The position numbers and the translations under genes are program-made. 61,820 bases of DNA from Clostridia bacterium (lineage in GTDB: Bacteria; Bacillota; Clostridia; Oscillospirales; CAG-272), in the NCBI GenBank assembly GCA_017471825.1, contig JAFURQ010000012.1, positions 1 to 61,820 on the forward strand, in the 5' to 3' direction. This document shows positions 1 to 61,820 of this stretch, piece after piece. The first letter of the stretch is position 1. The number at the start of each line of letters is the position of its first letter. The notes under the pieces were generated by a model that was not told the DNA's origin, did not search any database, and saw only the letters and a list, made by a program, of their open reading frames with translations.

Positions 1-70
1 AGTGACAAGATTTGAACTTGCGACTTCTTGCTCCCGAAGCAAGCGCTCTACCAAGCTGAGCCACACCCCG
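1..70 (-). tRNA. tRNA-Pro (anticodon CGG), 3' end cut by the window edge
   Basis: Read on the minus strand from position 70. The acceptor 5' strand CGGGGTG, a GCTC/GAGC D-arm, anticodon stem CTTGC/GCAAG with loop TTCGGGA, and a T-arm GCAAG-TTCAAAT-CTTGT are all present. The anticodon is CGG, which reads proline codon CCG. The visible 3' acceptor strand (CACT) pairs with the 5' strand; the last acceptor bases and discriminator lie outside the window. It has no promoter of its own close by. The nearest good promoter is at 317-345, upstream of a broken second tRNA-Pro. Confidence 0.93.
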
Positions 71-224
71 ATTGGTGTAAAACGGTATTTTTTTGTAAGT
101 GGTCAAACATGTGGTCAGACCGAAGATTTGATGATTTTTCGGCATTCGGGAGAGCCGAAAAAGTCAGTGTTTTCAAGGGCTTTCGGCACTTTCCGAAAAA
201 TCTACGCCGAGAACGGTGATTGAG
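71..224. other. Spacer between the two proline tRNAs, possible element end
   Basis: No convincing gene. Visible structure: direct repeats GTGGTCA at 99-105 and 111-117; a hairpin TTTTTCGGC (135-143) with GCCGAAAAA (154-162); a second hairpin TTTCGG (181-186) with CCGAAA (193-198). Repeats of this kind beside an interrupted tRNA resemble the arm-site end of a tRNA-targeting integrative element. No integrase gene lies between the tRNAs, so this would be an end or scar rather than a whole element. Confidence 0.4.
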
Positions 225-262
225 ACCCGAAACTGGCGCGCTACCAACTGCGCTACACCTCG
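225..262 (-). pseudogene. 5' half of a second tRNA-Pro(CGG), truncated after the anticodon loop
   Basis: On the minus strand from 262 the bases follow a proline tRNA: acceptor CGAGGTG, TA, D-arm GCGC-AGTTGGTA-GCGC, G26, anticodon stem CCAGT and loop TTCGGGT. After position 38 the sequence should return ACTGG but reads CTCAA and then bears no relation to a tRNA. The gene therefore stops being a tRNA exactly at the end of the anticodon loop, a usual crossover site for tRNA-targeting integrases. Its acceptor differs from the intact neighbour (CGAGGTG against CGGGGTG), so it is not a recent copy of it. Confidence 0.75.
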
Positions 263-316
263 TTATGTGTGGTTTTTAAAAATTGTTTTTCACCGATGTT
301 CTGAAATTGCTCAATT

Positions 317-345
317 ATTATAACATATTTGGTGGGTTGTGTCAA
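317..345 (-). promoter_or_regulatory. Consensus promoter for the tRNA-Pro region
   Basis: On the minus strand TTGACA (345-340) and TATAAT (322-317) are 17 bp apart. The promoter fires about 55 bp before the truncated tRNA and about 247 bp before the intact tRNA-Pro, so the intact tRNA is probably processed from this transcript. Confidence 0.8.
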
Positions 346-380
346 TGCTTAAAGGGAAAAATGTTTTTTTATTTTTTGGA

Positions 381-409
381 TAGACATTGCGCGGGTTTTG
401 TGGTACAAT
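381..409 (+). promoter_or_regulatory. Promoter of the SpoU-family methyltransferase gene
   Basis: TAGACA (381-386), a 17-bp spacer and TACAAT (404-409), 34 bp before the start codon at 444. Confidence 0.65.
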
Positions 410-443
410 TTGTTTAAAGAAAGCTTGGTTGGGGGAAGAATAT

Positions 444-1292
444 ATGGCCAACATAATTCGGATAGATGATTTTGATGCGCCGGAGCTGGACGTTTACGTA
501 CGGCTGACCGGAGCGCAGCTGCGGCGAAGGCTGGAGCCTGAGCGCGCGATATTTATAGCGGAGAGTCCGACGGTTATTGAGGTGGCACTCAATGCGGGGT
601 GCGTACCCGTGTCGCTTTTGGCTGATGAGAGGCTCATAAACGGTGCGGTTAAGGGAATTATCAAGAGGCTTGAAAAAATGCCGTCGGAGAATCCCGACGG
701 AATACCGATATATACCGCCGAGCGCGATATTCTGACAAGGCTTACGGGCTTTGAGCTGACGAGGGGAGCTCTGTGCGCTATGCGCCGCCCCGTGTTAAAA
801 AGCGTGCGTGAGATCTGTGCCTCGGCGAAGCGAATTGCCGTTTTTGAGGAGATTGCCGATTCGACGAATATCGGGGCGCTGTTTCGCTCTGCGGCGGCGC
901 TCGGAATGGATGCGGTGCTTGTAACGCCGACCTGCTGTGACCCTCTTTGCCGCCGCGCCGTGCGCGTGAGCATGGGCACAATTTTTCAGGTTCCGTGGAC
1001 GCGGATAGGCGAGACGGCGGCTGACTGGCCGCGCGATATCTCGCTTCTCACCGAGCTCGGCTTCAAGACCGTTGCTATGGCGCTTACCGACGAGTCGGTG
1101 AGCATTGATGACCCGGCGCTGATGGCGGAGGAAAAGCTTGCCATCGTGCTTGGTACCGAGGGGACGGGGCTCTCCAAAAGGACTATTGCAGACTGCGATT
1201 ACACGGTGAAGATACCTATGTCGCACGGGGTAGATTCCTTGAACGTCGGTGCGGCAGGTGCGGTCGCCTTCTGGCAGCTTGGCAGACACTGA
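444..1292 (+). CDS. TrmH/SpoU-family RNA 2'-O-ribose methyltransferase
   Basis: A predicted SAM-dependent 2'-O-methyltransferase of the SPOUT superfamily, acting on tRNA or 23S rRNA in the cytoplasm; the exact nucleotide cannot be told. The 282-residue protein has an N-terminal substrate-binding part (about 1-115) and a C-terminal catalytic knot with all three family motifs: DSTNIGALFRSAAALG (motif 1), the VLGTEGTGLS loop (motif 2) and IPM-HGVDSLNVGAAGAVAF (motif 3). The start at 444 is chosen because GGGGGAAG lies at 431-438; the open frame begins earlier at 387 with no ribosome-binding site. It appears monocistronic and is followed by an independent promoter. Confidence 0.88.
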   Translation: MANIIRIDDFDAPELDVYVRLTGAQLRRRLEPERAIFIAESPTVIEVALNAGCVPVSLLADERLINGAVKGIIKRLEKMPSENPDGIPIYTAERDILTRLTGFELTRGALCAMRRPVLKSVREICASAKRIAVFEEIADSTNIGALFRSAAALGMDAVLVTPTCCDPLCRRAVRVSMGTIFQVPWTRIGETAADWPRDISLLTELGFKTVAMALTDESVSIDDPALMAEEKLAIVLGTEGTGLSKRTIADCDYTVKIPMSHGVDSLNVGAAGAVAFWQLGRH

Positions 1293-1313
1293 CTGTTAAA
1301 AAACAAAAAACGC

Positions 1314-1342
1314 TTGAAATACGAGATACATTGTGCTACAAT
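1314..1342 (+). promoter_or_regulatory. Promoter of the HAD phosphatase gene
   Basis: TTGAAA (1314-1319), 17-bp spacer, TACAAT (1337-1342); 25 bp before the ATG at 1368. Confidence 0.75.
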
Positions 1343-1367
1343 AAGCAAGGAAAGCGAGGTACAAAAA

Positions 1368-2153
1368 ATGGATATACAGAATATTTTAAACAAAAAGGGA
1401 TTTATCTGTGATATGGACGGTGTTATCTATCACGGAAACAGGATTCTTGACGGAGTTTCCGACTTTGTCAACTGGATGATAGAAAACGGCAAGAAATTCG
1501 TTTTCCTTACCAACAGTCCCGAGAGAACGCCGCACGAGCTGAGCATGAAGCTTGAGCGCATGGGGCTTTCGGTGTCGGCAGACCATTTTTACACGAGCGC
1601 TATGGCGACGGCGGAGTTTCTTAATTCACAGGCTCCCGGCTGTACCGCATACGTTATTGGCGAGGCGGCGCTGTCAAAGGCTCTTTACGACTACAAGATT
1701 TATATGAACGATATAAACCCCGATTACGTTGTTATAGGTGAAACGAGAACCTATAGCTTCGAGAAGATTGAAAAGGCGATAGCCCTTGTAAACAAGGGTG
1801 CGAAGCTTATAGGTGCCAATCCCGACACGGTCGGAGTTACCGAGAGCGGAATAATGCCCGCGACGGGCTCGCTTGTCGCGCCTATCGAGATAGCGACGGG
1901 TAAGAAGGCGTATTTCGTCGGCAAGCCCAATCCGCTTATGCTTCGCCACGGACTCCGTATGCTCGGCTGTCACAGTGAGGACATTGCCTTTATCGGTGAC
2001 AGAATGGATACGGACATTATCGCGGGAATAGAATCCAACATCGACACGGTGCTCGTGCTTACGGGCGTTACGGCGCGCGAGGATATAGGAAATTTCCCCT
2101 ACCGCCCTAAATACGTTCTCGACAGCGTAGGAGATATAGTGAAGAAGCCTTAA
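1368..2153 (+). CDS. NagD-like HAD-superfamily phosphatase
   Basis: A cytoplasmic phosphatase of HAD class IIA (NagD/AraL/PGPase type), probably dephosphorylating a small phosphorylated metabolite. The 261-residue protein shows the four HAD motifs: CDMDGV with the nucleophile Asp near residue 13 (motif I), LTNSPERT (motif II, usually TNN), GKPNP carrying the catalytic Lys (motif III), and IGDRMDTDI (motif IV). The start at 1368 is preferred to the frame opening at 1314 because a GCGAGGT ribosome-binding site precedes it and because the promoter -10 lies inside the longer frame. It is convergent with pepF across a shared terminator. The substrate cannot be inferred from context. Confidence 0.87.
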   Translation: MDIQNILNKKGFICDMDGVIYHGNRILDGVSDFVNWMIENGKKFVFLTNSPERTPHELSMKLERMGLSVSADHFYTSAMATAEFLNSQAPGCTAYVIGEAALSKALYDYKIYMNDINPDYVVIGETRTYSFEKIEKAIALVNKGAKLIGANPDTVGVTESGIMPATGSLVAPIEIATGKKAYFVGKPNPLMLRHGLRMLGCHSEDIAFIGDRMDTDIIAGIESNIDTVLVLTGVTAREDIGNFPYRPKYVLDSVGDIVKKP

Positions 2154-2154
2154 T

Positions 2155-2187
2155 AAAAAATCGCTTGCGAAAAGCAAGCGATTTTTT
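2155..2187. terminator. Bidirectional terminator between the HAD phosphatase and pepF
   Basis: The stem AAAAAATCGCTTGC pairs with GCAAGCGATTTTTT across a five-base loop, giving a U-run on both strands between two convergent genes. Confidence 0.9.
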
Positions 2188-2211
2188 ATTAAGGTATACC
2201 CGTGTGAAATT

Positions 2212-4014
2212 TTAGTGCTTCTTTGAGTAGATTTCTCTGAACTGTGCGACAGAGGACGCGAAATCCTCGATGGCGTCGGTGACAACTGCGGGGTCACGCA
2301 TATCAATTCCTGCAACGAGAAGGGAGTCGAGGGGTGATTTCGAATCGCCGCATTTGAGGAAGTCGATGTACTTTCCGACGTATTCGGCACCCTCGGTTTC
2401 GATTCTTTTTACAATAGCGCTTGCCGCAGAGATGCAGGTTGCGTATTTGTAAACGTAGAAGCAGCTGAAGAAGTGAGGAATGCGCGCCCATTCGAGAGCG
2501 ATTTGCTTGTCGCAGGCTACGTCCTTGCCGAAATACTTTTTAACGAGTCTGTAATACTGCTTGTTAAGCACCTCTGCGGTGAGGGGCTCGCCCTTTTCGC
2601 AAAGCGCGTGTATCTTCTTCTCGAAGGAAGCGAACATCGTCTGTCTGTAGAGGGTTCCCTTGTAGGTTTCCATAAGCTGATTGAGGATGTACAGCTTCTC
2701 CTCATCGCTCTTGCACTCGCGGAGCTTACGGTGAGCGAGCAAAAGCTCGTTAACCGTCGAGGCAACCTCGGCAACGAAGATTCGGTAGCTCGAGTTGTGG
2801 GGCTCGTTGTAGTGTGTGGAGAACCAGGTGTGCATCGAGTGACCTGCCTCGTGTGCGAGGGTGGATATATCGTCGTAATTGCCGTTATAGTTGAGAAGAA
2901 TGTAGGGCTCGGTGCCGGGGCCGCCGGAGCTGAAGGCGCCGCCGCGCTTGCCGCGAGTGGGGTAAACGTCTACCCAGCCGCGCTCGGTGAGTCCTGCCCT
3001 GAGGTTTTCGTAGTACTCGTCGCCGTATATTTTTACGGTTTCTAGAACCTCGTCAACCGCTTCCTCGTAGCTATATGTGGTGTTGAGCTCGCTTACTAGA
3101 GGAGCGTAAACGTCGTAGAGGTGGAGCTTGTCAACGCCGAGAACCTCGCGCTTGAGCTCATAGTAGTCGTAAAGGGGCGCGAGTCCTGCCTCAACTGCCT
3201 TGATAAGACTGTTATAGATTTCGGGGGTAACCTCGTCCTTATAGGTCGATGCGGTCAGCGAATCCTTGTGCTTGCGCGTTTTGGCAAGGGTGGTTTCCTC
3301 CTTGATTCTGCCGTCAAGGACGGTTGCGAAGGTGTTGGCAAACTGACCGTAGGTCTTGTACATCATACGGAATGCCGCACAGCGCACGCGTCTGTCAGCC
3401 GAGCGGAGATATATGCCGTAGTTTGCATCGGTAAGCTCCACGCTTTTGCCCTCGTCGTCGCGGATTTTGCCAAAGCGCATATCCGAATTTGCGAAGATGC
3501 TTCTGATTTCGTCGTGCGAGCCGAGGCAGTTGCCGAGACCTGACATAAGCTTTTCACACTCGTCGGAGAGGGTGTGGGGCTTTTCGCGAAGGGTCTTTTC
3601 AATAAAGCGGCGGAAGGTTTCAAGCTTCGGATATTCGGTTATCCATGCAAGAGCCTTGCCGTCCTCGAGCTTCAGAATATAGGGGGTGACAAACCAGGTC
3701 GCTCCATCTGCCTTTACCGCGAGGCTTCTTACCTTTGCGGAGAGTGCCTGATAAAAATTGTCGGACGTATCCACTGAAAAATGAAGGGAAGCGTAGTGCC
3801 AGAGCTTTTCGATAAGCTCCTCTATATCGTACATATCGCGAATAGCGGAGTAGAGCTGCTCGGCTCCTGCGGTCATGGTTTTTTCGTGCCTTGGGAATGC
3901 CGCGATTTTCTCCTCGGCAAGCTTATAGTCGGCGTTAAACGCCGATATATCACTGTAAATTACAGAGAGGTCCCATTTGTATTTTTGGTCGACGTCTTTT
4001 CTTTCGAGAGGCAT
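2212..4014 (-). CDS. pepF: Oligoendopeptidase F (M3 family zinc peptidase)
   Basis: A cytoplasmic zinc metallopeptidase that cuts short peptides, normally in peptide recycling. At 600 residues it has the usual PepF length. The M3B helical N-terminal half is followed by the catalytic motif HEAGHSMH (about residue 388), preceded by the glycine-rich FSSGGPGTEPYILLNY strand typical of PepF. AAGGAG lies before the ATG at 4014. It starts 35 nt after the stop of the antiporter gene on the same strand with no promoter visible in between, so the two are probably co-transcribed; no functional link is obvious. Confidence 0.94.
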   Translation of the reverse strand: MPLERKDVDQKYKWDLSVIYSDISAFNADYKLAEEKIAAFPRHEKTMTAGAEQLYSAIRDMYDIEELIEKLWHYASLHFSVDTSDNFYQALSAKVRSLAVKADGATWFVTPYILKLEDGKALAWITEYPKLETFRRFIEKTLREKPHTLSDECEKLMSGLGNCLGSHDEIRSIFANSDMRFGKIRDDEGKSVELTDANYGIYLRSADRRVRCAAFRMMYKTYGQFANTFATVLDGRIKEETTLAKTRKHKDSLTASTYKDEVTPEIYNSLIKAVEAGLAPLYDYYELKREVLGVDKLHLYDVYAPLVSELNTTYSYEEAVDEVLETVKIYGDEYYENLRAGLTERGWVDVYPTRGKRGGAFSSGGPGTEPYILLNYNGNYDDISTLAHEAGHSMHTWFSTHYNEPHNSSYRIFVAEVASTVNELLLAHRKLRECKSDEEKLYILNQLMETYKGTLYRQTMFASFEKKIHALCEKGEPLTAEVLNKQYYRLVKKYFGKDVACDKQIALEWARIPHFFSCFYVYKYATCISAASAIVKRIETEGAEYVGKYIDFLKCGDSKSPLDSLLVAGIDMRDPAVVTDAIEDFASSVAQFREIYSKKH

Positions 4015-4049
4015 TGCTAATCTCCTTATCTTTTGTTTTTATTTGTGTA

Positions 4050-5387
4050 TCAGTGCTTTTTAGGGTCGTAGGATTCTACGTCGTGGTGGTGATGACGGTG
4101 GAAAAAGCCGCTGTTTTTGCGTCTTGCGCTCGTTTTTCCCTCTGCGGATATATCTCCTGCGGCGGTGAGTGCCATTTTGGTAAGCATAGGTCCGACAAGC
4201 TCGTAAATAAGAACGGCAAAGAGGGTGATGTTGGAAATAACCGTTCCTATATTTGCGTTGGCACCGATAAATGCCTCCTTGGATTTGATTGCCATACCGA
4301 GCGCAACACCCGCCTGCGGGAGCAGGGTTATGCCGAGATAGTCAACTATGTTTTTGTCACACTTCATAAGGCGCGAGCTTGCGTAGGCGCCGGAGTATTT
4401 TCCGAGCGAGCGCGAGATGATGTATACCACGCCGATGAGGAGTATATAGGGGTTGAGGAATACAGAAAGCTCAAGCTCAGCGCCGCTGATAACGAAGAAA
4501 AGAATTAACACGGGTGCCGCCCACTTATCCACTCTGCTCATAAGCTCAAGCGAGAAGTCGCATATATTGCAGAAAACCGTTCCGAGCATCATGCAGGAGA
4601 GCAGGGGAGAGAAGGCGACGTGAACGGAGCCGATAGAGAAGGTGAGCTTCGAGAGCGCAACGGTGAACAGAACGAAGCAAAGCGACATTGCAAGGCGCTT
4701 TGAATTTGAATGGAAGAAGCGCTCGCACAGGGTAAAGAGAAGTCCCATAACGAAGCCGAGCAAAAGGGAGAAGAAAACCTCAATAAGCGGCTCGAGAATG
4801 ATAGCGGCGATGCTTACGGAGCCAACCGCAAGTGAGCGCGCGATTCCAAAGGATATTGCAAAGAGAACGAGGCCGACCGCATCGTCAAGAGCAACTACGG
4901 GCAGAAGTATATCGGTAAGCGCACCCTTTGCCTTGTATTGCTTTACAACCATGAGGGTTGCGGCGGGGGCGGTTGCCGCGGCTACGGCACCGAGCGTGAT
5001 TGCCGCGGGGAGCGGAAGCTCGTTTGGAATGAGGAAGTGAAGTCCTATAAGCGCGGCATCAACGAGAAGGGTAGTGATAACCGCTTGGAAAATACCGATT
5101 ACGGTTGCCTGCTTTCCGATTTTTTTGAGCTGGGAAACTCGGAATTCGTTTCCTATCGAAAAGGCGATAAAGCCGAGCGCAACGTCGGATATGATAGAGA
5201 GGCTTTTTACACTCTCCTGACTGACGAAGCCGAGACCCTCAACATCGAGCGCGCCGAGAAGATAGGGACCGATGAGTATGCCCGCTACGAGATATGCCGT
5301 GACGGCAGGAAGCTGAAGCAGCTTTGCCAATCTTGAGAGCATAAGTCCTGCGAGAAGTGAAATTGCTATTGCCAAAAGGGTTTGCAT
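4050..5387 (-). CDS. Monovalent cation:proton antiporter (CPA2/KefB-NapA type)
   Basis: A membrane antiporter exchanging Na+ or K+ for protons. The 445-residue protein is a succession of about a dozen hydrophobic segments with the CPA2 pattern near the N-terminus (LLQLPAVTAYLVAGILIGP) and later the ALDDAVGLVLFA segment carrying the acidic pair expected for ion exchange. The C-terminal regulatory TrkA-N domain of KefB is absent; instead the protein ends in a short His-rich tail (FHRHHHHD). The ATG at 5387 is chosen because GGAG lies seven bases upstream; a TTG four codons earlier would contain that ribosome-binding site. Probably the first gene of an operon with pepF. Confidence 0.88.
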   Translation of the reverse strand: MQTLLAIAISLLAGLMLSRLAKLLQLPAVTAYLVAGILIGPYLLGALDVEGLGFVSQESVKSLSIISDVALGFIAFSIGNEFRVSQLKKIGKQATVIGIFQAVITTLLVDAALIGLHFLIPNELPLPAAITLGAVAAATAPAATLMVVKQYKAKGALTDILLPVVALDDAVGLVLFAISFGIARSLAVGSVSIAAIILEPLIEVFFSLLLGFVMGLLFTLCERFFHSNSKRLAMSLCFVLFTVALSKLTFSIGSVHVAFSPLLSCMMLGTVFCNICDFSLELMSRVDKWAAPVLILFFVISGAELELSVFLNPYILLIGVVYIISRSLGKYSGAYASSRLMKCDKNIVDYLGITLLPQAGVALGMAIKSKEAFIGANANIGTVISNITLFAVLIYELVGPMLTKMALTAAGDISAEGKTSARRKNSGFFHRHHHHDVESYDPKKH

Positions 5388-5468
5388 CGTTTTCTCCAAA
5401 AGATATTTCTTTATATTGTTTTATGGCGTTATTTGGGGGAGTGCCGCAGATTCCCCGAACAAATATAT

Positions 5469-5497
5469 ATAGTATCACACTCGACGGGATTTTTCAA
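5469..5497 (-). promoter_or_regulatory. Promoter of the antiporter-pepF unit
   Basis: On the minus strand TTGAAA (5497-5492), 17-bp spacer, TACTAT (5474-5469). Confidence 0.6.
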
Positions 5498-5554
5498 GAG
5501 CTTTTTTAAATAAATATTGCGCGCGTAAAATTTTTGGCGTTCGGTGCGACGGAG

Positions 5555-6571
5555 TTATTTATAGTCAAGGGATATTTCGCCCGCGAGGTCGCTTTCCATA
5601 AGTGCCTTTATCGTTTCGGTATCCGAATATTTGGTGAAAAGATAGTAAAGCTTCGTAACCGCCGCCTCGGTGGTCATATCGTGTCCGCTTACGGCACCCG
5701 TGCGCGTGAGGTACGAGCTTGCGGCGTATGCGCCGAGCGATACGTTGCCCTTGCCGCACTGAGAGGTGACGACTATTACTGTGCCGCGCTCGCGAGCCGC
5801 GAGCAGAACGGGCTCGAGCTCCTTGCCGTTTGGTATATTTCCTGCGCCGAATGCCTCGAGAACCACTCCGCGAGCGCCTCCTGCGAGAACCGATTCGAGA
5901 AGCCTCGGCTGGAAGCCCGGGAACATTTTGATAACGGCTATCGGAGCCTCGTTAAGCTCGAAAAGTCTGAATTTGTCTGACGAGCCCTGGCTCAAAAACT
6001 TTTTGCGGTAAACTATGGCGGTGCCGATTTCGGCAAGCCTTGGATAGTTTGGCGAGGAGAACGCCTCGAGGTCGTCTGCGGAAATCTTCGTAACGCGGTT
6101 GCCGCGCATAAGCTGACCGCCGAAATAGAGGCAGACCTCGCGCACCTCACCCGATGCCGCAACGAGCATAGAGGTTACGAGGTTGTCGGTGCCGTCACTC
6201 CGCATACGGCAGAGGGGAATCTGAGAGCCGGTAAAAACAACCGCCTTGTCGAGTCCCTCGAGCATAAACGACATAGCGGACGCGGAATACGCCATAGTGT
6301 CGGTGCCGTGCAGAACCACGAACCCGTCGAAATCCTCATATCTGTCGCGTATTACCCGTCCTATCTCGTTCCATTCGCGGAAGGTTATATCCGAGGAATC
6401 GAGCAGGCGCGAGAGGCATATTACCTCGTAGCTCGGGAAATCGGGCAGGCTGATATCGTGAATTTTGTCAAGCAGCTCGGGAAATGCCGAGGGATTCGGC
6501 GCATAGCCGTCGTCGGTTGGCATCATACCTATCGTGCCGCCGGTATAGATAATGCAAACGTGTTTTTTCAT
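5555..6571 (-). CDS. ansA: Type I (cytosolic) L-asparaginase
   Basis: Hydrolyses L-asparagine to aspartate and ammonia. The 338-residue protein has both family signatures: YTGGTIGM near the N-terminus with the nucleophilic Thr, and LHGTDTMAY (about residues 85-93) with the second Thr-Asp pair, followed by VVFTGSQIPL. No signal peptide is present, as expected for the cytosolic type I enzyme rather than the periplasmic type II. Upstream, a promoter at 6613-6641 faces away from the next gene. Confidence 0.92.
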   Translation of the reverse strand: MKKHVCIIYTGGTIGMMPTDDGYAPNPSAFPELLDKIHDISLPDFPSYEVICLSRLLDSSDITFREWNEIGRVIRDRYEDFDGFVVLHGTDTMAYSASAMSFMLEGLDKAVVFTGSQIPLCRMRSDGTDNLVTSMLVAASGEVREVCLYFGGQLMRGNRVTKISADDLEAFSSPNYPRLAEIGTAIVYRKKFLSQGSSDKFRLFELNEAPIAVIKMFPGFQPRLLESVLAGGARGVVLEAFGAGNIPNGKELEPVLLAARERGTVIVVTSQCGKGNVSLGAYAASSYLTRTGAVSGHDMTTEAAVTKLYYLFTKYSDTETIKALMESDLAGEISLDYK

Positions 6572-6612
6572 ATCCGTTCCATTCTTTTCGTTTTACGTTA
6601 ATTGACAATTAT

Positions 6613-6641
6613 ATTTTAGCAAATCAAGTGTCACAAATCAA
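6613..6641 (-). promoter_or_regulatory. Promoter of ansA
   Basis: On the minus strand TTGATT (6641-6636), 17-bp spacer, TAAAAT (6618-6613); back to back with the promoter at 6661. Confidence 0.65.
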
Positions 6642-6660
6642 GGGGTTTTGGATTTTAATA

Positions 6661-6689
6661 TTGACAATTGTTTTTCGCGCGTTTATAAT
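6661..6689 (+). promoter_or_regulatory. Perfect consensus promoter of the zinc-ribbon membrane protein
   Basis: TTGACA (6661-6666), exactly 17 bp, TATAAT (6684-6689); 35 bp before the ATG at 6725. Confidence 0.85.
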
Positions 6690-6724
6690 AAAGTTAACAA
6701 AGAATATTTCAAGGAGGAATACCT

Positions 6725-8407
6725 ATGAGTAAAAAGTTTTGTATTTATTGCGGTACAGAGCTTGTAGCCGAGGCACTCTATTGCTCCGCTTGCGGAAAAA
6801 AGCAGACCGCAGAAGAGCCCGAGGTAGCAGAAGCACCTGCGGTTGAGGCGGTTCCCGAGGCGGTCCCCGAAAGCGTCGCTGAAGAAGCGACCGAGATCAC
6901 CGTGACAGAAACGGTAGAGGCCACTGTTACCGCACCTGCCGTTCCTGCGGCAAAGCCGAGAAAGAAAATCCCGCTTATCTCTCTTATCCGCAACGCGCTG
7001 ATTTTGGCGCTTGCTATCGTGATGACGGTGGCGGCGTTCGTTCCGTTCTCAAAGCTTGAGGTCAGTGCGGACGATATGGACATCGGTATGTCGGGCATGG
7101 ATTTCGATATAGAGCTCGAATTTACCGCTATTGACAACATAGTTTTATTCTTCGATTCCCTGAAGGAAATACCCGAGGAGGAGCTTGTTGACACCGAGCT
7201 TTACGGTGAGATAGAGGAGAAGGCTGAGGAGCTTGCAGAGCTTATAGTCGACGAGAGAATAGAGGATTTTGACGACCTCGACGGCAGAGCAGAGGACGTT
7301 TTCTACGACATCGTTTACCTCTCCGTTCGCCTTGCTATGCAGAGCGATATGGCGAAGGCACCCGTAGCATACGCCACGCAGGCGATTTTGTCGTTGCTTT
7401 ACATACTCGTCGCGCTTGCGTTCCTCGTATTCGCGATTCTTAACTTCATCTGCACCTTCGGTCTTATGAAGCGCGCGCAGGAGCCTATGTATAAGTGGAC
7501 TCTTACAATGCTTTCCGCCATTCCTGCGGTCATCATTTCTCTTGCTTATGCGCTCTTTGCATCGTTCAGCTCCGAGGCGGAGATGTCGGATATGACAGTC
7601 ACAGCACTCATTCTTTCGGTTTCGGTGCTTGTTGTGGTATTCGTATTCAGGCTCGTGTTCGGTAAGAAGGAGGGCAAGCTTCGTCCTGTTGCAAGAGCGA
7701 TAGCTATGGGCCTTGCCGTTGCGGTTATTTGCGTAGCACTCGCGCCTGCGGCTATAAGCACCGTAAAAACTCAATTTAACGGTAGCACAAGGGCTAAGGA
7801 GGCTGATATCCCCGTTGATTACAGCACGATTACCGATTTCACGATTTCGGAGCCTACGGGTGAAGAAATTGAAAAGGTAAGGGACGATTACACCACAGCC
7901 GCAAAGACTGCTTACTATGAGCAGCTCTTCTCCTCATTTGCACACCTCACCAAGCTGAAGGCGGAGGACACGGCGGGACAGATGCTCAATTCTACGTTCC
8001 TTGTATCCCTCATCGCTACAAAGACGGAGGAATCCGTACCTGCCATGATTGCCCTGACGCCCCTGTTTGCGATACTCGCGGTTGTCGGTGCGGCAATAGT
8101 TCTATGGCAGAACACTCTCTATTTCGTGTACGGAAAATACTCAAGGGCTACGGTCATAGCATCGAAGATAGCGAGCGCTGTGGCGGCGGTTGCCGCCCTT
8201 GCAATCGTAATAGTTCTCGTCACGATTGCAAATTCGATAGTAGAAAAATATATGGAATCTGACTACACCGTAAAAATCAGCGCGGGAATAATCTCGCTTG
8301 CCATTCTCGCGGTAGGCTCCGTATTCTGCCCCGCAAGGCTCGAGCCAAAGCCCAAGCGCGAGGAGGCGGTTGAGGCTCCCGCAGAGGAAGCAGAGCAAAT
8401 TTTCTAA
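6725..8407 (+). CDS. Zinc-ribbon multi-pass membrane protein of unknown function
   Basis: Not recognised beyond its parts. Residues 1-25 form a zinc ribbon (FCIYCG...LYCSACGKK), followed by a low-complexity Glu/Ala/Val linker to about residue 80. After that come one transmembrane segment (about 93-110), an acidic extracellular or lumenal stretch (about 115-205) and six to eight further hydrophobic segments. The layout is that of clostridial zinc_ribbon_2 membrane proteins. The gene has a very strong ribosome-binding site (AAGGAGG) and a perfect consensus promoter, so it is probably well expressed. It stands alone and ends at the terminator shared with the PL8 gene. Confidence 0.7.
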   Translation: MSKKFCIYCGTELVAEALYCSACGKKQTAEEPEVAEAPAVEAVPEAVPESVAEEATEITVTETVEATVTAPAVPAAKPRKKIPLISLIRNALILALAIVMTVAAFVPFSKLEVSADDMDIGMSGMDFDIELEFTAIDNIVLFFDSLKEIPEEELVDTELYGEIEEKAEELAELIVDERIEDFDDLDGRAEDVFYDIVYLSVRLAMQSDMAKAPVAYATQAILSLLYILVALAFLVFAILNFICTFGLMKRAQEPMYKWTLTMLSAIPAVIISLAYALFASFSSEAEMSDMTVTALILSVSVLVVVFVFRLVFGKKEGKLRPVARAIAMGLAVAVICVALAPAAISTVKTQFNGSTRAKEADIPVDYSTITDFTISEPTGEEIEKVRDDYTTAAKTAYYEQLFSSFAHLTKLKAEDTAGQMLNSTFLVSLIATKTEESVPAMIALTPLFAILAVVGAAIVLWQNTLYFVYGKYSRATVIASKIASAVAAVAALAIVIVLVTIANSIVEKYMESDYTVKISAGIISLAILAVGSVFCPARLEPKPKREEAVEAPAEEAEQIF

Positions 8408-8425
8408 TACAAATTTACCTTGATA

Positions 8426-8458
8426 AAAAGAGCAGACACAAGCCGTGTCTGCTCTTTT
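8426..8458. terminator. Bidirectional terminator
   Basis: AAAAGAGCAGACAC pairs with GTGTCTGCTCTTTT over a five-base loop, between the convergent genes ending at 8407 and 8465. Confidence 0.92.
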
Positions 8459-8464
8459 GCTTTG

Positions 8465-11400
8465 TTATTTGAATACTATTTCGTATTTTCTGCCGTGGGA
8501 GATAAATACGTTTGCCGTCAGGGTTGTTTTGCCTTCGTTTTCGCTAACGGCAATTTTGTGGTTTTTGGATACCACGTCGATTTTTCTGTCGAGGGTAACG
8601 GATAGCTCACGCAGCTTCTGCGTCGGGTCGGTCACGGCAAGGGTGTATTCATCGCCGCGCTTACCGAGCATCACTATGCAGGGGTTATCGACCTTGATTC
8701 CGTCGCACTCGCCTGCCTCGTGGAAAATATAGCTTGCAATGTCGAGCGACCTCGAGCGCACTGCCTGAAGCGATTTTGTATTGGAGATGATTTCAAAATC
8801 GGGGCTGTTGAGGCATGCCTCGAGCTTTTCCTCGGTGGCGTAGGGGACAACCACGTAAGCATAGCCTGCGTCGGTGGGATTCGTGCCGTGGAGAATGCGC
8901 ACCTCGAAGAAGCTCTGGTTCTCGGCCTCCTCGCAGATGTATCGCGAGACGAGCAGCTCTGAATTATTCGGGAATACGTAGCCGGCGTGACCATCCATAA
9001 GCACCCAGCGCGCACCTGTGTAACGTTTTTCGTAGCTTTCCTTGGGCAAAAGCTCGCCTGATACGTACTGATTATCAGACTCAGGCGCAACTATTCTTCT
9101 GTGCTCGACGGTGGTATGAACGGGGGAATCCATGGTTGAGGTGATGCCTGCACCGAGGCAGACTATTTTTCCGTCAAGGCAGAACCAAGCCTTCTTGCAG
9201 ACGAGGTCGTTTTTGTGTATGGGCTGGCTTCCGCCGTAGCCGTAATCGTCGGGATAGAGGTCGGGGCCCTCGCAGTTGAGCGATATGAAGTCCATTGCCG
9301 CAGTTATATACTTATCGTAGAACTGCATACTGCCGGCAAAATCGTTCTTCGAATACCATTCAAACTCACTGCGTATTGAGCGCGCAACTCTCGGACGTGA
9401 GTCCTCGGTGGTGCCGGGGTAGCGGTATGCAACCGCCTCGTTGTTGAGAAGGAAGTTTTTGCCGTCATACTGATTTCCGTCATAGGTCGTGTAAAGGTAG
9501 GTGGCACCGTCGCCGGTGTACCAGCCTCTCTTGTTAGCGCTGTTTATGCACTCGTACGACTTTTCACGACCCGAGGACAGCGCTATGCCAAAGGCATAAT
9601 CACGCATATGCTGTGCGGCTCTGTCGCCCGTAAACCACGCGTGAGCGTATTCGTAGGCAAGATTGTCGGACGGAATGGATTCGTCTGCGAGCAGATCGTT
9701 GAGCTTTGCACATTCAAAAATGGAGCAATGGTCCTTTACCCTCGCGACGAGCTCAGGGGTGTAGGTGTGACGCTTTATGAATGATTTTATATACCTGTCC
9801 TCATCCTCGCCGAAGCAGCCTATCATAGGAAGGGCGGCGGCAAGAACGGATGCGCCGTAGCTTCTCTCAACGCCGAAGGTGCTTCTGCCCGAGAACATCA
9901 TAAAGCCCTGTGAGCGATACATCGCAGGCTCGAAGGAGTATTTTATGAGGTTGAATTGGTTATAGCGCTTCGGTCCCGAGAAATCAAGCGGAGTTTGCGC
10001 AAGTATCGAAGCAACGAAGAGTCCGCGCTGAAGATTAAGAACTCCGTAGGAGATGTTATGCGGACAGGAGTGCGTCCAGTTGACGTAGTCTGCCTTGTGC
10101 ACGCCTGCGCCGTATTCGCAAAGTCCCATGGTGGAGTCGCAGTCAATCTGCGCGCGCTCAAGTCTTCTCGGGTCCTCAAGAAGAAGTGCGCACTTCGTGC
10201 CGGGAATAAGTCTTGAGGATGCACCCGAGCGATTTCTTGGCTCGGCGTACATAATGGACGTTACCCATTTATAGCATTTGAGATATTTTTCCTTTTCCTC
10301 GAGCGTGAGATAATCCTCGACGACGAGCATAGCGTTGGTGAGGCAGTCGGGAGCGCCGACAAACCAATGCCACCAGTTGAACTCGCGTACGTTGCGCCAG
10401 CCCGTGCCTGCAATTTCTGCCTCGCCGTACATATTCTCATACATCCAGAGCATGCAGTTAAGAACGTCGGAGAGGACGGACTCGTCGTGATAGTACTCGG
10501 AGCCGTAGGTGCCCCAGGCAATAGCCATATCCTCTATCTTGATATACTGCTGCCAGAGGTCGTCGGATTCGACGGGCGGCTTGTCGCCCCAAAGAATAAC
10601 TCTGTCAGCCGAGCGGTTGAGACCTTCAAGCGCGCGCTTGCATTTGGTGCTTACCCAAGCGCACTTTTTCTTTATTGCCTCGTCGGAGAGGTCGTTTATT
10701 TCGGGCGAGCCCACGAGGCGAAGGCGCCACATATCCTTGGCAAGCTTATAGTCCTCGTGGGTAAACGAGCTTGCGTCATAATCGCCGAAAACGGCGTACG
10801 CGCCTGCCTCGGCAAGATTTTCGCTCTTGTAGAGAGCCTCGATATGCTCGGGCGTGCCGATGACGATAAGCCTGTCGGAATAGAAGGCGTCTGCTGTGAA
10901 TCCGAGCTCGCGCGCACATTCGATAACGGGAAGATAAACATCCTTGCCGCTCTTGATGGCACGGGAGCTATCCTTTACCGCGGAGCCGAGGAAGCGTTCA
11001 AAGAACGATTCGGGCACGTAGGTTACGCCCCCCTTCGCGATTGAGCGCAGGCGCGGATTTTCCTCGTCGTACTTACGTATTTTTCCATTCGAGATAACGT
11101 TCGGGGAATAGAGGAAAAGAGCAGTTGCACCGTTTTCGGTCATAGAAATAAACTCTTCGTGGTCCTGTTCACTATGGGTGACGCGGTATTTCATATTGTT
11201 GACCGTCGGTACGAATTTCAACTCGATTTTTCTTCCGTTTGCCCCGTCGACGTCAACCGTGAGGATTGTTCTGTCCCTGCGTATATGGAACTTCATTTTT
11301 TCACTCATTTCGGTGATTTCAAGCTCGCGCCACACAGTGAGGGTTATGGTCTTTTGCTCGTGTGTGGGGTCGCAGACCGAAAGGGTGTCCTGAGTCATAG

Positions 11401-13966
11401 TTACAATACAGGGGGAATCCGACATAATACCGCCCTTGTCACCTGCCTCGTGGAAAACGTAGCAGGTCATATCGAGATTTCTCTCGCGGACTATCTGAAG
11501 CGCAGGGGTGTTTGAGATTATCTCAACGTCGGGCTCCTTCGCATACTCTGCGAGCTTTCCGTTTTCCGCGTAGGGAAGGATTGCATAGGCGTAGGTCGCG
11601 TCGGTCGGGTTCGCACCGTGGTCTATGCCTATTTCAATATAGCTCTGACCGTCTGCGCTCTCGCACTCGTAGCGGTTGACGTAGACATCCTTGCCGTCGA
11701 GGAAGACGTAGCCTGCGTGTGCCTCGAGATTGACAAAGTCGGCACCCGTGCAACGCTTTTCATAGCATTCCTTGGGCAGAAGCTCGCCTGATACGTACTG
11801 ATTGTCCGACTCGGGTGCAACTATTCTTCTGTGCTCGACGGTGGTGTGAACGGGGGAATCCATAGTTGAGCTGATGCCTGCGCCGAGGCAGATTATCTCG
11901 TCGTCAAAGCAGAACCATGATTTTTTGGCGCGAAGGTCGTTTTTGTGTATGGGCAGACCACCGCCGTAGCCGCTGTCGTCGGGCAAATCGTCGGGACCGT
12001 CGAAGCTGTAGCTCTCGAAGTCCATTGCCGCAACGATATATTTGTCATCAATCTGCATACTGCCTGCGAAGCTCTTTGACGGGTGCCACGCTCTGCTCGA
12101 GCGGATGGCGCGAGCAACTCTCGGTTGTGAATCCTCGGTTGTACCGGGGAAACGGTATGCGATGCTCTCGTTCGATTTTATAAAATTCTTATTGTCGTGC
12201 TGATGACGGTCGTAATCGGTGTAGAGGTAGGTTGCGCCGTCACCGGTGTACCAGCCGGTCTGGTTTGCGCTGTTTATGCACTCGTAGGCGGGCTCGCGCT
12301 TTGAGGACATAGCTATGCCGAAGGCGTAATTGCTCCTGTGCTGTGCGGCTCTGTCGCCGGTAAACCACGCGTGAGCGTACTCGTAATCGTTCTCCGCGCT
12401 TATCGAGTCGTCGGCGAGAATTTCGTCAACGAGCCTGCAGCCGAGGAAATCGGTGTTTGTCTTTATTGCATTGATAACGGCGGGGGTTACTGCATTTCTC
12501 TTTATCAGGCGCCTGATGTAGTTGTCCTCGTATTCACCGAACATACCGTACATCTGAAGAATATCGGCGAGAATGGCTCCGCCGTGACCGCTTTCGGTTA
12601 TATGCACGCTTCTGCCGCAGAACATAAGGAATGCCTGACCCTTGTACATAGCCGCCTCAAACATATACTTAACCAGCATAAACTGGTTATACTGCTTGGG
12701 GTTGGTAAACTCAGCGGGGGTGCCTGCAAGAGCCGAGGCTATGAAGAGAACTCGGTCAAGATTGAGCTTGCCGTAGGCGTTGTTGTACGGCATACCGTGT
12801 GTCCACTGAACGTAATCGACACGGGGTCCCTCTGCGGTTTCCTCAAGCCCGAGAAGCAGGTCAAAGTCGGCAAACTCATCCCTGAGTCTTTCGGGATATT
12901 CGCAGGTTATACCTACCTTGGTGCATACCGATATCCTCGAAAGAGCGGTATCTCTTCCGGGCCAATGGCGCATAAAGGTGGAGCACCAGTCGAAGCACTT
13001 GAGATAGGTTCGCCTTTCCTCAAGGGTAAAGCTGTTCTCCATAATGCATAATATATCCGAGAGATAGTCGGGGGCGGATATGAACCAGAAATACCAATTG
13101 AACAGGTGTGCGTCGCGCCAGCCCGTTCCTGCGATTTCCGCTTCGCCGTACATATTTTCGTACATCCAGCGGACGCCGTCTACAACGTCGCGCTCAAGCT
13201 CCGGGTTGAGATAAAGCTCGGATCCGTATGTACCAAAGGCACGCGCCATAGCGCGAAGACCGGAATACTGAATGCCGAGCTCCTCGGATTCCACGGGTGG
13301 ATTATCGCCCCAAAGAATGAATCTGTCGGGCTCCTTGTGCATAGTGTTCCATTTATCGCTTGCGGTTTTGGTTATTGCCTCTACCTTCTTTTTGATAGTG
13401 GGGTTGGAGAGGTCGTTTATCTCGGGGGAGCCGACGAGCTTTACGCGCATTTTTGCCCTCGCCGCCTTGTAATCCTCGGGGGTGAAGGCATAGGGGTCGT
13501 ATTTGCCGAACACGAGATAGGAGAGCGCGGTTACTGTATCCTCGCTTCCGTCAAGCTCTGCGATATGCTCGCGGCGACCTATAACGGTCAGGCGGTTGTC
13601 TATATATCCTTTTGCAAAAAGCCCGAGCGCCGTCGCTGCTTCAATAGTTGGCAGATACGAGCCGCCGCGGCTTTTCTTTATAGGTAGGGTAACGCTTTTG
13701 CCGTTGAGGCTCAGAGTAGCGCTGCCGCAATCCTCCGAAAGCTCGGCACCGAGAAAATCGGTGAAAAAGCAAAGGGGCGAGCAGGATACTCCGTCCACCG
13801 CGACGGTGCGTACTCCTCTGTCACTTTGGCAAAGCCTTTTTTGTTCTCCGCACGTATATACGTTGGGAGAATAAACGTAGGTGGCGATGAGGCCCTCGTT
13901 TGACATTTTTTCAGCGCGGGCGCCTGCCTCTGCGTTGTAAAATTCGTAGTTTTCAAATATTTCCAT
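8465..13966 (-). CDS. Tandem double polysaccharide lyase family 8-like protein, cytosolic
   Basis: A 1833-residue protein made of two homologous units, residues 1-924 and 925-1833. Each resembles the 912-residue protein at 39695. Each begins with a small copper-amine-oxidase-N-like domain (GGVTYVPESFFERFLG in unit 2), followed by an alpha/alpha-toroid with the PL8 triad: Asn290 in FNWYFWF, His390 and Tyr398 in THGMPYNNAYG (unit 1); Asn1197, His1299 and Tyr1307 (unit 2). The beta-sandwich marks GWYTGDGATYLY and RFPGTTED follow. PL8 enzymes cleave hyaluronan, chondroitin or xanthan by beta-elimination. There is no signal peptide, so it is predicted to be cytosolic. The start at 13966 has GGAGATAAGGG upstream. 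Met925 (ATG at 11194) is the fossil start of unit 2 and lacks a ribosome-binding site. The substrate is unknown. Confidence 0.85.
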   Translation of the reverse strand: MEIFENYEFYNAEAGARAEKMSNEGLIATYVYSPNVYTCGEQKRLCQSDRGVRTVAVDGVSCSPLCFFTDFLGAELSEDCGSATLSLNGKSVTLPIKKSRGGSYLPTIEAATALGLFAKGYIDNRLTVIGRREHIAELDGSEDTVTALSYLVFGKYDPYAFTPEDYKAARAKMRVKLVGSPEINDLSNPTIKKKVEAITKTASDKWNTMHKEPDRFILWGDNPPVESEELGIQYSGLRAMARAFGTYGSELYLNPELERDVVDGVRWMYENMYGEAEIAGTGWRDAHLFNWYFWFISAPDYLSDILCIMENSFTLEERRTYLKCFDWCSTFMRHWPGRDTALSRISVCTKVGITCEYPERLRDEFADFDLLLGLEETAEGPRVDYVQWTHGMPYNNAYGKLNLDRVLFIASALAGTPAEFTNPKQYNQFMLVKYMFEAAMYKGQAFLMFCGRSVHITESGHGGAILADILQMYGMFGEYEDNYIRRLIKRNAVTPAVINAIKTNTDFLGCRLVDEILADDSISAENDYEYAHAWFTGDRAAQHRSNYAFGIAMSSKREPAYECINSANQTGWYTGDGATYLYTDYDRHQHDNKNFIKSNESIAYRFPGTTEDSQPRVARAIRSSRAWHPSKSFAGSMQIDDKYIVAAMDFESYSFDGPDDLPDDSGYGGGLPIHKNDLRAKKSWFCFDDEIICLGAGISSTMDSPVHTTVEHRRIVAPESDNQYVSGELLPKECYEKRCTGADFVNLEAHAGYVFLDGKDVYVNRYECESADGQSYIEIGIDHGANPTDATYAYAILPYAENGKLAEYAKEPDVEIISNTPALQIVRERNLDMTCYVFHEAGDKGGIMSDSPCIVTMTQDTLSVCDPTHEQKTITLTVWRELEITEMSEKMKFHIRRDRTILTVDVDGANGRKIELKFVPTVNNMKYRVTHSEQDHEEFISMTENGATALFLYSPNVISNGKIRKYDEENPRLRSIAKGGVTYVPESFFERFLGSAVKDSSRAIKSGKDVYLPVIECARELGFTADAFYSDRLIVIGTPEHIEALYKSENLAEAGAYAVFGDYDASSFTHEDYKLAKDMWRLRLVGSPEINDLSDEAIKKKCAWVSTKCKRALEGLNRSADRVILWGDKPPVESDDLWQQYIKIEDMAIAWGTYGSEYYHDESVLSDVLNCMLWMYENMYGEAEIAGTGWRNVREFNWWHWFVGAPDCLTNAMLVVEDYLTLEEKEKYLKCYKWVTSIMYAEPRNRSGASSRLIPGTKCALLLEDPRRLERAQIDCDSTMGLCEYGAGVHKADYVNWTHSCPHNISYGVLNLQRGLFVASILAQTPLDFSGPKRYNQFNLIKYSFEPAMYRSQGFMMFSGRSTFGVERSYGASVLAAALPMIGCFGEDEDRYIKSFIKRHTYTPELVARVKDHCSIFECAKLNDLLADESIPSDNLAYEYAHAWFTGDRAAQHMRDYAFGIALSSGREKSYECINSANKRGWYTGDGATYLYTTYDGNQYDGKNFLLNNEAVAYRYPGTTEDSRPRVARSIRSEFEWYSKNDFAGSMQFYDKYITAAMDFISLNCEGPDLYPDDYGYGGSQPIHKNDLVCKKAWFCLDGKIVCLGAGITSTMDSPVHTTVEHRRIVAPESDNQYVSGELLPKESYEKRYTGARWVLMDGHAGYVFPNNSELLVSRYICEEAENQSFFEVRILHGTNPTDAGYAYVVVPYATEEKLEACLNSPDFEIISNTKSLQAVRSRSLDIASYIFHEAGECDGIKVDNPCIVMLGKRGDEYTLAVTDPTQKLRELSVTLDRKIDVVSKNHKIAVSENEGKTTLTANVFISHGRKYEIVFK

Positions 13967-14011
13967 AACCCTTATCTCCGAAAAAACGCTTTGTTTTGGT
14001 TGGTTGGCTCC

Positions 14012-14040
14012 ATTATACTCCCGTGTGCGCGCGATGTCAA
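14012..14040 (-). promoter_or_regulatory. Perfect consensus promoter of the double PL8 gene
   Basis: On the minus strand TTGACA (14040-14035), exactly 17 bp, TATAAT (14017-14012); 46 bp before the ATG at 13966. No carbon-catabolite (CcpA cre) site was noticed over it. Confidence 0.85.
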
Positions 14041-14113
14041 CGATTTGGGAATGATTTGACGGCGTACATTTTTTTTGGTAAAGTTGCCCAAGTGGGCATT
14101 CGGGTGACAAAGG

Positions 14114-14142
14114 TTGACAAAGTATTTTAATTATGCTATACT
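14114..14142 (+). promoter_or_regulatory. Promoter of the lectin-like small protein gene
   Basis: TTGACA (14114-14119), 17 bp, TATACT (14137-14142); divergent from the PL8 promoter 73 bp away. Confidence 0.75.
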
Positions 14143-14162
14143 TTCCGCGGAGGTAAAGAAAT

Positions 14163-14750
14163 ATGATTACTGTCTATAATTTCAAAGACGATAACTGGGA
14201 AAACGATTTCTTTTATGCTTACAGCCCCCAAACCAAGGCGGTGGCAAAATTCCGTCGCACCGACAGCGGCGCTCTGACTATGGGATATAACGAGAGCATA
14301 GGCAACTACGATTATATATCTGCTCTCACAAGCAAGAAATATAAAAGCGGAACGGTAATCCGCGCAAAATGCACCTTCACGGGAGAGGGTGCGCCCCTGC
14401 TCGTATTCACAAACGAGCTTGTAGGGGGAGAGGACGGCGAGATGCGCTACGGAGTTCATTACGAGGTTGTGGCTTATGCCGGCGGAATGAACGTATGGCA
14501 CATAGTCCCGTGTCCCGAGGATGAAAAAAGGCATATTAAGCCTACCAAGATTCACGCCGAGCGCTTTGAAATAGCCGAAGGTGCACCCGTTGAGATAACC
14601 GTGAAAATCGGGCAGGGTGAAATTACAGCAGAGGTGAACGGCCACGCGGTCACTGTCGCTCACGGGGATATTCCGAGCGAATTTTACGTTGGCTTCACGG
14701 GATGCGAGGGCGATTGCGCCTTCACTGAATTTTCGGTTGAAGAGCAGTAA
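14163..14750 (+). CDS. Small jelly-roll/concanavalin-like protein, function unknown
   Basis: A 195-residue protein with no signal peptide and no membrane segment. The whole length alternates short beta strands (VAKFRRTDSGALTM, GTVIRAKCTFTGEGAPLLVF, APVEITVKIGQGEITAEVNG) and ends in a GFTGCEGDCAFTEFSVEE strand. That is the pattern of LamG/DUF1080-type concanavalin-fold domains, which bind or cleave glycans. GGAGG stands ahead of the ATG. It is divergent from the double PL8 gene, which suggests a shared glycan substrate. Family assignment is by pattern only; an enzymatic activity cannot be claimed. Confidence 0.55.
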   Translation: MITVYNFKDDNWENDFFYAYSPQTKAVAKFRRTDSGALTMGYNESIGNYDYISALTSKKYKSGTVIRAKCTFTGEGAPLLVFTNELVGGEDGEMRYGVHYEVVAYAGGMNVWHIVPCPEDEKRHIKPTKIHAERFEIAEGAPVEITVKIGQGEITAEVNGHAVTVAHGDIPSEFYVGFTGCEGDCAFTEFSVEEQ

Positions 14751-14785
14751 AAATCCTCACTGTTTCCGCTATCGGAAGGCGGATG

Positions 14786-14814
14786 TTGACAAATCAACAA
14801 TTTTATGCTACAAT
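14786..14814 (+). promoter_or_regulatory. Promoter of the fakB-fakA operon
   Basis: TTGACA (14786-14791), 17 bp, TACAAT (14809-14814). It predicts an untranslated leader of about 130 nt before the ATG at 14950. Confidence 0.8.
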
Positions 14815-14851
14815 ATTTGGGAATGGGAAAAAACCATTTTTTGAAATTTTA

Positions 14852-14932
14852 GCTCGCGTTAAGGTAATATATATAATATAGATATGTGACGTTACCGAGC
14901 GAAACCGACAGCTTCACGCGCCAAACGGCGCG
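14852..14932 (+). other. Structured 5' leader of fakB, unrecognised
   Basis: Two hairpins: a long one in which GCTC (14852-14855) and GGTAA (14863-14867) pair with TTACC (14892-14896) and GAGC (14897-14900), and a short GC-rich one, CGCGCC (14917-14922) with GGCGCG (14927-14932), ending 17 nt before the start codon. It matches no riboswitch class known to me. It may simply stabilise the message. Confidence 0.35.
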
Positions 14933-14949
14933 GTAAGAAAGGAATTATT

Positions 14950-15816
14950 ATGAATGAATTTGTGATTTACACCGACTCGGCGTGTGATATAAAGCCCGAG
15001 CTTCTTAAGGAGTGGGGCGTGCTTTCACAGTCGCTGAGCTTCAAGTTTGACGGAAACGATACTGTATATTCTAACGACGATATGGAGTGCAAGGAGTTTT
15101 ACGACCGTATGCGCGGCGGCGACGTTGCAAAGACCTCTGCCATAAACCCCGAGACCTTTACTACGGCGTTTGAAAAAACTCTTTCCGAGGGGCTGGATAT
15201 TCTTTATCTCGGCTTCTCGTCGGGACTCAGCACCACCTACAATTCCGCGAGAATAGCGGCGGAGGGGCTTTTGGAGTCATACCCCGAGCGTAAAATCATT
15301 GTTATCGACACTCTTGCCGCGTCTGCGGGAGAGGGACTTCTCGTTTATCTTGCGAAGGAGAAAAAGGCAGAGGGCGCGGACATAGAGGCTGTTGCCGAGT
15401 ACGTTCGTTCGCTTATTATGAAGCTCTGTCACTGGTTCACGGTTGACGATCTCGTTTACCTGAAGCGCGGCGGAAGAGTAAGCCCCGCGGCGGCGTTCTT
15501 TGGAAATATGCTTGGTATAAAGCCCGTTCTTCACGTTGACAATGAGGGACATCTTACCCCCGTGCAGAAGGTGCGCGGAAGAAAAACCGCGATAGAAACC
15601 ATGGCGACAAAATATGGAGAGCTTGCCGACGATAAGGCAGGCGGCGTGGTTTTCATTTCTCATGCGGACTGCGAAAAGGATGCAAACGCGCTTGCTGAAA
15701 TGCTCAACTCGAGATACGGCGCAAGCGTTAAAATAATCACCGACGTCGGAACGGTTATAGGTGCTCACGCAGGACCCGGAACACTCGCTCTCTTCTTCGT
15801 AGGAAGCGAAAGATAA
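14950..15816 (+). CDS. DegV-family fatty-acid-binding protein (FakB)
   Basis: Binds a fatty acid and presents it to FakA for phosphorylation, so that host or medium fatty acids can enter phospholipid synthesis. The 288-residue protein has the DegV opening VIYTDSACDI, the FSSGLSTTYNSARIAA binding-pocket segment and the late DLVYLKRGGRV motif conserved in FakB proteins. It ends 10 nt before fakA, so the two are translationally and transcriptionally linked. The start at 14950 has a GGAATT-type ribosome-binding site (AAAGGAATTATT). Confidence 0.9.
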   Translation: MNEFVIYTDSACDIKPELLKEWGVLSQSLSFKFDGNDTVYSNDDMECKEFYDRMRGGDVAKTSAINPETFTTAFEKTLSEGLDILYLGFSSGLSTTYNSARIAAEGLLESYPERKIIVIDTLAASAGEGLLVYLAKEKKAEGADIEAVAEYVRSLIMKLCHWFTVDDLVYLKRGGRVSPAAAFFGNMLGIKPVLHVDNEGHLTPVQKVRGRKTAIETMATKYGELADDKAGGVVFISHADCEKDANALAEMLNSRYGASVKIITDVGTVIGAHAGPGTLALFFVGSER

Positions 15817-15826
15817 GGGGTAGGCT

Positions 15827-17704
15827 ATGGCGGATAAGAAGAACCAGAGCGGCAAGGTGGATAAAAAGGCGGTAAAGACCGCGGCGGACAAGAAGCCCGC
15901 AGAAAAGAAGGCAAAAAAGAAGGCTACCGAAAAGAAATCGGAGGAGCCGAAGAAGAAAAAGCCTAGCGCTCTTAAAAGAATTACAACCAAATATCTCGGC
16001 GGATTTCTCCTTTCGAAGATGGCGAAAAACGGTGCCCGTGAGCTTCGCGCAAACGCAGACGAGGTAAACAAGCTCAACGTATTCCCCGTTCCCGACGGAG
16101 ATACCGGCGACAATATGCGTATGACGATAGAGAGCGGAATCGCCGCTATCGAAAATATGGAATCGGACGACCTTTCGGATATAATGAAGGCTCTTTCCCA
16201 CGGTATGCTTCTCGGTGCGCGCGGTAACTCCGGCGTTATCGTTTCGCAGTTCTTCGCGGGAATTTCGAAGGGACTCGAAAATACCAAGAGGGCAGACCCC
16301 GAGACTCTCGGTAACGCTCTCAGAGCGGGTGTAAAGCAGGCGTACTCATCGGTTATGACTCCCACCGAGGGAACCATACTTACCGTTGCGCGCGAGGCGG
16401 TTGAATATGCGGTTTCACGCATAAATGAGAAGAGCACCATACGCTCCCTTTTTGCCGACCTTACCCGTGAGATGCACGCATCGGTTGAGCGCACGCCCGA
16501 GATACTTGCGGTTTTGAAGGACGCAGGCGTTGTAGACAGCGGCGGAGCAGGACTTTTCTACATCATAGACGGCTTCAACCGCGTTCTTAACGGCGAGGAG
16601 CTCCCCGATGATGATGCGAACAACGCTCCCGCACCCACTGCGGTTAAATCCGAGATATGCTTTAACGCTGACAGCGTTATGACCTACGGCTATTGCACCG
16701 AGGCGCTTCTCCAGCTTCAGCACGCAAAGTGCGTGATTGATGAGTTTGACATAGAGGGCTTCAAGGAGTTCCTCGTTTCCGTCGGCGACTCCGTTGTCGC
16801 CTTCAAGACCGAAAGTATAGTTAAGCTTCACGTTCACACTCTCACTCCCGAGGTGGTTCTTGCAGAGTGCAGAAAATACGGAGAATTTCTCACTGTAAAA
16901 ATTGAGAATATGTCGGTTCAGCATTCCGAGCTCAAGGACGACAGCGAAAAGACAGACGCGCCCGTGGCAAAGCACGAAACGAGCGCATTCTCGGTTCCCG
17001 AGTCGGCGCCCGAGGAGCCTGCGGCTCCCGTTGAAAAGAAAAAATACGCTCTCGTTTCCGTAAGCAACGGCGCGGGCGTTGAGCAGCTTTTCACCGATTT
17101 CGGAGTTGACGTTATCGTTGAGGGCGGTCAGACACAGAATCCCTCGACCAACGATTTCCTCGATGCGTTTGCAAGGGTTAATGCCGAATACATCTACATT
17201 CTCCCCAATAACGGCAATATATTTATGGCGGCACAGCAGGCTGCCGAGCTTTATGAGGGCGCGAAGGCGTACGTCATTCCCAGCAAGAATATAGGAATGG
17301 GCTACGTTGCACTTTCGGCAATAGACTTCGAATCGCTCACACCCGAGGAGGTGCTGATTGAGGCGGAGGAGGTTATGAAGCGCGTAACCACCGGCTACGT
17401 TTCCCCCTCGATAAGAGATGCCGAAATGAACGGCGTGCAGATCAAGAAGGGCGACACTATCGGAATTATAGACAAGGAGATAGTCGTTTCCGATGCTGAT
17501 TTCACTGCGGCAACTCACGAGCTTGCAAGCAAGCTTCTCTCAATGGATGGCAAATTTATGCTGACCGTATTCTGCGGAGAGGATGCAACGGGCGAGGCGA
17601 GAGCCGAGCTCGAGAGCTATCTTTCCGAGGCACACCCCGATGCCGAGGTTTATTTCATAAACGGCGAGCAGAAGATATATCCCTTTATCTTCGCTGCAGA
17701 ATAA
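15827..17704 (+). CDS. fakA: Fatty acid kinase subunit FakA with a Lys-rich N-terminal extension
   Basis: The ATP-dependent kinase that phosphorylates FakB-bound fatty acids to acyl-phosphates. After about residue 50 the protein follows FakA/YloV: a DhaL-type nucleotide domain with NVFPVPDGDTGDNM and GARGNSGVIVSQ (Mg-ATP binding), a linker domain, and a C-terminal DegV-like half (NGAGVEQLF...VEGGQTQNPSTNDFL). At 625 residues it is longer than the usual 550 or so. The excess is residues 1-50, composed almost wholly of Lys, Ala and Glu and resembling a histone-H1-type tail. GGGGTAG stands before the ATG and no internal start has a better site. It closes the fakB operon at a strong terminator. 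Confidence 0.9.
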   Translation: MADKKNQSGKVDKKAVKTAADKKPAEKKAKKKATEKKSEEPKKKKPSALKRITTKYLGGFLLSKMAKNGARELRANADEVNKLNVFPVPDGDTGDNMRMTIESGIAAIENMESDDLSDIMKALSHGMLLGARGNSGVIVSQFFAGISKGLENTKRADPETLGNALRAGVKQAYSSVMTPTEGTILTVAREAVEYAVSRINEKSTIRSLFADLTREMHASVERTPEILAVLKDAGVVDSGGAGLFYIIDGFNRVLNGEELPDDDANNAPAPTAVKSEICFNADSVMTYGYCTEALLQLQHAKCVIDEFDIEGFKEFLVSVGDSVVAFKTESIVKLHVHTLTPEVVLAECRKYGEFLTVKIENMSVQHSELKDDSEKTDAPVAKHETSAFSVPESAPEEPAAPVEKKKYALVSVSNGAGVEQLFTDFGVDVIVEGGQTQNPSTNDFLDAFARVNAEYIYILPNNGNIFMAAQQAAELYEGAKAYVIPSKNIGMGYVALSAIDFESLTPEEVLIEAEEVMKRVTTGYVSPSIRDAEMNGVQIKKGDTIGIIDKEIVVSDADFTAATHELASKLLSMDGKFMLTVFCGEDATGEARAELESYLSEAHPDAEVYFINGEQKIYPFIFAAE

Positions 17705-17707
17705 ATA

Positions 17708-17740
17708 AAAAAGTCCGCGAGTCAGTTTCGCGGACTTTTT
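17708..17740. terminator. Bidirectional terminator after fakA
   Basis: AAAAAGTCCGCGA pairs with TCGCGGACTTTTT; between convergent genes. Confidence 0.92.
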
Positions 17741-17745
17741 GTTTT

Positions 17746-18456
17746 TTAAAAATATATTGTATTGCAGTATTTCGTGGGCAGTCCCTCGCGGTATATGTGG
17801 GAATCGTTTGAGTATGATATTACTCTCGGGTAGGCGTAGCCGTTCTCTTCCTCAAAAAGTATAGCAGTCATACTCGTGTGACCGAGGTCGAAGTGGGAGC
17901 AGAATTGCGGATACGGAATTGCGAGCAGGCAGGAGAGGAAGGCAAGACCGAAGCCCTGATGAGCAAAAAGGGCGATGCGTTTGCTGTTTTTCTCGACCAC
18001 CTTGTATTTTCCGCCGCCCTCGTGCTTATATCCGTGTGCCTCGAAGAAGGCGTCGGACTCCTTTTGTATTCTTTCGAGCCCTGCCTTGTAGTTGTATTCG
18101 GCGAAGGCGGGGTGGGTGTACCATTCAAAGCCGAGCTTCACGATTTCAGGCGTGTGAAAAAGCTCCTTGATTTCAGCACGGTGAAAAAGCCATCTTTTAC
18201 CCTCGGGGGTTTTGACGGTCAGCTCATTCCAGGCGTGTCCCTCGTTTGCCCAGTCGAGCAGAGTTATCTTCTTTTTGAGCACCTCAGAGGTGGGGGTTGC
18301 GGTGAGAATGGCGCGGTTAGAGGTCGAGGCGTAAATTTCGTCAAGACCGTGAAGGGCGAATCTGCGCGAAAGAGCCTCTGCCTGACGCTCACCGAGGGGA
18401 GTAAGGGAATCGGGGTCGTAAATCGGGTCACCGTGTCTTACGTAATAAAAAAGCAT
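17746..18456 (-). CDS. Histidine phosphatase family protein
   Basis: A branch-1/phosphoglycerate-mutase-fold phosphatase, cytoplasmic. The 236-residue protein opens with the phosphohistidine motif YVRHGDPIY (catalytic His8). It has the ASTSNRAILTA segment corresponding to the S-x-x-x-R-A phosphate-pocket helix, and the second catalytic His in FAHQGFG. FDLGHTSM closes the active site region. The family covers sugar-phosphate, nucleotide and cofactor phosphatases, so no substrate is offered. It lies 12 nt after the M28 peptidase gene on the same strand and is probably its operon partner. Confidence 0.85.
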   Translation of the reverse strand: MLFYYVRHGDPIYDPDSLTPLGERQAEALSRRFALHGLDEIYASTSNRAILTATPTSEVLKKKITLLDWANEGHAWNELTVKTPEGKRWLFHRAEIKELFHTPEIVKLGFEWYTHPAFAEYNYKAGLERIQKESDAFFEAHGYKHEGGGKYKVVEKNSKRIALFAHQGFGLAFLSCLLAIPYPQFCSHFDLGHTSMTAILFEEENGYAYPRVISYSNDSHIYREGLPTKYCNTIYF

Positions 18457-18468
18457 AATTTTCTCCTT

Positions 18469-19419
18469 TTAAAGCATTGATACGAGCTTTACCGAGCCGT
18501 TCACAAGAAATTCTATATTTTCCTCGCGCCATACGGTGTCGCGCGGGGTGTGGATTCTGTTGATGTAGAGCAGTCCGTGCTTGGTGCTTTTGAACGCCGC
18601 CGCACCGACTCCGCAGGGGAAGCACATCTGGTCGGAGGGATAGAATACTCCGCGCGAGAGCACCTCGACCTTAACGCTTTCGTTCGGGGCATACGCTTCT
18701 TCGATTAAGGATTTATGCTTCCTTGCGCCGCGCCGCAGTGCGAAAATTATATTTTCTCCGTCGGATACGCAATCGAAATTGATAATAAGCTTGTCGGCGG
18801 TTTCCTTTTTGTGCTTCGAGCGGTATGCCGACGAGCCGAAGAGCCCGAGCTCCTCGAGGTCGAAGAATATGAACGCCGCGCGCTCTCGCTCGTCCTCGGG
18901 AAGCGCCGCCATAATATCGAGCAGGGTAGCAACGCCCGAGGTGTTGTCGTTTGCCGTGTGCTTGTTGGCGGGGCCGAAAAACATCAAAAATAAGAACGCA
19001 ACCCACGCAAGCTCCGAGATGGCGACTCCTATATCAATTCCAAGCTCCGAATTTTCAAACAGCGATTGAAAAAGCATACCGAGTCCGAAGCCAAGTGAAA
19101 ACGCAAGCACCGCCCATACGGCAATGAGCGCCAACGTAATCAGAAGCTGATATATAAAGTAGACGGTGAAGCTTTTCGGCGTGAGGAAATTTGGGAAAAA
19201 CATAGCGGCGCAGGTGTCGTAATGAGCGGTGTAGACAACCCTTGCGTCCTTCGGATTGCCGACCACGATATTTCTCACGCCGAAGGCGCTGTTTTCCACC
19301 TGCACCTCATAGCCGCACTCGGCGCCTTTTGTTTTTACGTATTCGATAAATGCGCTTTTTTGTTTTTTGCTCTTGCGCACCTGATATTTTTCGAAAACCG
19401 TTTTTGTCGTTTCGGTCAT
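18469..19419 (-). CDS. M28-family metallopeptidase with an inserted membrane hairpin
   Basis: A zinc aminopeptidase/carboxypeptidase-like protein of 316 residues. Metal ligands typical of M28 are visible in order: YTAHYDTC, NDNTSG, DLEELGLFG, NFDCVSDG and NRIHTPRDT. Between the first and second ligand (about residues 84-157) sit two or three long hydrophobic segments, so the catalytic domain appears split by a membrane-anchoring insertion. There is no signal peptide. With two membrane passes both catalytic halves would face the same side of the membrane. First gene of a two-gene unit with the histidine phosphatase; promoter at 19498-19526. Confidence 0.8.
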   Translation of the reverse strand: MTETTKTVFEKYQVRKSKKQKSAFIEYVKTKGAECGYEVQVENSAFGVRNIVVGNPKDARVVYTAHYDTCAAMFFPNFLTPKSFTVYFIYQLLITLALIAVWAVLAFSLGFGLGMLFQSLFENSELGIDIGVAISELAWVAFLFLMFFGPANKHTANDNTSGVATLLDIMAALPEDERERAAFIFFDLEELGLFGSSAYRSKHKKETADKLIINFDCVSDGENIIFALRRGARKHKSLIEEAYAPNESVKVEVLSRGVFYPSDQMCFPCGVGAAAFKSTKHGLLYINRIHTPRDTVWREENIEFLVNGSVKLVSML

Positions 19420-19497
19420 AATTTTAACGTCCTTTGCACAGTAACGAATTTTTTACTTGATTAGCGCGGTGCCGCGCCGACGTATCGGTCAATTATG

Positions 19498-19526
19498 ATT
19501 GTAGCACAAATTTGCGAGTTGTTCAA
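19498..19526 (-). promoter_or_regulatory. Promoter of the M28 peptidase operon
   Basis: On the minus strand TTGAAC (19526-19521), 17 bp, TACAAT (19503-19498). Confidence 0.65.
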
Positions 19527-19568
19527 GTGCTACAGCAAAAAAACACCAAAATCGCTCGGTTTGAAAAT

Positions 19569-19608
19569 AAGAAGAAAAGCAGGCTTTGTTTCGCCTGCTT
19601 TTCTTCTT
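19569..19608 (-). terminator. Terminator of the 44-residue peptide gene
   Basis: A perfect 16-bp stem: AAGAAGAAAAGCAGGC (19569-19584) and its complement (19593-19608), with an eight-base loop. On the minus strand the stem's own 3' arm is T-rich and is followed by TTATTTTC. Confidence 0.75.
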
Positions 19609-19629
19609 AAAAATGATATTGCTCGGTTA

Positions 19630-19764
19630 TCAGCATACGGCGCTGTCGTCGTTGCTCATAACACCTTCAAGGGGGGTATCAAAATCGGTGTTGGGAGAAC
19701 CCGTGAGTATATCAGCCGATTCGATTTCAACAACGCTCAGAGCGGGGGTGTTGTACTTTTTCAT
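19630..19764 (-). CDS. 44-residue peptide of the MKKY-P-I family, possible precursor peptide
   Basis: A short gene with strong expression signals: AAGGAGAT seven bases before the ATG at 19764, a good promoter at 19823-19850 and a perfect terminator hairpin at 19569-19608. The peptide opens MKKYNTPALSVVEIESADIL, then TGSPNTDF, and ends SNDDSAVC with a terminal Cys. The opening MKKY-x-x-P-x-x-x-V-x-x-x-x-x-D-(V/I)-(I/L)-T is a pattern I associate with small peptides of Clostridia and Bacteroidetes whose role is not established. The conserved front and variable Ser/Thr/Asp-rich back are what a leader and core would look like, but no modification enzyme or transporter lies next to it. Function unknown. 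Confidence 0.75.
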   Translation of the reverse strand: MKKYNTPALSVVEIESADILTGSPNTDFDTPLEGVMSNDDSAVC

Positions 19765-19822
19765 TTTTATCTCCTTGTATTTATCTGCGACACAGATCGG
19801 GATAGAACATTTTAACACATAC

Positions 19823-19850
19823 ATTATACAATAAAAAAATAAAAAATCAA
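19823..19850 (-). promoter_or_regulatory. Promoter of the 44-residue peptide gene
   Basis: On the minus strand TTGATT (19850-19845), 16 bp, TATAAT (19828-19823); AT-rich spacer. Confidence 0.7.
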
Positions 19851-19892
19851 GTATTTTGTTAAATATTTATAAAAACATACTGTAAATGTTGG

Positions 19893-21827
19893 TTATTTAG
19901 GCAGAAATTTAGATATTATGCCCGAAATTCCGCCCTTTTTGTTGCTGTCTGCGTCGGGCACGACGAATTTATAGATAAGCGTGCGGATGAGCTTCGATGA
20001 TTCGATCTTCCCGGATATTCTTTCGTTTTCCTCTTCGAGATATCTTTCGGCATCCTCTGCGCCCTCGCGCACCGCGAGGAACTCGGGAGAGAACAGCTCA
20101 GCGAGCTTATTTTTTATAAAATTCTGCCCGAGATTGCGCTCGAGAAAGCTCATGAGCAGTCCGTATTTTCCGCTCATTGAGGGAATAGCGCTGATAAACG
20201 AGTCGGTTATTCTTTCGTCGGGGATTTCGCGCATTTTAACGGTGAGCCTGCCGTCCTCGGCGAGAGAGAGAATTATTCTTCTCGTGTTGGGGAGCTCGGG
20301 GAAAATCAGCTCGAGCTTATAAACCACCTCGCCGTCAGCCTCCTCGACTGCGTCGGCGATTGCATTGATTATATATCTCTCACCGCCAAAGGAAACGATA
20401 TTTCTTACCTGCGAATAAAATCCGAAGTCTATATCTATTCGCTCCTTGCCCTCAAACGAGCAGAGGCGTAGATAGTTCCCGTTTTTCCTGAATACGAACG
20501 ACCTTATTCCGCCTTGATAATTATTCTGCATTACGCGAATGAATACGGGCAGAATTCCCTGGTTGTTTTGCGGGAAAAGGTACTCTCCGAGAAGTGCGTC
20601 AAACGCCGAATTGAAGGGCGTCCGGTTCTTTATGCCGAGTACGTACGGGAGCCCACGCAGGGGGGCGTGTGGAATTATCCACTGCCTTGATGTAAAGAAC
20701 TGTTTGCTTTTTTCACTAAGCGCCTTCATCTCTGCTCTTTGGCGTACGGCATACCGGGGGAGCTCGCCGCCGAGGGTGCTTTTTATGATTTCAAGGGCGG
20801 GGCTTTTTTGGAAAAGCTCGTTGTTGCCCGAATTGAGTGCCACGACGATGCCGTTCTTCGGGCAGACCCAAACGTTCTGACCGAGCATACCGTTGAAGAG
20901 GAAATCATCGCCCTTACGGCTTACCCAAAGCTGATAGCCGTAATTGAAATCGCCGACCTCCTCGCCCGTTATGCTCTGGGTTGAGATAGCGTTAATGACA
21001 GAGTGCTCGGAGATGATGCGCTTGCCGTGCCAGACACCGTAATTCATCATCATAATTCCGAGTCGCGCCCAGCTTTCCGCGCTCATATAGAGTCCCCAGC
21101 CGCCCTTCAGTACTCCCTCGGGCCCGTATTCCCAGAACGCATTTTCTATTCCGAGGGGAGAAAAAAGACGCTTTCTCAAAAATTCCTCGGCGCTCAAGCC
21201 GTAATGCTCACGCGATACTGCGTCTGCTATGCGCATAAGCACGTAGGAGTTCATACTGTTGTAGGCGAATTTTTCGCCGGGGGTAAAATTGCTCTCCGAT
21301 TCAAAAAAGGCGCGAGTCCATTCGGTTTCGGTAACCGTTCCTGCCTCGGAGAAGGAGAGGCCCGACGACATTGTGAGCAGGTGCTCAACGCTCACCTCGC
21401 GCGCTTCGTCGGTGGTGGTGGTGATTTCAGGGAAAAAGGATATTGCCTTGGCACCCGTGTCAATTTTCCCGTCGTCTGCGAGCATCAGAATCAGCATTCC
21501 TGTGACGGTTTTTGACATAGAGTGCGAAAGGTGGGGAAGGTTTGGAGAAAATCCCGGGCGAGCCGCCTCGGCTATTACCTCAGAATCCTTCGTTATTACT
21601 ATTGAATGTACGTTCGCTCGCCCCTCTGCCTCAAGCCTTGAAAAAAGCTCGGTAATAAGAGAAGAGGGGATTCCGTGGCGCTCGGGTGTTGAGCGCAGAA
21701 GCCTGTGCCTATCCTCCCACATTATTTTATCCTTCGCAGGCTCGTAGGGGACGACGGCGGGGTACGGCTTGTATTCAAGAGCGAGGTTGGATACAAGCTC
21801 TACTGCTTTTCTTTTATAGTTTTCCAT
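19893..21827 (-). CDS. Beta-lactamase-fold serine hydrolase (class C-like)
   Basis: A 644-residue cytosolic-looking protein (no signal peptide) of the beta-lactamase/DD-carboxypeptidase/esterase superfamily. The N-terminal half (about 45-375) contains the S-x-x-K motif in SHSMSKTVTG, the Y-x-N-type motif in FAYNSMNSYVL, and an NGMLGQ stretch where the third motif is expected. The remaining 270 residues are a beta-rich C-terminal extension of the kind found in amidase and esterase members, with no recognised catalytic motif. AAGGAAC precedes the ATG. It follows the metal permease gene on the same strand by 77 nt and has only a weak promoter of its own, so it may be a distal gene of the Fur operon. 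Substrate unknown. Confidence 0.8.
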   Translation of the reverse strand: MENYKRKAVELVSNLALEYKPYPAVVPYEPAKDKIMWEDRHRLLRSTPERHGIPSSLITELFSRLEAEGRANVHSIVITKDSEVIAEAARPGFSPNLPHLSHSMSKTVTGMLILMLADDGKIDTGAKAISFFPEITTTTDEAREVSVEHLLTMSSGLSFSEAGTVTETEWTRAFFESESNFTPGEKFAYNSMNSYVLMRIADAVSREHYGLSAEEFLRKRLFSPLGIENAFWEYGPEGVLKGGWGLYMSAESWARLGIMMMNYGVWHGKRIISEHSVINAISTQSITGEEVGDFNYGYQLWVSRKGDDFLFNGMLGQNVWVCPKNGIVVALNSGNNELFQKSPALEIIKSTLGGELPRYAVRQRAEMKALSEKSKQFFTSRQWIIPHAPLRGLPYVLGIKNRTPFNSAFDALLGEYLFPQNNQGILPVFIRVMQNNYQGGIRSFVFRKNGNYLRLCSFEGKERIDIDFGFYSQVRNIVSFGGERYIINAIADAVEEADGEVVYKLELIFPELPNTRRIILSLAEDGRLTVKMREIPDERITDSFISAIPSMSGKYGLLMSFLERNLGQNFIKNKLAELFSPEFLAVREGAEDAERYLEEENERISGKIESSKLIRTLIYKFVVPDADSNKKGGISGIISKFLPK

Positions 21828-21904
21828 AGTTCCTTATATATTACGCTTTTGTGAGCCGCTTTGTGAAAGGCTTCCAATTAGATTATAGGGTGTAAAGCAC
21901 TGTT

Positions 21905-22825
21905 TTATACCAAAAGTGAGGATAGACCGACGAGGTCGAAAAGAAGTCCGAAGGCAAAGCCTATCGCAACCAAAAGTCCCATTATCAAAAGGTTTTCGCG
22001 CACGTGCTTATTGAGCCTTGTGAGAATGAGGATTCCAACGCCTGCGTTGGAGAAAAGACCTGCCATCATGGTTCCGCCGGATATGATTCCCTCGAGGCCG
22101 AGGGTTGTGAGTGCAACCGACGTTGCACAGCCGGGGAGCAGTCCTATCACAGCGCTTAAAAGATGCGATAAAACGGGGATTTTACTTACGATACCGCCAA
22201 GTGTGTCTGCACCGATAAAGAAAACGAGGGTGCTGACGGCGAGGGTGGTGATGAATATGAAAAGCGTTATCGTCGCCGTATGGTGAATGGCAGAGAAGAG
22301 GACGCCGCGCTCGCAGTGACAGTTGTCGTTGTCGCATATTTCGTCGATGTTTATATCCTCGCCACGTTTACCGCAGAGGCTGACCGCGAGGTCTATGACG
22401 AAGCCCATAACGACGCCGACCGCGAGCTTGTAGCCGAGAATTATCAAAATTGAGATTGGCGAGGCTCCGCCGCTGATCAGTATGGGGAGCATTTCGTCCG
22501 AGGTGGAGAGGAACACGGCAATGAGCGTTCCGAGGCTTATAACCCTACCCGTGTAAAAATTTGCCGCCATTGCGGAGAAGGCACATTGCGGTACTATTCC
22601 GAGTACGCCGCCGATAGCGGGGCCTGCTTTGCCCGATTTTTTGAGCATGGCCACCGTCTTGTCCGACGCCTTGTGCTCGATAAGCTCGAGCAGAAGATAT
22701 GCGAGGAAGAGGAAGGGGATGATTTTGAGTGCGTGAATGACGCCGTCAAGCAAAACCTCGCGAAGAAAGGCTACGAGGGTATTGCCGTCGTGCGCCCCTG
22801 TGTGAGCGTGAAGAAGCATAGTCAT
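21905..22825 (-). CDS. Putative heavy-metal/arsenic-type membrane permease (ArsP_2-like)
   Basis: A polytopic membrane protein of 306 residues resembling the putative 10-TM heavy-metal exporters annotated as ArsP_2. It has a His-rich N-terminus (LLHAHTGAHDG), two inverted halves marked by VPQCAFSAMAANFYTGRV and LPGCATSVALTTLGLEG, and a metal-ligand-like central loop DEICDNDNCHCERG. The start at 22825 is chosen because AAGGAG precedes it and because its ATG overlaps the stop of the Fur-family gene (ATGA), giving translational coupling. Export of a divalent metal sensed by the adjacent Fur protein is the likely job; the ion is not known. Confidence 0.75.
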   Translation of the reverse strand: MTMLLHAHTGAHDGNTLVAFLREVLLDGVIHALKIIPFLFLAYLLLELIEHKASDKTVAMLKKSGKAGPAIGGVLGIVPQCAFSAMAANFYTGRVISLGTLIAVFLSTSDEMLPILISGGASPISILIILGYKLAVGVVMGFVIDLAVSLCGKRGEDINIDEICDNDNCHCERGVLFSAIHHTATITLFIFITTLAVSTLVFFIGADTLGGIVSKIPVLSHLLSAVIGLLPGCATSVALTTLGLEGIISGGTMMAGLFSNAGVGILILTRLNKHVRENLLIMGLLVAIGFAFGLLFDLVGLSSLLV

Positions 22826-23229
22826 ACGTTGCACTCCTTTCCTGCGAGAGCACAGCCCTCGCACCTGCCAAAGAGCATAGCGCCCTCGTCAAGCACGAAA
22901 TGTCCCGCACTCTTTATTTGATTTTCGAGAAGGTGAGAGGTTTCGTGGTCGAGGTGTATCAGCCTGCCGCACTCCTTGCATTTCAGATGCAGATGCTCGC
23001 AGCACGCCTCCTCGCCGAGATACTGATACGTGGTATGTCGGCTGTGCTCATCGGTTATTTTAATGAGCGTGCCCTCCTTCACCAGCTTCGATATTATTCT
23101 GTAAACCGTGCTTTTGCCGCTTTCGTCAGCTCCGATGGCGTGGCAGATCTCGTCAACGGTAAAGGCCTTTCCCTTGCCGCGCGCCAAAAAATCGGTTATT
23201 TCACTTCTTTTTTCGGTATTGTAGGTCAT
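22822..23229 (-). CDS. Fur-family metal-responsive transcriptional regulator
   Basis: A 135-residue dimeric repressor. The winged helix occupies about residues 5-75 (TVDEICHAIGADESGKSTVYRIISKL in pieces), then a metal-sensing region with CCEHLHLKCKECG, the HLDHE sequence and a C-terminal FGRCEGCALAGKEC giving two CxxC structural zinc sites. Fur, Zur, PerR and Mur cannot be separated from this sequence; the many Cys and His residues favour Zur or a heavy-metal sensor. The start at 23229 has GGAGAT at 23234-23239; an ATG four codons earlier contains that site. A perfect 35-bp palindrome lies between its promoter and start, implying autoregulation. Overlaps the permease gene by ATGA. Confidence 0.9.
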   Translation of the reverse strand: MTYNTEKRSEITDFLARGKGKAFTVDEICHAIGADESGKSTVYRIISKLVKEGTLIKITDEHSRHTTYQYLGEEACCEHLHLKCKECGRLIHLDHETSHLLENQIKSAGHFVLDEGAMLFGRCEGCALAGKECNV

Positions 23230-23270
23230 TTTTATCTCCATTAAGGGCGTGATTGTCCTTGCTTAAAACA

Positions 23271-23305
23271 AGACGAGAAATGAGAGTTACTCTCATTTCT
23301 CGTCT
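23271..23305. promoter_or_regulatory. Perfect 35-bp palindromic operator of the Fur-permease operon
   Basis: Seventeen bases, one central base and seventeen complementary bases. The centre is TGAGAGT-T-ACTCTCA (23281-23295), the 7-1-7 layout of Fur-family boxes. It begins directly after the -10 element of the fur promoter, over the expected transcription start. Confidence 0.7.
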
Positions 23306-23334
23306 ATAATACTATACTTTTATATATTTGTCAA
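23306..23334 (-). promoter_or_regulatory. Promoter of the Fur-permease operon
   Basis: On the minus strand TTGACA (23334-23329), 17 bp, TATTAT (23311-23306). The -35 overlaps the stop codon of the upstream membrane-protein gene. Confidence 0.8.
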
Positions 23335-23831
23335 GTGTTATTTTTTGCTTTTTTCACATCTTTTTTGAGCTTTATATTTATTCTTCTGATACCGATGTAA
23401 TATACGTCGCAGGCGTGACTCGTGAGAATGATTATCGCGGCAGTGAACTGGAGTATCATTACCGCAAAAAGCGTGAAGGGGTAGACGTCGGCAAGCGGTG
23501 AGTTCGGAAGAGTGGGGTTGAGCAGGGTAAAGTAGAGAATCAGACGCGTTATCGGAAAGGCGAGCACCACGTAAGCCCAGAGCTTATATCCGCGGTCGAT
23601 TGCAAACAAAAGGGCGATAAGGGGTATAATAAAGAGTATACCGAGAATGTTGACGTATGTGCCGCTTATAGAGAAAAAAGCTATTTCCCATACTGCAAGC
23701 AAGGCACGGGATATCAGTATAACGTACAGGCATATCTTATGTATTATCATTCCGACAGCGGCGGTTTTGTTTTCCTTCAGATAATCAGAAAGCATAGCCG
23801 TGCGCTTTTCGCGAAGGTCGAGCGTATCCAT
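23331..23831 (-). CDS. Four-pass membrane protein, unknown function
   Basis: A 166-residue protein not recognised as a family. After a charged N-terminus (LDLREKRTAMLSDYLKEN) there are about four hydrophobic segments (roughly 28-48, 55-75, 82-103 and 115-140), and it ends in a basic tail rich in Lys. The start at 23831 is taken because GGAGG precedes it; the open frame extends fourteen codons further without a site. It carries its own promoter and its stop codon overlaps the promoter of the Fur operon. Confidence 0.65.
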   Translation of the reverse strand: MDTLDLREKRTAMLSDYLKENKTAAVGMIIHKICLYVILISRALLAVWEIAFFSISGTYVNILGILFIIPLIALLFAIDRGYKLWAYVVLAFPITRLILYFTLLNPTLPNSPLADVYPFTLFAVMILQFTAAIIILTSHACDVYYIGIRRINIKLKKDVKKAKNNT

Positions 23832-23863
23832 TAAGCCTCCATTGGTTGACATTGATTTTCTTA

Positions 23864-23892
23864 ATTTTACCATAAACGGTCAGGTATGTCAA
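23864..23892 (-). promoter_or_regulatory. Promoter of the four-pass membrane protein gene
   Basis: On the minus strand TTGACA (23892-23887), 17 bp, TAAAAT (23869-23864). Confidence 0.75.
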
Positions 23893-23922
23893 TATAAGTA
23901 GAAATATGTTTACAATCGACCC

Positions 23923-23951
23923 TTGACTCGACAGGCTAAAGGGTGTATAAT
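23923..23951 (+). promoter_or_regulatory. Promoter of uxaC
   Basis: TTGACT (23923-23928), 17 bp, TATAAT (23946-23951); 22 bp before the ATG. Confidence 0.75.
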
Positions 23952-23972
23952 AAAATAAAAAACGGAGGAAAA

Positions 23973-25331
23973 ATGGGAATTATTAACGACGGATTTATGC
24001 TGAAAAGCAACACCGCAAGACAGCTTTACGAGGCGGTGAAGGGGCTTCCAATAATAGATTACCACTGCCATCTCGACCCCGCGATGATAGCAAACGATTA
24101 TAAATTCAGAAACGCCGCAGAGCTTTTTCTTGGCGGAGATCATTATAAATGGCGTCAGATGCGCTCCTTTGGAATAGAGGAAAAATATATTACGGGCGAT
24201 GCGGCAGATTACGAAAAATTTGCGGCGTTTGCCTCGGTTTTGCCCTATCTTATCGGCAACCCGATATATCACTGGACTCATCTGGAGCTGAAGAGATATT
24301 TTGATATAGACGAGCCCCTTACTCCCGAATCCTGTGAGCGTATATGGAACAGGTGTAACGAATGTCTCACTCGCGACGAATACAGCGCAAAAAATCTTAT
24401 ACTCCGCTCTAACGTAGAGGTGGTTTGTACCACCGACGACCCTGCCGATACGCTTGAGCATCACGAGCGTCTTCAGGGCTTCGCCTGCAAGGTTTTGCCC
24501 ACCTTCCGCCCTGACCGTGCGGTTGATATAGACAAGCCTGCCTTTATGGGCTATATTGAAAAAATCGGAGTGAAGAGCTATGACGAGCTTGTAGCGTGGA
24601 TAAAGGCGAGAATAGAGCATTTTAATTCACACGGGTGCCGCCTTTCCGACCACGGACTTGAATATATGCCCTATGCAGTTGGTGATGCCGCGGCAGTTTT
24701 TGAGAAGAAAATGTCGGGCGAGGAGCTGACGAAAACCGAAATAAACGTTTACAAAACCGCACTTATTCAGGTGTGCGCCAAGGAATACGCGCGTCTTGGC
24801 TGGACTATGCAGCTCCATATAGGACCTATGAGAAACAACAGCACGCAGATGTTTAACAAGATAGGCGCAGACGCGGGCTTTGATTCCATGAACGACCTTA
24901 CCGTTGCGGAGCCGCTTTCGAGATTCCTCGACTCTCTTGACGTGACCGACGAGCTCCCCAAGACTATTCTTTATACTCTGAATCCCAAGGACAATTACGT
25001 TCTCGGCACTATGATAGGTAATTTCCAGCGCGCTCCCTTTAAGAGCAAGCTTCAGTTCGGCTCGGGCTGGTGGTTCAACGATCAGCGCGACGGAATGGAG
25101 GCGCAGATGTGCGCGCTTGCAAATCTCGGAGTGCTCTCCGCCTTCGTAGGTATGCTCACCGACAGCCGCAGCTTTGTTTCCTATACCCGTCACGAGTATT
25201 TCAGACGCATACTTTGCAACCTTATAGGCAAATGGGTAGAGGACGGTGAATATCCTGCCGATATGGAAACGCTCAAGAAAATCGTTTCTGATATTTCCTA
25301 CTACAACGCGAAAGCATATTTTAATTTTTAA
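23973..25331 (+). CDS. uxaC: Glucuronate/galacturonate isomerase
   Basis: Converts D-glucuronate to D-fructuronate (or galacturonate to tagaturonate), the first cytosolic step of hexuronate breakdown. The 452-residue protein has the amidohydrolase-like signature IIDYHCHLDP near the N-terminus, the uronate isomerase landmarks TTDDPADTLEHH and MQLHIGPMRNNS, and SRSFVSYTRHEYFRR near the end. GGAGG stands six bases before the ATG at 23973. The rest of the pathway (uxaB/uxuB, uxuA, kdgK, kdgA) is not in the window. It is followed 15 nt later by a DUF4886 protein and is the clearest pointer to uronic-acid use here. Confidence 0.95.
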   Translation: MGIINDGFMLKSNTARQLYEAVKGLPIIDYHCHLDPAMIANDYKFRNAAELFLGGDHYKWRQMRSFGIEEKYITGDAADYEKFAAFASVLPYLIGNPIYHWTHLELKRYFDIDEPLTPESCERIWNRCNECLTRDEYSAKNLILRSNVEVVCTTDDPADTLEHHERLQGFACKVLPTFRPDRAVDIDKPAFMGYIEKIGVKSYDELVAWIKARIEHFNSHGCRLSDHGLEYMPYAVGDAAAVFEKKMSGEELTKTEINVYKTALIQVCAKEYARLGWTMQLHIGPMRNNSTQMFNKIGADAGFDSMNDLTVAEPLSRFLDSLDVTDELPKTILYTLNPKDNYVLGTMIGNFQRAPFKSKLQFGSGWWFNDQRDGMEAQMCALANLGVLSAFVGMLTDSRSFVSYTRHEYFRRILCNLIGKWVEDGEYPADMETLKKIVSDISYYNAKAYFNF

Positions 25332-25346
25332 CTCAGGTAAAGTGTA

Positions 25347-26084
25347 ATGCTAAGGATTTTATTTATAGGTAATAGCTTTTCCGAGGATGCTACAAGATAT
25401 ATCGAGCAAATAGCGGATGGCGAGCTTTTTGTCAGAAATCTCTATATAGGCGGCTGCTCGCTGGCTATGCACGCGGAGAATATTAGAAGCGGTGCGGTGT
25501 GCTATGATTATCAGAAGGATGCCTCGCCTATCGACAGAGTCTCAATTCAGGACGGACTCACGCGCGAGGCGTGGGATTACGTTTCGATACAGCAGGTCAG
25601 CGGACATTCGGGGGTTGAGGCTTCCTACGAGCCGCACATAAACGTTTTGATGGACGAGATAAAAAGGCTCGCGCCGCAGGCAAAAATAGTTTTTCACAGA
25701 ACGTGGGCGTACGATACGGGTAGCGCGCATCCCGATTTCTCCCTTTACAAAAACGACAGAGAATATATGTGGCAATGCATACTTGCGACGACCAAAAGCA
25801 TAACGGCGCGGTATAATCTTCCGATAATCCCCTCGGGCGATGCGATAGCGGCGGCAAGACGCGAGCCGGAGTTTGATCTTGAGGGCGGTGTGGCTCAGCT
25901 TACGCGTGACACCTTCCACCTCTCGCTTGATTACGGCAGATACGTGGCAGGCCTCGTGCTTTATAAGTTTTTTACGGGCAAATCGCCGCTTGCGGTTGAC
26001 TTTGCACCCGAAAATTGTGACACGGGTGTTATCCAAAAGATAAAATCCGTCGTTCACGCGCTTGATTTTGATAATTTGGCATAA
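25347..26084 (+). CDS. DUF4886/SGNH-like hydrolase
   Basis: A 245-residue protein with the SGNH block I signature ILFIGNSFSEDA at its very start, as in DUF4886 proteins that are often found in polysaccharide-utilisation loci as putative glycan esterases. The SIQQVSGHSG segment corresponds to the region of block II/III, and DTFHLSLDYGRYVAGLV carries the Asp/Ser-His pair (block V). No signal peptide, so it would act in the cytosol on imported material. Starts 15 nt after uxaC and is probably co-transcribed with it, which suggests a role in deacylating uronic-acid oligosaccharides; that role is inferred. Confidence 0.75.
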   Translation: MLRILFIGNSFSEDATRYIEQIADGELFVRNLYIGGCSLAMHAENIRSGAVCYDYQKDASPIDRVSIQDGLTREAWDYVSIQQVSGHSGVEASYEPHINVLMDEIKRLAPQAKIVFHRTWAYDTGSAHPDFSLYKNDREYMWQCILATTKSITARYNLPIIPSGDAIAAARREPEFDLEGGVAQLTRDTFHLSLDYGRYVAGLVLYKFFTGKSPLAVDFAPENCDTGVIQKIKSVVHALDFDNLA

Positions 26085-26103
26085 TTTAATAATCGGGCAT
26101 AAA

Positions 26104-26132
26104 AAAACGGACTGCTTTTCGCAGTCCGTTTT
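26104..26132. terminator. Bidirectional terminator
   Basis: AAAACGGACTGC pairs with GCAGTCCGTTTT over TTTTC, between the convergent genes ending at 26084 and 26143. Confidence 0.92.
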
Positions 26133-26142
26133 GCTTTTTATA

Positions 26143-27276
26143 TTAGTGGCAGATGCACTTCTCGGAATCCTTATCGAAGATGTGAATACGGGAAGCGTCG
26201 ATTGCAACCTGGATTTCATCGCCTGCTCTTGCAGTGGAGCGAGAGGAAACGCGAGCGATGATGTTCTTGCCGTTGGTAGCATCCTCCATGCCCTCGAAGC
26301 CGAGGTAGAGGTAGATTTCAGCACCCATAAGCTCGGTAACGTCAACGTTAACCTTCATAGTGGTGTCAGCAAGAGTTTGAAGATACATAGGCTCATCGTG
26401 AATAGCCTCGGGACGAACACCGAAGATAACCTCCTGGTCTATGTACTCCTTGAGAGCGGGATTGTTTGCCTTGTCTGCGGGGAGCTTGATTTCGGTAGTG
26501 CCGAACATAGCGTAGAGGTCGTTCTCCTTCTTAAGAAGCTTACCGGTGATGAAGTTCATCTGAGGAGTGCCGATGAAGCCCGCAACGAAGAGGTTGCAGG
26601 GAGAGTCGTAAAGGTTCTGGGGAGTATCAACCTGCTGGATAAGACCGTCTCTCATAACAACGATACGGCTCGCCATGGTCATAGCCTCGACCTGGTCGTG
26701 AGTAACGTAGATGAACGTGGTCTCAACCTTCTTGTGAAGCTTGGTAAGCTCGGTTCTCATGCTCGCACGAAGCTTAGCGTCGAGGTTGGAGAGCGGCTCG
26801 TCAAGAAGGAATACCTTGGGGTTACGAACGATAGCACGGCCGAGAGCAACACGCTGCTTCTGACCACCGGAAAGGGCCTTGGGACGACGCTCAAGAAGGT
26901 GGCTGATGTCAAGGATTCTTGCAGCCTCCTCAACGCGACGCTTGATCTCCTCCTTGGGAACCTTACGAAGCTTAAGGCCGAATGCCATGTTATCGAAAAC
27001 TGTCATGTGGGGATAAAGAGCGTAGTTCTGGAATACCATCGCGATGTCTCTGTCCTTGGGAGCGATGTCGTTAACGTATCTGTCACCGATGTAAAGCTCG
27101 CCCTCGGAAATTTCCTCAAGACCTGCGATCATACGAAGGGTAGTGGACTTACCGCATCCCGAAGGTCCAACGAAGATAAGGAACTCCTTGTCCTTAATTT
27201 CAAGGTTGAAGTCCGAAACGGCTACAACGCCGCCGGGATACTTCTTGTAAATGTGTCTGAGAGAAAGACCTGCCAT
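26143..27276 (-). CDS. Orphan sugar-ABC transporter ATPase (MsmX/UgpC type)
   Basis: The ATP-hydrolysing subunit of a carbohydrate (CUT1) ABC importer. The 377-residue protein has Walker [12 protein letters not shown], the Q-loop [13 protein letters not shown], the signature [16 protein letters not shown], Walker [17 protein letters not shown], the switch His in [10 protein letters not shown] and a C-terminal TOBE/OB-fold regulatory domain (about 240-377). No permease or binding protein is next to it, as for MsmX, which serves several importers. The codon choice looks more restricted than in its neighbours, consistent with high expression. AAGGAG precedes the ATG at a rather long spacing. Probably energises the uptake of oligosaccharides handled by the lyases here. 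Confidence 0.93.
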
Positions 27277-27320
27277 TTAAAAAATCTCCTTAAATTTATA
27301 TTTATAATTTCACTGTTCTA

Positions 27321-27349
27321 ATTTTAGCAGAGATACAGGGAAAAATCAA
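27321..27349 (-). promoter_or_regulatory. Promoter of the sugar-ABC ATPase gene
   Basis: On the minus strand TTGATT (27349-27344), 17 bp, TAAAAT (27326-27321). Confidence 0.7.
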
Positions 27350-27361
27350 CCGCCATTTTCA

Positions 27362-27402
27362 CGGTTTTTGTGCCGAGGTTTTGTATTCAATGCACAAAAA
27401 CC
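27362..27402. repeat. Inverted repeat downstream of the beta-helix operon
   Basis: CGGTTTTTGTGC (27362-27373) and its exact complement (27391-27402), separated by 17 bases. It lies after the last beta-helix gene and just upstream of the ATPase promoter. It could be a weak terminator or an operator; no T-run follows it. Confidence 0.45.
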
Positions 27403-27469
27403 GCGCCTCCGGTTATGCAGAATTAACAACCGAAAAGATTACGATTCTAATTTATTAGAAAATTTGACT

Positions 27470-30319
27470 CTAATATCTGTCCTGAAGCTCACCGTCTATA
27501 TACAGCTCGGTTTCGTCAAATTGGTCGGTCGGGGGAACGACGATTCGGAGATCACCGCAGTTTGTGACGTATATTTCCTTCGTGGGTATAGTGGGGTTGG
27601 CGTTTATAGAGGTATCCGCTGCCCCGTTGAAGCCCCAGCACCAAACCGAGCTCTGCTTATAGGTTGCATTGGCGTCGGTTCCGTTCTTGTCGATTCGCTT
27701 GTTGTTGCAGCGGCCGTCACCGTCCGTGTCGTGGAAGGTGAGAACCTCCGTGACGTTTGCCGTACCTGCCGCCAGAGCCTCTGCATAAAGCTGCTCACAT
27801 TTACATACACCGTAATCGTTGGGGTATGCCGACATATCTGCGTTGGGGTCGGAGAGGTCGACTGTTTTGTAATTATTGAGGAAGGAATAAATGTTGAGCG
27901 CAACGAAGTTTTCCTTACTCTCGTCAATATCCTCCCATCTTTCGCCGCTTGAATCAACACCGTAGGTGTACTTAACTATTTTGACGTCGTTCATCTCTAT
28001 TTTCTCGGGAAGATAGGTCTGATAGCCGAAGTAATGGTTAGTCCATTGGGTTTTTATCAGCGTGAGGGTCGGATTGCTTTTTGAGGTCTTAAGAGTAAGA
28101 CCGTCGATTATAACTTTGCCCTCCCAGGTCGAGCCGTAGTCCGTACGGAATATCATCGCCGCGTTCGAGCCGTCGGTGTATATAGTTACGTTTTCGAGCC
28201 TTATCGTACCCTCGCCTATGAAGTTGAGGTGCTCGCAGGTGGAGTTTTTGATGGTTGCGTTGTAGGTTCCGCAGTGAGCGTCGAAGGAGCATGTGAATAC
28301 GTTGTCAAACGTGAGGTTCTTACAGTAGTTAGTACCCATCATACCGTGGTACTTAACGCTTCCGTCCTCCTCGAAGAAGTTGGGCTGCGTGATGTTCTGC
28401 CAGGTGATGTTATTGCTGTAGCGTGCAGACATCTCGTAGGTACCCATACCGACGCTCGTGTTAGCCGAGCCAGTGGTATTAAAGCCCTTGTGTCTTTCCA
28501 GTATAAGATTGTTGAGCACTACGTTTTCGCAGGTGCTTACACTGGTAAAGCCCGAATAGGGTGCACCGGTGGGGCTCGTATCATCGCCGGTTGTGATGTG
28601 CTCGATATTAGTGAGCAGAACGTTGGAGCGTTCTATCTGTATATTTCTCTTGTAGTAGGTTTACTTTGAGGGTGCGCCGTTAAACAGGGTTTCAACAAGT
28701 GCGCGCTCCTCGACGTCGCCACCCGGCGAGCCTCCGCTTACGGTAATGGGCTTATCATCGCAGGGATATGCCTGGATTCTGGTTATGTTTGCGTAGTCCC
28801 ACTGAACGGGGGTTGAGGGGTCGATGGTGCCGTCAGGGCGAATTACGAGCAGCTCGGTCTGTGCTGAGCCGTTGTCCTCGTTATCGCCGTATCTTATGAA
28901 GTGGCGCACGTCAGAGCTTTGCAGTACGATAAGCGTGCGTACACCGGGCGCCCACTCAACCTTCGTGTCGCCCTGATAAACCGAGGTAAAGGGAAGGTTG
29001 GCTCCCGTATAGGTTTTGGACTTGCCGTCGGGCGCTATGGTGAATATGGGGGTGCTGTATTCATCGGAGTAAGGCACTACGGAGCGGTCGTCAAAAATGA
29101 ATTTTGCGCCGTGCCAATAGGTGTCTGTCTTGATTTCAATGGTGTTGATGCCGCTTCCCACACCGAAATAATAGGTCTTGCCTGCGGTGGCGTGAACAGT
29201 GTGGCCCCATTCGTTAGCGTAATCGTGGCATTTCTTGATAGCCATAAAATCGTCGGTTATACCGTCGCCAACTGCGCCGAACTCCTTGTCGGAGTAGTAA
29301 ATATCTTTCAGATTTTTTGTGCGCTCGGTGGTTGCGCTTATGACAACCTTTTTCTTACCGCTGCCGATAACGCTGCTTGAAAAATAATCGGTCACGCAGT
29401 CGGAAAATTTAGCGGGGAACTTCGTTTCAAAAACAAGGTCGCCATCCTCGTTAACGTGCATTCTGTAATCTTCAAGCTCTTTGTTTTCATCGTTATTCTC
29501 GAAGATGCTGAAGCTGATTGCCTTCTGTCCTTCCTTAAGGTCCTCAAAGTCAACTATATCCAGCCATACACCGAGATAGCGGTAGAGCATCGGCTGAAGC
29601 TCGTAGGCTATGCCCGTTGTGTAAAACTCGTTGGTGTCGATAGCCAGAACGAACTCACCAATGGCGGTGCCGGCGATGGTGACGCTCTCAACGGGATAAT
29701 CGGTCGTGAGCTTTTCATAAACGGTGTCGGTAGATATAGAAACGTTCTTGAGCCTGCCGGTTCTGTTGCCTATGCCGAGAATGTCCTCGACGAGAATCTC
29801 CATTGCCTTGCTGTACATTTCAGCACTTCCCGCAAGGACGAGAACCTTGCTGTCCACTACCTTTATACAGTAGCCCTTGTGTCCGAGGTAATGCTCGTCG
29901 ACGTAGTATTTCGCGTCGCGGTTAACGGGGGCGCCGATAATTATTTCAAGCGCCTGCTCGTTGCCGCTGACGTCGTTAACCATCGTTGCATCCTTTGCAA
30001 GATGGGCGTTGATAACGTCAATCTGCTCGTATACAACGTTTTTCGCCTCGCGGCAGCTTGAGGTTATAACGAATTGGAAATTCGCCACGCCGTCGGTTAC
30101 CAGCGCAAGATTTGTTGCGGGGGTGAGAGCGGTGTCGCATTTATCGCATTTGCTGTCTGAGTTTTCGTCGGCGTGAGTGCATTCGCCGATTTTCTCCTGA
30201 CAGCTGTCACAGATGCCGTCGGTGTTGGCATCCGCGTGGGTGCAGGTCTTATCTCCGCCGCCGCATCCGCAGAGAATGAGGAGTGAGAGAGCTAAGAGAA
30301 AAACAAATATTTTTTTCAT
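27470..30319 (-). pseudogene. Beta-helix lipoprotein interrupted by an in-frame TAA
   Basis: The third of three tandem paralogues. The frame runs from the ATG at 30319 (GGAG upstream) to 27470 except for one TAA at 28661-28663. The codons after it continue the family sequence without any frame change (TYYKRNIQIERSN against AYCKRNIEINRSN in the neighbour), so a Tyr codon has become a stop. Intact it would encode about 949 residues: signal peptide with lipobox LCGC (Cys19), two Cys/His/Asp repeats, a GH20b-like domain, a pectate-lyase-3 superfamily start (GAVGDGITDDFMAIKKC) and a right-handed beta-helix. The stop removes most of the helix. It could be a true null allele, a sequencing error, or read through. 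Confidence 0.8.
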
Positions 30320-30346
30320 TTTGAACTCCATTTATGATTTTGATAA

Positions 30347-33091
30347 TCAGTTATCCTTTTCTGCAACGACGCCGTTTTTAATGGTGTAATCAACGCCGTC
30401 AACCGTTATCTCCATATCGTTGAACGAGGGGGAGAGCGGCCATACTATCTTAACGGGCTTTACTGAGGGATCGTTAACTATCGTTACAGACTGTGTCACA
30501 ACGTAGGGGTTAACAAAGCTTGATTCGCTGATATACGAGCTGTCGTTCGTGAGGTTGTATTGGTAAAGGTAAAGCGCATCCTCGTTTACGCTCAGAACGT
30601 TTTCGATTCTGTTGCCGTCGCTGTCAACGCCTGCATACTCGTATTTCGTCATTGTAACGTTCTTCACGGTTATGTTCTGGGGAAGGTGGCATACGTAACC
30701 GAAATCGTGCGAGAGATTTATCGGGGCCTTAACCAGCGACATATTGTTATACTTGGTGTATCTTATATCGAGTCCGTCGATGTATATATCACCCTGCCAG
30801 GTTGCGCCGTAGTCCGTTCTGAGATTGATTGCGGTATACTGTATGTCGGCATAAACGGTTACGTTCTCGTACGTGATAAGTCCGTCGCCTATAAAGTTGA
30901 GGTGCTCGCAGGTGGAGTTTCTGATAGTTGCGTTATAAACGCCGCAGTGAGCGTCGAACGAGGTGACTAACATATTGTCAAAGGTAAGGTTCTTGCAGTA
31001 GTTAGTACCCATAAGTCCCTTTGGCCACACCGAGCCGTCCTCGTTAAAGAAATTGGACTGCGTGCAGTTCTGCCAGGTTACGTTGTTAGCGCTGTTTGCG
31101 TGTATTTCATAGGAGCCCATATTGTTGGCGGATACCATTCCGTTTTCAACAACGTAATAGCTCTGAGGGCACTGGAAAACAAAGTTGTCGATAGTGACGT
31201 TGTTGCAATTCTCTATCGAGGTGAAGCCTGAGTAAGGAGAGCCGGAGCCGTTGGGTATTCCGTCGCCGTCGGGGTCCTGAGGAACTTCGCCGGTGATAAT
31301 ATGCTCAACGCCGGTGATAAACACGTTAGAGCGGTTAATTTCGATGTTTCTTTTGCAGTAGGCGTATCTCGACTCGTTGCCGTTGAAGATGGTTTCGATA
31401 ACGGTTCTGTTATCTCCCTCGCCGCCCGAGATGGTGATGGGTGTGTCGTCAACTCTGTAAACGGTTATGTGAGTCAGCTCCACGTAATCCCACTGAACGG
31501 GGGTGTCGGAGTCAATGTTTCCGTCTGCATCGACGAGAATTATCTCCTTCATGGGATCGCCGTCGTTTGCGTTAAGACCCTCGCGTATGTAATGCTTTAC
31601 GTTATGGTTGTAAACGTAAACCAGCGCATCGTAGCCGGGAGCGAAGCCGATGTTAGAGGCACCGCTTTTGAGTGAGGTGATGGGCGCATCGCCCTCCTCG
31701 AGCGTGGGATAAACGGTTTCTTTGAGATTCGTATCCCAATACCTCTTTGTGTAATTAACGGAGGAGGCGGTGCTCTTTACGATAAATATAGGAGCGTTCC
31801 ACTCCTTCGACTGAATGGTGAGGCCGCTGTCGTCAAAGGTAAATTTACAGCCGTTCCAGTTAGTGTCGGTCTGAATGATTATGGACTCGCCCTCGGTGTC
31901 CGCACCTATATAATAGGATGCGCCGGGATTTGCGTTGGCTATGTGGCCCCATTTATTAGCGTAATCGTGGCACGCCTTGATTGCAAAGAAGTCGTTCTTC
32001 GCGTCGGATCTGAAATCTCCGTAGTATATATTTCTTACGTCTGCGTATTCCTCAAAGGTGGCGGGAATGCTGACGGTTGACTTGGAGCTGCCTGTTATTT
32101 TGTTTATGAGGTAGTTTACGGTGGGCTCCTTGAATTTCTCGGGGAACTCACACTCGTAAATCAGATTATCGCCGTCGACATAAGCGTGGTAGCCCTCGGG
32201 GGTGGTGCCGTCGCCGCCGTTATCTATAATGCGCAGGATAATCGCCTTCTGTCCTGCCTCGAGCTCCTCCTCGGGAACTATCTCAAGCCAAGCACCGAAG
32301 CTCTTGTAAAAAGAGAGCTGTGCTTCAGCCGCAACAGCATCGGGCAGTACGCTCTCGTCGGTTACGTCGTACACGTCGTTGTTATTGTAGGCTATCACGT
32401 AATCCTTGATATTGTTGCCCGCTATTTTAACGCTGGTAATTTTGTAGCCGTCGGTGTTTTCTCTGTAAGCCTTGGAGGAATCGACCGTAACCTCTGTGAG
32501 CTTTTCTGTTTTTCTGCCAATCTCGAAAATGTTTTCAACAACGTATTCGAGCGCGTCCTCATACTTTTCGGTCGAGCCTGCCAGAACCTGCACCTTGGTG
32601 CCGATTATATTTATTGCAAAGCCCTTGTAGCCGAGCTCGTGCTCGTCAAACTTATACTCGTCGCCTCTGTTTTTCGCAGAGCCGATTATTATCTCGATAT
32701 TCTGCGCGTTTTCGGGAAGGTCGTTGACTCTCGAGATTTCTCCCTTAACGTGCTCGCCTATCTGCTCGATAAACTGATTGATGGCGTTGTTGGCAGGGCG
32801 TGCGCTCGTGGTTACCACGACCTGGAAGGTCGGTGCGCCGTTCTGGACGAGAGCAAAGCTGCCGCCCTCGGCGGTGCCTCCCGTTTGTGCGCCGCACTTA
32901 TCGCACGTGCCGTTTTCGTCTGCATCATCGTGAGCGCAGGAGCCGAAGGGCTCGGAGCAGACGTCGCACTTGCCGTCTGTGTTTGCATCTACGTGCTCGC
33001 AGGACTTGTCGCCACAGGCGATGAGCGCAAGGCCGAGAGAAAGGGTCATCGCGAGTGCGAGAAGCACTACAAGTAGTCTTTTGATTTTCAT
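30347..33091 (-). CDS. Secreted beta-helix lipoprotein (pectate-lyase-superfamily-like)
   Basis: A 914-residue surface lipoprotein. Residues 1-26 are a signal peptide ending in lipobox LIAC (Cys26). Residues 31-70 hold two repeats of the form C-x-H-x-D-x-N-x-D-G-x-C-D-x-C. About 80-330 resembles the accessory domain found before GH20/GH67 catalytic domains (IEIIIGSAKNRGDEY, YKGFAINIIG). From about 350 (NIYYGDFRSDAKNDFFAIKAC) to about 840 it looks like a pectate_lyase_3-type right-handed beta-helix with repeated short N-V-T strands. The Gly-Asp-Gly usual at the helix entry is changed to RSDAKND. It is 15 nt from the stop to the following paralogue's frame. It may be a glycan-cleaving or glycan-binding surface protein; catalytic residues cannot be assigned. 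Confidence 0.72.
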   Translation of the reverse strand: MKIKRLLVVLLALAMTLSLGLALIACGDKSCEHVDANTDGKCDVCSEPFGSCAHDDADENGTCDKCGAQTGGTAEGGSFALVQNGAPTFQVVVTTSARPANNAINQFIEQIGEHVKGEISRVNDLPENAQNIEIIIGSAKNRGDEYKFDEHELGYKGFAINIIGTKVQVLAGSTEKYEDALEYVVENIFEIGRKTEKLTEVTVDSSKAYRENTDGYKITSVKIAGNNIKDYVIAYNNNDVYDVTDESVLPDAVAAEAQLSFYKSFGAWLEIVPEEELEAGQKAIILRIIDNGGDGTTPEGYHAYVDGDNLIYECEFPEKFKEPTVNYLINKITGSSKSTVSIPATFEEYADVRNIYYGDFRSDAKNDFFAIKACHDYANKWGHIANANPGASYYIGADTEGESIIIQTDTNWNGCKFTFDDSGLTIQSKEWNAPIFIVKSTASSVNYTKRYWDTNLKETVYPTLEEGDAPITSLKSGASNIGFAPGYDALVYVYNHNVKHYIREGLNANDGDPMKEIILVDADGNIDSDTPVQWDYVELTHITVYRVDDTPITISGGEGDNRTVIETIFNGNESRYAYCKRNIEINRSNVFITGVEHIITGEVPQDPDGDGIPNGSGSPYSGFTSIENCNNVTIDNFVFQCPQSYYVVENGMVSANNMGSYEIHANSANNVTWQNCTQSNFFNEDGSVWPKGLMGTNYCKNLTFDNMLVTSFDAHCGVYNATIRNSTCEHLNFIGDGLITYENVTVYADIQYTAINLRTDYGATWQGDIYIDGLDIRYTKYNNMSLVKAPINLSHDFGYVCHLPQNITVKNVTMTKYEYAGVDSDGNRIENVLSVNEDALYLYQYNLTNDSSYISESSFVNPYVVTQSVTIVNDPSVKPVKIVWPLSPSFNDMEITVDGVDYTIKNGVVAEKDN

Positions 33092-33130
33092 AGTTAAATT
33101 TATCTCCGTTCTTATAATTTTCCATATTAT

Positions 33131-33159
33131 ATTTTATATTTTTGTCGCGCGCGTGTCAA
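33131..33159 (-). promoter_or_regulatory. Promoter of the two-gene beta-helix operon
   Basis: On the minus strand TTGACA (33159-33154), 17 bp, TAAAAT (33136-33131). Confidence 0.7.
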
Positions 33160-33251
33160 GTGAGTTGGTGTAAAGTTAAACGTTTATCCACAAGATTTGG
33201 GGAAAATGGCAAAAAGAAAGGCCGCTATTTTAGTTATTATAAATAAGAAAG

Positions 33252-33279
33252 GCGGCACAGCCCGTGTGGGCTGTGCCGC
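33252..33279 (-). terminator. Terminator of the first beta-helix gene
   Basis: GCGGCACAGCCC pairs with GGGCTGTGCCGC over GTGT. On the minus strand CTTTCTTATTT follows. It separates the gene at 33288 from the next paralogue. Confidence 0.75.
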
Positions 33280-33287
33280 GAAAAGCT

Positions 33288-36131
33288 TTAGTCGTCTTTT
33301 CTCTCAAAGGGATAAAGCACCCTCTGTCCGTCGTGAATATATACCATATCCTCGAGGTTAAGTATTCCGGGGACGTAGATGTTTGCCTGCGTGTTGGTAA
33401 TCGTAAGGGTTTCGGTGCCTATATAGCGGTTTACTCTGTCGCCGCTAACCTGTGATATATCGTCGTCGGTGTAATTATACAGCGAATCGTCGAAGAGATA
33501 AACCACCCTATTCGATTCAACGAAGGAGTCGTATATGGGTTCAAAGTTTTCGTTCCAGGTGGTGTAGGTGTACTGCCATACCGACAGATTGGTGATGGAG
33601 ATGTTTACGGGCAGATAGTTTACGGTATCGCCAATATAGTTTCCGTTCTCATCTCTATATGACGAGAAGTGCTGCTCGGGGTGATATTCGTTGGTTCTGC
33701 AAACGAAGAGATTATTGTAGTCCTCCAGCTTGCACCAACGCATTTCAACGTTTTCTATGATAATATCGCCGCGCCAGGTTGCGCCGTAGTCCTCACGGAT
33801 ATTGAATACACTGTTGCCGCCGTCTGCCATAAGTATCGAGTTCGTAATTTTAGCGGTTCCGGAGCCAATGAGGTTGATATGCTCAAAGGTGCAGTTGTCT
33901 ATCGTCAGGTTGCCAAGTCCCTTGTGGGCGTCGAATGAGGTGAGTATGCAATCACGGAAGGTGAAGTTGCGGCAGTAGTTGGTACCCATCATGCCGCGGT
34001 AATTAACCGAGCCCTCGGCAAACGGCTTTCCTGTAGGCGATCCCGCTACGTCCTCGGGGTCGCCGGTGCCGTAGAAATTCTTTACGTCACAGTTGATGTA
34101 GTTGAGGTTGTTTGCCGCATAGCCGCCGATTTCATAGGTGCCCATGCCAACCCACTTACCAGCCTTCAACTCGAATCTTGCCTTGTGCTGCTGGAGAAGT
34201 ATGTTCTCGAAGGTTACGTTGTTGCAGCTTCTTACGGTGAGAATGCCGGCGTAGGGCGCGCGGGTAAGCTTCTCGTCTGCGAGTATGTGTTCAAAATTCT
34301 TTACAGTAACGTTCGAGCGCTGCACGTTAATATTTCTTGCGAATGCAATGTACTCGTTCACCTCGGGTATGTTTGCGATGTTTGTGAAGGTTCCGCCGCC
34401 GCCGTCAATGGTGATTGCTTCGTCGTCAGCATAATATGCAGTTGCCCATGAAATGTATGGGTAGTCGTAGGAGAGGGGGGTTGACGTGTCGATGGTTCCG
34501 TCGGGATGAACGAGGAGTATCTCGTGCTGATGGTCGCCGCCGTCCTCGTTTGCGCCGTAGCGTATGAAGATCTTTCTCGCCACGGTGCCGATATCGACGA
34601 TTGCCGTGTAATCAAGGGGCCAATTCTCAAATTTCAGTGTATTGTCCGTTTCACCCCAACCGCCGTTTAATGACATTCCGTTGAAGTAGCTGGCGATGTC
34701 AACGGATGACTTGCTGGGTGTGAGAAGGAATATAGAAGCGTTTCTTGCCGCGCAGTCAGCGCAGTATTCGGAACGAAGATAGTTGCCGTTTGAGTCGTAC
34801 ACGTAATGGATGGAATCGTTGTGAACGGCTATTTTGGAGTCGTCAACGAGGAAGTGAGAGCCGTGCCAGAAGGTATCGGTCTGAACCTCTATGGTTTCGC
34901 CGCCCGTATTCTTGTCTATGAAATAGGTTTTTCCTTCGTCGGCGTGAACGATATGTCCCCACTTGTTAGCGTAATCGTGGCATGCCTTGATTGCGAAGAA
35001 ATCGTCGGTTATGCCGTCACCTACCGCGCCGAACTTTTTGTCGGAGTACTTAATATTGCGCACGTCGATCTTCTCGTCAAGAGTCGCGGAAACGTTAACC
35101 GTTTTCTTTTTGGTGAGAATGAAGGTATCGTGAAGGTAATCCTTGGTATGCTCTACGAAGGAATCGGGGAACTGGCAGTCGAAAACAAGGTTGCCGCTCT
35201 CGGTTACGTAGTAATGGAAGCCTTCCTCTGTTGCGCCCTCGTCGCTATCGGAGAGTATGTTGAACTCGATAGCCTTCTTGCTCGTAGCCTCGGTACTGTC
35301 GGGCTCAACGATGTCAAGCCAAACTCCAAGCTTCTGATAGAAGAGGGTCTGAATGTTTGCCGCGAGAGTTTCGGGGAGGTTCTCGGTCTCTATCTCGTGA
35401 GCGAAGGTTGCATCGGATTCAACCACGATAACGTAATCGTCGAGGTTGTTGCCCGCGATTTTTGCGCTTGTGAGGAGATAGTTATCCGCGGGGGTGAGCT
35501 CCTCGTAGGACTGATCTGCGGTTGCAGTGATCTCGGTGAGCTCCTTGGTGCTTCTCTTGATGCCCATAATGTTCTCACTGATGTATTCAAGAGCATCCTC
35601 GTATTTGGATGCAGAGCCTGCGAGCACCTGAACCTTGGAGCCGATAATCTTAACGGCGAAGCCCTTGTGACCGAGGTAATGCTCGTCGATCTTATACTCG
35701 TCGCCGCGCGTGTTTACAGAGCCGAAAAGTATCTCGACGTCCTGTACGTTGGTTGAAAGGTCGTTTACTACCATAACGTCGTTTTTAACGAGCTCGGATA
35801 TATCGGAGGCAAACTCTTCTGCCTTGTTGCGTGCCTCTTTTCCGTTCGGGCCGATAACGATCTGGAAGTTAGCCTTACCGCCGCTTATGAGTGCGGCAGA
35901 GCCGGATGCTGCCGAAACGTCGGCACCGCACTTATTGCATTTGCCGTCCTCATCACTATCCTCGTGTGTGCAGGAGCCGAAGGGCTCGGAGCAGTTATCA
36001 CACTTACCGTCGGTGTTCGCATCAACGTGGGTGCAGGTGTCGTCACCGCCGCCACAGCTTGCAAGGACGAGTCCTGCGGCAAGCACGATGGTAAGAGCCA
36101 AGAGAATAGAAATTATTCTTTTTGCTTTCAT
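33288..36131 (-). CDS. Secreted beta-helix lipoprotein (pectate-lyase-superfamily-like), first paralogue
   Basis: A 947-residue paralogue of the two following genes. Signal peptide with lipobox LASC (Cys26), two Cys/His/Asp repeats (CTHVDANTDGKCDNC, CTHEDSDEDGKCNKC), the GH20b-like region (VEILFGSVNTRGDEY, HKGFAVKIIG), then a full pectate-lyase-3 entry FGAVGDGITDDFFAIKAC near residue 370 followed by the beta-helix with strands such as NVTFENILL and NLTIDNCTF. A short Cys pair (YCADCAARN) interrupts the helix start. It has its own promoter, an operator-like palindrome and a terminator, so it is regulated separately from its paralogues. Likely acts on the cell surface on an extracellular polysaccharide; the activity is inferred from fold only. 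Confidence 0.75.
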   Translation of the reverse strand: MKAKRIISILLALTIVLAAGLVLASCGGGDDTCTHVDANTDGKCDNCSEPFGSCTHEDSDEDGKCNKCGADVSAASGSAALISGGKANFQIVIGPNGKEARNKAEEFASDISELVKNDVMVVNDLSTNVQDVEILFGSVNTRGDEYKIDEHYLGHKGFAVKIIGSKVQVLAGSASKYEDALEYISENIMGIKRSTKELTEITATADQSYEELTPADNYLLTSAKIAGNNLDDYVIVVESDATFAHEIETENLPETLAANIQTLFYQKLGVWLDIVEPDSTEATSKKAIEFNILSDSDEGATEEGFHYYVTESGNLVFDCQFPDSFVEHTKDYLHDTFILTKKKTVNVSATLDEKIDVRNIKYSDKKFGAVGDGITDDFFAIKACHDYANKWGHIVHADEGKTYFIDKNTGGETIEVQTDTFWHGSHFLVDDSKIAVHNDSIHYVYDSNGNYLRSEYCADCAARNASIFLLTPSKSSVDIASYFNGMSLNGGWGETDNTLKFENWPLDYTAIVDIGTVARKIFIRYGANEDGGDHQHEILLVHPDGTIDTSTPLSYDYPYISWATAYYADDEAITIDGGGGTFTNIANIPEVNEYIAFARNINVQRSNVTVKNFEHILADEKLTRAPYAGILTVRSCNNVTFENILLQQHKARFELKAGKWVGMGTYEIGGYAANNLNYINCDVKNFYGTGDPEDVAGSPTGKPFAEGSVNYRGMMGTNYCRNFTFRDCILTSFDAHKGLGNLTIDNCTFEHINLIGSGTAKITNSILMADGGNSVFNIREDYGATWRGDIIIENVEMRWCKLEDYNNLFVCRTNEYHPEQHFSSYRDENGNYIGDTVNYLPVNISITNLSVWQYTYTTWNENFEPIYDSFVESNRVVYLFDDSLYNYTDDDISQVSGDRVNRYIGTETLTITNTQANIYVPGILNLEDMVYIHDGQRVLYPFERKDD

Positions 36132-36145
36132 AAAATAATCCTTTC

Positions 36146-36166
36146 GGTATAAATTTTTACTATACC
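36146..36166. promoter_or_regulatory. Operator-like inverted repeat before the first beta-helix gene
   Basis: GGTATA (36146-36151) and TATACC (36161-36166) with a nine-base AT-rich centre, placed between the -10 element and the ribosome-binding site. Confidence 0.4.
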
Positions 36167-36170
36167 ATAA

Positions 36171-36199
36171 ATTTTAGCATCGCAAAAACGGCAAGTCAA
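36171..36199 (-). promoter_or_regulatory. Promoter of the first beta-helix gene
   Basis: On the minus strand TTGACT (36199-36194), 17 bp, TAAAAT (36176-36171). Confidence 0.7.
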
Positions 36200-36335
36200 G
36201 TGCGCGATTGTTAAGATTTGCTATATTGAAAATAAAATCTACCTTTTGCACAATTACGCGAAAAATATTTGTAGAGTTTTACCTTGATATTAGTGATATA
36301 GAAAACGCGGCGGGAATTATTTTTTGACAAAAATA

Positions 36336-36364
36336 TTGCAAAAAGCGCAAATAAGTGATATACT
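36336..36364 (+). promoter_or_regulatory. Promoter of the YhaO-like phosphoesterase gene
   Basis: TTGCAA (36336-36341), 17 bp, TATACT (36359-36364). A TTGACA ten bases upstream has no matching -10. The rest of 36200-36335 is AT-rich with no other feature seen. Confidence 0.6.
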
Positions 36365-36405
36365 TAATGTAAATAGAGCGATTTCAGATAATTTCGGAGG
36401 TCTAA

Positions 36406-37557
36406 ATGGGCGAAAACAATAAAAAAACACGCTTGAGATTCCTGCATTGCAGTGATATACATCTCGATATTCCATACATCGGTCTTTCCGCCGACAAAAG
36501 CGAGGAGCGCAGAAGGGCGCTTCGTTCGTCGTTTATGGGCCTTATGCAGTACGTCAGAGACAGCAGCATAGACGTCGTTCTTATGAGCGGCGACCTTTTC
36601 GACATACGCTACGCGACCAACGCAACGGCAGAGGTGCTTATCAGAGAGATTGCTAACTGCCCCGACGTCGTTTTCATAATCTCTCCTGGCAAGCACGACC
36701 ATTACAACGGCAATCCCATATACACCTCGGGCAGACTTCCCAAGAATTGCTACGTCTTCTCCTCTGACAAGCTCTCGCGCTTTGATTTCGAGGAATACAA
36801 CGTCACGGTTTACGGCTGGGCGTTTATGGACGACAAGCTCACGGAGAACCCCCTCGTTGACAGACACGTTGACGACGGCTCGAGGGTAAATATAGTTTGT
36901 GCATACGCAGACCTCGACGGCGACGTTGATTCGGACAGCTGTCCTATATCGGTATCGGCAATCAAGCGTTTCGGCGCCGATTACTACGCGCTCGGCTCGC
37001 GCCATGAGGCAAGCCGGTTCCATTCCGCCGGCGGCTCCAAGTACGCTTATTCCGGCTCTCTCGAATGTACGGGCTTCGACGAGCCCGGCTTCGGCGGTGC
37101 AAACGTTATTACCGTCACTTATACGGCGGGCGAGCTGTCGATAGAAACCAAGAGAGTCCCCTTCGGTCACGTGCGCTTTGAAACCGAGGAGCTCGATATA
37201 ACCGGAGTTAATACCAACAACGAGATAATCAGCAGAATCAGCCGCATGATAAGCCAGAAGAAGTACGATAACGAAACCGCGCTTCGCGTTGAGCTTGTCG
37301 GCTACACCGATCCGAGATTCAACGTTCCCACCGCGATAGAAAGCGATGCCTTCGGGCTCTATTTCTTCAATATGGTGGACAAAACCATTCCTCTGTACGG
37401 CACCGAGAGCCTGAAGCGCGATATGAGCGTAAAGGGCGAAATTTTCCGTAGCCTTTATCCCGATCTCACCTCAGCCGATGAGGAGCGCCGCCTGCTTGCT
37501 TCGCGTGCGTTCAGAGTTGCTCTTGCGGCTCTTGAGAACAAGGAGCTTCCTACATAA
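36406..37557 (+). CDS. SbcD/YhaO-like metallophosphoesterase with altered metal motifs
   Basis: A 383-residue calcineurin-fold protein of the DNA-repair exonuclease group. Motif I (FLHCSDIHLD) and motif II (LMSGDLFD) are normal. Motif III, usually GNHD, reads SPGKHDHY with Lys for the Asn. The last motif, usually GHxH, reads LGSRHE with Ser for the first metal-binding His. The C-terminal 130 residues match the beta-rich cap region of YhaO. Its usual partner, the SMC-like ATPase YhaN, is not adjacent, although it may lie elsewhere. The start has GGAGGT upstream. It is probably structurally intact but with weakened or changed catalysis; a non-nuclease role is possible. Confidence 0.8.
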   Translation: MGENNKKTRLRFLHCSDIHLDIPYIGLSADKSEERRRALRSSFMGLMQYVRDSSIDVVLMSGDLFDIRYATNATAEVLIREIANCPDVVFIISPGKHDHYNGNPIYTSGRLPKNCYVFSSDKLSRFDFEEYNVTVYGWAFMDDKLTENPLVDRHVDDGSRVNIVCAYADLDGDVDSDSCPISVSAIKRFGADYYALGSRHEASRFHSAGGSKYAYSGSLECTGFDEPGFGGANVITVTYTAGELSIETKRVPFGHVRFETEELDITGVNTNNEIISRISRMISQKKYDNETALRVELVGYTDPRFNVPTAIESDAFGLYFFNMVDKTIPLYGTESLKRDMSVKGEIFRSLYPDLTSADEERRLLASRAFRVALAALENKELPT

Positions 37558-37574
37558 TCAACTTAAAAGCAACA

Positions 37575-37605
37575 AAAAACCGATGCCTTGAATGCATCGG
37601 TTTTT
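37575..37605. terminator. Bidirectional terminator
   Basis: AAAAACCGATGC pairs with GCATCGGTTTTT over seven bases, between convergent genes ending at 37557 and 37610. Confidence 0.92.
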
Positions 37606-37609
37606 TTGT

Positions 37610-38551
37610 TTAAACATCGTTGTTTTGTAAACTATTATTTGCTTTTTTGCTAAATATTGTCCTGAAATCGAGCTGTGAGAGAATAACCGCGACAAAAACA
37701 ATTGCAGAGCCTGCGTATTCTCGGGGCGTCATTTTTTCACCGAGCAGGAGCGCTGCACCGACCACGCCGAAAACCGATTCGAGCGACAGAACAACAGACG
37801 CCGCGGTGGGATTGGAGCCGCGCTGACCTATTATCTGGAGAGTATAGGCGATACCGCTTGACATAATGCCGAGGAACAGAATGGGGAGCGTGTTGTCAAG
37901 AAGGACGGACACGGGGGTTGCGGGGTCAAAAATAAGAGCGGCGCCGCCGCTTACTATGCCGCAGGAAAGAAACTGTATGCAGGACATGCGCACTCCGTCG
38001 CACAGGGGAGAGAGTCTGTCTATTACGAGGATATGTATTGGGAACACAAGTGCACAGCAGAATGCTATAAGGTCTGCTGCCTCGAGCTTAAACTCGCCGT
38101 CGATACACAGAAAATAAAATCCGACAGCCGCTATAAGCACGCTTATCCACACGTTTATCGGCGCTCGCTTGCCGAGAAACAGGGAATAGACGGGAACGAG
38201 CACAACGTATATTGCGGTTATGAAAGAAACCTTTCCCGCGTCCGCCCCTGCCGCCATTCCGCTCTGCTGGAAGAAGGTCGCGACAGCGAGTATAACGCCG
38301 AGTATTGCGCCACCGATAAGCTCCGTGCGGCTGAAGTCTATCGGGCGCTTTTTTGAGAAGAGGTGGCGACCCGTGTGACTTAATTTATCGAAAATCGGTA
38401 TAATCAGGAAGAGAAAAACTGCCGCAACAATACTTCTTATCGCGTTGAGCGTCAGTGGCGGTATCGCTTCAGATGCCTTTTGCGCCGAAAAAGCAAAGCC
38501 CCATATAACAGCGGCGACAAGCAAAAGAAGCAGGGAGGTAAGCCTTCTCAT
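37610..38551 (-). CDS. EamA/DMT-family transporter
   Basis: A ten-segment drug/metabolite transporter-like membrane protein of 313 residues. Two EamA repeats are visible: LLLVAAVIWGFAFSAQKASE opening the first, and the second carrying YTLQIIGQRGSNPTAASVVL with the conserved SLESVFGVVGAALLLGE end typical of the family. The start at 38551 has AAAGGAG upstream; the open frame extends thirteen codons further without a site. It has its own promoter facing away from the YitT gene. Substrate unknown; relatives export amino acids or metabolites. Confidence 0.88.
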   Translation of the reverse strand: MRRLTSLLLLLVAAVIWGFAFSAQKASEAIPPLTLNAIRSIVAAVFLFLIIPIFDKLSHTGRHLFSKKRPIDFSRTELIGGAILGVILAVATFFQQSGMAAGADAGKVSFITAIYVVLVPVYSLFLGKRAPINVWISVLIAAVGFYFLCIDGEFKLEAADLIAFCCALVFPIHILVIDRLSPLCDGVRMSCIQFLSCGIVSGGAALIFDPATPVSVLLDNTLPILFLGIMSSGIAYTLQIIGQRGSNPTAASVVLSLESVFGVVGAALLLGEKMTPREYAGSAIVFVAVILSQLDFRTIFSKKANNSLQNNDV

Positions 38552-38580
38552 ATTTTCTCCTTTCAAATCATATATCACAT

Positions 38581-38609
38581 ATTTTAGCACTTACGAGCTC
38601 TAATGTCAA
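38581..38609 (-). promoter_or_regulatory. Promoter of the EamA transporter gene
   Basis: On the minus strand TTGACA (38609-38604), 17 bp, TAAAAT (38586-38581). Confidence 0.75.
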
Positions 38610-38623
38610 GCAAAAAAACCGTG

Positions 38624-38652
38624 TTGACAAAGTCGCGTTTTGGTTGTAAAAT
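38624..38652 (+). promoter_or_regulatory. Promoter of the YitT-PL8 unit
   Basis: TTGACA (38624-38629), 17 bp, TAAAAT (38647-38652). Confidence 0.75.
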
Positions 38653-38716
38653 ATATACAATATATTTTGATTGTACGGTTATACTGTCGCCCTGCGGCGA
38701 CGAAATGGAGATTGCT

Positions 38717-39673
38717 ATGAACAAGCTTTTTAATTATAGGGAGAGCCTTATCGGTGCGCTGAAAAACGGCGGACTCGTTATTCTCGGCTCGATTATATTG
38801 GCGTTTGGCGTTGCGGTTTTTATCGTTCCGTTTGATCTTGTAACGGGCGGTATTTCCGGACTTTCCATAGCGCTTGCGGCGGCGATTCCCGTCGAATTTT
38901 TGACGGTTGACGTGTGGGTAACCGTTATAACCTGGATAGTTTTCTTTGTTGGACTGATTTTTCTTGGCAAGGCATTTGCTCTTAAAACGCTTATTTCCAC
39001 GATAGTCTATCCGATAGCGCTCTCATCCTTTATGCGTATGCTTACACCCGATTTCCTCGGTGGAATTTTCGACCTGACGAAATATACGGCAAGTGAGGGC
39101 GGTGAGGCAAACATTGCCGTGGCGCTGATTTGCGGCATTTTCGGCGGTACTCTCGTCGGCACCGGCTGTGCTGTGACCTTCCGCGGCGGAGGCTCAACGG
39201 GCGGACTTGACGTCATTGCGCTCATAGCGGCGAAGTATATAAAGAGCGTAAAAAGCTCGGTATTGGTTTTCATTTTTGACGCCGCCGTTGTAATTACGGG
39301 ACTTTTCGTTATGAAAAACATCATAATGTGTTTGATTGGAATCGCATCCGCATTCGTTGTCGCACTGGTTATAGACAAGGTTTTTCTCGGGGAATCAAAG
39401 GCGTTTATCGCTCACATTGTTTCGGATAAATATGAGGAAATCAACGATGCGATAATCAACAGACTTGAGCGCGGAAGCACCATAATAAACGCGACCGGCG
39501 GCTACTCAGGAAGTGAAAAGCGTATGATAATGGTATCGTTCACTATGTCGCAATACGCCGCATTTCTCGCAATTATCAGCTCGATTGACCGCAACGCATT
39601 TGTGACAATTCACCGTGCTCACGAGATAGAGGGCGAGGGCTGGACAAAGTACGACGTAAAGAAGAAAAAATAA
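38717..39673 (+). CDS. YitT-family membrane protein (DUF161 + DUF2179)
   Basis: A 318-residue integral membrane protein of unknown transport role. Five or so transmembrane segments (about 15-235) include the family signature FDLVTGGISGLSIAL, and a second glycine-rich stretch FRGGGSTGGLDVIALI. The soluble C-terminal DUF2179 domain (about 240-315) contains RLERGSTIINATGGYSG, typical of the family. The start at 38717 is preferred because GGAGATTGCT precedes it. The PL8 gene begins 21 nt after its stop, so the two are likely one transcript, an association I do not recognise from characterised systems. Confidence 0.87.
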   Translation: MNKLFNYRESLIGALKNGGLVILGSIILAFGVAVFIVPFDLVTGGISGLSIALAAAIPVEFLTVDVWVTVITWIVFFVGLIFLGKAFALKTLISTIVYPIALSSFMRMLTPDFLGGIFDLTKYTASEGGEANIAVALICGIFGGTLVGTGCAVTFRGGGSTGGLDVIALIAAKYIKSVKSSVLVFIFDAAVVITGLFVMKNIIMCLIGIASAFVVALVIDKVFLGESKAFIAHIVSDKYEEINDAIINRLERGSTIINATGGYSGSEKRMIMVSFTMSQYAAFLAIISSIDRNAFVTIHRAHEIEGEGWTKYDVKKKK

Positions 39674-39694
39674 AATTTAATCGGAGAAACGGTT

Positions 39695-42433
39695 ATGAGA
39701 TACGATGGCTTTACAAAAGAGGACGAGGTAAGGTTTATTGAGCTTACCGCGCTCGGTGTAACGGCGCTTTACATTTACACGGACAAGCTCATTTCGTGCG
39801 GTGTACGTACTACCTACGGTGAGTCGGCAGATGAGCGCGCTATTGCATATTCGGGCGAGATGTATGCACCCGTGTCGCTTTTTGTGCGTTTTCTCGGCGC
39901 GTCGTGCAGTGATAACGGTACCGGCGTTACTCTAAGCCTTGGTGACAGATGCGTTGACTTGCGCTACGAGAGAAAGACGGGATATTTGCCCGTCGCGGCA
40001 ACCTGCTCGGCTCTCGGGCTTTATACGAAGCAGCTCTGCGAGGGAGGCTTCATTCTGATAGGTGATAAGGAGCGTGTGGATGCTATCGCATCTGATGAGG
40101 TGCTCGTCAAGGCAGGACCGTATGCTTTGTTCGGCGATTACGATACCGCAGGCTTTACCGACGAGGATTACGAGGCTGTGGCGAAAAATTTCCACGATAG
40201 GCTCGTCGGCACCGAGCAAACCAATGACGTGAACAATCCTCTTGTGAGGGACAAGCTTGCCAAAATAAATGAGAGGTGTGCAAGCGCGCTTGCGGGCCTT
40301 GACCGATCGGGTGACCCGATAGTGCTTTGGGGTGACAAACCCCTGCGCGACACTGAGGACGGCGCACGGCAGTATTCCTTCCTTCGCTCTCTTGCTGTTG
40401 CCTACGGTACCTACGGCAGTGATTACTACGGCGATAAATCGGTTTTTGACGATATAATCTATTCACTTGAATGGATGTACCGCCACGCATACGGCGAGGA
40501 CATGATAGCAGGACACGGCTGGCGCGACCCCAAGCTCCCTAACTGGTGGTATATGTACATAGGAGCGCCCGAGCATCTCGCTGATATTCTTCTTATACTT
40601 TACAGAGAAATCTCGCTTGAGGACAGGCGCAGGTACCTCAAATGCTTCGAGTGGATCGCAAGCTGGATGTGCCTCGGTCCAAATTGGAGAATGACGAGAA
40701 TAAAGATATGTACCGAGTACGGTATTCTTCTGCACGAGCCGAAGTATCTTATTCAGGAGGCGCAGGACTTTGACGCGCTGCTTCAGGTTAAACGACTCGA
40801 CTACGTGGATTTCACTCACACATATCCTCACAATATGTCCTATGGCGGCATTTATATGAGCCGTTTGGTGTATATCGCGTCGGTGCTTGCAGGCTCTCCG
40901 ATTGAATATAACAGCCCGAACTCCTATAAGCAGTTCAATCGCATCAAATATATGTACGAGCCCGCTATGTATAAGGGACAGGCGTTCTTTATGCTCGCAG
41001 GCAGATATACCAAGCAGCTGGTTGAAGCAGCAAAGTCGGCAGACTTCCTTTGCCACACTCTCTCGATGATCGGTGTTTACGGTGAGGACGAGGACGCGTA
41101 TATCAAGCAGTTCCTCAAGAGAAGCTCGGCAAACCCAATTTTCCGTGATACGATACTGAAAAATGCATCCTTCGTCGACCTCGCAAGGTTTGAGCAGATA
41201 CTCGCCGACGAGTCGATTCCGTACGAGTATTACTACGAGTACGCTCACGCGTGGTATACGGGCGACAGAGCCGCACAGCACAGAAACAACTACGCCGTCG
41301 GTATCGCCATGGCATCAAACCGCCACATAAACTACGAGTCGATACTGCACGAGAACAAGACGGGCTGGTATACGGGCGACGGAGCCTTCCACCTCTATAC
41401 GAGCTACGACACCAATCAGTATGACGGCGACAATTTCATTAATAATATAAATATAGCCTACCGATTCCCCGGTACAACCGAGGACATGCAAGAGAGGGTG
41501 TCGCGCGGAATATGCTTCAATCCCTGGAAGGCGCCCAATGATTTCGCGGGATCGATACAGGTGGACAGTAAATATATCACCGCCGGTATGGAATTCATAT
41601 CCGAGTACTGTGACGAGGACACGCAGCAGTACGACGAGGTCAGGGGCTGGAGCCGTGCGGAGCACCACAACGACCTCACCTGCAGGAAGGCTTGGTTCTG
41701 CTTCGATAACGAGGTGGTTCTTCTCGGCGCGGGCATAACCTCTACTATGAGCTCTCCCGTAAACACCATCGCCGCTCACCGCAGAATAGTGAACGACGAG
41801 AGTCTCTCACAGCTCGTGAGGTACGGAGGCGAGCTCGCCGAGCTCGAAAAGTCGGAATTTGAGAGAAGATACAAAAATCCGGACTACGTTCTCTGGCAGG
41901 GACACGCAGGCTTCGTCTTCCTTGAAAACACCAACCTCTACGTCAGCAGATATAATTACACGACGAGCAAGGAGCAGCCCTATCTCGAGCTTCGAATAGA
42001 GCACGGCGCAAATCCGACGAACGCATCCTATGCCTACGCCGTTATCCCTTATGCCGATGAAGAAACACTCGACCGTTACTCAAAATCGCCCGATGTATGT
42101 ATAATTTCTAACACCAAAGCTCTGCAAGCGGTGAAGGAATCTACCATCGGTATCACGGGTATGGTATTCTATGAGGCAGGTGAGTGTGAGGGTGTAAAAG
42201 TTGACACGGGTGCCATCGTAATGCTTAAAGAATGCGGTGGAGTGCTTGAATTTTCGATTTGCGACCCCACGCAAAAGCAGACCGAGCTTTCGGTATCGAT
42301 TAGCGGCTCGCTTGAGCCGGTCGACGCTGACGATAAGGTGAGCGTTTCTGTAAACGGCGACTGTGTGAAATTGAAAATAAATTGTGCGGACTCAATGGGT
42401 GCTCCCTTCAGAGCAAGGTTCAGGAGGGGGTAG
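39695..42433 (+). CDS. Polysaccharide lyase family 8-like protein, cytosolic
   Basis: A 912-residue single-unit homologue of each half of the double protein at 8465-13966. An N-terminal copper-amine-oxidase-N-like domain (about 50-125; GEMYAPVSLFVRFLG) precedes the alpha/alpha-toroid with Asn283 (LPNWWYMYIGAP), His375 and Tyr383 (FTHTYPHNMSYG), and the sandwich marks GWYTGDGAFHLY and YRFPGTTED. His and Tyr have the same positions here as in unit 2 of the double protein when that unit is counted from Met925. No signal peptide, so it is predicted to act on imported oligosaccharides. CGGAG precedes the ATG. Follows yitT by 21 nt and overlaps the convergent amidase-fold gene by 14 bp. Substrate unknown; PL8 members act on hyaluronan, chondroitin and xanthan. 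Confidence 0.85.
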   Translation: MRYDGFTKEDEVRFIELTALGVTALYIYTDKLISCGVRTTYGESADERAIAYSGEMYAPVSLFVRFLGASCSDNGTGVTLSLGDRCVDLRYERKTGYLPVAATCSALGLYTKQLCEGGFILIGDKERVDAIASDEVLVKAGPYALFGDYDTAGFTDEDYEAVAKNFHDRLVGTEQTNDVNNPLVRDKLAKINERCASALAGLDRSGDPIVLWGDKPLRDTEDGARQYSFLRSLAVAYGTYGSDYYGDKSVFDDIIYSLEWMYRHAYGEDMIAGHGWRDPKLPNWWYMYIGAPEHLADILLILYREISLEDRRRYLKCFEWIASWMCLGPNWRMTRIKICTEYGILLHEPKYLIQEAQDFDALLQVKRLDYVDFTHTYPHNMSYGGIYMSRLVYIASVLAGSPIEYNSPNSYKQFNRIKYMYEPAMYKGQAFFMLAGRYTKQLVEAAKSADFLCHTLSMIGVYGEDEDAYIKQFLKRSSANPIFRDTILKNASFVDLARFEQILADESIPYEYYYEYAHAWYTGDRAAQHRNNYAVGIAMASNRHINYESILHENKTGWYTGDGAFHLYTSYDTNQYDGDNFINNINIAYRFPGTTEDMQERVSRGICFNPWKAPNDFAGSIQVDSKYITAGMEFISEYCDEDTQQYDEVRGWSRAEHHNDLTCRKAWFCFDNEVVLLGAGITSTMSSPVNTIAAHRRIVNDESLSQLVRYGGELAELEKSEFERRYKNPDYVLWQGHAGFVFLENTNLYVSRYNYTTSKEQPYLELRIEHGANPTNASYAYAVIPYADEETLDRYSKSPDVCIISNTKALQAVKESTIGITGMVFYEAGECEGVKVDTGAIVMLKECGGVLEFSICDPTQKQTELSVSISGSLEPVDADDKVSVSVNGDCVKLKINCADSMGAPFRARFRRG

Positions 42434-43013
42434 TCTCACTCTCGGCTGAAGGCTCAGCCGGCGTATCCTCAGGAGCTTCGCTCTCGGGATTCAGTATCCT
42501 TTCGTAGCAGCTGTAACTGTCTGCCATTTCGAAGCGCACGCCGAGAATTTTTATAAACCGTGCGAAATCGTATTCGTAGGTGGAGAGCGGTCTGCCGTAG
42601 GCATTGTCCGTCTGTGCGGCAACGAGCGTATCCGCACCGTCAAAGCCGACGACAAGGAGTGTGTGGTAATAGCCCTCCTCATTGCGACCGAGCTGTATGA
42701 CGTCGCCTATTTCAAGCTCGTCAATTCCCGCAGCTCTGCCAAAGGGGCCGACACCCTCGTTTGAGGTCATAAAATTGTAGAAAAAGTCCACGCCCGTCCA
42801 GGATGGCGATCTCTCGTTCAGGGAAATATAGTACCATCCGTACGTGGGGGTGTAATTCATCTCGCAGGAGCCTGCGTATATGGCCTGAGAAACGAAATTG
42901 GTGCAATTTCCGCCAATTCCTGCGAAATTTGAAAACAGCGGATTTTGCGCAAAGGCAAATTTTCTTGCATAGGTTACCGCGTTTTCGCGTAAATATGGCT
43001 TTTGTACAAGCAT
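42420..43013 (-). CDS. Amidase_6-type putative papain-like amidase
   Basis: A 197-residue protein matching the putative amidase domain found in clostridial spore and cell-wall proteins. It has RENAVTYARKFAFAQNP, then the catalytic-Cys motif GGNCTNFVSQAIY, and the His motif GYYHTLLVVG. No signal peptide is seen, which is unusual for a wall-acting enzyme; the C-terminal 25 residues are a Pro/Glu/Ser/Thr-rich tail. The start at 43013 gives a seven-base spacing from AGAGG; an ATG two codons earlier is too close to it. The end overlaps the convergent PL8 gene by 14 bp. Confidence 0.78.
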   Translation of the reverse strand: MLVQKPYLRENAVTYARKFAFAQNPLFSNFAGIGGNCTNFVSQAIYAGSCEMNYTPTYGWYYISLNERSPSWTGVDFFYNFMTSNEGVGPFGRAAGIDELEIGDVIQLGRNEEGYYHTLLVVGFDGADTLVAAQTDNAYGRPLSTYEYDFARFIKILGVRFEMADSYSCYERILNPESEAPEDTPAEPSAESETTPS

Positions 43014-43084
43014 AAGCATACCTCTTTGGTTGAATTTTACACTCACATAATATTCAGAAAAATAATTTTTGTGAGAAATTCGTA

Positions 43085-43113
43085 TTGTAATGCGGAAAAG
43101 AATAATGTATAAT
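43085..43113 (+). promoter_or_regulatory. Promoter of the GMP synthase gene
   Basis: TTGTAA (43085-43090), 17 bp, TATAAT (43108-43113). The leader is only about 30 nt, so there is no room for a purine riboswitch. Confidence 0.7.
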
Positions 43114-43149
43114 TAAATATCATAAAATCAAAAGTTCGGAGGAAAAAAG

Positions 43150-44151
43150 ATGGATTCCAACAAAAGACCCGAGGATATGGCGCGCATAACTACAAAGGAG
43201 CTTGCCGATGCGTTTATCGCGGAGCAGGTTGCTTTGGTAAGAGAGCAGGTCGGAGATAAGAAGGTTCTTCTTGCCCTTTCCGGCGGTGTTGACAGCTCGG
43301 TTGTTGCCGCGCTTCTTATCAAGGCTATTGGCAAGCAGCTCGTCTGCGTTCACGTCAATCACGGTCTTATGCGCAAGGACGAGTCCGAGAACGTTATAAA
43401 GATATTCAAGGACGAGCTCGATGCAAATCTGATTTACGTAGATGCTACCGACAGATTCCTTAATCTTCTCGCCGGTGTATCCGACCCCGAGAGAAAGAGA
43501 AAAATCATAGGTGCGGAATTTATAAACGTTTTTGCCGACGAGGCGAGAGCGCTTGAGGGAATATCATTTCTCGCGCAGGGAACCATTTACCCCGATATAC
43601 TCGAGAGCATAAAGCAGGCAGAGGGCAAGAAGGCGGTCAAATCCCACCACAACGTGGGCGGACTTCCCGAGGATCTCGATTTTGAGCTCGTCGAGCCCAT
43701 AAAGCTGTTGTTTAAGGACGAGGTGCGCGTCGTTGGCGAGGCGCTCGGTCTTCCTCACGCGATGGTATACCGTCAGCCGTTCCCCGGCCCCGGTCTCGGT
43801 GTCCGTTGCCTTGGTGCTATCACTCGCGACAGGCTCGAGGCTCTGCGCGAGGCAGATGCCATTCTTCGCGATGAATTTGACAAATGCGGTCTTGCCGAAA
43901 AGGTATGGCAGTATTTCGTTGCCGTTCCCGACATCAAGAGCGTAGGTGTAAAGGACGACAGCCGCTACGAGGGCTGGCCCGCAATAATCCGCGCCGTTAA
44001 CACCACCGACGCTATGACCGCCACGATAGAGGAAATCCCTTACCCCGTGTTGCATAAAATCACCGCCCGAATCACCTCAGAGGTTCCCGGTATCAACCGC
44101 GTTCTCCTTGATTTGACCCCGAAGCCTACGGGAACAATAGAGTGGGAATAA
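43150..44151 (+). CDS. GMP synthase, ATP-pyrophosphatase part only
   Basis: Aminates XMP to GMP using ATP. The 333-residue protein begins just ahead of the synthetase domain (FIAEQVALVREQVGDKKV). It carries the PP-loop LLALSGGVDSSVV, the FLAQGTIYPDILES segment, the GLPHAMVYRQPFPGPGLG motif and the dimerisation domain ending GTIEWE, all as in GuaA. The N-terminal class-I glutamine amidotransferase domain (about 190 residues) of usual bacterial GuaA is absent. The gene has its own promoter and a GGAGG site, so it is not a broken fragment. A separate glutaminase subunit, as in archaea, or direct use of ammonia is implied. Confidence 0.9.
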   Translation: MDSNKRPEDMARITTKELADAFIAEQVALVREQVGDKKVLLALSGGVDSSVVAALLIKAIGKQLVCVHVNHGLMRKDESENVIKIFKDELDANLIYVDATDRFLNLLAGVSDPERKRKIIGAEFINVFADEARALEGISFLAQGTIYPDILESIKQAEGKKAVKSHHNVGGLPEDLDFELVEPIKLLFKDEVRVVGEALGLPHAMVYRQPFPGPGLGVRCLGAITRDRLEALREADAILRDEFDKCGLAEKVWQYFVAVPDIKSVGVKDDSRYEGWPAIIRAVNTTDAMTATIEEIPYPVLHKITARITSEVPGINRVLLDLTPKPTGTIEWE

Positions 44152-44154
44152 TAA

Positions 44155-44191
44155 ATTTTGTGACCGAACAACTTAGTTCAGCTTACAAAAT
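44155..44191 (+). other. Hairpin downstream of the GMP synthase gene
   Basis: ATTTTGTGA (44155-44163) pairs with TTACAAAAT (44183-44191), enclosing GAAC (44166-44169) with GTTC (44176-44179). No U-run follows the outer stem. It may be a 3' stabilising structure or a weak terminator. Confidence 0.35.
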
Positions 44192-44310
44192 ACAAAACTA
44201 AATATCCTAATAAGGAGTCTTGTCCGAGATTATGCACTCGTTATACCCTAGCGACTTGACAGACAGTAAAATGAATGCTTCTCCGCAAGGAGAAAGGATT
44301 GGGAGCTTAT

Positions 44311-44592
44311 ATGGATTTTGATTTGGGAGTATATAACTTTACGAAGCGGGAGCTCAGGGTGCGCCAGGAGGCGCTTGACGGGTGTGTTTCAGCAGGTGAT
44401 GTCGAGGGCGCCGTGGAATGGCTTCGCGTGATACTCGAGCTGATAAACAAAATTCCGCTGAAGAATTTTGCCTACCGCGATATGCGCGAGTATGCTATAT
44501 CCTTTTACCGCGACTGTATTCGTCGAGTGTTCTCGCTCGGCGTGCCGCTCGACGAGAGGTACTATGTGGTGCGAGGGGAAAGCATAAAATAA
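44311..44592 (+). CDS. Small hypothetical protein, 93 residues
   Basis: Not recognised. It opens MDFDLGVYNFTKRELRVRQE and is predicted to be mostly helical and charged, with an EWLRVILELINKIPLKNF amphipathic stretch in the middle and RDMREYAISFYRDCIRRVF towards the end. GGGAG precedes the ATG at 44311, the only supported start. No clear promoter was found in the 150 bases upstream. A remnant of a DUF4097 protein follows. It may be a helical adaptor-type protein, but no function is claimed. Confidence 0.55.
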   Translation: MDFDLGVYNFTKRELRVRQEALDGCVSAGDVEGAVEWLRVILELINKIPLKNFAYRDMREYAISFYRDCIRRVFSLGVPLDERYYVVRGESIK

Positions 44593-44639
44593 CAGTAAAA
44601 AAGTTATTCTTCGAAGCCTACGGCAAAGCTTCGGTCTGA

Positions 44640-44786
44640 CGAACAGAAACTGCATATAAGCCCGCTTACCGCAAGGTGTTTATACCTGGAACAAGCACCG
44701 GCAACGTAGACGTTACGAAAACCACAACCGGAGGTATATGTGAGATAACCACCGGCACCGGAGATATTGAAATAACCGTTGGTTAA
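44640..44786 (+). pseudogene. C-terminal remnant of a DUF4097 (putative adhesin) protein
   Basis: An open frame without a start codon from 44640 to the stop at 44784-44786. The product includes VFIPGTSTGNVDVTKTTTGG followed by CEITTGTGDIEITVG, the T-S-T-G-D/N-V repeat of DUF4097 beta-helix proteins, and ends as those proteins do. A TGA stands directly upstream and no frame continues the domain. The bulk of the gene is lost, and the fragment is still followed by a good terminator. Confidence 0.6.
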
Positions 44787-44802
44787 AGCTTTGGTTTAAC
44801 CC

Positions 44803-44840
44803 AAAAAAGCCTCGCGGAGTGCCGCGAGGCTTTTGTGTTT
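44803..44840. terminator. Terminator
   Basis: GCCTCGCGG (44809-44817) pairs with CCGCGAGGC (44822-44830), with A and T runs on the two sides; between the DUF4097 remnant and the convergent oxidoreductase gene. Confidence 0.9.
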
Positions 44841-44859
44841 TTATGGGGTGAAAAACGCG

Positions 44860-45708
44860 TTACAGGGTAACCGTGTCAATTTTTTCGTCGCGGGACTTGA
44901 ATGCCGCCGCCTTGATTTTGGCAAGCTCGAGCGTTTCGCGAGTGTCGAAGGAGAGCTTCTCGCCGTTAAAAAACGCGAGTATATCGCATACCTGATTGTA
45001 GAAAAAGTTTGACTCAGCAGGAACAAGGCGCGACTTGCCGTTTTCGTCCGCGATGATAGCACCGAAGGAAAGGCAGGGAGCGAAGATTACGTTTGCAACT
45101 CTGTCCTCTGTGAATTCGACCTTCACGATTTCCTGGTCGGCGTGCTTTTCATAGTGAACGCTCTTTGCACCGCAGCCGAAGCAGTGCATAACGATTTCAA
45201 GATGGTGAACAAGATAGTCGTCAAAGTAATGTCCCTCGCCGCCACCGCCCAAAACGGTTATAGCGGAAGCCTTACCCTTGTATTCCTTGAAGCCGTCATC
45301 GTAGCGAAGGGAGGAGCAGGAGAAGAAATCAACTCCGTATTCCTCGGCAAGACGGAACATTTCAACCGCGTCGTCGTAGCCGGCGGAGAAGGTTTTGTCA
45401 ATGAATACCTTTTTAGCGTATTTGAACGCTTCTTTCGCAAGAGGGAGATGCTTTTCGGGATTGTCGGGAGCGAAGATGATAACGAAATCGCTCTTGTCGC
45501 AAACCTCTTTTATGCTATACGCGCGCTCAACACCGTGCTTTTCACACCATGCATCGGTAGTCACTCCGCTGGGAGAATCTATTTCGGCATAAGCACAGCA
45601 TACCTCAAAGCAGTCGCCGTTATTTTCGTTATATTGCTTTGCGTTTTTTATAAAGTTCTGGGGGTGCCAGCAGTCAAGATAGTAGTCGATAAAGCCTATT
45701 TTTTTCAT
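44860..45708 (-). CDS. Gfo/Idh/MocA-like protein with a degenerate nucleotide loop
   Basis: A 282-residue relative of the Gfo/Idh/MocA oxidoreductases. It keeps the overall Rossmann pattern (FVIIFAPDNPEKHLPLAKEAF, then AKKVFIDKTFSAG in place of the usual EKP loop) and a C-terminal substrate half. The N-terminal G-x-G-x-x-G is missing; it reads GFIDYYLDCWH, which argues against normal NAD(P) binding. The ATG at 45708 shares its A with the TAA of the preceding gene (TAATG), so translation is coupled. It may be a binding or helper partner of that gene's product rather than an independent dehydrogenase. Confidence 0.75.
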   Translation of the reverse strand: MKKIGFIDYYLDCWHPQNFIKNAKQYNENNGDCFEVCCAYAEIDSPSGVTTDAWCEKHGVERAYSIKEVCDKSDFVIIFAPDNPEKHLPLAKEAFKYAKKVFIDKTFSAGYDDAVEMFRLAEEYGVDFFSCSSLRYDDGFKEYKGKASAITVLGGGGEGHYFDDYLVHHLEIVMHCFGCGAKSVHYEKHADQEIVKVEFTEDRVANVIFAPCLSFGAIIADENGKSRLVPAESNFFYNQVCDILAFFNGEKLSFDTRETLELAKIKAAAFKSRDEKIDTVTL

Positions 45709-46766
45709 TATACGTGCCACTCCTTTTTCGCATCTGATGATTTGTAAAGAACGTCAAGCAAGAGCATGCTCTGCAGAATATTGTCGATATAGGTCTTGGT
45801 TTTTTCGCCGCTGTCGATTGCCTGAAGGAATGCCGAGTCCTCTGCAATAAACATATTGTTCATCTCGAAGGCGGGCTTGGATGCCTCGAGGGTATCGCCG
45901 TCAAAAAATTCGAAATCCTCACCGTACTGAAGGCGCGCGCCGCCCTTGTCACCGAGTATGTCTATGTACATTTCAATGGGTGCAATGTTCTGCGCCCAAG
46001 CACCGTTGAAGGAGATGCTTGCCTTGTCGGTTCTTACGTAGCCCGAGATGAAGTCGTCAACGTCGTTAGTTCCGTTCTCGACGTCCATAGTATCTTCAGC
46101 CCACATATTCTTGTATTTGTAGGATTTCATATCCTTTGCAAGCTCGCAGTAAGCGTCACAGCTTGCCGAAACAAGATTTGCATTGCCGAGCAGGTAGAGC
46201 GCGATGTCGAGGAAGTGGATACCCCAGTCGATAAGAACGCCGCCGCCGGATACGCTCTTGGTTGTAAAGTCGCCGCCAAGACCGGGAATGCTTCTGCAGC
46301 CTCTGAACGAGCAGTAGATGTGATAAACCTTGCCGAGCTCGCCGTTGTCTATCATATTTTTGAGCTTTTCAACGCCCGCGTTGTATCTGTTACAAACGCC
46401 GATATTGAGAATTTTGTTCTGGCGCTTTGCTTCCTCTGCCATTTCAACCGACAGATCGTAGCTTACCGTGATGGGCTTCTCGCAGAAAACGTGCTTTCCC
46501 GCACGGAGCGCATCCATAGTAATCGTATAGTGCATATAGTTGGGGGTCAACACGAAAACCGCTTCAACCTCCTCGTCTGCGAGGGCGATTTTGTAATCGG
46601 TTATAACGTTTTCGACGAGGGTGGGGTATTTGTCCTTCATCGCCTGTGCCTTGCTTTCGATAAGATCGCAGGCATACTTGATTCTTACTCCCTCGATTTG
46701 TGAAATAGCAGGAAAGTGCTGAAGTGAAGCAATTCTTCCGCAGCCGATAATTGCAAGAGTTTTCAT
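45708..46766 (-). CDS. Gfo/Idh/MocA-family oxidoreductase
   Basis: A 352-residue NAD(P)-dependent dehydrogenase, usually acting on sugars, inositols or sugar acids. N-terminal Rossmann fold with TLAIIGCGRIASLQH (G-x-G-x-x), then VLTPNYMHYTITMDAL and the catalytic GKHVFCEKPI motif. The C-terminal half has GGGVLIDWGIHFLDIALYLLG, with the Asp/His pair expected at the active site. The start at 46766 has GAGGAG upstream; the frame extends 30 codons further without a site. First gene of a coupled pair and divergent from an AraC regulator, so probably induced by a sugar that the regulator senses. Confidence 0.9.
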   Translation of the reverse strand: MKTLAIIGCGRIASLQHFPAISQIEGVRIKYACDLIESKAQAMKDKYPTLVENVITDYKIALADEEVEAVFVLTPNYMHYTITMDALRAGKHVFCEKPITVSYDLSVEMAEEAKRQNKILNIGVCNRYNAGVEKLKNMIDNGELGKVYHIYCSFRGCRSIPGLGGDFTTKSVSGGGVLIDWGIHFLDIALYLLGNANLVSASCDAYCELAKDMKSYKYKNMWAEDTMDVENGTNDVDDFISGYVRTDKASISFNGAWAQNIAPIEMYIDILGDKGGARLQYGEDFEFFDGDTLEASKPAFEMNNMFIAEDSAFLQAIDSGEKTKTYIDNILQSMLLLDVLYKSSDAKKEWHV

Positions 46767-46800
46767 AATTCTCTCCTCATAATTTTTTATTGGTGCTTTT

Positions 46801-46829
46801 AGTTTAACATACACGCGGGCGCTTGTAAA
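46801..46829 (-). promoter_or_regulatory. Promoter of the oxidoreductase pair
   Basis: On the minus strand TTTACA (46829-46824), 17 bp, TAAACT (46806-46801). Both elements are off consensus, as for an activator-dependent promoter. Confidence 0.5.
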
Positions 46830-46858
46830 TTGCAGGTTATCAAAAATATTTGTCATTT

Positions 46859-46876
46859 TTACAGATATTTCTGTAA
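46859..46876. promoter_or_regulatory. Inverted repeat between the AraC regulator and the oxidoreductases
   Basis: TTACAG (46859-46864) and CTGTAA (46871-46876) around ATATTT, about 30 bp upstream of the -35 of the oxidoreductase promoter. It is a plausible activator site, although AraC proteins often prefer direct repeats. Confidence 0.4.
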
Positions 46877-46904
46877 TATTGTTAAATTATAGTTATCAAA
46901 ATTG

Positions 46905-46933
46905 TTGATTTTGCGATTTTTATATGATAAAAT
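46905..46933 (+). promoter_or_regulatory. Promoter of the AraC regulator gene
   Basis: TTGATT (46905-46910), 17 bp, TAAAAT (46928-46933). Confidence 0.65.
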
Positions 46934-46962
46934 GTAAATAGCAAGAACGTTTTGGAGGGTAT

Positions 46963-47838
46963 ATGGCATTTTCTGTAAAATATCACATAAATCACATTTT
47001 TTTAAACGGGCCGAGGCTTTACGGCGACACCGTGCTCTATCAGATAGGCCGCGCATATTGCGAGGCAGGCGCATCGGTCGCAAGGCATAGCCAGCGCGAT
47101 TTTTTTGAGTGGACGATAGTAACCGAGGGGCGCGGCGCGGTTATCACAAACGGCGAGCGCATAGAGGTGAAGGATGGAGATATTTACATATCGTTCCCCG
47201 GGGATTTTCACGCGATAGAGAGCAGTAACCACTCGCCCCTGAGCTATGATTTTCTGTCAATGCAGGTGAATGACGCGGAGCTTCACGCCGCTATGGAGGA
47301 GCTGACGGTCAAATTCGGCGGCGCGCACGAGAGGATAATCAAAAGCGAGAGAATAGCCGCGGCGGTTTCAAACGCAATAGCCGAGATGAACTATGACAAC
47401 CGCAGATTTGGCGGCAAGATGCTTCACTCGCTTTTTGAGCAGATATTCATTCTCACAATTCGCAAATTCAACAGGATAACCGAGCGCTACTCGGCAACGA
47501 CCGACGAGCAAAAGCTTTGCTACCAACTTATGAATTACATAGACACGCATATATACACGATGAAGAGCCTTACCGAAATCTGCGAGATAACGGGATATAA
47601 CTACAATTACCTCTCGAATCTTTTTAAAAAGGTAAGCTCAAAGACGCTTATGGAGTATTACACCAAGCGTAGATTTGAAATTGCCGATATGCTTCTATCC
47701 GAGGGCAAAAACAGTATAACCGAGATTGCGGAGCTCTTGAATTACTCCTCGGTTTACGCCTTCAGCCGAGCCTACAAAAACCGCTTCGGCTACTCTCCGT
47801 CGGAATACCACGCACACAAAGGCGGCAAAGAGGAGTAG
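46963..47838 (+). CDS. AraC-family transcriptional regulator
   Basis: A 291-residue regulator. The N-terminal cupin (about 30-110) has HSQRDFFEWTIVTEGRG and GDIYISFPGDFHAIE, the ligand-sensing fold. The C-terminal DNA-binding domain (about 188-285) has two helix-turn-helix units: SLTEICEITGYNYNYLSNLFK and ITEIAELLNYSSVYAFSRAYK, ending in the canonical FGYSPSEYH. GGAGG precedes the ATG. It is divergent from the Gfo/Idh/MocA pair with 196 bp between them and is the likely activator of that pair in response to a sugar. Confidence 0.9.
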   Translation: MAFSVKYHINHIFLNGPRLYGDTVLYQIGRAYCEAGASVARHSQRDFFEWTIVTEGRGAVITNGERIEVKDGDIYISFPGDFHAIESSNHSPLSYDFLSMQVNDAELHAAMEELTVKFGGAHERIIKSERIAAAVSNAIAEMNYDNRRFGGKMLHSLFEQIFILTIRKFNRITERYSATTDEQKLCYQLMNYIDTHIYTMKSLTEICEITGYNYNYLSNLFKKVSSKTLMEYYTKRRFEIADMLLSEGKNSITEIAELLNYSSVYAFSRAYKNRFGYSPSEYHAHKGGKEE

Positions 47839-47882
47839 GGAAGGAGCGGAAAGGATAACGACGCTGGGTAAATTAAGAAAAA

Positions 47883-47958
47883 ATCAGAGGCGCTTTTAAT
47901 GGCGCACCTCTGATGCAAAAATGATTTAAGAAAGCCGGGGTTAATTCCTCGGCTTTTT
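47883..47958. terminator. Two hairpins between the convergent AraC and XRE genes
   Basis: ATCAGAGG (47883-47890) pairs with CCTCTGAT (47907-47914). A second stem, AAAGCCGGGG (47931-47940) with CCTCGGCTTT (47947-47956), is followed by a T-run and is the terminator proper. Confidence 0.8.
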
Positions 47959-47975
47959 TGTTTGAAATGGAGAGC

Positions 47976-48254
47976 TCAGCTTACAGATATTGTTTTTGAA
48001 TGAAAAAATTCCTCGGTTGAGAAGAGCTCCTCCATAGCAACTCCAAGTATTTTGGCTATTGCAAAAATCTCCTTGTCGGTTGCGCTTCGCACCTGTCCTT
48101 CGAGCTTAGAGTAGCTCGTCGGGTTGATGTCACAGCCCATAATCTGAAGCCGAGCAACGAAGTCCTTTTGCTTTATACCCTTGGCTTTGCGGAGCTTTTC
48201 TATGTTTTTTCCAACTATATTCGCCGTGCCGTACGACTGCTTTCTGGTTTTCAT
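47976..48254 (-). CDS. XRE-family helix-turn-helix repressor
   Basis: A 92-residue protein with a Cro/cI-type HTH across about residues 13-75. GKNIEKLRKAKGIKQKDFVARL forms helices 1-2, and NPTSYSKLEGQVRSATDKEIF the recognition helix and helix 4. The remaining 20 residues could serve for dimerisation. The start at 48254 has GGGG upstream; a GTG three codons earlier contains that site. Three near-identical 20-bp sites lie between it and the divergent membrane-protein gene, one over its own -10 and two over and after the neighbour's promoter, so it very probably represses both. Confidence 0.85.
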   Translation of the reverse strand: MKTRKQSYGTANIVGKNIEKLRKAKGIKQKDFVARLQIMGCDINPTSYSKLEGQVRSATDKEIFAIAKILGVAMEELFSTEEFFHSKTISVS

Positions 48255-48270
48255 AAATCGCACCCCATTT

Positions 48271-48290
48271 AATTCTTTTTTAGAATTATA
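48271..48290. promoter_or_regulatory. XRE operator site 1
   Basis: AATTCTTTTTTAGAATTATA. The AATTC/GAATT ends are inverted. It covers the -10 element (TATAAT on the minus strand, 48290-48285) of the repressor gene. Confidence 0.65.
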
Positions 48291-48303
48291 TACCGAAAAG
48301 CTC

Positions 48304-48332
48304 TTGACAAAATTCCAAAATAGAATTATAAT
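48304..48332 (+). promoter_or_regulatory. Perfect consensus promoter of the zinc-ribbon membrane protein at 48423
   Basis: TTGACA (48304-48309), exactly 17 bp, TATAAT (48327-48332), with operator site 2 filling the spacer. Confidence 0.85.
48311..48330. promoter_or_regulatory. XRE operator site 2
   Basis: AATTCCAAAATAGAATTATA, lying between the -35 and -10 of the rightward promoter, where bound repressor would block RNA polymerase. Confidence 0.7.
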
Positions 48333-48338
48333 GAATAT

Positions 48339-48358
48339 AATTCCAAAATAGAATTATA
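48339..48358. promoter_or_regulatory. XRE operator site 3
   Basis: Identical over all 20 bases to site 2 and 28 bp further on, covering the expected transcription start region. Confidence 0.7.
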
Positions 48359-48422
48359 AATTCACAAAAGGAAGAAAAACATACATTTTTGCGGTTCAAA
48401 GGTTTTAAAAGGAGATATGACT

Positions 48423-49340
48423 ATGGTTGGATTTACTATGTCGGTGCTGTCTTGGGCGGCTTTGATTATTCTGGTGGTTGTGTTCTTTGCCTCGGGCAAC
48501 GTGCCAATAAGCATAAAAGGCCCGAAAAAAGCAGAGTCAAAAAGCGCACGCGGGACGGAAAGCGGCGAAAGCCGCGGACGAGGTGGTGCTTTGGTTAGAA
48601 TTTTGTGCGCGAATTTTCTGTTTTTGTTGAAATATACCGTTTACGGAGCGATAATATCAGGTGTGGTTTCGTGGATTCTCACATCAATTCTTTGGGAATT
48701 TCACCTTGACGATGCCAGAGTTCATTATTGGATTAGCTTCGTAATATGTTCATTGCTGTCTATACTGTGGCTATATAGGTGTGGCTTTTATATGTGCAGA
48801 GAAAGTTTTTTGAGGCTTTCCGGCATGAGTTATCGAAGGTATAGCAATATTTTACTTATTTTTGTTATATTATTCACGGTGTTCTATTTCTTTATGATAG
48901 TATATGGATTCCAAATTGTGAGTGATAACCGTGAAATGTATACGGATGATAATGCCGCAATGCTCTCATTCTGCTTAGTTCCAACCTCATGCGCGTGTAT
49001 CGTTTTTCCGCTTGGCTTTATGTTCTTGAGAGGACGGTGGGGTAAAAGATTTGTTTGTAGCGAGTGCAAGGTTTTTGTGGACGGTGAATTCAGTGAGTCC
49101 TCGCACGTTGAGGCTAGCAGAAGCAACGTTTATATAGAGGGTGATGACGTTCATGTTGGAACTCTAAAAACCGAAGGTGGTCACGAGGTAAAGGTTTATC
49201 AAAAAGCCCCGGGGCATTACGAAGAAAAGACATACTACGAGACAAGAGATGAAAGAAACATAAAATGCGTTTGTCATAGATGCGGTGCTCGTAAATGGGT
49301 AGAAACGGATATTTGGAACATTTGGGACAGCCTTTCCTAA
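48423..49340 (+). CDS. Membrane protein with a C-terminal zinc ribbon, unknown function
   Basis: A 305-residue protein not recognised as a family. One N-terminal transmembrane segment, a basic linker (about 30-55, rich in Lys, Ser, Arg and Gly), then four hydrophobic segments between about 60 and 200. A cytosolic C-terminal domain of about 100 residues follows, with one C-x-x-C (FVCSECKVF) and a distant second C-x-x-C (CVCHRCGARKW) that together make a split zinc ribbon around a beta-rich insert. The start at 48423 leaves eight bases after GGAG; an ATG two codons earlier is too close. Under tight control of the divergent XRE repressor, so expressed only under a specific stress or signal. Confidence 0.7.
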   Translation: MVGFTMSVLSWAALIILVVVFFASGNVPISIKGPKKAESKSARGTESGESRGRGGALVRILCANFLFLLKYTVYGAIISGVVSWILTSILWEFHLDDARVHYWISFVICSLLSILWLYRCGFYMCRESFLRLSGMSYRRYSNILLIFVILFTVFYFFMIVYGFQIVSDNREMYTDDNAAMLSFCLVPTSCACIVFPLGFMFLRGRWGKRFVCSECKVFVDGEFSESSHVEASRSNVYIEGDDVHVGTLKTEGGHEVKVYQKAPGHYEEKTYYETRDERNIKCVCHRCGARKWVETDIWNIWDSLS

Positions 49341-49356
49341 TTGATAATGATAAAAT

Positions 49357-49385
49357 AAAGAGCCGCGCGGTTGCGCGGCTCTTTT
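49357..49385. terminator. Bidirectional terminator
   Basis: AAAGAGCCGCGC pairs with GCGCGGCTCTTT, between convergent genes ending at 49340 and 49398. Confidence 0.92.
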
Positions 49386-49397
49386 GCTGTGGGCGTG

Positions 49398-51077
49398 TTA
49401 AATTTTAAGTATTGCGGTATAGCCGAGGGTGGCGGGGCGCGACACGGTGTGGAGCGTGGCGTCGGTCAGGGCGCCCTGTGCGCCGCGAAAATCGGCGCGC
49501 TCCTCGGTATTGATTTTTGCCGCGGAGTCAAAGCCCGTTGCGGTAATCTCGGCGTTGCCCTGACAGGATGCGGTAATCATTTCGGCGGATGCCATCGGCT
49601 TGTCGGCGGTGATGCTCATATCGACTTTGTTTCCAACGATTTTGAACGAGAGGGTGAAGCGAGCGTCGGAGCGTTCGGGAGTGTCGGTATCGCAAACCGA
49701 GAGATAACCCTCGGCAACGGCGGTCACGGTGTCGCCGCTATTTGATGCTGTAACCCTATCGAAAAATTGACACGGGCGGTAGCTTCTGCCGTTTTCGTCC
49801 TTGTATTCGGGGAGCATAAAGGGGTAGAGTGCAATCTGTGAGGACTCAAGAGTGCCGCACACCGCAGGGAAGGGATAGTAGGAGCATCTTTTGCCCATGT
49901 GTCCGCCGAGTCCCACGAAGGGAAGCATAAGCAGGGTGTCGTCACGGCGCATAATAAGCGTTTTCTTTACGTTGTCCTCGCGGTTGATGAAGGTGAGGTC
50001 GTAGAGCTGCCAATTTTCAGGTCGCGGGAGAGAGGCAGAGCATTCGGCATCGGCAACGCCGGCACGCTCGAAATTGCAAAGTGCCATAAAAAGATGGTTG
50101 GCGATATCAAGGTTGGTTTCGAGGATTCTGTCGATAGGGCGATAATCGTTGGTGCCTCTGCCGCCCCACCACATATTGAAGCAACCTGCCTCACCGTCGT
50201 ACCAGAAATTGAGAAGCTTATCGACGGCGCGCATAGAATATGCTAAAGCAAGCTCGCGCTCGCTCTCTTTGATGAGTCCTGTGGCAAATGCCGAGCTTAA
50301 AACCTCGACAACAGTGCAGTCGCCGTGACAGGCAACGCTTCTGCCGTAGCTTACACCGTCGCCGCGCTCGTTTGCCATAAACAGAAGCGCTTCGGTTGAG
50401 CAACGCAAATTTTCGGTTATAAGAGTGGGTACGTCAAGCCCCGACTCAGCCGCGGTGTCAGCAAACTCTGCGGGGAGGACTACGGAATATCTGTCAAATC
50501 TGCCGTAGGGAACCTCGTCGTCGAGCCAGCCGTTTTCTGCCTTTTCGGCGAGTATGCCCACGAGCTTTTCCTTGATTTTTTCGGCGTAGCCGCCGTTCTC
50601 CCAGCCAAGACTCTCGCGATAGCCTGCGCACGCCATAGCAACCTGCATATAATTGGTTGCCATACCGCGTGTGTCGAGCTTTTCCTTGTCAAAGAAATCG
50701 TCGTATTCGGTCTTTTCACGAACGCGCTCTGCAAGCTCTGCATCAACCCTGCCGACGAGCCCTGCCTTGTTAAGAGTGTTGAACGCGCGCAGAATTGCGA
50801 TTTTTCCCCAGGTTTTGCAGACGTTTTCGGTAGCAATCATTATAAAATAATTGAGCCTTTTCAGCACCTCGTCGGCGCGAGTGTCGTTCGTTTTCACATA
50901 GTGAACGTAAAGGGTTGCCGCCGCATTTACAAGCGCGCCGTGGGTGAATTTTATATCATCGTCAAGGACCCTGATGCCGCGAAATACGGTGTCCTCTCCG
51001 CCCTTATATACCATATCCGTAAAGCGCTCGTAAAAGGGGTATACGAAGCTCTCGATTCTTGTTCTTAAAGTAGACAT
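49398..51077 (-). CDS. Alpha/alpha-toroid-like protein, possibly carbohydrate-active
   Basis: A 559-residue cytosolic protein I cannot assign to a family. The first 330 residues are mostly helical with repeated segments suggesting an (alpha/alpha)6 barrel: LRAFNTLNKAGLVG, TNYMQVAMACAGYRESLGWE, the GWLDDEVPYGRFDRYSVVLP stretch, and DIANHLFMALCNFERAG. The last 200 residues are beta-rich and resemble the sandwich that follows the toroid in lyases and heparinase-like proteins. A Trp-rich patch (CFNMWWGGRG) could bind sugar. No signal peptide. Given two lyases of similar build in the window a glycan role is reasonable, but this is only by resemblance. Promoter at 51109-51137. Confidence 0.5.
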   Translation of the reverse strand: MSTLRTRIESFVYPFYERFTDMVYKGGEDTVFRGIRVLDDDIKFTHGALVNAAATLYVHYVKTNDTRADEVLKRLNYFIMIATENVCKTWGKIAILRAFNTLNKAGLVGRVDAELAERVREKTEYDDFFDKEKLDTRGMATNYMQVAMACAGYRESLGWENGGYAEKIKEKLVGILAEKAENGWLDDEVPYGRFDRYSVVLPAEFADTAAESGLDVPTLITENLRCSTEALLFMANERGDGVSYGRSVACHGDCTVVEVLSSAFATGLIKESERELALAYSMRAVDKLLNFWYDGEAGCFNMWWGGRGTNDYRPIDRILETNLDIANHLFMALCNFERAGVADAECSASLPRPENWQLYDLTFINREDNVKKTLIMRRDDTLLMLPFVGLGGHMGKRCSYYPFPAVCGTLESSQIALYPFMLPEYKDENGRSYRPCQFFDRVTASNSGDTVTAVAEGYLSVCDTDTPERSDARFTLSFKIVGNKVDMSITADKPMASAEMITASCQGNAEITATGFDSAAKINTEERADFRGAQGALTDATLHTVSRPATLGYTAILKI

Positions 51078-51108
51078 TTTGCATCTCTTTCACGTTTGTT
51101 ACAAGTTG

Positions 51109-51137
51109 ATGTTAGCACACCGCGGCGGGAAAGTCAA
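51109..51137 (-). promoter_or_regulatory. Promoter of the toroid-like protein gene
   Basis: On the minus strand TTGACT (51137-51132), 17 bp, TAACAT (51114-51109). Confidence 0.6.
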
Positions 51138-51146
51138 GCAATAATG

Positions 51147-51175
51147 TTGCATTTTTCAGAAAAGTGTGTTAGAAT
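51147..51175 (+). promoter_or_regulatory. Promoter of the coaX operon
   Basis: TTGCAT (51147-51152), 17 bp, TAGAAT (51170-51175); 23 bp before the ATG. Confidence 0.65.
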
Positions 51176-51198
51176 ATCTTAGAACAGGAGGGAACGGT

Positions 51199-51963
51199 AT
51201 GATTCTTGCAATAGATATAGGAAATACGAATATTGCGCTTGGCGGATTTCTTGACGGCAGGCTTTGCTTTGTGGCGCGCATTTCAACCGACGCTACCAAA
51301 ACCTCGGACGAGTACGCAAGCAAGATAATTCACCTGCTTTCTCTTTACAATATCGACAGAGCTACCGTTAAGGGAGCTATTATTTCATCGGTTGTTCCGC
51401 CGCTGAATACGGTGATGAAGAATGCGGTGAAGTTTGCCTACGGAGTCACGCCGCTTCTTGTCGGCCCGGGAATAAAAACAGGTCTGAATATTCACTGTGA
51501 CAACCCCGTTTCCGTCGGCTCGGACATAATCTGCGCCTGCGTTGCCGCGCACAAGCTTTACGGCTCTCCTGCGCTTATAGTCGATATGGGCACAGCGACG
51601 AAGATGATGATAGTTGATAAGCGCGGCACCTTTATCGGCGTTTCGATTATGCCGGGCGTGCTTATGGGCTTGCGCGGACTTTCCGAGGGGACTGCACAGC
51701 TTCCGCAGGTCAGCCTTGAGGCTCCGCCTGCCGTGATTGGCAAAAACACCGTTGACTGTATGAAATCGGGCGCTATCTTCGGAAACGCGAGCATGATTGA
51801 CGGTATGATAGACCGTTTCTGCGAGGAATACGGCGAGGCGCTACCCGTTTTTGCTACGGGCGGTCTTGCGTCGAGTATCGTGCAGTATTGCAAGCACGAG
51901 ATAACGGTCGATGAAAATATGGTTCTCAAGGGGCTCAATATTATATACGGTAAAAATGCTTAG
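51199..51963 (+). CDS. coaX: Type III pantothenate kinase
   Basis: Phosphorylates pantothenate in the first step of CoA synthesis; this type is not feedback-inhibited by CoA and uses K+ or NH4+. The 254-residue protein has the ASKHA-fold phosphate motifs LAIDIGNTNIALGGF at the N-terminus and LIVDMGTATKMMIVD (about residue 126). The family's usual D-x-GTAT is intact, as are GVSIMPGVLMGLRGL and the adenine-side FATGGLAS. AGGAGGGAA precedes the ATG at 51199; the frame opens 11 codons earlier without a site. An ECF S component follows 91 nt later. Confidence 0.95.
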   Translation: MILAIDIGNTNIALGGFLDGRLCFVARISTDATKTSDEYASKIIHLLSLYNIDRATVKGAIISSVVPPLNTVMKNAVKFAYGVTPLLVGPGIKTGLNIHCDNPVSVGSDIICACVAAHKLYGSPALIVDMGTATKMMIVDKRGTFIGVSIMPGVLMGLRGLSEGTAQLPQVSLEAPPAVIGKNTVDCMKSGAIFGNASMIDGMIDRFCEEYGEALPVFATGGLASSIVQYCKHEITVDENMVLKGLNIIYGKNA

Positions 51964-51972
51964 TATATTGGC

Positions 51973-51998
51973 GCTCTGCGGATAAAGCTTTCGCAGAG
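51973..51998 (+). other. Hairpin between coaX and the S-component gene
   Basis: CTCTGCG and CGCAGAG pair across a loop of about ten bases. No U-run follows, so it probably stabilises or processes the bicistronic message rather than ending it. Confidence 0.4.
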
Positions 51999-52054
51999 TG
52001 TGGATATAAATTTGTACGTTGTACCGCGCAAGCGGACGACAGTAAGGAGAAAAA

Positions 52055-52672
52055 ATGAAAAAAACAAACCAAAAAATGCCTGTTGAAAAGCTGGTGCTTC
52101 TCGCCCTTTTCACAGCGCTCGTGGCGATTCTTTCGTACTTTGGCGGCTTTATAAAGATAGGCGGCCTCGCTTCGATATCGCTCACGCTTATTCCCGTGGT
52201 GCTCGGTGCGGCTCTTTGCGGACCGGCGGCGGGAGCCTGGCTCGGCGGAGTGTCGGGCGCAGTATTCTTTATGACCGCGGATTCGGCGTTCTGGCTCGGT
52301 CTCAGTATTCCCGGTACTATAATAACGGTAATGGTAAAGGGAATTGCGGCAGGACTTGTTGCAGGTCTTGTGTATAAGCTTCTCGAAGGAGTGAACCGTT
52401 ATTTTGCGGTAATCGTCAGTGCTATCGTATGCCCTGTTGTAAACACGGGACTTTTCCTCGTGGGATGCAGTATTTTCTTTATGGATACGGTAAGTGCGGG
52501 AGCCGTCGGCGAGGGAATGTCGGTGTTTGCGTATATGCTGGTATTCTTCGTGGGACTTAATTTCGTGTTCGAGCTTTTGACGAATATCGTTTTAAGCCCG
52601 GTCATAGTAAGACTCATTAACATAAAAAAGCCTCGCAAGAAAACTGCGTCGGACAGCGAGAAGCAGGTATAA
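52055..52672 (+). CDS. ECF transporter S component, probably for pantothenate
   Basis: The substrate-binding membrane subunit of an energy-coupling-factor vitamin importer. The 205-residue protein has about six hydrophobic segments. It begins with the Lys-rich cytosolic end and KLVLLALFTALVAILSYFGG (helix 1, with the small-residue A-x-x-x-A face used to bind EcfT), then ISLTLIPVVLGAALCGPAAGAWLGGVSG in two helices. No EcfA/EcfT genes are adjacent, so it must share a common ECF module. The position after coaX suggests pantothenate as substrate (PanT-like); this rests on context only. AAGGAG stands before the ATG. Confidence 0.8.
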   Translation: MKKTNQKMPVEKLVLLALFTALVAILSYFGGFIKIGGLASISLTLIPVVLGAALCGPAAGAWLGGVSGAVFFMTADSAFWLGLSIPGTIITVMVKGIAAGLVAGLVYKLLEGVNRYFAVIVSAIVCPVVNTGLFLVGCSIFFMDTVSAGAVGEGMSVFAYMLVFFVGLNFVFELLTNIVLSPVIVRLINIKKPRKKTASDSEKQV

Positions 52673-52728
52673 TATAAAAGTGACAACGGCACGTCTGATA
52701 ATCGGCTTGTCTTTGGTTGAAATTTCTA

Positions 52729-52758
52729 TTGATTTTTTCGGGATGGCTGTGCTATAAT
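52729..52758 (+). promoter_or_regulatory. Promoter of the 76-residue protein gene
   Basis: TTGATT (52729-52734), 18 bp, TATAAT (52753-52758). Confidence 0.6.
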
Positions 52759-52793
52759 GTAATAGTAATTCAACAACCGAAAGGATTTTCAAA

Positions 52794-53024
52794 ATGAAAA
52801 AGATTATTTGCAAGGTAGAATACGATACAGCGGCATCAGAGCTTGTAAAAAAGGTAACAAGCGGATTTTACGGCGACCCCGCAGGCTATGAGGAGAGCCT
52901 CTACAAGACCGCAGGCGGCAAGTTTTTCATCTACGTAAACGGCGGCGCTGAATCAAAGTATCCCACCGAGGACATCAAGCGTCTTTCCGCTGCGAAGGCA
53001 GAGGAATGGCTCGCTAACAACTAA
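52794..53024 (+). CDS. Conserved-looking 76-residue hypothetical protein
   Basis: A small soluble protein not recognised. MKKIICKVEYDTAASELVKK opens with a strand and helix, then a GFYGDPAGYEESLYKTAGGK stretch, a strand FFIYVNGG, and a C-terminal helix DIKRLSAAKAEEWLANN. The ending resembles small clostridial proteins that finish in a (K/R)-x-E-W helix. AAGG precedes the ATG and a promoter is present. It is upstream of an EamA transporter with a 57-nt gap and could be co-transcribed. No function is claimed. Confidence 0.7.
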   Translation: MKKIICKVEYDTAASELVKKVTSGFYGDPAGYEESLYKTAGGKFFIYVNGGAESKYPTEDIKRLSAAKAEEWLANN

Positions 53025-53081
53025 AATAATATTGACAGGGGACGGCAGATAACTGCCGCCTTTGTTTTGACGGAGTTAAAG

Positions 53082-54059
53082 ATGCAGACAGAAAGAAAAA
53101 GTATATTTTCCAACCCTATCGTGCTTATTATAGTGGCACTGCTTTGTAACGCGCTTTGGGGAAGTGCGACACCGGCAATCAAAACCGGCTACGAGCTGCT
53201 CGAGATTGAGGGCGTAGCCTCAATAATGCTTTTCGCCGGAATAAGATTCACCCTTGCGGGAATTTTCACGGTTATAATATTCAGCATAGCAAGGCGCAAA
53301 TTCCTCTTTCCGAAGAAGGAAAACTTCACACGGGTGCTCACCGTCAGTGCATTTCAGACGGTAATTCAGTACATATTCTTCTATCTCGGACTTGCTTATA
53401 CAACGGGAGTGAAGGGTACTGTCACGAGCGGCTCGGGCGCGTTTTTTGCCGTTATAATCGCAAGCCTTATATTCAAGCAGGAGAAGCTCACGGTGAAGAA
53501 GATTCTCGCCTGTGTTATCGGATTTGCGGGCATAGTTATAATCAACTTCAACGGACTTACCTTTACCGATGACCCGATGGACATACTCGGCGTTGTGTTC
53601 GTCCTTCTTTCGACCGTATCAAATTCCTGCTCGTCCGTGCTTATCAAGAAATTTTCGGCGCACGAGGACCCCGTGGTTATAAGCGGCTATCAGTTTATCG
53701 TCGGCGGAATTTTTATGGTGGCGGTAGGACTTATTGCGGGCGGAGAGATACATGTGAGCAATTTCGGCGGAGTAGCGATTCTTATTTATCTCGCGCTTCT
53801 TTCAGCGGTTGCGTATTCGCTCTGGGGCCTGCTCCTGAAGTCAAATCCCGTATCCCGTGTAACGATTTTCAACTTTATGACCCCTGTTTTCGGCGTGCTT
53901 CTCACAATGCTCTTCCTCCCCTCTGAGAACAGCAGTGTAGCGCCGTGGAATCTCGTGATAACCCTCTTCCTCGTATGTCTTGGAATCTTCCTCTTGAACT
54001 ACAATCCGCAGAAAAAAGAAGCGGAAGCAGAAGCAATCGAAGAAGTCAAGGACAAGTGA
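53082..54059 (+). CDS. EamA/DMT-family transporter
   Basis: A ten-segment membrane transporter of 325 residues. The first EamA repeat runs from VLIIVALLCNALWGSATPAIKTGYE and contains FYLGLAYTTGVKGTVTSGSGAFF. The second contains LSTVSNSCSSVLIKKFSA and ends in FNFMTPVFGVLLTMLFLPSE. It ends in a Lys/Glu-rich cytosolic tail. The start at 53082 has GGAG six bases upstream. Only distantly similar to the EamA protein at 37610, so the two probably export different metabolites. Substrate unknown. Confidence 0.88.
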   Translation: MQTERKSIFSNPIVLIIVALLCNALWGSATPAIKTGYELLEIEGVASIMLFAGIRFTLAGIFTVIIFSIARRKFLFPKKENFTRVLTVSAFQTVIQYIFFYLGLAYTTGVKGTVTSGSGAFFAVIIASLIFKQEKLTVKKILACVIGFAGIVIINFNGLTFTDDPMDILGVVFVLLSTVSNSCSSVLIKKFSAHEDPVVISGYQFIVGGIFMVAVGLIAGGEIHVSNFGGVAILIYLALLSAVAYSLWGLLLKSNPVSRVTIFNFMTPVFGVLLTMLFLPSENSSVAPWNLVITLFLVCLGIFLLNYNPQKKEAEAEAIEEVKDK

Positions 54060-54074
54060 TAAGGACAAAAATAT

Positions 54075-54100
54075 GGCTCCCTCTCGCGAGGGAGCCTTTT
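54075..54100. terminator. Bidirectional terminator
   Basis: GGCTCCCTC pairs with GAGGGAGCC over TCGC, then TTTT; the convergent MATE gene ends at 54103. Confidence 0.9.
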
Positions 54101-54102
54101 AA

Positions 54103-55512
54103 TTATTCGGAGATTTTCATGCTTTCCTCGAGCTTATCGCGGCGTTTGATTTTGTGCCAGACGATGACAAGCGTGACGAGAAACATCAGTGCCGTAACGG
54201 TCCAGGACAACGGATAGGATAGGCAAAGCCCTGTATGCGTGTTAAATTTCTCAAGCGGGAAAACGACGAAAACCCAGAAGATGCGTAGGGCGCAGATTCC
54301 TGACAGGGACATTATCATAGGTGCCAACGAGTAGCCGAGCCCCTTCAAAATTCCCGAGAAAACGTCCATAATTCCGCAAAGAAAATAAGTGTTTAAAAGC
54401 ACCTTCATCATGTCACGGGCATAGCCCATAATTTCTTCCTTATATACATCGTTTGCATCTATGTAAAGAGATGCGAGCTCGTTGCAGAACAAAAGCTCAA
54501 GCTGGGCTATCGCAATGCCGAAGAAAAGAACCTGCGCGAGAGAATAAATCATAACGCGCTTTATTCTGTCGTATTTCTTTGCGCCGAAGTTCTGACCGGT
54601 AAAGGTAAGTGCCGCGTGGTGGAAGGAATTACAGGAGGTGTAGGTTATCGCATCGATATTGTTAGATATCGTATATGCCTTGATAACGTGATCTCCAAGT
54701 GAGTTTATACCGCTGGTGAGAATAATGTTTGATATACTGAAAAGAGAGCTCTGTATTCCCGACGGGATGCCGAAACGGAGAATTCTTTTCAGCAGGGCAA
54801 AGTCAAAGCAGAGCTTTTTGAAGCTGAAGCCGTAGCTTTTGTTGCGTTGCAGCCAAAGCACCGTTACTACGGAAATGGCAGAGAGATACTGTGAGACGAT
54901 GGTTGCTATTGCAACGCCGTCTACCGACATATCACAGACGAGAATGAAGAAAAAGTTGAGCCCCACGTTGATAAGACCCGTTGATGAGAGGATTATCAGC
55001 GGTGTTTTTGAATCGCCGACCGAGCGCAGAATTGCCGCGCCGAAGTTATATACCGCCGTTGCGGGAATACCGAGACAGATTATACGGAAATAGAGCACCG
55101 CGCCATCAAGAAGCTCGGGACGGGTTTTCATAAGCTCAAGGGCGGGGCGCGATACGCCAAGTCCGATACCCATAAAAATCAGACCGCCGACGAGAGAGAA
55201 GATGAGGGCTGTATGTATCGCGCGTGAAACGACCTTATCCTGCTTTGCGCCGAACGCCTGTGCAACGACAACGCTCGTGCCTGCCGCGATGCCGAGAAGA
55301 AGATTTACTATAAGGTTGGTGAGAGAGCTCGTTGAGCCAACCGAGCCAAGTGCGTTTGGGTTGCCCGAAAACTGACCGACAACTATATTGTCTGCCATAT
55401 TGTATAAAATCTGAAGAACACCGGTTGCCATTATCGGCAGGGCGAAGAGGATTATTCGCCAGAACAGAGGTCCCTCGGTGAGCGGGAGCTTTTTTGTGCT
55501 CGCTTGTGACAT
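54103..55512 (-). CDS. MATE-family efflux transporter
   Basis: A twelve-segment Na+- or H+-coupled multidrug/metabolite exporter of 469 residues. The N-lobe starts at LFWRIILFALPIMATGVLQILYNMADNIVVGQF, given here only in outline, with the conserved NLIVNLLLGIAAGTSVVVAQ helix. The C-lobe repeats the pattern at FGIPSGIQSSLFSISNIIL, followed by AALTFTGQNFGAKKYDRIKR, where the Q-N-F-G-A is typical of the DinF/NorM-like bacterial group. GGGAGG precedes the ATG. A consensus promoter lies at 55546-55574, back to back with the cobalamin riboswitch promoter. Confidence 0.92.
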   Translation of the reverse strand: MSQASTKKLPLTEGPLFWRIILFALPIMATGVLQILYNMADNIVVGQFSGNPNALGSVGSTSSLTNLIVNLLLGIAAGTSVVVAQAFGAKQDKVVSRAIHTALIFSLVGGLIFMGIGLGVSRPALELMKTRPELLDGAVLYFRIICLGIPATAVYNFGAAILRSVGDSKTPLIILSSTGLINVGLNFFFILVCDMSVDGVAIATIVSQYLSAISVVTVLWLQRNKSYGFSFKKLCFDFALLKRILRFGIPSGIQSSLFSISNIILTSGINSLGDHVIKAYTISNNIDAITYTSCNSFHHAALTFTGQNFGAKKYDRIKRVMIYSLAQVLFFGIAIAQLELLFCNELASLYIDANDVYKEEIMGYARDMMKVLLNTYFLCGIMDVFSGILKGLGYSLAPMIMSLSGICALRIFWVFVVFPLEKFNTHTGLCLSYPLSWTVTALMFLVTLVIVWHKIKRRDKLEESMKISE

Positions 55513-55545
55513 AGCCGCCTCCCAAAAAATATTTTAGCAAAGAGA

Positions 55546-55574
55546 ATTATAAAACAACCCTTCGGGTTTGTCAA
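55546..55574 (-). promoter_or_regulatory. Perfect consensus promoter of the MATE gene
   Basis: On the minus strand TTGACA (55574-55569), exactly 17 bp, TATAAT (55551-55546). Confidence 0.82.
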
Positions 55575-55592
55575 TACAAACCAAGAAAAAAC

Positions 55593-55621
55593 TTGACAAA
55601 ACGGGTGTGTTCGATTAGAAT
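55593..55621 (+). promoter_or_regulatory. Promoter of the cobalamin-riboswitch operon
   Basis: TTGACA (55593-55598), 17 bp, TAGAAT (55616-55621); transcription would begin about 20 nt before the riboswitch core. Confidence 0.8.
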
Positions 55622-55639
55622 ATAGAAGTAAAGAATAAA

Positions 55640-55828
55640 CACAGCTTGGTGCGTGCTATGATGCGCACCGTCGGGGCGCATTTGTGCCTCGGGGATAAGG
55701 AAAGCGCGGTGCAAATCCGCCGCAACAGCCATTACCGTAACAGTCGGAATGCTTATCACTCTGTGTCGCGAAAGAATTCCTTGGGCAAACGGAGGAAGGC
55801 GCAGAGCGGGGCAGGCTGCTCTTTTTTG
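55640..55828 (+). ncRNA. Cobalamin riboswitch
   Basis: The 5' leader contains the B12-box elements in order: a GGTGC...GCACC stem at the front, GGGATAAGGAAAGCGC, then GGTGCAAATCC (fits GGTGnAAnTCC), GCCGCAACAGCC, and AGTCGGAATGC (fits AGTCnGAATnC). It is followed at once by an intrinsic terminator, so cobalamin binding should stop transcription. The central box is shorter than in the classical class-I element, suggesting a variant. The genes under it encode a DUF4430 lipoprotein and an ECF S component. Confidence 0.82.
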
Positions 55829-55832
55829 TGTC

Positions 55833-55858
55833 GCACTCCGTGAAGGAGTGCTTTTTTT
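55833..55858 (+). terminator. Riboswitch-controlled attenuator
   Basis: GCACTCC (55833-55839) pairs with GGAGTGC (55845-55851), followed by seven T's, 41 nt before the DUF4430 gene. Confidence 0.85.
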
Positions 55859-55898
55859 ATTCTTATATATAGTTAATATATTATAAGGAGAAAGAAAA

Positions 55899-56327
55899 AT
55901 GAAGAAAATCGTTAAAGTATCATTGATTGTTTTCACTCTTTTAGCTGTCCTTTTCTCGTTTGCCGCCTGCAACACGGTTGACGCTGAGGGACTCTGGGAG
56001 AGCGCAACCTACCGCCGTGACAAGAGCTTTGGCAGCGGCGACACCGAAATAACCCTTACTGTAGAGGCAGGCGAGCAGTCGGTTGTTTTCACTGTGAAAA
56101 CCGATAAATCCACCCTTGCCGACGCACTTACGGAGCACGGCATAATCTCCGGTGAGGAAACCGAATACGGTCTTTCGGTATATACCGTAAACGGCATAAC
56201 GGCGAACTGGAACACGGACAAGGCTTATTGGGCACTCTACGTGGGTGAGGATTACGCAACCTCGGGAGTATCCTTTATCGAAATAAAGAACGGAGACGCA
56301 TACAGATTTGTCTACACCGCAACCTAA
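55899..56327 (+). CDS. DUF4430 lipoprotein, probable cobalamin-binding surface protein
   Basis: A 142-residue lipoprotein. Signal peptide with lipobox FAAC (Cys24 or nearby), then a beta-rich domain of about 110 residues with VVFTVKTDKSTLADALTEHG, ANWNTDKAYWALYVGEDYAT and GVSFIEIKNGDAYRFVY. This is the DUF4430 fold, related to the C-terminal domain of transcobalamin and intrinsic factor. Its gene lies directly behind a cobalamin riboswitch and overlaps the S-component gene, so capture of cobalamin at the surface for hand-over to that component is the likely role. AAGGAGAAAG precedes the ATG. Confidence 0.85.
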   Translation: MKKIVKVSLIVFTLLAVLFSFAACNTVDAEGLWESATYRRDKSFGSGDTEITLTVEAGEQSVVFTVKTDKSTLADALTEHGIISGEETEYGLSVYTVNGITANWNTDKAYWALYVGEDYATSGVSFIEIKNGDAYRFVYTAT

Positions 56328-56865
56328 TAGGGAAAATCCGAGGAGCAAGTGGCGCGGAATATGCTTCGAGCTCGTCCTGTTCGCGATGCTTGGTACTATA
56401 ATGTTCCTCTCGGACATTCTTATGGAGCTTTTGCCGAATATACACCTCGTCGGCGTATTGATCGTAACCTTTACCGCGGTGTTCAGAGTGAAGGCACTGA
56501 TACCGCTGTACGTATACGTCCTCTTGAACGGCGTGTACGCGGGCTTCTCACTTTGGTGGGTGCCGTACCTTTACGTATGGCTTCCGCTTTGGGCGCTGGC
56601 GCTCACGGTGCCTCGCGGCGCCCCGAGGTGGGTGAGGTGCGTTTTCTACCCCCTGATAGCAGCGCTTCACGGCTTCGCCTTCGGTACGCTTTACGCACCC
56701 GTGCAGGCGCTTATGTTCGGGCTTGATTTTGACGGAATGATAGCCTGGATAGTGGCAGGCTTGCCCTTCGATTTGATACACGGCGTGAGCAATCTCACCC
56801 TCGGGCTTCTGATTTATCCCTTTACCGAGCTTTTTGACAAGCTTCTACGGGGCACTTACAGATAG
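56308..56865 (+). CDS. ECF transporter S component, probably for cobalamin
   Basis: A membrane vitamin-binding subunit of 185 residues with about six hydrophobic segments. FELVLFAMLGTIMFLSDILM with the following PNIHLVGVL motif, and a later LPFDLIHGVSNLTLGLLIYP, are typical of an S-component group that occurs with DUF4430. The best start is TTG at 56308, which overlaps the DUF4430 gene by 20 bp, with GGAG twelve bases upstream. An ATG at 56386 would delete the first helix. No EcfA/T genes are nearby. The riboswitch predicts cobalamin (or a precursor) as substrate. Confidence 0.78.
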   Translation: MSTPQPNRENPRSKWRGICFELVLFAMLGTIMFLSDILMELLPNIHLVGVLIVTFTAVFRVKALIPLYVYVLLNGVYAGFSLWWVPYLYVWLPLWALALTVPRGAPRWVRCVFYPLIAALHGFAFGTLYAPVQALMFGLDFDGMIAWIVAGLPFDLIHGVSNLTLGLLIYPFTELFDKLLRGTYR

Positions 56866-56926
56866 TCACCCACGCGGCGCGCTTCGGCACGCCGCGATTT
56901 TTTGTAAATTTTATCCAAAATGGGTG

Positions 56927-56942
56927 GTTAGCATACGCTAAC
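56927..56942. promoter_or_regulatory. feo operator box 1
   Basis: GTTAGC-ATAC-GCTAAC, a 16-bp inverted repeat 46 bp upstream of the feo -35. Related in sequence to DtxR/IdeR-type iron boxes (TTAG-GTTAG-CTAAC). Confidence 0.6.
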
Positions 56943-56988
56943 TGCGTTGGTTAATCTGACAAAATTTGAAAAAATGTGTTAAATTTTA

Positions 56989-57017
56989 TTGACAGCAGGG
57001 CATATATCGTGTATAAT
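56989..57017 (+). promoter_or_regulatory. Perfect consensus promoter of the feo operon
   Basis: TTGACA (56989-56994), exactly 17 bp, TATAAT (57012-57017). Box 2 begins eight bases after the -10. Confidence 0.85.
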
Positions 57018-57024
57018 TCTAATG

Positions 57025-57040
57025 GTTAGCAAGTGCTAAC
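57025..57040. promoter_or_regulatory. feo operator box 2
   Basis: GTTAGC-AAGT-GCTAAC over the transcription start, where a bound repressor would block initiation. Confidence 0.68.
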
Positions 57041-57097
57041 TCGTGAAAAAATCGGTTGATTTGTACGCAGGATTCCTGACAGAAGGGAGGAGATTTC

Positions 57098-57310
57098 ATG
57101 CTTCCGTTAATGCTTGCATCGAGCGGTGAGGAGCTTATAATAAAGAAGATAGGCGGCTCGCCCGAGGTGAAAAAGCACCTTGAAAATCTGGGCTTTGTCG
57201 TTGGCGGTACTGTTACGGTCATAAACACTATGGGCGGAAATCTCATCGTCAAGGTCAAGGAGGCTCGCGTTGCAATCAGTCGCGAGATGGCACAGAAAAT
57301 TATGGTTTAA
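57098..57310 (+). CDS. FeoA-family protein, first copy
   Basis: A 70-residue SH3-like cytosolic protein that supports FeoB in ferrous-iron uptake. It shows the FeoA pattern KKIGGSPEVKKHLENLGFVVGG followed by VTVINTMGGNLIVKVKEARVAIS. The N-terminus (MLPLMLASSGEEL) is slightly longer and more hydrophobic than usual. AGGGAGGAG precedes the ATG. First gene of a four-gene feo operon. Confidence 0.9.
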   Translation: MLPLMLASSGEELIIKKIGGSPEVKKHLENLGFVVGGTVTVINTMGGNLIVKVKEARVAISREMAQKIMV

Positions 57311-57334
57311 TCCAAGTCTGACAGGAGGAAGGAT

Positions 57335-57559
57335 ATGAAAACGTTACGTGACGTTAAGGTTGGCGAGACAACCCGCGTTGTAAAGCTCCACGGCGAAGGC
57401 CCCGTAAAGCGCAGAATTATGGATATGGGCATAACCAAGGGCGTTGAGATTTTCGTTCGCAAGGTTGCACCCCTCGGAGATCCCATTGAGCTCAACGTGC
57501 GCGGCTACGAGCTGTCGATTCGTAAGGCTGATGCCGAAATGATAGAGGTAGAGGCTTAA
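57335..57559 (+). CDS. FeoA-family protein, second copy
   Basis: A 74-residue FeoA with the classical features TLRDVKVGETTRVVKLHGEG, then RRIMDMGITKGVEIFVRKVAPLGDP and the ending ELSIRKADAEMIEVE. It starts 24 nt after the first FeoA and is about a third identical to it by eye, so the two are old paralogues rather than a recent duplication. AGGAGGAAGG precedes the ATG. Two FeoA proteins before one FeoB is a common Clostridia arrangement. Confidence 0.93.
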   Translation: MKTLRDVKVGETTRVVKLHGEGPVKRRIMDMGITKGVEIFVRKVAPLGDPIELNVRGYELSIRKADAEMIEVEA

Positions 57560-57615
57560 CCCCATTCGTTTTTTTAAAAGGTGGGGAGGCTTCCCCCGAT
57601 ATTTTTTAGATATAG

Positions 57616-57631
57616 GTTAGCCGAGGCTAAC
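57616..57631. promoter_or_regulatory. feo operator box 3, inside the operon before feoB
   Basis: GTTAGC-CGAG-GCTAAC, 18 bp before the feoB start codon and just upstream of its ribosome-binding site. No promoter is seen beside it; it may act as a roadblock or form an RNA hairpin. Confidence 0.55.
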
Positions 57632-57649
57632 TTGAAGAAAGGAAAGAAA

Positions 57650-59887
57650 ATGAAGATAACAATTGCCCTCGCCGGCAACCCGAACTGCGGTAAAACGACT
57701 CTGTTTAACGCTCTTACGGGCTCTAATCAGTACGTAGGTAACTGGCCCGGCGTAACGGTTGAAAAGAAGGAAGGTAAGCTCAAAAAGCACGATGACGTGG
57801 TTATAACCGACCTTCCCGGCATTTATTCGCTCTCGCCCTATACGCTTGAGGAGGTCGTAGCGAGAAATTACCTCATAGGAGAGCGTCCCGACGCGATACT
57901 CAACATAGTTGACGGAACCAACCTTGAGCGTAACCTCTACCTCACCACCCAGCTCGCAGAGCTTGGCATACCCGTCGTGGTTGCCATCAATATGATGGAC
58001 GTTGTGAGAAAGAACGGCGACAAAATCAACGTTGAGGAGCTGTCCCGTGAGCTCGGCTGTAAAATCGTTGAAATATCCGCCCTGAAGGGTACAGGTATCG
58101 CCGAGGCGGCAGAGGTCGCTATCGAGGCGGCAGAGGCAGGCAAGCCTGTTCCGATGCACACCTTCTCGGGTAGCGTTGAGCACGCGCTGGCTCACATCGA
58201 GGAGGCGGCAGTTCACGGTCTGCCCGAGGAGCAGCAGCGCTGGTATGCAATAAAGGTGTTCGAGCGCGACAGCAAGGTGCTCGAGCAGCTTGCACTCGAT
58301 GAGGAAAAGCTCGCTCATATCGAAAAGGATATAGCAAGAGTAGAGCGCGAGCTCGACGACGACGCGGAGAGCATTATCACCAACGAGCGCTACGTTTACA
58401 TAGCACAGCTGATGAAGAACTGCTACAAGAAAAAGAGCCACGACAAAATGACTCTTTCGGACAAAATCGACAGAGTGGTTACTAACAGATGGCTTGCAAT
58501 TCCCATCTTTGCGGTGCTTATGTTCCTTGTCTATTACATATCCATCGGCTCTATCGGTGATTTCACCGTAGTATTTATGAACGACGCACTTTTCGGCTCG
58601 TTCGCGGAAACCTACCCCGACACATTTATGGCGAGCTGGCTCTCTATCCCCGAGCTGCTTGACCTCGCGCTTTTGAACGAGGCGGGAGAGCCCGTTATTG
58701 CAGAGTGGCTCTATTCGCTTATTCAGGACGGTATCATAGGCGGCGTCGGCGCCGTGCTCGGCTTCGTACCCCAGATGCTTATCCTCTTCCTTCTTCTCTC
58801 GCTCCTTGAGGACTGCGGATATATGGCGCGCGTTGCGTTCATTATGGACAGAATTTTCCGCAAATTCGGTCTTTCGGGCAAGTCCTTCATACCTATGCTC
58901 GTTGCATCGGGCTGTGGCGTTCCCGGCATTATGGCATCTCGTACCATTGAGCAGGACCGCGACAGAAAAATGACTATTATGACCACGGGCTTTATCCCCT
59001 GCGGAGCAAAAATGCCCATAGTCGGTCTTATCGCGGGCGCGCTCTTCTATGAAAACGCATTCGTTTCGGCGCTTATTTCGGTTGCCGCTTACTTCGTGGG
59101 CGTTGCCGCAGTAGTAATCTCGGGTATAATTCTCAAGAAAACCAAGCCCTTCGCAGGCGACCCCGCCCCCTTCGTTATGGAGCTTCCCCAGTATCACGCA
59201 CCCGTTGCAGGCAACATCTTCCGCGCAACCTGGGAGCGCGGCTGGTCCTTCATCAAGCGTGCAGGCACCGTAATCTTTGCGGCAAGCGTTATTATCTGGG
59301 TTCTTAACAGCCTCTCCTTCGAGGGTGGCTTCCACTACATAACCGACTCTCGCGGCGGTATATCCGTGCTTGAGGCTATCGGTACGGGTATCGCCTGGCT
59401 CTTCAAGCCCCTCGGCTTCGGCACCTGGCAGGCGGCAGTTGCAACCGTTCTCGGCCTCGTTGCAAAGGAGGAGGTTGTCGGCGTGTTCGGCACTCTTTCC
59501 TCTATGGGAGATGCAGACCTCGCGTTCTCCGCAGTTGAGGAGGGCTCGGATATGCTTCAGCTTATCGGTCTTGAAATCTTCGGCGGCTCCAAGCTCGCAG
59601 GCTTCTCGTTTATGGTGTTCAACCTTCTTTGCGCTCCCTGCTTCGCGGCAATGGGTGCAATCAAGCGTGAGATGAATAACGGCTGGTGGACCGCATTCGC
59701 AATCACCTATATGTGCGTTCTCGCATACGCCGCATCCTTCTGCATCTATCAGATAGGTGCTCTGTTCGTGGCGTTTGCGTGGTGGAGAATTATCACCGCC
59801 GCTGTTGCTCTTGCGATAATCGGTTTTGTGGTTTATCTTCTCGTTCGCCCAAATCCCTATAAGGACGAAAAGCTTACTATAGCTTGA
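57650..59887 (+). CDS. feoB: Ferrous iron transporter FeoB
   Basis: The GTPase-coupled Fe2+ importer of the cytoplasmic membrane. The 745-residue protein has an N-terminal G domain with G1 GNPNCGKTTLFNALTG, G2/G3 including DLPGIYSLSPYTLEE, and NMMDV (G4). A helical GDI domain (about 175-270) follows. The membrane region carries the paired gate motifs GYMARVAFIMD and SGCGVPGIMASRT, and in the second half LGLVAKEEVVGVFGTL. The start at 57650 has a GAAAGGAAAG site; the frame opens 23 codons earlier across operator box 3. Length and motif order are standard. Probably repressed by a DtxR-like iron sensor through the three boxes. Confidence 0.97.
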   Translation: MKITIALAGNPNCGKTTLFNALTGSNQYVGNWPGVTVEKKEGKLKKHDDVVITDLPGIYSLSPYTLEEVVARNYLIGERPDAILNIVDGTNLERNLYLTTQLAELGIPVVVAINMMDVVRKNGDKINVEELSRELGCKIVEISALKGTGIAEAAEVAIEAAEAGKPVPMHTFSGSVEHALAHIEEAAVHGLPEEQQRWYAIKVFERDSKVLEQLALDEEKLAHIEKDIARVERELDDDAESIITNERYVYIAQLMKNCYKKKSHDKMTLSDKIDRVVTNRWLAIPIFAVLMFLVYYISIGSIGDFTVVFMNDALFGSFAETYPDTFMASWLSIPELLDLALLNEAGEPVIAEWLYSLIQDGIIGGVGAVLGFVPQMLILFLLLSLLEDCGYMARVAFIMDRIFRKFGLSGKSFIPMLVASGCGVPGIMASRTIEQDRDRKMTIMTTGFIPCGAKMPIVGLIAGALFYENAFVSALISVAAYFVGVAAVVISGIILKKTKPFAGDPAPFVMELPQYHAPVAGNIFRATWERGWSFIKRAGTVIFAASVIIWVLNSLSFEGGFHYITDSRGGISVLEAIGTGIAWLFKPLGFGTWQAAVATVLGLVAKEEVVGVFGTLSSMGDADLAFSAVEEGSDMLQLIGLEIFGGSKLAGFSFMVFNLLCAPCFAAMGAIKREMNNGWWTAFAITYMCVLAYAASFCIYQIGALFVAFAWWRIITAAVALAIIGFVVYLLVRPNPYKDEKLTIA

Positions 59888-59896
59888 AAATAAGAT

Positions 59897-60082
59897 ATGA
59901 AAAGTATAATTTTAACCGTAGTGCTTGCCGCGGTAATTGCGGCGGCGCTTGCCGCAGTCATAATCAAAATGATTATGGATAAGAAAAAGGGGAAGCACTC
60001 CTGCTCGTGCGGCGGCTCCTGCGGAGCCTGCCCCGTGGGCTGCTCCTGCGGCACCAATCAAACGAAAAAACAAACAAAATAA
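59897..60082 (+). CDS. FeoB-associated Cys-rich membrane protein
   Basis: A 61-residue protein of the FeoB_associated family. One N-terminal transmembrane segment (about 3-27), a short Lys-rich turn (MDKKKGKHSC) and a Cys-rich tail CSCGGSCGACPVGCSCG with seven Cys. It begins 10 nt after feoB. The small size, position and Cys cluster are diagnostic of the family, which is thought to help iron delivery from FeoB; the mechanism is not established. Confidence 0.92.
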   Translation: MKSIILTVVLAAVIAAALAAVIIKMIMDKKKGKHSCSCGGSCGACPVGCSCGTNQTKKQTK

Positions 60083-60159
60083 TCTTGTATGCCAACAGAT
60101 TATACAGAGACCGCTCTTTTAGTGGGTGCGAATTAGGGATTTTGCATCCCTGGGAAAAT

Positions 60160-61820
<1,661 letters not shown>

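Follow-up and report, generated by a model that had tools for sequence, protein, structure and literature searches.

Two fused polysaccharide lyase family 8-like units without the usual active-site asparagine in a Clostridia bacterium

The fused gene and its two units

The window, which is the whole stretch of 61,820 nucleotides analysed here, belongs to contig JAFURQ010000012.1 of a Clostridia bacterium (assembly GCA_017471825.1). On its minus strand an open reading frame encoding 1833 amino acids extends from an ATG at 13966 to a stop at 8465, and a GGAG was seen by eye upstream of the ATG. When the protein was compared with Pfam, the matches to Lyase_8 (301.6 bits), Lyase_8_N (188.6 bits) and Lyase_8_C (104.7 bits) all exceeded the Pfam cut-offs, indicating membership of polysaccharide lyase family 8 (PL8) by sequence. 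Each of the three domains matched two stretches of the protein, and the two halves shared 51% identity over 905 aligned positions, in agreement with the original prediction of two full PL8-like units in one chain. The closest solved structures were xanthan lyases, 6f2p for unit 1 (E 2.9e-62, with a query one residue longer, to Met925) and 1j0m for unit 2 (E 6.6e-52, with a query beginning at residue 926). The genome to which the window belongs (1.63 Mb, 89.8% complete, 5.2% contamination) contained only three Lyase_8 matches, namely unit 1, unit 2 and a single-unit protein whose gene begins at 39695 in the window (the 39695 protein). The features are as follows.

8465..13966, minus strand: fused two-unit PL8-like gene, 1833 aa (Pfam; fused orthologue in the goat colon genome RGIG2009)
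11195..13966, minus strand: unit 1, residues 1-924 (Pfam, half-to-half alignment, PDB match)
8465..11194, minus strand: unit 2, residues 925-1833 plus stop (Pfam, half-to-half alignment, PDB match)
13487..13966, minus strand: Cu_amine_oxidN1-like N-terminal domain of unit 1, limits approximate (Pfam cut-off reached by relatives, no match for unit 1; common invariant columns)
11567..12370, minus strand: Lyase_8 super-sandwich domain of unit 1 (Pfam)
9776..10729, minus strand: Lyase_8_N alpha-helical domain of unit 2 (Pfam)
8837..9640, minus strand: Lyase_8 super-sandwich domain of unit 2 (profile match)
8603..8794, minus strand: Lyase_8_C domain of unit 2 (Pfam)
12773..12799, minus strand: catalytic segment of unit 1 from His390 to Tyr398, H-8-Y (alignment)
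12935..12937, minus strand: Arg344 of unit 1, clade-invariant, near the lost Asn position (20/20 clade units, 0/36 others)
10046..10072, minus strand: catalytic His to Tyr segment of unit 2, H-8-Y (alignment)
11192..11194, minus strand: Met925 within the chain, where the two units join; by eye it lacks a ribosome-binding site (sequence inspection)
11768..11869, minus strand: residues 700-733 of unit 1, 34 residues that are the same in unit 2 (gene conversion probable)
9038..9139, minus strand: stretch of unit 2 matching residues 700-733 of unit 1 (half-to-half alignment)
39695..42433, plus strand: paralogue of 912 aa with a single unit, in the same clade (Pfam, tree)

Origin of the fusion

Fused genes were searched for in 59 genomes, the window's own and 58 relatives. 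One of the 58 relatives, the goat colon MAG RGIG2009 (G023, locus L012), carried a fused orthologue of 1832 aa, free of stops and 59% identical to the window protein over 1833 aa. The gene order SpoU, M3 peptidase, Na/H exchanger, asparaginase, fused gene, DegV, FakA and His-phosphatase was the same in both genomes. These neighbours were 65-77% identical between the two and thus better conserved than the fused protein. Twelve other window genes were compared with the 22.7 kb stretch of RGIG2009; seven had a match there and five had none. A recent assembly or stop-loss artefact as the source of the fusion was ruled out by this syntenic fused orthologue. Opposite unit 1 of the RGIG2009 gene, on the antisense strand, there is also an open frame of 1082 codons (L012:9749-12997, minus strand), probably an effect of composition.

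In a tree built by a quick method, with SH-aLRT as the only support measure, unit 1 of the window paired with unit 1 of RGIG2009 and unit 2 with unit 2 (support 100 for each pair). Since like units pair across the two species, the duplication is older than the species split, and the original proposal of a fusion after duplication holds. It had further been proposed to place both units in a phylogeny with the 39695 protein; the three did form one group (support 97), whose internal branching order the tree left unresolved. Between the species, NG86 estimates were dN 0.39 and dS 1.65 for unit 1 and dN 0.31 and dS 1.74 for unit 2, the dS values being near saturation, which indicate purifying selection on both units.

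Residues 700-733 of unit 1 (34 residues) were identical in unit 2 of the window protein, and the nucleotide identity of the two units was 81-92% in windows around these residues compared with 59% overall; intragenic gene conversion between the units is therefore probable in this region.

Met925, the first residue of unit 2, had been taken for a surviving start codon and thus a trace of the fusion. By eye, no Shine-Dalgarno-like sequence precedes it and it aligns with the start of the 39695 protein, as that idea would have it, but the RGIG2009 orthologue has Gln at the aligned place. As it is not kept in the orthologue, Met925 is a weak trace. That the pair arose by tandem duplication is better supported by the sheep colon MAG RGIG5386 (G820), which has eight single-unit genes of the same clade, one on contig C17 and seven in tandem on contig C21, the latter consecutive and on the same strand (L104:12019-19000 and L105:1-13442). 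Two gene copies, probably tandem, would have been joined in frame before the window species and RGIG2009 parted, in the ancestor that they share.

A clade of PL8-like units

Related units were collected by a profile scan of GTDB genomes, which gave 10 loci. Eight of them (L012-L019) were of the same type as the window units, L013 and L014 coming from one genome; L020 held two ordinary-type PL8 units and L021 was a fragment. Further searches covered overlapping sets of 394 genomes of the order, 391 of the class, 20 of one family, 69 of the genus and 300 of another family. Together the clade sample comprised 20 units from 10 genomes. In the genus sample, PL8 matches were found in 13 of the 69 genomes and clade units in three, i.e. 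the window genome (three units), RGIG2009 (the fused pair) and RGIG5386 (eight); the other ten matching genomes had ordinary PL8s where the motif was covered and otherwise sequences too short to class. The class sample gave PL8 matches in 28 of 391 genomes, and among the candidates scored there a single frame with two complete Lyase_8 domains occurred in the window genome only.

The tree placed all of its 18 clade units on one side of a single branch (support 100, stem length 0.73). The nearest unit outside was L068, a single PL8 from the class sample (G749) that has the ordinary Asn and was sister to the clade (support 98). L068 carries the equivalents of Trp283, Arg284 and Arg405 but differs from the clade in keeping Asn and the H-9-Y spacing. 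The units form a distinct PL8 clade, apparently without prior description. Neither a PL8-PL8 fusion nor an Asn-less PL8 clade appeared in the titles and abstract openings of the literature matches listed. The available text of PMC4175358 describes an enzyme with one PL8 domain, and that of PMC11669647 a Clostridium saccharolyticum PL8 enzyme of 1840 aa.

Two extra RGIG5386 units entered the residue counts only, which accordingly rest on 20 clade units against 18 in the tree. The tree does not include L064, L066 and L074_0, and the main alignment omits the fragments L013_2_1153, L074_2 and L077_0 as well as L063_2 (the same gene as L031); fragment L037 was unused. L064 and L066 are uncovered at the Asn column, and L064 also at the His and Tyr columns. 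Twenty-nine loci (L052-L080) were taken from part of the match rows of the class search. The supplementary non-clade set had 25 rows, 20 of them covered and five too short, broken or uncovered (L021, L077 twice, L074 and L101). The non-clade rows are not independent, as near-copies occur among them (L057/L079, L056/L080, L053/L058 and L026/L027). For the seven named clade genomes of the GTDB scan, the host label was goat, sheep or water-deer gut in four and no source was given in three.

Active-site residues

The catalytic residues were numbered as in xanthan lyase, with Asn194, His246 and Tyr255, to which Arg309 of the active site was added. These positions agreed with the numbering of the PDB chains, and the 1x1h chain carries Ala at the place of Asn194. 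Residues were mapped in the 20 clade units and in 38 other PL8s, the latter counted where covered. The catalytic His and Tyr were present in 20/20 clade units and 37/37 others, as was the equivalent of Arg309, which is Arg452 of the window protein. The Asp240 equivalent was likewise found in all 20 clade units. At the Asn194 column, however, none of the 20 clade units had Asn and 11 different residues occurred, whereas Asn was present in 36/36 covered rows of the main alignment and in 55/56 when supplementary rows were added. Asn, His, Tyr and Arg309 were all kept in 19 of the 20 covered supplementary rows. Thus, of the Asn/His/Tyr triad originally assigned to each unit, His and Tyr stand while Asn is missing, and the earlier view that both sites look intact is not supported.

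The clade also differed in its spacing, with 8 between His and Tyr in 20/20 units against 9 in 36/37 others and 15 in the remaining one. Three residues set the clade apart: Arg344 (20/20 clade, 0/36 others in the main alignment), Thr349 (20/20 and 0/36) and Arg405 (20/20 and 1/37). Depending on the alignment, the offset of Arg344 from the Asn position is +4 or +6. Pairwise phmmer alignments had pointed to a replacement of the catalytic His by Trp; the multiple alignment ruled this out, since the D-x5-H of the clade aligns with the canonical DGSFxQH, with a deletion of one residue after His.

Were the Asn only shifted by a few positions, the clade would consist of ordinary PL8 lyases and the loss would be an effect of alignment. 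At least one Asn did occur in the examined loop stretch of 8/18 clade members, including unit 2 and the 39695 protein. The other 10/18, including both unit 1 sequences and unit 2 of RGIG2009, had none in this stretch, and in the members that have one its position varies. In the window protein, the loop of unit 1 is entirely free of Asn, and the single Asn of the unit 2 loop lies off the Asn194 column and is absent from the RGIG2009 orthologue. Given also how constant the column is in the other rows, we regard a mere shift as very improbable.

The PL8-like protein L033 (G426, C16), which lies outside the clade, carries Asp, Ser and Ser where Asn, His and the active-site Arg would stand, and keeps Tyr; judged from these replacements it is probably an inactive PL8 relative. 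With three such residues gone at once in L033, it is probable that this bacterial family includes PL8 relatives that are inactive. The units of the clade might in the same way have ceased to be lyases, the PL8 scaffold being reused for another reaction (hydrolase or epimerase) or for sugar binding. The near-constancy of the lost residue elsewhere and the long stem of the clade would fit such a change, and L033 illustrates that catalytic residues can go. In the related PL35 enzymes, replacement of this Asn by Ala abolishes activity toward chondroitin sulfate C according to the available text of PMC12088678, which speaks against the residue being lost easily; units lacking it may catalyse another reaction, or none at all. 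Unlike L033, however, every clade unit retains the His, Tyr, Arg309 and Asp240 equivalents, and eight copies in one genome together with the low dN/dS of the fused gene suggest active enzymes. We therefore consider a non-lyase function unlikely.

Between the two pairs of orthologous units, 81 columns were fixed differences and 287 were identical in all four sequences. Unit 1 has Tyr292 in place of the Trp148 equivalent that is found in unit 2 and in 16/18 clade units. These differences bear out the earlier observation that the residues around the two sites are not the same, and they support a divergence between the sites of unit 1 and unit 2.

N-terminal domain and cellular location

An amine-oxidase-like domain had been predicted at the N-terminus of each unit. 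PF07833 (Cu_amine_oxidN1) matched 3/9 clade N-termini above the Pfam cut-off and unit 2 of the window weakly (E 0.14), and it gave no match for unit 1 or the 39695 protein; as the window units have invariant columns in common with their relatives here, their N-terminal domain is putatively of this kind.

As predicted, the fused protein had no strongly hydrophobic N-terminus and hence no clear signal peptide, judged by hydropathy and not by a trained predictor. N-terminal hydropathy was at most 1.87 in all 15 clade proteins. Among 11 other PL8 rows, seven reached 2.26-3.57, two with apparently intact starts had 1.16 and 1.35, and two were truncated by the locus. The clade enzymes are therefore probably cytosolic. 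Secretion had been taken as the rule for known PL8 enzymes, which does not hold, since PMC12827396, in its available text, reports two characterised xanthan lyases without signal peptide. These two, Pt_XanPL8a and the PL8 of R. UCG13, are described as active on xanthan-derived oligosaccharides (PMC12827396, PMC10881899), although Pt_XanPL8a was also detected in the culture supernatant (PMC12827396). By these descriptions they resemble the window units in being PL8s without signal peptide and differ from the fused gene in being encoded within xanthan loci, alongside GH88 and further enzymes; the available text mentions no fusion.

Genomic context

No catabolic partner of the fused gene could be recognised among the 30 window proteins scanned, and neither a transporter nor a GH88/GH105 gene was recognised beside it. 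PF07470 (GH88/GH105) matched twice in the genome, at 305.5 and 70.4 bits, both times on other contigs. The stronger match (G000 C3, about 17.5-19.8 kb; L050:8498-10774) adjoins, by eye, an oligogalacturonate-lyase-like gene, and the two are probably part of a pectin-oligomer operon.

Elsewhere in the clade, heparinase-II-like proteins were found near two loci (L014, above the HepII_C cut-off, and L016, below the cut-offs) and BNR_2 proteins near two (L019 and L016). The heparinase-II-like protein of L014, near the eighth RGIG5386 gene, has 1966 aa and a secretion-signal-like start. The clues to the substrate are thin.

A gene for an M14 zinc-peptidase-like protein of about 366 aa adjoins four single-unit clade genes (L015, L018, L023 and L024; assigned by Pfam for L018 and L023 and by N-terminal sequence similarity for L015 and L024), and another lies a few kb from L017. 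Such a neighbour could be an amidase-like enzyme that unmasks the substrate before or after cleavage. The clade members would then be lyases acting on uronates whose charge is masked by methyl esterification or amidation. Such lyases can do without a neutraliser, and a site without Asn that retains Tyr, His and Arg would suit them. The 30 scanned window proteins, however, included no M14 match, inspection of the RGIG5386 array by eye revealed no such gene either, and a comparison of the M14 protein with solved structures yielded nothing at E 0.1. An invariant Arg close to the lost Asn also speaks for a charged substrate, and we consider masked substrates quite unlikely.

Further along the window (28661-36131, minus strand), three consecutive proteins have by eye lipoprotein-like starts and repeated CxHxDxNxDGxCDxC cysteine motifs, the first resembling a shortened copy of the other two. 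They gave no Lyase_8 match and no Pfam family above cut-off.

Comparison with known PL8 enzymes and proposed function

The window units share the three-domain architecture of the PL8 xanthan lyases (1j0m and 2e22 of Bacillus sp. GL1; 6f2p of Paenibacillus) and keep the equivalents of their His, Tyr and Arg309. They differ from them in the absence of Asn194, in a His-Tyr distance one residue shorter and in an extra, putatively PF07833-like N-terminal domain, and the whole protein differs in having no clear signal peptide and two units fused. Chondroitin ABC lyases (2q1f, 1hn0) are also PL8 but matched more weakly, with E 3e-13 to 4e-17 compared with about 1e-90 to 1e-92 for the xanthan lyases; for 2q1f, Asp398 is reported as the neutraliser in the available text of PMC12088678.

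The reading that we favour, by a little more than even chances, is that two genes for unsecreted PL8-like lyases were fused and that the units cleave imported uronate oligosaccharides inside the cell with a rebuilt neutralising site. Each unit would most likely still cleave uronic-acid-containing oligosaccharides by beta-elimination, with Tyr and His as acid and base and Arg452 in the site. If the carboxylate is charged, its neutralisation would have passed from the usual Asn to another residue, for which the clade-invariant Arg344 is the first candidate. An Arg in this role is plausible because enzymes of the same fold, which mostly use Asn, include such exceptions as Arg314 in PL15, Glu205 in PL21 and Asp398 in the PL8 ABC lyase (PMC12088678, Table 4, in the part available). 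More tentatively, with the chances rather against it, the clade may be a new PL8 subfamily in which beta-elimination proceeds without Asn, through Arg344 or on charge-masked uronates, and which expanded in tandem arrays and once gave rise to a fused two-site enzyme with diverged specificities.

Unsecreted PL8s are already known (PMC12827396, available text). The fusion is itself uncommon but of a familiar kind; of greater interest is that one catalytic residue has been lost throughout the clade. A catalytic residue that hardly varies elsewhere is absent here and the others are retained, in a clade rich in paralogues that can be tested individually; this amounts to a natural experiment on how much change the PL8 active site tolerates. 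The finding also points to an as yet unassigned acidic-glycan pathway in gut Clostridia.
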